From positions 1-22,157 of IMG/VR virus record IMGVR_UViG_3300043466_000753: a stretch of 22,157 bases of DNA, one strand, 5' to 3'. Positions 1-22,157 of this stretch are shown here, piece after piece. A program made the position numbers and the translations under genes. The notes below the pieces were generated by a model that made no database searches, was not told the origin of the DNA, and saw nothing but the letters and a program-made list of their open reading frames with translations. Source of the stretch: a virus. The stretch's first letter is position 1; every line of letters begins with the position of its first letter.

Positions 1-12
1 CCAAAGATGATT

Positions 13-228
13 TCAGTAATCTTCTGCATAATGATTGATTTCGTCATAGATTTTACATGCGTTTTGATAGGTGTCTGCCCAGCAGCGGATACCTTTAATG
101 TTCCATAGACCTTTGCCAGTTTCAAGATCTATTTCCTCGGCTGGTGGAAATAGCTGGTTGTTTTGTAGCAGTTCTGCTACATTTGGATGTACGTCTGTAG
201 ACTTTACATCGTTCTTTGATAGATTCAT
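13..228 (-). CDS. Small hypothetical protein, paralog of the 468-701 product
   Basis: A 71-residue acidic protein with no membrane segment or signal peptide. I do not recognise a named family. Its C-terminal half has the pattern W-x-I-K followed by W-A-x-T-Y-Q-x-A, which also occurs in the product of 468-701, so the two are probably diverged paralogs of one small domain. It is the last visible gene of the leftward cluster 890 to 13, and starts 20 nt after the stop of the lipoprotein gene 249-386. The sequence AAACCAATAAA lies about 12 nt before its ATG and resembles the start context of several rightward genes. Its role is unknown; the position suggests an accessory phage gene. Confidence 0.7.
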   Translation of the reverse strand: MNLSKNDVKSTDVHPNVAELLQNNQLFPPAEEIDLETGKGLWNIKGIRCWADTYQNACKIYDEINHYAEDY

Positions 229-248
229 GTTATGTGGGATTTATTGGT

Positions 249-386
249 TTAAGGACGGTTGATGTGTCTTTCTAGTTTACTCCATTTCATACGTTTGTTT
301 ACACCTCCACCACATCCATACTTAGAGGATGAGCAGGAGGAGACTAGAATAACACTTACAAGAGAGAGAATAATAATTTTTTTCAT
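249..386 (-). CDS. Tiny phage lipoprotein (45 aa)
   Basis: A 45-codon gene whose product begins MKKIIILSLVSVILVSSCSS. It has two N-terminal lysines, a hydrophobic stretch and a lipobox (VSSC, Cys18), which is the signature of a signal peptidase II substrate. The mature protein would be about 28 residues with a lipidated Cys, an S-S-S-K-Y-G-C stretch, a glycine run, and a basic tail. The C-x(3)-K-[YF]-G-C spacing is close to that of the lipoprotein at 3156-3275, so the two may be related. It lies between two small-protein genes in the same direction. Known phage lipoproteins often act in superinfection exclusion or host envelope modification; that role here is inference only. Confidence 0.75.
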   Translation of the reverse strand: MKKIIILSLVSVILVSSCSSSKYGCGGGVNKRMKWSKLERHINRP

Positions 387-467
387 GTGTAAAAGGTTTT
401 AGTTAATAAGGTTTAATGTGTAGCCCTTTGATGTAATCTCCAGGCTTCCACACACAAAATAAAAACG

Positions 468-701
468 TTAGAATGACTCTATCATAGGAAGAAGGTTAAG
501 AGCCTGTTGATATGTATAAGCCCATATTTTATATTCTACATTGTCTTTAGTAGATTTTATCTTCCACATTTTTTTACCATCAGACTGCTGAGCTTCATAC
601 ATAGGTCCCTCGTTTATAGTGGTGAACTGTTGTACATTCCAATCTATATCGTCAGGACTTTGGTTGAGCTGGTCAATCATTGCTTCTTTAAGTTTACCCA
701 T
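468..701 (-). CDS. Small hypothetical protein, paralog of the 13-228 product
   Basis: A 77-residue soluble protein of unknown function. The region around residues 45-70 contains M-W-K-I-K and later I-W-A-Y-T-Y-Q-Q-A, matching the W-x-I-K and W-A-x-T-Y-Q-x-A pattern of the 13-228 product. The N-terminal parts of the two proteins do not look alike. The gene starts 18 nt after the stop of 720-890 and probably shares its transcript. An 81-nt noncoding gap separates it from the next leftward gene. I see no catalytic motif. Confidence 0.7.
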   Translation of the reverse strand: MGKLKEAMIDQLNQSPDDIDWNVQQFTTINEGPMYEAQQSDGKKMWKIKSTKDNVEYKIWAYTYQQALNLLPMIESF

Positions 702-719
702 AGAACATAGTTTTAAATT

Positions 720-890
720 TTAGACAAAATCGGTTACTATCTTATACTTACCAGAGAGTACATCATTACGGGATATATACCTAACACCACAGATGTAATA
801 CTCTTCTGTAGTGTTGATGATAAGAAGCTTACCACCTGTAGGAGTGAGTATGAACTCTCTAAGAACAGGAATGTGTTTTTTCTTTTTCAT
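720..890 (-). CDS. Small basic hypothetical protein (56 aa)
   Basis: A 56-residue protein starting MKKKKHIPVL and ending IVTDFV. It has alternating hydrophobic residues (KLLIINTTEEYYICGVRYIS) that suggest a small beta-rich fold, and no signal peptide. It is preceded by a 170-nt noncoding stretch that should contain the promoter of the leftward group 890 to 13, because the terminator at 1064-1104 ends the transcript before it. The family is not recognised. The reading frame is supported by the ATG in an A/T-rich context and by an end 18 nt before the next start. Confidence 0.6.
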   Translation of the reverse strand: MKKKKHIPVLREFILTPTGGKLLIINTTEEYYICGVRYISRNDVLSGKYKIVTDFV

Positions 891-1063
891 TGTTATAGCT
901 ATTTAATCCGCATTTTTGGTTACTAAATTGGGAAAATAATAATTCTAATGAAAGTGGGGGTTGGTTGTCTACCACCCTCTAACTCTCTGACAATCAATAA
1001 GTTATGAAGAAATTTTAGTGCGTGAAGTAGTAAAGTAGGTAAGTGAGGACGTTTACGAATTTA
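891..1063. other. Noncoding leader region of the 890-13 gene group
   Basis: About 170 nt without a convincing gene on either strand. It lies between the terminator of the 1110-1439 gene and the start at 890, so a leftward promoter is expected here, but I find no good TAnnTTTG box and no ACCCCTGAC element. A near-inverted repeat (GGGTTGGT with ACCACCC, about 957-980) could form a hairpin. Confidence 0.4.
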
Positions 1064-1104
1064 GAAAAAAAAAATACGGTGTAGATTGTTAGTCTACACC
1101 GTAT
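1064..1104 (-). terminator. Intrinsic terminator of the 1110-1439 gene
   Basis: A perfect 12-bp stem (1074-1085 with 1093-1104) with a 7-nt loop, followed in the leftward direction by a run of about ten T residues. It begins 5 nt after the stop codon of 1110-1439. Confidence 0.9.
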
Positions 1105-1109
1105 AATCA

Positions 1110-1439
1110 TTAGTCTTCCGCACTTGCTTTCTTGGATAACATCATCAAGCGTGCTACGTCAACACCGTAGGTTTCTACAAGTGACTGTAACTTGGCTATT
1201 TCTGTATCATCCGTAGCAACTTTACCTTCTGAGGTAATTAACAACTTAATGTTATCTGCTACATAGCGTGTGGTGAAATACAGAGGCTTACCTGTATTAT
1301 CATCTAGTACAAGGTTGTCACCTACGGTTTCCTTATACTGTTCAATCTCTTCTGTTGTACCGCTTACGCTGTAACGGAATACTAATGTACCTGTAACTTT
1401 CTTACGGTAGTTACCAACCAATTTTGCTGTTAATGGCAT
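1110..1439 (-). CDS. Conserved small phage protein (109 aa), unknown function
   Basis: A 109-residue soluble protein beginning MPLTAKLVGNYRKKVTGTLV. Residues 1-75 look beta-rich (LVFRYSVSG, LYFTTRYVADNIKLLITSEG), with a helical C-terminal third (AKLQSLVETYG onward). From memory, similar LTAKLV...FTTR proteins occur in Bacteroidetes phages, but I cannot name a family. It is a single-gene unit: it has its own strong terminator (1064-1104) and two copies of the GTCAGGGGT element upstream (1481-1489 and 1559-1567). The nearer element lies 41 nt before the ATG, further than the 16-20 nt usual in this array. A function in nucleic-acid binding is conceivable but not shown. Confidence 0.75.
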   Translation of the reverse strand: MPLTAKLVGNYRKKVTGTLVFRYSVSGTTEEIEQYKETVGDNLVLDDNTGKPLYFTTRYVADNIKLLITSEGKVATDDTEIAKLQSLVETYGVDVARLMMLSKKASAED

Positions 1440-1480
1440 TTTGTTTAACTTTTAAATGTTAATTAATAATTTTTGTTTAA

Positions 1481-1489
1481 GTCAGGGGT
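1481..1489 (-). promoter_or_regulatory. Conserved ACCCCTGAC element upstream of 1110-1439
   Basis: An exact copy of the cassette element (GTCAGGGGT on the + strand). It is 41 nt before the ATG at 1439, and the spacer is almost entirely A and T. Confidence 0.7.
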
Positions 1490-1501
1490 TAAAGAAAGTG
1501 T

Positions 1502-1567
1502 GAAAACCAGCCGAAGGCTGCAGAGTGTGTGGGTGTATACACAATCTACTAATGTAAAGTCAGGGGT
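1502..1567 (-). ncRNA. Possible short noncoding unit between two cassette elements
   Basis: An exact ACCCCTGAC element (1559-1567) is followed leftward by about 40 nt with no start codon, then a 5-bp hairpin (1508-1512 with 1516-1520, loop TTC) and a short T run. This could be a tiny independent transcript, or the degenerate remains of a cassette whose gene was lost. The terminator-like hairpin is weak and no transcript is proven. Confidence 0.25.
1559..1567 (-). promoter_or_regulatory. Conserved ACCCCTGAC element without an adjacent gene
   Basis: An exact copy of the element, 78 nt upstream of the copy at 1481. No ATG follows within the usual 16-20 nt. Confidence 0.65.
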
Positions 1568-1629
1568 TAAATGTAGTGTGTGTGAATAGATGTTTATAGA
1601 TATGGGTGTGTGGGTGTGTGTAACTATAG

Positions 1630-1652
1630 AAAAAAAAGAGACTACTGTCTCT
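1630..1652 (-). terminator. Intrinsic terminator of the 1642-1965 gene
   Basis: A 6-bp stem AGAGAC/GTCTCT (1637-1642 with 1647-1652) with a 4-nt loop and an eight-T tract. The stop codon of the gene (1642-1644) lies inside this hairpin. Confidence 0.85.
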
Positions 1653-1965
1653 CTTTTAGCTGAAGCATTTCGTTGTAGGTCCACACTCCTGTGTTAAGCC
1701 CGTTAGCTATTTCCTCAGGATACATAGACACTATCTTTGTACTGTCAGGAAATTCTATATAGAAGCTTGGTCTACCGTCTACAGAGTCTATCAGGGTTAC
1801 AGTGATACACTGAGGTTTACCTATTACAGGCTCCATGTCTTCTGTGTGGTAGTTTGGTGGGAATACGTTAACCGTTTTCCTTTCTAGTCTACCTAATGCA
1901 TACCCTGTTCCTAATAATACCAACCCTACAATCATGCTAATAATAACCAACTGTTTTTCTTTCAT
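1642..1965 (-). CDS. Membrane-anchored small protein (107 aa)
   Basis: The product starts MKEKQLVIISMIVGLVLLGT. One hydrophobic segment at about residues 6-24 is followed by basic residues (GRLERK), which suggests an N-terminal anchor or uncleaved signal. The remaining 80 residues have short beta-like stretches (QCITVTLIDSV, SFYIEFPDSTKIVSMYP) and an amphipathic end. By the positive-inside rule, orientation is uncertain because both flanks are basic. The family is not recognised. It has its own ACCCCTGAC element 20 nt before the ATG and its own terminator that contains the stop codon, so it is an independent transcription cassette. Confidence 0.75.
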   Translation of the reverse strand: MKEKQLVIISMIVGLVLLGTGYALGRLERKTVNVFPPNYHTEDMEPVIGKPQCITVTLIDSVDGRPSFYIEFPDSTKIVSMYPEEIANGLNTGVWTYNEMLQLKERQ

Positions 1966-1985
1966 AATAGTAATTTTTTAATAAA

Positions 1986-1994
1986 GTCAGGGGT
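1986..1994 (-). promoter_or_regulatory. Conserved ACCCCTGAC element upstream of 1642-1965
   Basis: An exact copy, 20 nt before the ATG at 1965, followed by an A/T-only spacer. Confidence 0.75.
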
Positions 1995-2004
1995 TTTTAC
2001 GTGG

Positions 2005-2019
2005 GCCCATCAGTGGGCT
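2005..2019. repeat. Hairpin repeat, copy 1
   Basis: The 15-nt sequence GCCCATCAGTGGGCT forms a 5-bp GC-rich stem with a 4-nt loop. An identical copy lies at 2060-2074. This copy is 10 nt upstream (leftward sense) of the element at 1986-1994. Confidence 0.8.
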
Positions 2020-2059
2020 CTATAACATACCAATACATTATATAATGATATTATCTAGA

Positions 2060-2074
2060 GCCCATCAGTGGGCT
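2060..2074. repeat. Hairpin repeat, copy 2
   Basis: Identical to 2005-2019, and extended by one more A:T pair (2059 with 2074). It sits 18 nt beyond the stop of 2092-2334 in the place where other cassettes have a terminator, but it lacks a T tract. The 40 nt between the two copies is A/T-rich. Confidence 0.8.
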
Positions 2075-2091
2075 GTCGGTAAAAAGAAAGT

Positions 2092-2334
2092 TTATTTCAA
2101 CTTTCTTCCTGCTGCAGAGGGTGTATGCATGTAGAATGAGAAGGACATGTAAGCCTCTTCTTGGGTGTTGATCTTGGTGTACCAAAACCCCTTACGGTTG
2201 ACACTCCATCTAGATACTACCACCTTGTCTCCTTTAAAGATAAACTCATCTCCTATGTGTAGGTGAGGAAAGGTGATGAGTGGTGGGTTATCCATAGAAG
2301 GTTCTCCGTTGTTAAAGACTGTTTCTATTTTCAT
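2092..2334 (-). CDS. Small hypothetical protein (80 aa), beta-rich
   Basis: An 80-residue soluble protein. The central part (HIGDEFIFKGDKVVVSRWSVNRKG) alternates hydrophobic and charged residues like an SH3-like or small beta-barrel fold, but no family is recognised. The ATG is 17 nt after an ACCCCTGAC element (2352-2360). Unlike its neighbours it has no T-tract terminator; two identical hairpins follow it instead (2060-2074 and 2005-2019). Confidence 0.7.
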   Translation of the reverse strand: MKIETVFNNGEPSMDNPPLITFPHLHIGDEFIFKGDKVVVSRWSVNRKGFWYTKINTQEEAYMSFSFYMHTPSAAGRKLK

Positions 2335-2351
2335 AATAAGTTTTGGTTCAA

Positions 2352-2360
2352 GTCAGGGGT
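2352..2360 (-). promoter_or_regulatory. Conserved ACCCCTGAC element upstream of 2092-2334
   Basis: An exact copy, 17 nt before the ATG at 2334, immediately after the T tract of the preceding terminator. Confidence 0.75.
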
Positions 2361-2368
2361 GTGTGTAG

Positions 2369-2399
2369 AAAAAAAACAACCAGCTGTTAGACTGGTTGT
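2369..2399 (-). terminator. Intrinsic terminator of the 2417-2532 unit
   Basis: An 8-bp stem (2376-2383 with 2392-2399) followed by a T tract. The apical CCAG-CTAACAG-CTGG resembles a second hairpin at 2471-2485 in the same unit. Confidence 0.85.
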
Positions 2400-2416
2400 A
2401 ATAGATGCCCTTTGCA

Positions 2417-2494
2417 CTACACGTGTTTCCCTGTGTTAGGGTGAGATTGGTTACTCACTTGGACGCTGGGCCAGCTGTTAACTGGGGGTTTCAT
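2417..2494 (-). CDS. Possible 25-aa peptide, or part of a noncoding RNA
   Basis: A 25-codon frame starting MKPPVNSWPS, in the start context ATTAATTATGAAA that is shared with other genes of the array. It lies between an ACCCCTGAC element (2532-2540, 37 nt before the ATG) and a strong terminator (2369-2399). No longer frame exists in this cassette. The sequence holds a second hairpin (2471-2485) very similar to the tip of the terminator, so the transcript could equally be a structured RNA. The peptide has no recognisable motif. Coding status is uncertain. Confidence 0.35.
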   Translation of the reverse strand: MKPPVNSWPSVQVSNQSHPNTGKHV

Positions 2495-2531
2495 AATTAA
2501 TGTGAGGTTTTAATATATCACATCATGTACA

Positions 2532-2540
2532 GTCAGGGGT
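2532..2540 (-). promoter_or_regulatory. Conserved ACCCCTGAC element of the 2417-2532 unit
   Basis: An exact copy, located just after the T tract of the terminator at 2554-2579. Confidence 0.7.
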
Positions 2541-2553
2541 TTACGAGATGCGG

Positions 2554-2579
2554 AAAAAATACTCCCTATTAAGGAGTAT
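2554..2579 (-). terminator. Intrinsic terminator of the 2569-2784 gene
   Basis: A 7-bp stem ATACTCC/GGAGTAT (2559-2565 with 2573-2579) and a T tract. The stop codon of the gene (2569-2571) lies in the loop. Confidence 0.85.
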
Positions 2580-2784
2580 TAATTCTGCTAATCTGGTTCA
2601 TAACGTATTGATACTCATCTGTTTTTGTGTTTAGATTACACTCAAACAGGACATATCCGTTCTTAGTAAACCTATAGTTACCTGTCTCTATAGGTGCCTT
2701 GTTCCACTTGTTAGGGTGGAACCTAAGCTTAATACTGCAAGTGTTACCAGAGTAGTTGATACCAAAGGGTGTTAGCTTTTCCAT
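2569..2784 (-). CDS. Small hypothetical protein (71 aa)
   Basis: A 71-residue soluble protein starting MEKLTPFGINYSGNTCSIKL. Alternating residues (CSIKLRFHPNKW, NYRFTKNGYVLFECNLNTKT) suggest an all-beta domain with a short C-terminal helix. The family is not recognised. It is a complete single-gene cassette: element at 2801-2809, 16 nt before the ATG, and a terminator containing the stop codon. Confidence 0.7.
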   Translation of the reverse strand: MEKLTPFGINYSGNTCSIKLRFHPNKWNKAPIETGNYRFTKNGYVLFECNLNTKTDEYQYVMNQISRINTP

Positions 2785-2800
2785 ATTAATTTTTATGCAA

Positions 2801-2809
2801 GTCAGGGGT
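2801..2809 (-). promoter_or_regulatory. Conserved ACCCCTGAC element upstream of 2569-2784
   Basis: An exact copy, 16 nt before the ATG at 2784. Confidence 0.75.
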
Positions 2810-2857
2810 TGAGGACCCGATGATATTATTGGTGGTGTGTGGAAGTGTGTGGTGGTT

Positions 2858-2883
2858 AAAAAAAACTCTGCTATTTAGCAGAG
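2858..2883 (-). terminator. Intrinsic terminator of the 2871-3083 gene
   Basis: An 8-bp stem CTCTGCTA/TAGCAGAG (2866-2873 with 2876-2883) and a T tract. The stop codon (2871-2873) is part of the stem. Confidence 0.85.
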
Positions 2884-3083
2884 CTCTTTATCTCGTTAAT
2901 AATCTCTAGTATTAGAGGACTAATACATACCCATAACAACCAGTAGATTCCACTTATTCCCCAGAATGCTCCTGATTGAAACACTTCTCTAGGATTAAAT
3001 GACAAACCAGTTAATATGAACGCTGTCCATACTAAGAAGAATGGGATACATGCTGTACTACAGAAGATAATGAAACTTTTCAT
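2871..3083 (-). CDS. Small two-helix membrane protein (70 aa)
   Basis: The product has two hydrophobic segments, about residues 3-26 (FIIFCSTACIPFFLVWTAF) and 40-61 (FWGISGIYWLLWVCISPLIL), joined by a short polar loop, with a charged C-terminal tail (EIINEIKSSAK). This topology predicts an inner-membrane hairpin. It could be a holin-like or host-takeover membrane protein, but no family is recognised and the location in the small accessory array argues against a late lysis role. The element at 3104-3112 is 20 nt before the ATG and the terminator contains the stop codon. Confidence 0.7.
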   Translation of the reverse strand: MKSFIIFCSTACIPFFLVWTAFILTGLSFNPREVFQSGAFWGISGIYWLLWVCISPLILEIINEIKSSAK

Positions 3084-3103
3084 AATGATTAATTTTTAAT
3101 CCA

Positions 3104-3112
3104 GTCAGGGGT
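3104..3112 (-). promoter_or_regulatory. Conserved ACCCCTGAC element upstream of 2871-3083
   Basis: An exact copy, 20 nt before the ATG at 3083, directly abutting the T tract of the preceding terminator. Confidence 0.75.
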
Positions 3113-3148
3113 AAAAGAAAAAAATAAACCTAATAATCTAGGTTTATT
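3113..3148 (-). terminator. Intrinsic terminator of the 3156-3275 gene
   Basis: A 10-bp stem AATAAACCTA/TAGGTTTATT (3123-3132 with 3139-3148) followed by a T-rich tract, 7 nt after the stop codon. Confidence 0.85.
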
Positions 3149-3155
3149 AATACTT

Positions 3156-3275
3156 TTAGTATCTGTGTAATGGCTTATGGATTATTCCACGGTCTTTTGG
3201 TTCATAACAACCAAACTTCTTTGAACAAGAAGACAGTAGAAAGATTACACATACAACTGCTAATAATGTTTTCAT
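3156..3275 (-). CDS. Tiny phage lipoprotein (39 aa)
   Basis: A 39-codon gene whose product begins MKTLLAVVCVIFLLSSCSKK. It has an N-terminal Lys, a hydrophobic core and the lipobox LSSC with Cys17, a classic type II signal peptide. Only about 23 residues would remain after processing: C-S-K-K-F-G-C then a polar, basic tail. The K-F-G-C segment parallels K-Y-G-C in the lipoprotein at 249-386. It is an independent cassette with the element at 3296-3304, 20 nt before the ATG, and its own terminator. A role at the host envelope, such as blocking superinfection, is a reasonable inference but unproven. Confidence 0.8.
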   Translation of the reverse strand: MKTLLAVVCVIFLLSSCSKKFGCYEPKDRGIIHKPLHRY

Positions 3276-3295
3276 AATTAATTATTTTAATTACA

Positions 3296-3304
3296 GTCAG
3301 GGGT
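3296..3304 (-). promoter_or_regulatory. Conserved ACCCCTGAC element upstream of 3156-3275
   Basis: An exact copy, 20 nt before the ATG at 3275. Confidence 0.75.
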
Positions 3305-3315
3305 TTCCTACGTAG

Positions 3316-3341
3316 AAAAAAAAGCTAGGTTTAACCCCAGC
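3316..3341 (-). terminator. Intrinsic terminator of the 3331-3534 gene
   Basis: A 6-bp stem (3324-3329 with 3336-3341, one G:U pair) and an eight-T tract. The stop codon (3331-3333) lies in the loop. Confidence 0.8.
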
Positions 3342-3534
3342 CTTCTATTTCTTCTTCAGCTCTGTTCTGCTCAAGCAGTTTGTCTAACTCTGCTTCTAAC
3401 TCATCAATGTGCCAACGAAGTTCAAGCTGTTCTTGATACTCATCTTCATCACATAGTAATGAGGGTTTCAGTTGAGATTGACAGTCCTGAATCTGCTGTT
3501 TCAGACTAAGGATCTTTTTGTCTAAAGTGATCAT
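3331..3534 (-). CDS. Small coiled-coil protein (67 aa)
   Basis: A 67-residue, charged and almost wholly helical protein. Leu/Ile at heptad spacing (LDKKILSLKQQIQDC, then LRWHIDELEAELDKLLEQN) predicts a coiled coil interrupted by a short polar segment around residues 22-35, so it may form a dimer. It has no DNA-binding motif and no membrane segment. It belongs to the cassette array, with the element at 3553-3561, 18 nt before the ATG, and a terminator that contains its stop codon. Function unknown. Confidence 0.7.
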   Translation of the reverse strand: MITLDKKILSLKQQIQDCQSQLKPSLLCDEDEYQEQLELRWHIDELEAELDKLLEQNRAEEEIEGWG

Positions 3535-3552
3535 AGTATAATTTTAATTACA

Positions 3553-3561
3553 GTCAGGGGT
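3553..3561 (-). promoter_or_regulatory. Conserved ACCCCTGAC element upstream of 3331-3534
   Basis: An exact copy, 18 nt before the ATG at 3534, directly abutting the preceding T tract. Confidence 0.75.
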
Positions 3562-3596
3562 AAAAATAAAAAAGCATAGGACTATAAGTCCCATGC
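3562..3596 (-). terminator. Intrinsic terminator of the 3582-3755 gene
   Basis: A 9-bp stem (3574-3582 with 3588-3596, one G:U pair) and a T-rich tract. The stop codon (3582-3584) overlaps the base of the loop. Confidence 0.85.
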
Positions 3597-3755
3597 TAAT
3601 AAACCATTATGTAACGCTTCGCTGACACTGCAGCCAGGATGATCTTGCATATACTTAAATGCTGATGTGACCACCTCTGCTTGCAATCCATAGTCATTAG
3701 TATGTACTAAGATCTTATGTACAAGCTGTACTTCGTCTAACAATGTAATATCCAT
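3582..3755 (-). CDS. Small helical protein (57 aa), first gene of the leftward array
   Basis: A 57-residue protein starting MDITLLDEVQLVHKILVHTN and ending GLLAWDL. It appears fully helical, with a central segment AEVVTSAFKYMQDHP and a C-terminal SEALHNGLLAW. I recall similar short proteins (AEVV...A..YM..P..S..EA) in other crAss-like phages but no functional name. It is the gene closest to the divergent control region. The upstream element is the variant ACCCCTGAT (3775-3783), 19 nt before the ATG, and the terminator holds the stop codon. Confidence 0.75.
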   Translation of the reverse strand: MDITLLDEVQLVHKILVHTNDYGLQAEVVTSAFKYMQDHPGCSVSEALHNGLLAWDL

Positions 3756-3774
3756 AGTATAAATTTTTTATACA

Positions 3775-3783
3775 ATCAGGGGT
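3775..3783 (-). promoter_or_regulatory. Variant ACCCCTGAT element upstream of 3582-3755
   Basis: Differs from the other copies in one base (T for C at the last position) and lies 19 nt before the ATG at 3755. Confidence 0.65.
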
Positions 3784-3902
3784 TTTACACACCCTGCCAA
3801 CTCAGCTAGGGGGTACACCCTAAGACTGTCAGGGGCGGGGGGCTTGCGGGTGGGAGGTACCCACATCCTCTAACACAACAGTTTTTACCTACGGAGATAT
3901 TC

Positions 3903-3916
3903 ACATAGGGGGGATA
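3903..3916 (+). repeat. G-rich direct repeat, copy 1
   Basis: ACATAGGGGGGATA, matching copy 2 at 13 of 14 positions, 27 nt apart start to start. A degenerate third relative (GGAGATATT) lies just upstream near 3894-3902. Confidence 0.7.
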
Positions 3917-3922
3917 AGTGGA

Positions 3923-3955
3923 TTGTACAACGTAGGGGGGATATTAGTAAATTTG
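3923..3955 (+). promoter_or_regulatory. Candidate host-type promoter for the rightward genes
   Basis: TAAATTTG at 3948-3955 matches the Bacteroidetes -7 consensus TAnnTTTG, and a TTG at 3923-3925 lies upstream as a weak -33 match with a 22-nt spacer, close to the usual length. The G-rich repeat copy 2 sits inside the spacer, as an operator would. The first rightward ATG is at 3987. Confidence 0.5.
3930..3943 (+). repeat. G-rich direct repeat, copy 2
   Basis: ACGTAGGGGGGATA, located between the two boxes of the candidate promoter, so a protein bound here would affect rightward transcription. Confidence 0.7.
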
Positions 3956-3986
3956 GAAAGTTTAAACATTTAAAGTATATTATATT

Positions 3987-4217
3987 ATGAGCAAGACAAG
4001 AATTCAACACTTTGAGGACGAGGGTCAACAGCTTCTATCACATTACAGAATTACCACTAACCAGTATGGTCAGGATGTTCCTGTCCCTGTGGTGGATGTT
4101 AGAGACGGTATTAGTTATCGTATACTAGCATATAATATGATAAAGGCATCTAATAGATCTAAGTACACCACCTATAATCAATATCATACATCACGTAAAA
4201 AACAGACAAGAATATGA
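3987..4217 (+). CDS. Small basic hypothetical protein (76 aa), first rightward gene
   Basis: A 76-residue protein with a His- and Gln-containing N-terminal part and a basic C-terminus (SRKKQTRI). No family is recognised. The ATG follows an A/T-rich run and the stop overlaps the next start by 4 nt (ATGA), which suggests translational coupling. As the first gene after the divergent region it opens the rightward transcript. Confidence 0.7.
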   Translation: MSKTRIQHFEDEGQQLLSHYRITTNQYGQDVPVPVVDVRDGISYRILAYNMIKASNRSKYTTYNQYHTSRKKQTRI

Positions 4218-4534
4218 TGACACATCAATGTAAAGTGCAATGTCACACTATTGACCCTAAGACAGCTGAGCTTACAGGAATGGAAGATACAGGTAAGTGG
4301 CTACCTTTTATATTTAATATGGAGATGGTGGACGCAGCTAAGCTGAGCTCAGATGAGACAGATAGTCCTACGTACAACTGCACTACAATATTTACCACAC
4401 AGGGGGATACATATATTATAGACACTCCTTTTGAAGAATTCTTTAAGAAGTTTGATAAGTTTAACTCTCTTCAGATTATTGTTAAAGAAGAAGACGAAGA
4501 TGGCTTTTCTGACGATGACGATTTAGAACTTTAA
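4214..4534 (+). CDS. Hypothetical protein with acidic tail (106 aa)
   Basis: A 106-residue protein. Residues 1-90 look like a mixed alpha/beta domain (KWLPFIFNMEMVDAAKL, then TIFTTQGDTYIIDTPFEEFF), followed by a highly acidic tail (EEDEDGFSDDDDLEL). Such tails can mimic DNA or serve as docking peptides, but that is not shown here. Two ATGs are adjacent; either could be used. It overlaps the upstream gene by 4 nt and the next gene begins 10 nt downstream. Family unknown; the compact setting supports a real gene. Confidence 0.7.
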   Translation: MMTHQCKVQCHTIDPKTAELTGMEDTGKWLPFIFNMEMVDAAKLSSDETDSPTYNCTTIFTTQGDTYIIDTPFEEFFKKFDKFNSLQIIVKEEDEDGFSDDDDLEL

Positions 4535-4544
4535 AACCAATAAT

Positions 4545-4895
4545 ATGACAGTAGAACAAGTGGCTCAAGTGGCCCATGAAATTAACAGAGCTTATTGTAT
4601 AAGCAGGGGGGACTTTTCTCAGGTGCAGTGGGACCATGCTCCAGAGTGGCAAGTGAAGTCTGCTATACACGGGGTGGATTTCCATCTTAACAATCCTGGT
4701 GCCAGTCCTTCTCTTAGCCATGAAGTGTGGATGAAAGAGAAGATGGAAGATGGCTGGGTGTACGGAGAAGAGAAAAGTTCTGAAAAGAAAACCCATCCTA
4801 GTATAGTGTCTTATACACAACTACCTATAGAAGAACGTACAAAGGACCACTTATTCAAACAAGTGGTAGCTAGTTTAAAACAATACATTCACTAA
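4545..4895 (+). CDS. RyR-domain protein
   Basis: The 116-residue product matches the RyR domain (ryanodine receptor repeat family) over nearly its whole length: VAHEINRAYC at residues 9-18, WDHAPEWQVKSAIHGVDFHL at 29-48, SHEVWMKEKMEDGWVYG at 58-74, KTHPSIVSY at 82-90, and the closing DHLFKQVV segment. Stand-alone RyR domains are common in bacteria and phages. A nucleotide-ligand role has been proposed for bacterial homologs, but the phage function is unknown. The start follows AAAACCAATAAT, a context shared with 4908, 15468 and 19483. It lies in the compact rightward operon. Confidence 0.9.
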   Translation: MTVEQVAQVAHEINRAYCISRGDFSQVQWDHAPEWQVKSAIHGVDFHLNNPGASPSLSHEVWMKEKMEDGWVYGEEKSSEKKTHPSIVSYTQLPIEERTKDHLFKQVVASLKQYIH

Positions 4896-4907
4896 AAACC
4901 AATAAAC

Positions 4908-5213
4908 ATGTCAGAAGAACAAAAGTTACCAAGTAAAGAGGAAATAGTTGCATTTCTTCAAGAGCAAATTTATGTAAAGAAGGTGCAGTTTGAACTACAA
5001 GAACTTAACACTAAGTTGGCTGTAGCTAGAGCTGAGGAACTTAAAGCTTTACAGTTTGTAGCCCAGATGACCAATCCACAACCACATGTTCTTACGCAGG
5101 AAGACTTGGATGCAAATCCAGAAATAGCTGAACAAGGATTTAAAGTGGGAGATGAAGTGGTTATTTCAAATGACGATGGAATGCCAAAATCTAGAAATCT
5201 TAAAAAAGATTAA
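4908..5213 (+). CDS. Helical hypothetical protein (101 aa)
   Basis: Residues 8-55 form a predicted coiled coil rich in Gln, Glu and Leu (EEIVAFLQEQIYVKKVQFEL, then LNTKLAVARAEELKALQF). The C-terminal half is short, acidic and polar, with a GFKVGDEVVIS segment that suggests a small beta hairpin. I do not recognise a family. Conserved position between the RyR gene and the HU/IHF-like gene suggests a structural or DNA-organising context. The start lies after AAAAACCAATAAAC; the next gene begins 1 nt after the stop. Confidence 0.7.
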   Translation: MSEEQKLPSKEEIVAFLQEQIYVKKVQFELQELNTKLAVARAEELKALQFVAQMTNPQPHVLTQEDLDANPEIAEQGFKVGDEVVISNDDGMPKSRNLKKD

Positions 5214-5214
5214 A

Positions 5215-5586
5215 ATGGCTTTAGTAAACCAAGTGGATAAGAGGGTGAAGATGAACAAATGGGATATTGTAAAATACCAGATTCTCACCTATTGTTACAT
5301 AAACTCTATATTTATAAGTGAGGCAGACTTAAACTGCCTCACATATTTAGCTTTAGAAGGTAGTCAAGAACTCACTAGTTTTTGTAATAAAGTTTATGCA
5401 AAAAAGATTTTTTCTTCTATACAATCTGCTAGAAACTCTTTAACTAAGGCAGAGAAGAAAAACCTTATTAAGAAAGAAGGAAAGAATAGAAAAAAAATTT
5501 ACATCAATCCTGAATTAAAAATATATTCTCAAGGGAATATTTTATTGGATTTTAAATTTCTATCTGTTGAGACCCAAGAAAGCTAA
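5215..5586 (+). CDS. Winged-helix-like protein (123 aa)
   Basis: The start is taken at 5215, because it is 1 nt after the preceding stop; an in-frame upstream ATG at 5152 would overlap that gene by 62 nt. Residues 10-60 are helical (KWDIVKYQILTYCY, DLNCLTYLALEGS), followed by SIQSARNSLTKAEKKNLIKK and a basic KEGKNRKKIYINPEL segment. Helices followed by a basic hairpin wing resemble a winged helix-turn-helix, so DNA binding is likely but not certain. It overlaps the HU/IHF-like gene by 20 nt. From memory, similar proteins occur near that gene in other crAss-like phages. Confidence 0.7.
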   Translation: MALVNQVDKRVKMNKWDIVKYQILTYCYINSIFISEADLNCLTYLALEGSQELTSFCNKVYAKKIFSSIQSARNSLTKAEKKNLIKKEGKNRKKIYINPELKIYSQGNILLDFKFLSVETQES

Positions 5587-5938
5587 AGAGTTTATACCAG
5601 AAGTTGCTGATAAATTAAATTTATCAAAAGAACTTGTTGAAAATGTTGTAGATTATTATTGGCAGCATGTAAGAAAAAACATTTCTTCTTTAAACCACTG
5701 TAGAGTGCATCTCACCAACCTTGGAGATTTTGTAATCAAGCATTGGAAAATAGATGAAAAAATACAAGGACTGGAGAAATGGGAAGAAAGTAATAAACTA
5801 AAAGGGCTGCAAGAAATTACAGCCAGGTTTAAAACAGCAGAAACCCTTTACAACTTAAAGAAACTAAAGGGTATTATGGAAGAAGAAAAACAAAGAAAAG
5901 AATTTATTAAACTACATAAATCTAAAAACAATGAGTAG
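5567..5938 (+). CDS. HU/IHF-like DNA-binding protein with TTG start
   Basis: A 123-residue basic protein. Residues 9-60 fit the N-terminal half of the HU/IHF fold: two helices (IPEVADKLNLSKELVENVVD and YYWQHVRKNIS) followed by VHLTNLGDFVIKHW, which matches the family segment before the DNA-binding arms. Crassvirales genomes are known to encode IHF-like subunits. The remainder is a basic, helical extension (about residues 66-123). There is no upstream ATG in frame: the first usable codon is TTG at 5567, giving MRPKK, and a 20-nt overlap with the preceding gene. Probable role: DNA bending in replication or packaging. Confidence 0.75.
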   Translation: MRPKKAKEFIPEVADKLNLSKELVENVVDYYWQHVRKNISSLNHCRVHLTNLGDFVIKHWKIDEKIQGLEKWEESNKLKGLQEITARFKTAETLYNLKKLKGIMEEEKQRKEFIKLHKSKNNE

Positions 5939-6269
5939 TCTGGGAGCTAACATATTTAAAATCTGGAAAAACAAAGGTCAAATACTAGAAGGTATAACTA
6001 ATAGTATATTTAAGAAAGAAGATGTTGAAGCTGTAGCAGAATATAGAATGTTTATATGTAAGAACTGTCCTTCTAAATGTTATGATGAAGCAGGAGAAGG
6101 TTGCACCGTACCTGGCACTGCTCCATGTTGTAATGAAACTAAAGGAGGATGCGGATGTAGTCTTTCTCTAAAGACAAGAGCATTGTCTTCTGAATGTCCA
6201 TTTGGACATTGGAAAGCTGAGCTTTCAGAAGATGAGGAAGACCAGTTAAACCAAAAATTAGGTATATGA
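5931..6269 (+). CDS. Cys-rich, probably zinc-binding protein (112 aa)
   Basis: Nine cysteines lie between residues 43 and 89 (C43, C46, C50, C58, C66, C67, C74, C76, C89), in the order CKNC, C, C, PCC, GCGC and ECP, which strongly suggests one or two zinc sites. The N-terminal 40 residues are helical and the C-terminal 18 acidic. I recall this Cys pattern in other Bacteroidetes phages but cannot name a family. It overlaps its neighbours by 8 and 4 nt, so it is in the same operon as the nuclease and the HU/IHF-like protein. Nucleic-acid binding is a plausible inference. Confidence 0.75.
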   Translation: MSSLGANIFKIWKNKGQILEGITNSIFKKEDVEAVAEYRMFICKNCPSKCYDEAGEGCTVPGTAPCCNETKGGCGCSLSLKTRALSSECPFGHWKAELSEDEEDQLNQKLGI

Positions 6270-7093
6270 GTATATTAAAATTCACCCCACACAACCACAA
6301 ATACACAAGTGATGATGACATTAACTGGCTTAGCGTAACAAGTTTAATATCTAATGTTAAGCAACCATTTGAAGCAGATGCTATAGCACTTAAGTCTTCT
6401 AAGAACAAGAAGAGTAAGTGGTATGGAATGACACCTGAAGAAATTAAGGAAGCTTGGAAAGCTGAGGCTAACAGAGCTACAACATTGGGAACATGGTATC
6501 ACAATCAGCGTGAGGCTGATATATGTGAGATAGAGAACATGGAAAGGCACGGGTTTACAGTGCCTATTTTTAAACCCATAGAAAAAGAGGGAATAAAATA
6601 TTCACCAGAACAAAAGTTAAAAGATGGAATATATCCTGAGCATATGGTCTATCTTAAGTCTGCTGGAATATGCGGCCAGTCAGATCTGGTGGAAGTGGTT
6701 AATGGAACCGTCCACATCACTGACTATAAAACTAATAAGGAGATTAAGGTGGAGGGATATACAAACTGGGAAGGTATCACCCAAAAGATGCTTTCTCCTG
6801 TTGCCCACCTTGATGATTGTCATCTTAATCATTATGCTCTTCAGCTTAGTATGTATATGTACATTATTCTTAAACATAACCCTAAGCTTAAGCCTGGTAC
6901 CCTTACGATTCATCATATATTGTTTGAGGAAGCTGGCAGGGATAAATTTGACAACCCTATTTCTGCAAAAGACAACCAAGGTAATCCAATAGTAGCTGAT
7001 ATTATTCAATATGATTTGCCATATTTAAAACAAGAAGCTATATCTTTAATACACTGGTTGGAAGATAATAGACATAAACTAAAATCTAAATGA
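6266..7093 (+). CDS. PD-(D/E)XK nuclease, Cas4/RecB-like
   Basis: The 275-residue product has the RecB/Cas4-type active site: GTWYHNQRE with His79 (motif I helix), GQSDLVE with Asp140, TDYKT with Asp153 and Lys155, and QLSMY (Q193-x3-Y197). It lacks an iron-sulfur cysteine cluster, so it is closer to phage exonucleases than to Cas4 proper. Such enzymes process DNA ends in recombination or degrade host DNA. It overlaps both neighbours by 4 nt. Crassvirales members encode similar nucleases near replication genes. Confidence 0.9.
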   Translation: MSILKFTPHNHKYTSDDDINWLSVTSLISNVKQPFEADAIALKSSKNKKSKWYGMTPEEIKEAWKAEANRATTLGTWYHNQREADICEIENMERHGFTVPIFKPIEKEGIKYSPEQKLKDGIYPEHMVYLKSAGICGQSDLVEVVNGTVHITDYKTNKEIKVEGYTNWEGITQKMLSPVAHLDDCHLNHYALQLSMYMYIILKHNPKLKPGTLTIHHILFEEAGRDKFDNPISAKDNQGNPIVADIIQYDLPYLKQEAISLIHWLEDNRHKLKSK

Positions 7094-7707
7094 TACTTAA
7101 TGCAAACATTGATAACTTAAAATGTTATGTAAGACTTTCTCATTTTACAAAAGACGAGAAAGACTATAACACATTTCACAAAGCTTATGCTTTTGCAGTT
7201 CAATCTGTAGCTGGTAAAATACTTACATTTCATGTAATGACAGACTATGGAATGTTAAGATCAAGAGTGCCTATCTCTGAGATTTTTTTAGAGCTTCCTA
7301 AAACAGATATACCTTCTCATTTTAAACAATTATGGGATTGTTTTAGTGAGAATGTTTCTGTAATAACTTATGACTATCTTTATGAAAAAAGATGTGAAGT
7401 GGTATTAAAAGATAAGACAAAAGTTTGGGCCACTTATTTATTTACGGTAGATTGGTATAAGAACGGATATTCAGATGAACCTAGTGATTATAAATGTGGA
7501 CATATTTTAGTAGCAGACGATGGTTATCTAATGTGTCAACCTAATAACAGAATATTTTGGAGAGATTGTAACTGGGTGACAAAAGATTTTCCTGTTGATG
7601 TCAGTAGTTTAAAAGTGGATAGTGAATTAATTTCTGTTGAAAGCTTTAGTGATAAATGGGTTAGCGAAGATGGTGATTCATTTTATTACATCATAAAAGA
7701 AAAATAA
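7090..7707 (+). CDS. Conserved hypothetical protein (205 aa)
   Basis: A 205-residue soluble protein without recognisable catalytic motif. It looks beta-rich, with several aromatic-rich strands (ITYDYLYEKRCEVVL, KVWATYLFTVDWY) and a conserved-looking stretch around residues 130-165 (SDEPSDYKCGHILVADDG, then CQPNNRIFW). I recall similar proteins in crAss-like phages, where they remain uncharacterised. It overlaps the nuclease by 4 nt and PhoH by 1 nt, which implies coupled translation and possibly a shared pathway. Confidence 0.7.
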   Translation: MILNANIDNLKCYVRLSHFTKDEKDYNTFHKAYAFAVQSVAGKILTFHVMTDYGMLRSRVPISEIFLELPKTDIPSHFKQLWDCFSENVSVITYDYLYEKRCEVVLKDKTKVWATYLFTVDWYKNGYSDEPSDYKCGHILVADDGYLMCQPNNRIFWRDCNWVTKDFPVDVSSLKVDSELISVESFSDKWVSEDGDSFYYIIKEK

Positions 7708-8360
7708 TGGAAAAACAAAAGAAGGTTTTAAAAAACGAGATTAAATACAATATTGTTCTTAATGAAGAACAAAAGGAAACAAAATCATTAATTAGAAATA
7801 ATCAAATAACTGTTATTACAGGTAGAGCAGGATGTGGTAAAAGTTTGGTTTCTGCACAAACAGCTCTTGACTTTTTATTTAAGAAAGAATATGAATCAAT
7901 CTACGTTACACGTGCAGCAGTTGAAGTTGGTCATTCTCTTGGGTTTTTGCCTGGTAGCCTATCTGATAAATTTGATCCATACTTGGAAGCCTTTAAGGAG
8001 AATCTGGTTAAATGTTATGACAAGACTAAGATTGATACCCTTATACAAGATGGAAAGGTGGTGGCACTACCAGTGCAGTTTATACGTGGTAAGACGATTG
8101 ACGATGTACTTGTGGTGGAAGAAGCACAGAATCTCACTAAAGCTGAAATGCTTGCAATTCTTACACGTCTTGGGAAGAATGGTAGGATTATAATTAACGG
8201 TGATAATGAACAGAAAGATATTAAGGATCCATATAATGGACTAAGTTATGTTATTGAACTTAGTAAGAAGATTGAAGAAATTAAATGGGTTAAACTAAAA
8301 CACAACCATAGATCAGATTTAGTAGGTAAAATTTTAGACTATGAATACTCAGGAAAATAA
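7707..8360 (+). CDS. phoH: PhoH-like P-loop ATPase
   Basis: The 217-residue product has Walker A GRAGCGKS (residues 39-46), Walker B VLVVEEAQN (134-142), a sensor-like INGDNEQ (163-169), and the family segments VTRAAVEVGHSLGFLPG and DPYNGLS. These match PhoH-family ATPases, which are widespread in phages; their role is not settled, with RNA- or phosphate-related functions suggested. The N-terminal 30 residues are basic and polar. It overlaps the next gene by 20 nt. Confidence 0.9.
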   Translation: MEKQKKVLKNEIKYNIVLNEEQKETKSLIRNNQITVITGRAGCGKSLVSAQTALDFLFKKEYESIYVTRAAVEVGHSLGFLPGSLSDKFDPYLEAFKENLVKCYDKTKIDTLIQDGKVVALPVQFIRGKTIDDVLVVEEAQNLTKAEMLAILTRLGKNGRIIINGDNEQKDIKDPYNGLSYVIELSKKIEEIKWVKLKHNHRSDLVGKILDYEYSGK

Positions 8361-8562
8361 TATTCCTCTTTTACAAGAAGTATTAGAGCAATATCAACAA
8401 GGTATTTTAGACATGTCTCAAAGAGCTAGAAAATGTTATTTATCAGAGAAAGAAAAGTTTATAGGTAGAACATCATGGGTACATAATGATGAATTAAAAA
8501 GTCATCTTGTTCTTAGAGGTATGTCTAAACAGAATAATAGAGATTTATTACGAAATAAATAA
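8341..8562 (+). CDS. Small helical hypothetical protein (73 aa)
   Basis: A 73-residue charged, helical protein. Residues 8-40 (LLQEVLEQYQQGILDMSQRA) form an amphipathic helix and the C-terminal end is basic. No family is recognised. Its ATG lies inside the last codons of phoH (20-nt overlap), and the next gene begins 2 nt after its stop. Confidence 0.65.
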   Translation: MNTQENNIPLLQEVLEQYQQGILDMSQRARKCYLSEKEKFIGRTSWVHNDELKSHLVLRGMSKQNNRDLLRNK

Positions 8563-8564
8563 TT

Positions 8565-8792
8565 ATGAAACTATTGATTAAAGAAATTGACAAGGCTAAC
8601 CACTTTATTGTTGGTACACTTTTATTTTGTTTTTTTGCAGCCTTTATAGATGTTGTATTTAGTCTTTTTATGGTGTATACTGTTGCGTTTTTTAAAGAAT
8701 ACTTCGATGATAAACCAGATATGATGGATGCTTTATATACTGCGTTAGGTGCACTACCTGTTTTTATTTTATTAATAATTAAAAATGTATAA
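8565..8792 (+). CDS. Small membrane protein with conserved NH...KE...D signature (75 aa)
   Basis: The product has a hydrophobic stretch at about residues 13-45 and a second at 55-73. The pattern K-A-N-H-F (residues 10-14), A-F-F-K-E (41-45) and D...D (48-55), then T-A-L-G (59-62), resembles a widespread small phage and bacterial membrane protein family whose function I cannot name. The charged residues in the membrane region (His, Lys-Glu, Asp) hint at a catalytic or ion-binding site. It precedes another membrane protein with an 8-nt overlap, so the two may act together at the envelope, possibly in lysis. Confidence 0.7.
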   Translation: MKLLIKEIDKANHFIVGTLLFCFFAAFIDVVFSLFMVYTVAFFKEYFDDKPDMMDALYTALGALPVFILLIIKNV

Positions 8793-9090
8793 CATGGATA
8801 ATCCAATTAAAACTATCTTAGCTTTAGCATTTATGTGCGGTATTCCTACAGCAGTTTCTTCTGTTGTATTATTTAACGAGTCTCATAGTATATGGTTAGC
8901 TGTAATAGGAACTATATCAGCTTTCTTAGGTGTTACACTTTCTTATGGAATGAAAGGATTTCGTGAACATCCTAAACATATTGGAAACCTAGATGGTAGC
9001 ATAAGACCAGTGATTAATCAAAACTGGATTATGTTTCTTATTACATTGATAATTAATTTAATGATTGCAAACTTAGCAGGATCATGGTAA
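8785..9090 (+). CDS. Small membrane protein with three predicted helices (101 aa)
   Basis: Hydrophobic segments at about residues 9-30, 35-56 and 80-98 predict two or three transmembrane helices, with a polar loop (SYGMKGFREHPKHIGNLDGS) between the second and third. Size and topology would fit a class I holin, but no family is recognised. The ATG at 8785 overlaps the previous stop by 8 nt; a second ATG 9 nt later (MDNPIK) is also possible. It overlaps the next gene by 7 nt. Confidence 0.65.
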   Translation: MYNMDNPIKTILALAFMCGIPTAVSSVVLFNESHSIWLAVIGTISAFLGVTLSYGMKGFREHPKHIGNLDGSIRPVINQNWIMFLITLIINLMIANLAGSW

Positions 9091-9596
9091 GACTATTTGA
9101 TGTACAGAATGGAAAGGTGACACCTAGTGAGCATTGCTACACCTTAAACTTTTTAAAGAAGATAATGGATGAGTTTCCAGAAGACCATCTAAGTATATAT
9201 GCTTATTTGTTTTACATGACCTGTCCCAATCCAGATATGAATCCATTCTTTGATGTACCTGAGCAGGACAAAGAAGAACTTATTCTTAAAGAAGTGGATG
9301 GAGATTTTAGTGTAGAAGAAGATAGTGTGGTGCATGCACTAGCTCAGTGTAAGAAGATGTATGAAACTCCTACATATAGAGCATACCAAGGTATAAAGAT
9401 TGCACTAGATAATATGGCTAGGTTTATGGCTACAGAGCAAGTGACATCTGGTAGAGACGGATCAGCTACAGCTATTCTTAGAATAGCAGAAAGGTTTGAT
9501 ATGGTGAGACAATCTTTTAAAGGTGTGTATAGAGACTTACAAGATGAGCAACAGTCCAGTGTACGTGGTGGACAAAATTTAGCTTACGATCAATAA
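9084..9596 (+). CDS. Conserved helical protein upstream of terminase (170 aa)
   Basis: A 170-residue, mainly helical protein with YLFYMTCPNP around residues 41-50, an acidic centre, KMYETPTYRAYQGIKIALDN near residues 90-109 and GRDGSATAILR near 123-133. I recall close relatives upstream of the large terminase in Bacteroidetes phages. A small-terminase role would fit size and location but is only inference. The last codons (QNLAYDQ) are imperfectly duplicated at 10062-10086, beyond the next gene, which suggests the DUF6428-like gene was inserted at this junction. Confidence 0.75.
   Translation: MVRLFDVQNGKVTPSEHCYTLNFLKKIMDEFPEDHLSIYAYLFYMTCPNPDMNPFFDVPEQDKEELILKEVDGDFSVEEDSVVHALAQCKKMYETPTYRAYQGIKIALDNMARFMATEQVTSGRDGSATAILRIAERFDMVRQSFKGVYRDLQDEQQSSVRGGQNLAYDQ
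9572..9596 (+). repeat. Direct repeat flanking the inserted gene, copy A
   Basis: The last 25 nt of the 9084-9596 gene, including its stop codon. Copy B (10062-10086) matches at 22 of 25 positions. The A/T-rich leader following each copy is also similar (TTATA, A-run, ATG). Confidence 0.8.
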
Positions 9597-9612
9597 TTAT
9601 AAAAAACTAAAA

Positions 9613-10056
9613 ATGAAATTATCAGAATTTAAACAACATTTAAAGAGCATATCTCAATTAAACTTTATTCAACCAAATGGTAATTTTGTACCCAGGCATT
9701 TTCACATTACTGAAGCTGGTTTAACTACAAAACATTTTATAGATTGTGGAGGAACTATTAGAATGGAAAAAAATGTTAGTCTTCAATTATGGGTGGCAGA
9801 TGATTTTGAACATAGACTTGAACCACAAAAACTTCAAAATATTATTGCATCTGCACAAGCACTTTTTGGTAATGAAGATTTAGATGTTGAAATAGAATAT
9901 CAAGCAGAAACAATAAATAGATTTGGTTTAGATTTTAATGGAGATAATTTTTTATTAACTGCAAAACAAACAGATTGTTTAGCTAAAGATCATTGTGGTA
10001 TACCTACTACAAAACTAAAAAATACTTCTTGCACACCAGGTAGTGGTTGTTGTTGA
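9613..10056 (+). CDS. DUF6428-like protein, probable recent acquisition
   Basis: A 147-residue protein starting MKLSEFKQHL, with PRHFHITE (residues 27-34), KHFIDCGGTIR (40-50), LQLWVADDFEHRL (58-69), FGLDFNG (104-110), DCLAKDHCGIP (121-131) and a C-terminal CTPGSGCC. These match, from memory, the DUF6428 family of Bacteroidetes chromosomes, which I recall next to arsenic-resistance genes (arsR and arsenate-reductase-like genes). Six cysteines suggest metal or metalloid binding. Unlike its neighbours, which overlap, it is set off by 16 and 42 nt and is flanked by a 25-nt imperfect duplication of the preceding gene's end, as expected for an inserted cargo gene. Confidence 0.8.
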   Translation: MKLSEFKQHLKSISQLNFIQPNGNFVPRHFHITEAGLTTKHFIDCGGTIRMEKNVSLQLWVADDFEHRLEPQKLQNIIASAQALFGNEDLDVEIEYQAETINRFGLDFNGDNFLLTAKQTDCLAKDHCGIPTTKLKNTSCTPGSGCC

Positions 10057-10061
10057 GCTAC

Positions 10062-10086
10062 AAAAAATTTAGTTTACGATTAATAA
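10062..10086 (+). repeat. Direct repeat flanking the inserted gene, copy B
   Basis: Matches 9572-9596 at 22 of 25 positions and would read N-L-V-Y-D-stop in the corresponding frame. It is now noncoding and lies 12 nt before the next ATG. Confidence 0.8.
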
Positions 10087-10098
10087 ACCTTATACAAA

Positions 10099-10344
10099 AT
10101 GGAAACTTATCAAGACTGCGAACATTCTAAAAATGATAACCTATCATATCTTTATGATTGGGTATTTCACTTTAATCATTACAACAATACATGGGCTGCT
10201 ATTCCTAGAGACATGTACAAACAATACTGGGATAATTATAATCTTCCTGGTATAATAAGAAGTAGTAAGATAGAAACACTACTTGAGCTTTTGTATAAGA
10301 GCAAGGGAGATATAGATTTGCTTAATGAGATGGTGAAACCATGA
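10099..10344 (+). CDS. Conserved small protein before TerL (81 aa)
   Basis: An 81-residue protein with an aromatic-rich centre (SYLYDWVFHFNHYNNTWAAI, PRDMYKQYWDNY) and a helical C-terminal third (TLLELLYKSKGDIDLLNEM). I recall the YDWVFH...WAAIPRD pattern in crAss-like genomes next to the terminase gene; its function is not known to me. The stop overlaps the TerL start by 4 nt (ATGA), which implies coupled translation and perhaps a packaging role. Confidence 0.75.
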   Translation: METYQDCEHSKNDNLSYLYDWVFHFNHYNNTWAAIPRDMYKQYWDNYNLPGIIRSSKIETLLELLYKSKGDIDLLNEMVKP

Positions 10345-12536
10345 ATTTTATAGAAGTACCAACATACAATAATGGTCAATGGACTACCACTGAGTTTAAA
10401 ACTCGTGAAGAGTTTAGAGACTTTTTAGTTCCCTTGTTTAAAGAACCAGGAGAATACAACTTTGATGAAACCTCTCTTATATTTAATGCTGAGGGTAAAA
10501 AGTTTCAGAAGCAAGGATATTATTGTCCAGCTCCTGTAAAAAGTAAAGACTTTATAAACTATTGGGATGATCAAAAAACTAAATGCCGTAAAGGAATTAT
10601 TGTTCATAGTGGGGAGCATACTTGGTATATCACTCGCGATTATTATATGTGGCTTAATTTTCTTCCTATCTACGATAAGGAGGAAAAGAGGTTCGACTTT
10701 GCAAAGGTGAGAGATGCCCAGTATCACATGGCTCTATATGAGATACTGGGAGAACTACATTATAAACATGCCATTATTCTTAAGAAACGTCAGATAGCTT
10801 CTTCCTATTTTCACATGGCCAAACTTATTAACCAGTATTGGTTTGAAGAGGGTGCGGTATTAAAGATAGGAGCTAGTTTAAAAGATTATATAAATGAGAA
10901 AGGATCTTGGAAATTTTTAGATGAATATAAGAACTTTCTCAATGAACATACAGCATGGTATAGACCTGCTGAACCAGATAAGGTGGGAGCTTGGCAGCAG
11001 CGTATTAAAGTGAGAATAAATGGTAGAGATACATATAAAGGTTTAAAGTCTACAATATCTTCTTACTCTTTTGAGAAAGATCCTACAAATGGTGTCGGTG
11101 GTCCAGTAACCTATTTCTTTCATGAGGAAGCAGGTATTGCTCCTAAGATGAATGACACCTATGGGTTTATGAAACCAGCCCTTAAATCAGGTCATATTAT
11201 TACTGGTCAGTTTATAGCTGCAGGATCTGTGGGTGATCTTGATCAGTGTGACCCTATGAAAGATTACATTCTTCATCCAGATGAGAATGGGTTTTATGGT
11301 GTAGAAACAAACTTATTAGATTCTGATGGCACTATAGCACGTACTGGACTTTTTATACCAGAGCAGTGGAGTATGCCTCCATATATAGATGAGTATGGAA
11401 ACTCTAAAGTGCAAGAAGCTTTAGAAGCTCTTGAGATAGAGTTTACTAGGATGAAAAAAGAAATGGAACCAGCTGCTTACCAGCTCACTGTTTCTCAGCA
11501 GCCTCGTAATATAGAAGAAGCATTTGCTTCTAGAAAAGCTAGTGTATTCCCCACTCACTTGGTTTCCAAGCAGTTACAAAGAATAGGTGATAAACTATAT
11601 CCTGTAGAATATCTTGAATTATCAAGAGATGCAGAGGGTAGAATCATAGATAAACAGTCTAGAAAAACTCCTATTATGGAGTTTCCTATTTCTAAAAAGA
11701 CAGAAGATAAAGAAGGTGTTATATGTGTTTATGAGCGTCCTCATAAAAATCCTACATTTGGAATGTATTATGCCAGTGTGGATCCCGTAGGAGAAGGTAA
11801 AACTACAACATCAGAATCACTGTGTTCTATATATGTATATAAGACACAAACAGAAATTATTACAGATGAGGGAGATGGTAAGGTGAAGAACAGAGTGGAG
11901 AGAGATGCTATAGTGGCTAGCTGGTGTGGAAGATTTGATGATCTTAACAAGACACATGAAAGACTTGAACTTCTTATAGAATGGTACAATGCTTGGACAT
12001 TAGTGGAGAATAACGTAGCTTTATTTATACAATACATGATTTCTAAGAAGAAGCAGCGTTACCTAGTTCCAAAAGATATGATTTTATTCCTAAAAGATAT
12101 AGGAGCTAATCGTAATGTGTTCCAAGAGTATGGATGGAAAAACGTAGGAACAATATTTAAAGGGACTATTCTAAGCTATGGTATAGAATTTTTAAAGGAG
12201 GAAATAGATTATGAAACACTACCTGATGGTACTATCGTTAAAACCACGTATGGGGTTGAAAGGATTCCGGACCCCATGCTTCTTAAAGAGATGTTGGCTT
12301 ATAGAGATGGGCTAAACGTGGATAGACTTGTAGCATTTTGTTCTCTTATAGCTTTTGCAAAAGTGCAACAATCCAATAGGGGCCTTACTAAACGTATAGA
12401 AGTTAGACAAGATAATTTGGATAACTCCAAAAAATTTAGTAAATTAAATTGGAGTCCTTTTAGACATATTGGTACTTCTAAAAGTATAAATAAGTCTATG
12501 AAAACTCCTCGTAATGCTTTTAAAAATATACGATGA
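10341..12536 (+). CDS. terL: Terminase large subunit
   Basis: The 731-residue product has the two-domain layout of TerL, the motor that packages DNA into the capsid. The ATPase domain shows KKRQIASSY (residues 148-156) at the Walker A position, an atypical form without GKT, and Walker B YFFHEEAG (258-265). The nuclease domain shows Asp481 in YASVDPVGEG, Glu556 in LVENN, and Asp661 in NVDRLVAF as likely metal ligands. The basic C-terminal 50 residues may contact the portal or DNA. Length and motifs match crAss-like TerL. It is followed by a 76-nt gap before the portal gene. Confidence 0.9.
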   Translation: MNFIEVPTYNNGQWTTTEFKTREEFRDFLVPLFKEPGEYNFDETSLIFNAEGKKFQKQGYYCPAPVKSKDFINYWDDQKTKCRKGIIVHSGEHTWYITRDYYMWLNFLPIYDKEEKRFDFAKVRDAQYHMALYEILGELHYKHAIILKKRQIASSYFHMAKLINQYWFEEGAVLKIGASLKDYINEKGSWKFLDEYKNFLNEHTAWYRPAEPDKVGAWQQRIKVRINGRDTYKGLKSTISSYSFEKDPTNGVGGPVTYFFHEEAGIAPKMNDTYGFMKPALKSGHIITGQFIAAGSVGDLDQCDPMKDYILHPDENGFYGVETNLLDSDGTIARTGLFIPEQWSMPPYIDEYGNSKVQEALEALEIEFTRMKKEMEPAAYQLTVSQQPRNIEEAFASRKASVFPTHLVSKQLQRIGDKLYPVEYLELSRDAEGRIIDKQSRKTPIMEFPISKKTEDKEGVICVYERPHKNPTFGMYYASVDPVGEGKTTTSESLCSIYVYKTQTEIITDEGDGKVKNRVERDAIVASWCGRFDDLNKTHERLELLIEWYNAWTLVENNVALFIQYMISKKKQRYLVPKDMILFLKDIGANRNVFQEYGWKNVGTIFKGTILSYGIEFLKEEIDYETLPDGTIVKTTYGVERIPDPMLLKEMLAYRDGLNVDRLVAFCSLIAFAKVQQSNRGLTKRIEVRQDNLDNSKKFSKLNWSPFRHIGTSKSINKSMKTPRNAFKNIR

Positions 12537-12612
12537 TAATTAACTATTGTTACAAATTTACTAGTGTAATTACGGGTCACATTGTATTTACTAATATAAC
12601 TTATTCATAATC
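12537..12612 (+). other. Noncoding gap between terL and portal
   Basis: An A/T-rich 76-nt spacer that breaks the otherwise compact operon. The sequence TTTACTA occurs twice (about 12557 and 12589), and GTATTTACTAATATAA resembles loosely the A/T elements before 3987, 15468 and 19483. No terminator hairpin with a T tract is seen. Confidence 0.35.
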
Positions 12613-15357
12613 ATGCAGATATATAATGCCCTGCAAGTCAAAAAAGGTGCCAAGGTTGAGTACAATAAGATGGGTACTTTGGTTCAGCCTTTTCAGTTTG
12701 TATCTGAAAAGGAGAAGGATGATCAATGGAGAGCCTGGAATCTTGACTGGTTAGAGTTTCAAGGTATGAGACAACTTAGACGTAATGCTAGACGTCTAAT
12801 GAAAAATTACAAACTTGCAAAAGGTATAATTGATAGGACAGACTATATATCTGAAGAAGATAATGAAATGTCCGACTTAATAGATGTTCTTACAAAAGAA
12901 GATGTTTCTGCTTTTGAACTTAAATTCTATCCTATTATTCCTAACGTAGTTAATGTATTAACTAACGAATTTTCTAAAAGAACTTCTAAAATCATATTTA
13001 AAGCGGTTGATGATATTTCTTATAACGAAATGTTAGAAGAAAAAAGAAAGATGATTGAGACAAATTTATTGTCTAATGCTCAGAAAAAAATGGCCATGCA
13101 GCTTATTAACCAAGGCATGGATCCAAACTCTGAAGAAATTCAACAAGCTCTTTCTGAAGAAAGTATTAAGAGTCTTCCTGAGATTGAAGACTTTTTTAGA
13201 AAGGATTATAGATCAATGATAGAAGAGTGGGCTAGTCATCAAATGGCAGTGGATGAAGAAAGGTTTAAGATGCAAGAACTTGAAGAAATGGCATTTAGAG
13301 ATATGCTTATTACAGATAGAGAGTTTTGGCATTTTAATATGAGAGAAGATGATTATGAGGTGGAACTGTGGAATCCTCTTCTTACATTCTACCATAAATC
13401 TCCAGATGTACGTTACATTTCTCAGGGTAACTGGGTGGGTAAAATGGATATGATGTCTATATCAGACGTTGTAGACAAGTTTGGTTGGATGATGAATGAA
13501 GAACAATTAGAAGCTTTAGAAGCCATCTACCCTGCTAGATCTGCTGGTTATGCTATACAAGGATATCAGAATGATGGTACATACTATGATCCTACAAGAA
13601 CTCACGAGTGGAATACACAAATGCCTTCTTTAGGGTATAGACAGTTTACTAGTTTATATGATGCAGGGAGTCAGTTTGGAGATATCGTTCAATGGATATT
13701 AGCAGACTCGGAAGACTTGCAAGACTTTGGTAAGTCTTACATGCTACGTGTTTCTACTATATATTGGAAGAGTCAGCGTAAAGTGGGACACCTTACAATG
13801 ATAACACCTGAAGGAGAAATTATACAAGATATTGTCTCTGAAGATTATAAAGTTACAGATAAGCCTGTTTATAACACGGCTCTTTATAAGCTTAAAACAA
13901 AAGATAATCTTGTAGTGGGAGAACATATAGATTGGATATGGATTAATGAGGTTTGGGGCGGTATTAAAATTGGTCCTAACAGACCTGCATTCTGGGGTAT
14001 GAATAACCCAGGTGGTATTAATCCAATCTATCTTGGATTAAATGGTGGTCGTCCTGGACGTGTACCATTCCAATTTAAAGGTGATCAAACATTATATGGA
14101 TGCAAGCTTCCTGTAGAAGGAGCTGTATTTGGAGATAGAAATACTAGATCTATTTCATTAGTTGACCTAATGAAACCATACCAGATAGGCTATAATATAG
14201 TTAATAACCAAATAGCTGATATACTAGTTGACGAGCTTGGAACGGTTATTATGTTAGACCAGAACGCTTTACCACGTCACTCTTTGGGAGAAGACTGGGG
14301 TAAAAATAATCTGGCTAAAGCCTATGTGGCTATGAAGAATTTCCAGATGCTTCCTCTGGATACCACTATTACTAATACAGAGAATCCGTTGTCTTTTCAA
14401 CACTATCAAGTGTTAAACCTGGAACAAACACAGCGTTTACTGTCTAGGATTCAGCTTGCTACATATTTTAAAAATCAAGCTTTTGAGGTGATTGGACTCA
14501 ATCAGCAAAGGATGGGTCAGCAGATATCTCAACAACAAACTGCTACAGGTGTAGAACAAGCTGTTAATGCTTCTTATGCACAGACAGAACAATACTTTAT
14601 ACAGCATAGTGATAACCTGATGCCAAGAGTTCACCAAATGAGAACTGACTTGGCTCAGTATTATCATTCTAAGAAACCTAGTTTACGTCTTCAGTATATT
14701 ACATCTACAGATGAGAAGGTTAATTTTGAAATGAATGGTACAGATCTTCTTATGAGAGATCTTAATATATTCTGTACCACTAAGACAAACTCTCGTTCTA
14801 TAATGGAACAACTTAAACAGTTGGCTATTAATAATAACACAATGGGAGCTTCTATATACGATCTTGGAAATGTTATTAAATCTGAGTCTATAGCTGAGTT
14901 AACAGGTGTTCTTAAAGCTGCAGAAGATAAAGTTAAGAAACAGAAAGATTCTGAAATGCAGCAGCAACAACAGATGCAAGAAGAACAACTTGCTTCTATG
15001 GAAAAACAAAAACAAATGGATATTCAGTTTAAGTCTGAACAGGCTCAACTGGATAGAGAAAATGATATTGTTATTGCTCAGATTAAAGCAGCAGGTTACG
15101 GATCAATGGTTGATATTAATCAAAATATGGTTTCTGATTACCAAGATGCTTTAGATAAAATTGAAACTCAGCGTCAACAAAGAGAGTCTATAAATTTAAA
15201 GAGAGAGTCTGAGATGAATAAAAGACAGCAAGGACAAGAAAAAATAAATGTAGAAAGGGAAAGATTGCAAGCTCAGAAAGAAATTGCTGATACACAATTA
15301 GAGATAGCTAGAGAAAATAAAAATAAATATGACAATAAAAAGTCAAAAGAGAAATAA
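12613..15357 (+). CDS. Portal protein
   Basis: A 914-residue protein directly downstream of TerL. Long portals of this size are typical of Crassvirales. The N-terminal 100 residues contain a basic helical segment (RQLRRNARRLMKNYKLAKG); the centre includes aromatic and Gly-rich stretches (NEVWGGIKIGPNRPAFWGMN, GRPGRVPFQFKGDQTLYGCK) and a clip/stem-like region. From about residue 770 the protein is a Gln/Lys/Glu-rich coiled coil, probably the part that projects into the capsid. The portal forms the dodecameric ring at the packaging vertex. The assignment rests on gene order, length and segment resemblance. Confidence 0.85.
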   Translation: MQIYNALQVKKGAKVEYNKMGTLVQPFQFVSEKEKDDQWRAWNLDWLEFQGMRQLRRNARRLMKNYKLAKGIIDRTDYISEEDNEMSDLIDVLTKEDVSAFELKFYPIIPNVVNVLTNEFSKRTSKIIFKAVDDISYNEMLEEKRKMIETNLLSNAQKKMAMQLINQGMDPNSEEIQQALSEESIKSLPEIEDFFRKDYRSMIEEWASHQMAVDEERFKMQELEEMAFRDMLITDREFWHFNMREDDYEVELWNPLLTFYHKSPDVRYISQGNWVGKMDMMSISDVVDKFGWMMNEEQLEALEAIYPARSAGYAIQGYQNDGTYYDPTRTHEWNTQMPSLGYRQFTSLYDAGSQFGDIVQWILADSEDLQDFGKSYMLRVSTIYWKSQRKVGHLTMITPEGEIIQDIVSEDYKVTDKPVYNTALYKLKTKDNLVVGEHIDWIWINEVWGGIKIGPNRPAFWGMNNPGGINPIYLGLNGGRPGRVPFQFKGDQTLYGCKLPVEGAVFGDRNTRSISLVDLMKPYQIGYNIVNNQIADILVDELGTVIMLDQNALPRHSLGEDWGKNNLAKAYVAMKNFQMLPLDTTITNTENPLSFQHYQVLNLEQTQRLLSRIQLATYFKNQAFEVIGLNQQRMGQQISQQQTATGVEQAVNASYAQTEQYFIQHSDNLMPRVHQMRTDLAQYYHSKKPSLRLQYITSTDEKVNFEMNGTDLLMRDLNIFCTTKTNSRSIMEQLKQLAINNNTMGASIYDLGNVIKSESIAELTGVLKAAEDKVKKQKDSEMQQQQQMQEEQLASMEKQKQMDIQFKSEQAQLDRENDIVIAQIKAAGYGSMVDINQNMVSDYQDALDKIETQRQQRESINLKRESEMNKRQQGQEKINVERERLQAQKEIADTQLEIARENKNKYDNKKSKEK

Positions 15358-15467
15358 ATTATAGCTCTATAATCCACACCTTAGATAATTTTTTTTTGTT
15401 TTTTTAAATTTATAGAGTTTAAAGTATTATATTGTTAGTGTAGATATACAACCAAAAACCAACAAAT
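15358..15467 (+). promoter_or_regulatory. Noncoding region with T tracts and a candidate promoter
   Basis: A 110-nt gap. CTCTATAA and TTATAGAG (about 15365-15372 and 15410-15417) could pair around a T-rich loop. TTTAAAGTATTATATT (15418-15433) is nearly the same as the sequence before the first rightward gene at 3987, so it may be a promoter for the capsid genes. The 15468 start is preceded by AAAAACCAACAAAT. Confidence 0.45.
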
Positions 15468-16724
15468 ATGACTGATAATCAAACATCTGTACAACAAGTT
15501 GATTTAGATATAGACAGCTTGTTTTCTGGAGCCCCTGGTGCGGACAGTATAGTGACTCCTTCTGAACCAGTTGAAAGTAAACCAAATGTGTTTACTAAAA
15601 AACAAACAGATCTTACTTTTTTAGATGCTGATGGATCTCAAAAAGATGAAGAAGGTCAAAAACAAAGTGTTTCACGTGAAACATCTAAAGAAGTTCTTAC
15701 TGATATTTTAGATGAGGATGTGAAAAATGAAGAAGAGGAAGAGGAAGAATCTTTGAAAGGAAAACCTGGTAGACCTAAAACAGAAAAGTCTGGACTGGTA
15801 GAGTTTTTAAAGAAACGTATTGAGTCAAAAGAAATGTTTGCTTTTGATGACTACGATGAAACTAAACAATCCTTGGATGAATATCTTAGTGGATTGGGAG
15901 AAAAAGATGTAGAAGAACTTTGGCAAGCTAATATAGATAACCTCAAACAAGAGGTGGCTGCCCAAACTCCAGCGGAGTTTTTTGAAAGTTTACCAGAAGA
16001 ATTACAGTATGCTGCTAAATATGTAGCAGATGGTGGTCAAGATTTAAAAGGATTGTTTCAAGCTTTGGCCCAAGTGGAAGAAGTGAGAAGCATGGATCCT
16101 GCGGATGAAAATGATCAAGAAAGTATTGTAAGAAGTTATTTACAAGCTACTAATTTTGGAACAGTAGAAGAGATTGAAGAAGAAATTGGTACTTGGAAAG
16201 ACATAGGTTCTTTGGAAAAAAAGGCTAAGCAGTTTAAGCCAAAGTTGGATCAGATGCAAGAAAGAATTGTTCAGAGTCAACTTGCTGAACAAGAGCAACG
16301 TAAGAAACAACAAGAAGCTGCTGCTGATGCTTATATGCAAAATGTTTTTGAAGCTTTGAGACCAGGTGAAATTAATGGTCTTAAGCTGGATAAGAAAACA
16401 CAAGCTCAGCTCTATTCAGGTTTGATTCAACCACAATATCCTTCTATATCAGGTAAACCTACTAACTTGTTAGGACACCTTTTAGAGAAATATCAATATG
16501 TTGAACCAAACTATTCTTTAATAGCAGAAGCTCTTTGGTTGCTTTCTAACCCTGATGATTATAGACAAAATCTTATGAAACAAGGTAAGAATGCAGCTGT
16601 AGAACAAACAGTGAGACAACTTAAAACAGAACAATCTAGAAAAAATGTTTCTAGTTCTTATGAAGAAGATTCTCCTGTTAGATCTAAGAAGATATCAAGA
16701 CCGCAAAATATTTTTAAAAGATAA
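15468..16724 (+). CDS. Acidic protein between portal and capsid genes, candidate scaffold
   Basis: A 418-residue, strongly acidic protein. Residues 1-95 look disordered, ending in an acidic run (KNEEEEEEES). Residues 98-107 are a basic GKPGRPKTEK segment that resembles an AT-hook core. Helical segments follow (LVEFLKKRIESKEMF, DELWQANIDNLKQEV), with a long charged helix near residues 255-285 (AEQEQRKKQQEAAADAYM) and a basic end (SKKISRPQNIFKR). Acidic, helical proteins at this position often act as scaffolding or capsid-interior proteins, so this is the likely role. The position between portal and MCP is conserved in crAss-like phages. Confidence 0.7.
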   Translation: MTDNQTSVQQVDLDIDSLFSGAPGADSIVTPSEPVESKPNVFTKKQTDLTFLDADGSQKDEEGQKQSVSRETSKEVLTDILDEDVKNEEEEEEESLKGKPGRPKTEKSGLVEFLKKRIESKEMFAFDDYDETKQSLDEYLSGLGEKDVEELWQANIDNLKQEVAAQTPAEFFESLPEELQYAAKYVADGGQDLKGLFQALAQVEEVRSMDPADENDQESIVRSYLQATNFGTVEEIEEEIGTWKDIGSLEKKAKQFKPKLDQMQERIVQSQLAEQEQRKKQQEAAADAYMQNVFEALRPGEINGLKLDKKTQAQLYSGLIQPQYPSISGKPTNLLGHLLEKYQYVEPNYSLIAEALWLLSNPDDYRQNLMKQGKNAAVEQTVRQLKTEQSRKNVSSSYEEDSPVRSKKISRPQNIFKR

Positions 16725-16757
16725 TTTATTAATTAACCCTTAAATTTTAAACGCCCT

Positions 16758-18377
16758 ATGGCAACTCCAGTTTTAAACAATGGTATATTCCTACGTGATA
16801 ACCAGTATCAAACGACATCACACGTAGACTCGTACCACCTGTCTAACCTGTTGAAGAGTGCAGAGCCTACTGACCTTGGTCCAGTAGATCTGTGGGCTAT
16901 GGCACAAAAGGTAGAAATGCCTTTGTACCAAATGTCAAGCTTCGGAGGTAAGAACGTTATTATGGTAGATAATAACCGTGGTGAGTACAAATGGCAGATT
17001 CCTATTGCACAGGATCTTCCTTATATCGTGGAAGACGTTGAACCTACCAATGAACAAAAAGGTATTGATGGTCAAACCTTCCAGATTAAATTGAACAAGC
17101 GTGCTTTTGGTCATGGTGATATCATCACTTATGACAAGTACAACGGTTTGGAAATGTACATCACAGCTGCTGATGTTATTCCAGCTGGTGACGGTTTCAT
17201 CTACACTGTACAGTTGGTGAACAATGACAACGCTGCTTTCTTGAACGATGCTTATTTAGCTATCGGTACTAGAATATTCCGTAAGGGTTCTGCTCGCGGT
17301 GAATACGGTGAGCGTTTCTCTGATATCGGAAATGTAACTTCTGGTTTCCGTGAGTTTTATAACTACGTTGGTGGAGCTGAAGCACACGTACACTACAGCA
17401 TCTCTAGTCGTGCAGACTTGATGATGAAAGGTGGTATGAAAGCTGATGGTACTGTTCCTGTAATTGAAATGTGGAGAAACTTTGACAAAGGTTTGGATCC
17501 TTCTATCACCAACTTGGAAACAATGGCTGAGAAGATGGGTAAGGACTATGTTAAAAAAGCTTACGAATCTGGTCAGTTGACACGTTCTTTCTTGACTACT
17601 TTGGAAGCAGCTCATTTGACTAAAATTGCTAATGACATTGAAACCTACCTCATGTGGGGTCAAGGTGGACGTATTAAGCAAGATGGTCCAGATGATATTC
17701 GTTTGTCTGTAGGTCTTTGGAGACAATTGGATAACTCTTACAAGCGTATTTACAACCGTGGATCTTTCAACTTGGACTTGTTCAAGTCTGAAATTTTCAA
17801 CTTCTTTAACGGTCGTGTGGAATTTAAAGGACCTGATCCTCAGCGTTCTTTGATTGTACAGACAGGTTTGGGTGGTATGAAGCTTGTTAACGAAGCTATT
17901 AAGCGTGAAGCAGTTAACTCTGGTTTGGTTCTTAATGCTCATGAGCTTGGAGCAGTAACTGGTAAAGGTATGGATCTGAACTTTGGATTTGCATACACTA
18001 GCTATGTTATTCCGTTCTTGGCTAACGTTAAGTTTGTATTGAACCCTGCGTTTGATAACATTCATACAAATGACATTGAAAACCCAATCATTGATGGTTT
18101 CCCTCTGTCTTCTTACAACTTTATTATCTTTGATATCACTGATAACACAAATGATAATATTTTCTTGTTGAAGTTGTCTTGGGACAATCAATTGAAATGG
18201 TTCTATCAAAATGGTACTATGGATTACATGGGACGTACTCAGGGCTTCCAGTCTTCTGGACAGTTCAACGGATACCGTGTATTCATGACACAAACTATGC
18301 CAGCTATCTGGGTTAAGGATCCAACCAAAGTGTTGAAGATCGTTATGAGAAACCCAATCACTGGTGGTTCATTCTAA
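16758..18377 (+). CDS. Major capsid protein
   Basis: A 539-residue protein starting MATPVLNNGIFLRDNQYQTT. Its sequence, length and position match the HK97-fold major capsid proteins of crAss-like phages. The codon choice differs from the neighbours: it favours TTG for Leu, CGT for Arg and AAC for Asn, as expected for a highly expressed gene. This bias also creates a long antisense open frame. It begins 33 nt after the upstream gene and is followed by a strong hairpin (18390-18423), which may end or attenuate the transcript. Confidence 0.9.
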   Translation: MATPVLNNGIFLRDNQYQTTSHVDSYHLSNLLKSAEPTDLGPVDLWAMAQKVEMPLYQMSSFGGKNVIMVDNNRGEYKWQIPIAQDLPYIVEDVEPTNEQKGIDGQTFQIKLNKRAFGHGDIITYDKYNGLEMYITAADVIPAGDGFIYTVQLVNNDNAAFLNDAYLAIGTRIFRKGSARGEYGERFSDIGNVTSGFREFYNYVGGAEAHVHYSISSRADLMMKGGMKADGTVPVIEMWRNFDKGLDPSITNLETMAEKMGKDYVKKAYESGQLTRSFLTTLEAAHLTKIANDIETYLMWGQGGRIKQDGPDDIRLSVGLWRQLDNSYKRIYNRGSFNLDLFKSEIFNFFNGRVEFKGPDPQRSLIVQTGLGGMKLVNEAIKREAVNSGLVLNAHELGAVTGKGMDLNFGFAYTSYVIPFLANVKFVLNPAFDNIHTNDIENPIIDGFPLSSYNFIIFDITDNTNDNIFLLKLSWDNQLKWFYQNGTMDYMGRTQGFQSSGQFNGYRVFMTQTMPAIWVKDPTKVLKIVMRNPITGGSF

Positions 18378-18389
18378 TACTATAACAGT

Positions 18390-18423
18390 ACCCTGGAGCT
18401 TACCGTAAGATCAGCTCCAGGGT
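18390..18423 (+). terminator. Hairpin after the major capsid gene
   Basis: An 11-bp perfect stem ACCCTGGAGCT/AGCTCCAGGGT (18390-18400 with 18413-18423) with a 12-nt loop, then CTTTATA. It is likely an intrinsic terminator or 3'-end stabiliser. The short T run makes read-through plausible. Confidence 0.8.
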
Positions 18424-18462
18424 CTTTATACTAAATTTAATAACTACTAAATATAAACTACA

Positions 18463-18639
18463 ATGGCTGGTAATCCTAGAACTCCTAAATCTACTGCTCC
18501 TGCTTCTGCTCAAACTAAACCTGGCTCTAAAGGTGTTATGGTTGGTATGAACAAAGGAAAAGGTGTAGTTTCTTCTACTGCTGTTACATCTAAAACATCT
18601 AAGTATAAGATGGGCGGTAGCATGAAGAAGAAAAAATAA
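18463..18639 (+). CDS. Small basic GG-motif protein (58 aa)
   Basis: A 58-residue protein starting MAGNPRTPKS and ending YKMGGSMKKKK. It is rich in Lys, Ser, Thr and Gly, and appears unstructured. The C-terminal K-Y-K-M-G-G resembles motifs in the small basic proteins from 20512 onward. It follows the capsid gene terminator and could be a minor capsid or DNA-binding component. No family is recognised. The frame is supported by a clear ATG, GCT/AAA/TCT-rich codons like its relatives, and the shared motif. Confidence 0.75.
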   Translation: MAGNPRTPKSTAPASAQTKPGSKGVMVGMNKGKGVVSSTAVTSKTSKYKMGGSMKKKK

Positions 18640-18742
18640 GTCACCTCCCCATGGATAGTATCTTTGGGGCAACCTATAGTATGCACACCACGCTGATCAC
18701 GTGATGGGTTTGCAGCCCATAGTAGGTTCTAAATAGAACAAC
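18640..18742 (+). promoter_or_regulatory. Structured noncoding segment
   Basis: 103 nt with several nested inverted repeats: CCCCA/TGGGG (18647-18651 with 18665-18669), AACCTA/TAGGTT (18671-18676 with 18723-18728), GCTG/CAGC (18692-18695 with 18713-18716) around the palindrome ATCACGTGAT (18696-18705), and GTTCT/AGAAC (18726-18730 with 18735-18739) ending 3 nt before the ATG at 18743. The last two overlap other stems, so alternative folds are possible. GC content is higher than around it. I see no open frame. It may be a leader RNA or a protein-binding site. Confidence 0.5.
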
Positions 18743-19195
18743 ATGATATCTCTAAAGAAACTTATAATGCGTCCAGGTTCCCCTGATAGGGCAATGGAAC
18801 AGGCTTATTATGAATCTGAAGGAGCGTTAGCTAGAATAGCTCACGTTAATAGATTGTCTAGAGATATAATGGATATTAAATTATATCCTGTAGATCTTGA
18901 AGGTGGAACTAGTGTTACAATTAGAATGAATTCTAAGAAAGGTATCATAGATGTTGAAAATGCAGATGCTACAGCTACTAGTTTGTTTTTTTACTTGGAT
19001 AATGATGAAATTACTCAAGACCGTACTAAATTTTATACGCAGCTATCTGTGTATTCAACAAACAGCAGTATTACACCAATAGTAATTGGTAGAGGTTTTG
19101 CTCCCACTTCTTTTTTAATTGAAGTTAAAAATTTAGATGCAGCTGCTTCTTGGGATAACTTATATGTTTATTATGAAATTGTAAAAATAGACTAA
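18743..19195 (+). CDS. Candidate capsid accessory protein (150 aa)
   Basis: A 150-residue protein. The N-terminal third is helical and polar (RAMEQAYYESEGALARIAHV), and residues 50-150 look beta-rich (LEGGTSVTIRMNSKKGIIDV, FYTQLSVYSTNS, NLYVYYEIVKID), like a jelly-roll or Ig-like domain. Its position just after the major capsid gene and a small basic gene fits a decoration or auxiliary capsid protein known from crAss-like phage structures, but I cannot confirm homology by reading. Its ATG is immediately preceded by a hairpin that may limit translation. The next gene begins 1 nt after the stop. Confidence 0.7.
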   Translation: MISLKKLIMRPGSPDRAMEQAYYESEGALARIAHVNRLSRDIMDIKLYPVDLEGGTSVTIRMNSKKGIIDVENADATATSLFFYLDNDEITQDRTKFYTQLSVYSTNSSITPIVIGRGFAPTSFLIEVKNLDAAASWDNLYVYYEIVKID

Positions 19196-19196
19196 C

Positions 19197-19418
19197 ATGT
19201 TTACACGTATTGGACAACTGCTAACAATTAAAAATAGTAAGTCTAAAACATTTACTAATGAGAATGATAGTTATAAAACTGTTCTTGTAAAAACAGAATC
19301 AGGATCTGTTAGATGTTTAATGTTTACAGAAGTTGAGTTAAACAAAGCAGAAGCCCGTGCTGATAAGAATACAGAAGACCAACCAAAACAAAGTTTTTGG
19401 TCTAAATTGCTAGATTAA
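19197..19418 (+). CDS. Small hypothetical protein (73 aa)
   Basis: A 73-residue protein with a beta-like N-terminal half (GQLLTIKNSKSKTF, YKTVLVKTESGSVRCLMFTE) and a polar helical tail ending KQSFWSKLLD. No family is recognised. It is spaced 1 nt from the candidate capsid accessory gene, so the two are likely translated together and may both be virion components. Confidence 0.65.
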   Translation: MFTRIGQLLTIKNSKSKTFTNENDSYKTVLVKTESGSVRCLMFTEVELNKAEARADKNTEDQPKQSFWSKLLD

Positions 19419-19482
19419 GTAGAATTTATCGGAATTTTTCCGTATATTCATATTAGAAGTTACATAAAAAAACCAACAAAAC
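19419..19482 (+). promoter_or_regulatory. Short leader with candidate promoter
   Basis: 64 nt containing CGGAATTTTTCCG (a 5-bp stem CGGAA/TTCCG around TTT, about 19430-19442), then GTATATTCATATTAG, which resembles elements before 3987 and 15468, and AAAAACCAACAAAAC immediately before the ATG. Confidence 0.4.
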
Positions 19483-20499
19483 ATGAGCCAAATTACAATG
19501 GTGGAGAAGTATCCACAAAACAAAAAATCTACAATTGCTATTCGTCCTTACTTTAATGCTAAAGTAGATAACATGGGACTTCAGAATTACGGGTTAAGTC
19601 TTTTTGATGGAGCCTTTCATGAAGAGTCAATAGCTTGTTTAGAGATTAACGGTATTAAAAGATTTTTGACAGGATTAAATGAGTTTGCTCCAGAAGTTAA
19701 AACTCTTCCATTAGAAGAACAAGAAGCTAAGATTAAACAGATTAGAACTGTTGTAGCTCAACTTGAAAAAGAATTGGCTGGTAATGTTGTAGACGTTGAA
19801 GACAAAGAGTTTTGGAATAAAGTAAAACTTCTTCGTCACGATAATTTGGAATTTTGGGACAAGATTAAGGTTAGATGTAGTAATGAACCTCTTTTCCTAG
19901 AACCAGAAAAAGATCCTTACGATCTTATTAGACTATACGCTATAGAAGCAGGAGGATTTTCAATTGTAGCTAAGTCTTTAGAACATGCTCAAAAGATGTC
20001 AGTTGCTCCTAAGTTTTACTTAGATAAATTAGAAGAAACTGCATCAGTTAATACAGAAGTTAAGAAGCTTAGAAACAAAGCTCTTGCAGAACTTCAGAAG
20101 TTGTTTGACAAGAATCAGAATAAGTTGTTCTACGTTGCTAAAGTGTTGGATCCAAATTCTATGCAATATAAAAAGTCAACACCTAATGATATCATCTATG
20201 ACAATATGGATAGATATATTAACGGAGATCTTGTTGATAAAGATAAAAAAAGAACAGCTGAAAGATTTTTAGAAATGTCTTCTATGGATATGGAAACATT
20301 AAAAATCAGAGCAATTGTTAAAGATAGTTCAGCTTATAAACTTATTGCTACTAAAGCTGACGGTTTTATCTATCATATGGAAAAAAGCGTTCTTCTTGGT
20401 AGAACTCAAGCTGATGTTTTTGAATATCTTAAGAATCCTTTGAATGAAGAAATTCTTATGGATCTTACTAAGAAAGTAGAACAATATTGGAACAAATAA
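19483..20499 (+). CDS. Conserved hypothetical protein of the capsid region (338 aa)
   Basis: A 338-residue protein. Residues 1-60 appear beta-rich, with DNMGLQNYGLSLFDGAFHEE; the rest is largely helical and charged, with repeated Lys/Glu segments (IKQIRTVVAQLEKELAG, VKKLRNKALAELQKLFDKNQ). It has no recognisable catalytic motif or membrane segment. Its position between capsid genes and the small basic gene cluster suggests a virion or assembly protein. I recall relatives in crAss-like phages without functional name. The start is preceded by a A-rich AAAAACCAACAAAAC context. Confidence 0.7.
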   Translation: MSQITMVEKYPQNKKSTIAIRPYFNAKVDNMGLQNYGLSLFDGAFHEESIACLEINGIKRFLTGLNEFAPEVKTLPLEEQEAKIKQIRTVVAQLEKELAGNVVDVEDKEFWNKVKLLRHDNLEFWDKIKVRCSNEPLFLEPEKDPYDLIRLYAIEAGGFSIVAKSLEHAQKMSVAPKFYLDKLEETASVNTEVKKLRNKALAELQKLFDKNQNKLFYVAKVLDPNSMQYKKSTPNDIIYDNMDRYINGDLVDKDKKRTAERFLEMSSMDMETLKIRAIVKDSSAYKLIATKADGFIYHMEKSVLLGRTQADVFEYLKNPLNEEILMDLTKKVEQYWNK

Positions 20500-20511
20500 A
20501 AAATTTATATA

Positions 20512-20697
20512 ATGAAAAAGACAGCTACTAAAAAAATGAAAATGGGTGGTTCTTATGGTGATCCTGGGATTGCTGAAAGAATGGCTGGTAAGAAAGATGC
20601 TAAGGCTGCTTATATGAAACTTGGTAATACTAAACCTGCTTCCAATCCTTCTCCTAGTAAGATGATGAAGAAAGGTGGAGTTACTAAAAAGAAATAA
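20512..20697 (+). CDS. Small basic GG-motif protein (61 aa)
   Basis: A 61-residue, Lys-rich protein beginning MKKTATKKMKMGGSYGDPGI and ending KMMKKGGVTKKK. It carries the K-rich GG motif at both ends, with a short helix between (ERMAGKKDAKAAYMKLG). It appears to be a small nucleic-acid-binding or virion-interior protein, but this is inference. First of the eight-gene basic cluster; the next gene starts 2 nt after its stop. Confidence 0.75.
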   Translation: MKKTATKKMKMGGSYGDPGIAERMAGKKDAKAAYMKLGNTKPASNPSPSKMMKKGGVTKKK

Positions 20698-20699
20698 CT

Positions 20700-20873
20700 A
20701 TGGCTAAGTCTAAAGTTAACGCAGCTGGTAACTATACTAAACCTGGAATGAGAAAGTCTTTATTTAATAAGATTAAAGCTGGTTCTAAAGGTGGTGATCC
20801 TGGTGAATGGTCAGCTCGTAAAGCTCAGATGCTTGCTAGAGAGTATAAATCTAAAGGTGGAGGATACAAATAA
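20700..20873 (+). CDS. Small basic phage protein (57 aa), KAGSKGG...WSARKAQ type
   Basis: A 57-residue basic protein starting MAKSKVNAAG and ending YKSKGGGYK. The central KIKAGSKGGDPGEWSARKAQ is a signature I recall from many aquatic and Bacteroidetes phage proteins, sometimes annotated near DUF5872. The function is unknown. Its TAA overlaps the next ATG by 1 nt. High Lys, Gly and Ala content suggests it binds DNA or another acidic virion component. Confidence 0.8.
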   Translation: MAKSKVNAAGNYTKPGMRKSLFNKIKAGSKGGDPGEWSARKAQMLAREYKSKGGGYK

Positions 20874-21142
20874 TGGCATTAGCTAAGTCTCAACAAAGTT
20901 TAAAAAACTGGGGTGATCAAAAATGGATGACCTCTGGGACTGCAGCTAATAAAAAGAAAGGATCTTCTAAAGAAGTTAAGTCTAAAGGAACTAAGAGATA
21001 TTTACCAGAAGCTGCTTGGAGTTCTTTATCTGCTGGTGAAAAAGCTGCTACTAATAAAGCTAAAGCTGCAGGTAATAGTAAAGGAAAACAATTTGTTAAA
21101 CAGCCTAAGGGTATTGCAAAAAAGGCATCAAGATTTAGATAG
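20873..21142 (+). CDS. DUF5872-like small basic protein (89 aa)
   Basis: An 89-residue basic protein with LKNWGDQKWMTSG near the N-terminus, KRYLPEAAWSSLSAGEKAAT in the middle, and KGKQFVKQPKGIAKKASRFR at the end. This order matches, from memory, the DUF5872 family found in aquatic phages and large DNA viruses, whose function is unknown. It overlaps the upstream gene by 1 nt. Strong positive charge suggests nucleic-acid association. Confidence 0.75.
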   Translation: MALAKSQQSLKNWGDQKWMTSGTAANKKKGSSKEVKSKGTKRYLPEAAWSSLSAGEKAATNKAKAAGNSKGKQFVKQPKGIAKKASRFR

Positions 21143-21143
21143 C

Positions 21144-21278
21144 ATGGCATTAAAGAAAAATAAAATAAACATGTCTGCTCCTAAAAGCGGTAGTTCTAAA
21201 AAGTGTTGGCCAGGGTATGAGAAGAAAGGAACTAAAAAGATGTACGGTAAGACTTATAATAATTGCGTAAAAAAGTAA
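21144..21278 (+). CDS. Small basic CW...NCVKK protein (44 or 35 aa)
   Basis: The product ends CWPGYEKKGTKKMYGKTYNN then CVKK, a two-cysteine motif that I recall from many aquatic phage proteins. The ATG at 21144 gives 44 residues; the ATG at 21171, after AAAATAAAC, gives 35. An in-frame ATG at 21036 is rejected because it would lie deep inside the previous gene. The two conserved Cys and basic residues could bind a metal or nucleic acid. Function unknown. Confidence 0.75.
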   Translation: MALKKNKINMSAPKSGSSKKCWPGYEKKGTKKMYGKTYNNCVKK

Positions 21279-21288
21279 ACTAAGAACT

Positions 21289-21441
21289 GTGGCTAAGAAA
21301 GATAAAAAATGGATACAGAAAGCTATTAATCCAGAACACAAAGGCTATTGTACTCCAATGACTAAAGCTACTTGTACACCTAAGAGAAAAGCTCTTGCCA
21401 AGACTCTTAAAAAAATGGCTAAAGCTCGTAAAGGAAAATAA
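21289..21441 (+). CDS. Small basic KWIQKAI protein (50 aa), GTG start
   Basis: A 50-residue basic protein starting (GTG) MAKKDKKWIQKAINPEHKGY and continuing CTPMTKATCTPKRKALAKTL, with a Lys-rich end. The KWIQKAI...GYCTPMTK...CTPKRKALAKT pattern is one I recall from numerous phage genomes; its function is unknown. Two cysteines in C-T-P contexts may bind metal. No ATG is available at this end of the conserved sequence, so the GTG start is inferred; the gene ends just before the next ATG. Confidence 0.75.
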   Translation: MAKKDKKWIQKAINPEHKGYCTPMTKATCTPKRKALAKTLKKMAKARKGK

Positions 21442-21442
21442 C

Positions 21443-21763
21443 ATGAAAAGCAAAAAAGTTTCTGTTAAAAAATCTCCCAGTAAAACAAAAAAGTATCAAA
21501 AGGGAGGACCAACTACTGGTGCTAGTGGTGCAACTAGTGATGGTAGAATATATACAGGTGTTGTAAGAAGACCTACATCTGGTGGCCCAAGATATTATAC
21601 AGGAGAATCTCCTGATTATAATATTGCTATGCGTATTGCTCAGTCTAAAGCAGGAAGACAAGGGGCTGATTCTACAAAGAGATCCACTCTTACTAAAATG
21701 CAATTAGAAGAACTTGGAGAAAAGAAGAAAGGTGGTCTGGTTAAAATTAAAAAGAAAAAATGA
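21443..21763 (+). CDS. Basic GG-motif protein (106 aa)
   Basis: The start is taken at 21443, 1 nt after the previous stop; an upstream in-frame ATG at 21395 lies inside that gene. The product has a K-rich N-terminus ending KKYQKGGPTT, a Gly/Ser/Thr-rich middle with Arg-Tyr segments (IYTGVVRRPTSGGPRYYTGE), a helical part (AMRIAQSKAGRQGAD) and a K-rich end with EKKKGGLVKIKKKK. The GG motif therefore occurs twice. No family is recognised. Its stop overlaps the next ATG (ATGA). Confidence 0.75.
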   Translation: MKSKKVSVKKSPSKTKKYQKGGPTTGASGATSDGRIYTGVVRRPTSGGPRYYTGESPDYNIAMRIAQSKAGRQGADSTKRSTLTKMQLEELGEKKKGGLVKIKKKK

Positions 21764-21903
21764 AACCTAATACATTAACAACTTCTGTTAAACAGACTAC
21801 TTCATCTAATGCTAAAAGTGTTCCTAGTACTAATGGAAATATGTTAGATAGTATTATGAAAAACACAGAAAAACAAAAGTCTAATAACTTTAAAAAGAAA
21901 TAA
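21760..21903 (+). CDS. Small Ser/Thr/Lys-rich protein (47 aa)
   Basis: A 47-residue, low-complexity polar protein starting MKPNTLTTSV and ending SNNFKKK. It lacks the GG motif of its neighbours, but has the same Lys-rich end and overlaps the upstream gene by 4 nt, and the next ATG follows after 1 nt. No family is recognised. Confidence 0.65.
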   Translation: MKPNTLTTSVKQTTSSNAKSVPSTNGNMLDSIMKNTEKQKSNNFKKK

Positions 21904-21904
21904 T

Positions 21905-22157
21905 ATGTACCAAATGAAAAAAGGTGGTTCTTCTAAAAGTAAGAAACCTAAGATGCAAAAAGGAGGAATGACTGCTAAAGATAGCATGAACATGTATGCT
22001 AACAGATTTGACAGTCTTTCTGCAGAAGCAGGTAAAAAAATAGGTTCTGGAAAAGATGCTTCTAAAGATTTGCAAGGTGCTAAGAAAGCAAGAGCTGCTG
22101 AAAGTAAAATTGCTAAAAGACTTTATGGTACAACTCCAGGTCTTCCTCAGAAGAAAA
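21905..22157 (+). CDS. Basic GG-motif protein, cut by the window end
   Basis: The visible 84 residues begin MYQMKKGGSS and contain two GG motifs (YQMKKGGSS and KMQKGGMTA) within the first 22 residues. They continue with a helical, Lys/Ala-rich part (SMNMYANRFDSLSAEAGKK, DLQGAKKARAAESKIAKRLY). The frame is open to the window edge, so length and C-terminus are unknown. The double motif links it to the products at 20512 and 21443. Confidence 0.75.
   Translation, partial: MYQMKKGGSSKSKKPKMQKGGMTAKDSMNMYANRFDSLSAEAGKKIGSGKDASKDLQGAKKARAAESKIAKRLYGTTPGLPQKK

Follow-up and report, generated by a model that had tools for sequence, protein, structure and literature searches.

The DNA analysed here (the window) is the 22,157-base virus record IMGVR_UViG_3300043466_000753. 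Its rightward genes include those for an exonuclease, PhoH, a crAss-type terminase, a crAss-type portal and a major head protein, and the terminase gives ~25% matches to Flavobacterium, Cellulophaga and Bacteroides phages. Judged from these genes, the window phage is a crAss-like phage of Bacteroidota-type bacteria; this phage group ranks with the most common viruses of Bacteroidota. No close DNA relatives of the window were found in the phage collection. The rightward promoter region at 3948, which opens with an exact TAAATTTG, shows conservation across about 60 loci. An array of short units lies in the leftward part of the window, from ~3.8 kb down to 1.06 kb. It is preceded on the minus strand by a C-rich, hairpin-forming leader (3784–3890) with a GTGTTAGAGGATGTG motif, and array-less relatives have similar leaders. 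On the other side, a conserved GCGGATTAAATAGCTATAAC (892–911, minus strand; 10 loci) marks the start of the next leftward operon. The array fills a slot of variable content that is flanked by the conserved leftward leader and ends on the right at GCGGATTAAATAGCTATAAC.

The first-pass annotation had described ten copies of a short element in this array, and the count was confirmed: nine exact copies of ACCCCTGAC and one of ACCCCTGAT, all on the minus strand, lie between 1481 and 3783. Along the direction of transcription, the first copy (ACCCCTGAT, 3775–3783) stands 19 nt before the ATG of a gene for a 57-aa protein without a family match (3582–3755; terminator at 3573–3597). All of the other copies are ACCCCTGAC. 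The second (3553–3561) precedes by 18 nt a gene for 67 aa (3331–3534; terminator, 3323–3342), and the third (3296–3304) precedes by 20 nt a gene for a lipoprotein-like protein of 39 aa (3156–3275), whose orthologue in L071 has no element. This third unit ends in an A+T-rich hairpin with a T tract (3122–3148), the weak stem of which is under the G+C threshold of the terminator scan. The fourth copy (3104–3112) is 20 nt from the ATG of a gene for a membrane-like protein of 70 aa (2871–3083; terminator, 2865–2884), found without the element in L015 and L005, and the fifth (2801–2809) is 16 nt from that of a gene of family P (2569–2784; terminator, 2560–2578). The sixth (2532–2540) opens a unit of 165 nt whose sole ORF, of 25 codons (2417–2494), possibly is no gene and has its ATG 37 nt downstream; the unit ends in a terminator at 2379–2396. 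The seventh (2352–2360) lies 17 nt before a gene for 80 aa (2092–2334), and the eighth (1986–1994) lies 20 nt before a gene of family Q (1642–1965, 107 aa; terminator, 1638–1651). A 78-nt unit without any ATG ORF (1490–1567) is headed by the ninth copy (1559–1567) and closed by a GCAGCCTTCGGCTG hairpin with a weak T tract (1508–1521). The tenth (1481–1489) is 41 nt from the ATG of a gene of family R (1110–1439), and the terminator at 1075–1104 ends the array. All of these features are on the minus strand. The spacing noted in the first pass, 16–20 nt from the element end to the ATG in seven units, and 37 and 41 nt in two others, is therefore accurate. A further variant, GCCCCTGAC, is indeed present at 3828–3836 (minus strand), but its membership in the set is doubtful: it falls within the C-rich leader, upstream of the copy at 3775 and separated from it by 53 nt that contain no gene.

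The rest of the record contains no further copy of the element, save for a match with one mismatch at 2187, within a gene. When 1061–3850 was dinucleotide-shuffled 1000 times, the best 9-mer with at least 4 G+C reached 4 copies, compared with the 9 observed; matches with one mismatch numbered 12, versus a shuffled mean of 1.85 and a maximum of 5. Two other ideas about the array were considered and rejected. The element could form a hairpin arm in the first copy of the window, of L221 and of L085, and the other copies show none; no tandem repeats indicating an origin by tandem duplication were found. Searches of PHROG, Pfam and PDB sequences with the array proteins returned nothing credible.

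Some 600 contigs carry a gene for the neighbouring exonuclease; the best 80 were retrieved, and later 73 and 49 more. Two further lineages share the array, at the corresponding position and with a different version of the element. L039 and L041 have eight copies (seven ACCCCTGAT and one ACCCCTGAC), and L085 has four copies of AACCCCAAAA and one of ACTCCAAAA. Two copies were found in L221, a short relative of L039. The array is thus known from three lineages and the fragment L221, and all of the array-bearing records are fragments (22, 43, 14 and 14 kb). Within the 42.6-kb contig of L039, the element occurs only in the array. A blind screen of all retrieved loci for 8-mers repeated upstream of ORFs gave a clear result only for the window, L039/L041 and L085, with weaker 8-mers, and no matching arrangement, in a few other loci. 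DNA pattern scans of the viral collection returned the known array contigs and chance matches, and nothing else. In the three lineages, there are as many elements as units (10/10, 8/8 and 5/5), and there is no bounding copy past the last gene. The array of these crAss-like phages is real, rare and, as described below, mobile.

Among the element-headed units of every array, at least one lacks a good ORF and gives a structured RNA fold. In all three arrays, such a unit (78, 152 or 244 nt) is located directly upstream of the element of family R and ends in a hairpin with a TTCGG loop; the closing hairpin of the window unit is the same in L039 and similar in L085. These units fold better than shuffled sequences, with z-scores of −2.2 (window), −6.9/−5.9 and −3.2 over the three lineages. 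The sixth unit of the window (z-score, −2.0) and a unit at 3890 of L039 resemble them in kind. No match to Rfam was obtained at the gathering threshold. The first-pass annotation had listed a translation signal among its alternatives, and an enhancer of translation of the array messages would fit the nearly constant distance from the element to most ATGs (mean 19.3, sd 1.4; 15 genes). Since the element also precedes untranslated structured RNAs, and this in three lineages, such a role is disfavoured; moreover, family R keeps a spacing of 40–41 nt in all three lineages, so that an enhancer of this kind is hardly credible.

The minus-strand scan detected 7 terminators in the 2.79 kb of the array (2.51/kb), about four times the density measured for 22 relatives without the array, on their left arms (0.66/kb); shuffled regions gave 0.2 terminators per region. 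The first-pass annotation had T tracts directly adjoining the following element, which is correct at about half of the junctions (0–13 nt) but not at 2801 and 1559, where the gap is ~50–60 nt. At the junctions at 1986 and 1481, a hairpin is followed by little or no T tract. Among relatives without the array, orthologues are partly found in tight operons (the gene at 2871 in L015; family Q in L030, L055 and L021), and L032 and L005 have terminators between leftward genes, upstream of family Q, without any such element. Since some relatives have terminators without the element, the presence of a terminator is no proof that another promoter follows it, and the argument from terminators is suggestive rather than strict. 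The leader promoter region is also retained upstream of the array, so read-through into the array is possible. In a rival scheme, a single long message started at the leader would continue past all of the hairpins, and ACCCCUGAC would serve at the RNA level, with cleavage or protein binding at this site releasing or controlling each unit. The element would then sit in the 5′ leader of coding and non-coding units alike, and the conserved leader promoter would be the source of the message. Strong T-tract terminators between the units would, however, need to be overcome, and we consider such an RNA-level site rather unlikely.

Families R and P are common to all three arrays, family Q is shared by the window and L039, and family S by L039 and L085; family R is the last gene in each. 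Along the direction of transcription, the order is P, Q, R in the window, Q, P, S, R in L039, and S, P, R in L085. Thus P–Q in the window corresponds to Q–P in L039, and P–S in L039 to S–P in L085. Relatives of family Q occur without the element in L032, L005, L030, L066, L055 and L021. The array is also present or absent as a whole. L149, L151 and L152 are 97.3–97.8% identical to L085 over ~8 kb on one side of the array and match it again on the other, but in these phages the stretch at 8034–9865 of L085 is swapped for 428–481 bp with one gene and a terminator. L071 has no element although its exonuclease is 97% identical to that of the window. In the exonuclease tree, the array lineages stand apart and three changes are needed; the branch of L085 is long and its placement unsure. 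Both horizontal gain of the array and an old array with many losses are possible.

The shuffling of cassettes suggested by the first-pass annotation is therefore borne out by the differing orders, but a role of the element as the joint has no evidence in its favour. If it were a crossover site for cassette exchange, either integron-like or by homologous recombination, the changed orders and the presence or absence of the array between phages ~97% identical alongside would be explained. A recombination site would not, however, be expected to equal the units in number with none after the last gene, to keep a constant spacing of 16–21 nt to the ATG, or to diverge as a set. No recombinase was seen nearby, and the near-identical L149, L151 and L152 switch between the array and a single gene at a slot without the array element. 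Exchange at the element itself is thus very unlikely.

The versions of the element differ between lineages as sets. It consists of the core ACCCC and a lineage-specific tail (TGAC, TGAT or AAAA), followed by A+T-rich DNA. Position 9 is C in 9 of the 10 copies in the window and T in 9 of the 10 copies in L039 and L221 (p = 0.001), and the tail AAAA is found in 5/5 copies of L085 versus 0/20 elsewhere (p = 2e-5); in both comparisons the copies within a genome are not independent. Homologous genes of families P, R, Q and S each stand behind the version of the local phage, among them the family P genes of the window, L039 and L085 and the family Q gene of L039. The element thus tracks the genome and is not inherited with the gene, from which we infer a trans-acting reader with drifting specificity. 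That gene conversion produced the set-wise versions, acting on isolated 9-mers whose flanks are unrelated, seems less likely. In the RNA-level scheme, the divergence would equally be explained by coevolution of the element with an RNA-binding protein or a nuclease. The best candidate for a cognate protein is that of family R, for which no relative outside the array phages was found in the searches made, including those of the phage collection and genome contigs. It could be the cognate factor of the element. Its lack of a known fold weakens the RNA-level scheme; no fold was recognisable, and the AlphaFold model (pLDDT, 46) is unusable.

Promoters of the host Bacteroidota sigma factor, sigma-ABfr, have the −7 box TAHHTTTG (PMC6847099). 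As the first-pass annotation had noted, the element does not match the host promoter, and the box was found in none (0/9) of the spacers, whereas the rightward promoter region at 3948 has the exact TAAATTTG mentioned above. A phage regulator might bind the element as an operator or activator site and act on weak A+T-rich promoters of the host RNA polymerase, a situation comparable to mycobacteriophage stoperators; the asymmetry of the element, its single orientation, its many copies in short gaps and its lineage-specific versions resemble those of repressor sites. Against this stand the missing −7 box, the 16–20 nt to the ATG, which leave little room for a separate downstream promoter, the terminator upstream, and the lack of any repressor or integrase found near the array. 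The probability of such a regulator site is accordingly low. Since only 16 nt separate the element from the ATG in the tightest unit, a promoter element at this position cannot be a −33/−35 box and must lie at the transcription start or within ~15 nt of it.

Of the three ideas of the first-pass annotation, a promoter is the best supported, by the single element per unit, the terminators, the missing host −7 box, the non-coding units and the set-wise divergence, with the reservations on terminators given above. Based on sequence comparison, the element is probably a start-proximal promoter element, at which a transcription system specified by the phage starts each unit of the array separately. 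The stretch at 1.06–3.85 kb would then be a series of single-product units, each composed of the element, one small gene or structured RNA, and a terminator. The element would act on the DNA, and the trans-acting factor that reads it would be something other than an unaided host sigma factor. In complete or long relatives, proteins of 3390–5425 aa match a virion structural protein of phage phi14:2 at the SDFDIDK motif; from its size, its detection by MS and the motif, we take the phi14:2 protein to be the published virion polymerase. A crAss-type virion RNA polymerase, named as an example by the first-pass annotation, is a possible reader of the element, although relatives encoding such an enzyme do not have it: in G001 and G012 the element is absent and only scattered AACCCC occurs. 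The first 50 kb of phi14:2 contained no copy of the element and no comparable C-rich repeat. In the open-access literature, no description of early promoter sequences in crAss-like phages was found.

A more far-reaching version can be put forward tentatively, as possible rather than likely. Here a ten-base element without the host consensus would by itself make up the promoter read by a crAss-like type of phage-encoded polymerase, or its partner factor, and would coevolve with the polymerase; the early promoters of near relatives would be mutually foreign, and whole arrays of promoter–gene–terminator cassettes, including small RNAs, would be swapped at one slot. Across the three lineages, the arrays supply ~25 candidate start sites in alignment, as well as a natural mutant series (TGAC, TGAT, AAAA). 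Together with the near-isogenic phages with and without the array, these make the promoter question directly testable.

Several known systems resemble the array in part. As in phi14:2, a giant protein with the SDFDIDK motif is encoded by complete relatives of the array phage, whereas phi14:2 (50 kb examined) and the enzyme-bearing relatives are without the element. An integron-like array would have a tyrosine integrase and recombination sites flanking each cassette on both sides; the phage array has no site after its last gene, and no integrase was found among the window ORFs examined. The stoperators of Cluster A mycobacteriophages are asymmetric repressor sites repeated over the genomes of temperate phages (PMC9283540); the array element is likewise asymmetric and repeated, but all of its copies lie in a single array, where they mark the beginnings of units. 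The SAS/ESAS of Cluster K mycobacteriophages is a short asymmetric repeat of unknown function, in one orientation before many small non-structural genes, and the ESAS consensus varies between subclusters (PMC3203893). The array element is also short, asymmetric, in one orientation, before small genes and variable by lineage. SAS, however, overlaps the RBS, 3–7 bp ahead of the ATG, whereas the array element is 16–20, 37 or 41 nt away, in hosts without Shine-Dalgarno use, and also heads units without an ORF. As presented in PMC4503421, the promoter early stem-loop cassettes (PeSLs; Arbiol 2010, Comeau 2014) of T4-type phages are modules of a promoter-like sequence and a stem-loop between small genes, where genes shuffle. 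The array region also shows gene shuffling between relatives, in orders and in presence or absence, and most of its units also carry stem-loop terminators, together with an element whose promoter role is putative. The array phage, however, belongs to an unrelated group, as indicated by its crAss-like TerL and portal and by the virion RNA polymerase of its relatives, and its putative promoter is not of the sigma-70 type and varies between lineages as a set. Promoter-terminator cassettes as a kind are thus already known from T4-type phages, while the motif, its lineage-specific drift and the setting are new to us. With the array, the view that such cassettes drive gene shuffling would extend to a second group of phages.

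The slot between the conserved leftward leader and the next leftward operon looks like a gene-exchange hot spot in near-identical phages. Three relatives that are 97.3–97.8% identical to the array-bearing L085 over ~8 kb on one side each hold a single gene there (L149, 1027–1455; L151, 2551–3032; L152, 6908–7375), and these genes differ between the phages, each with its own terminator. The leftward regions also contain tRNA genes: tRNA-Ala and tRNA-Pro in L085 (11296–11537) and tRNA-Arg(tct) in the array-less near relative L071 (965–1037).

The leader that precedes the leftward genes, ahead of the first of them (window 3784–3890, minus strand), has counterparts in L003, L020, L031, L040, L044 and L075, and shows TATGTTAGAGGATGTGATGG followed by GGGGT...ACCCC pairing. 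It is possibly a conserved RNA or a promoter, and may form pseudoknots; an Rfam search of the window returned no matches. Upstream of the rightward genes, a 43-bp element (3948–3990, plus strand) of the pattern TAAATTTG..AGTTTAAAC....AAGTATATTATATT is kept in ~60 relatives and occurs once per genome in two complete genomes. The host −7 box (TAHHTTTG; PMC6847099) is matched exactly at its beginning, but its conserved stretch extends 30 bp beyond that box.

A 79-bp segment with two hairpins of the AGCCCACTGATGGGCT type is common to the window (1995–2073) and L071 (739–817), at 88.6% identity; similar hairpins, of the GAGCTCACTGGTGGGCTC type, were seen in L004, L015, L057 and L070. Within L071 1–1700 (minus strand), four ATGs are preceded by the spacer repeat TTTCACAC or TCACAC, perhaps a different element with the same role as the array element. 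Other array-less relatives (L089–L094) carry open frames of 1073–5425 aa with SDFDIDK or a close variant, the polymerase motif matched in the phi14:2 virion structural protein read as a virion RNA polymerase.
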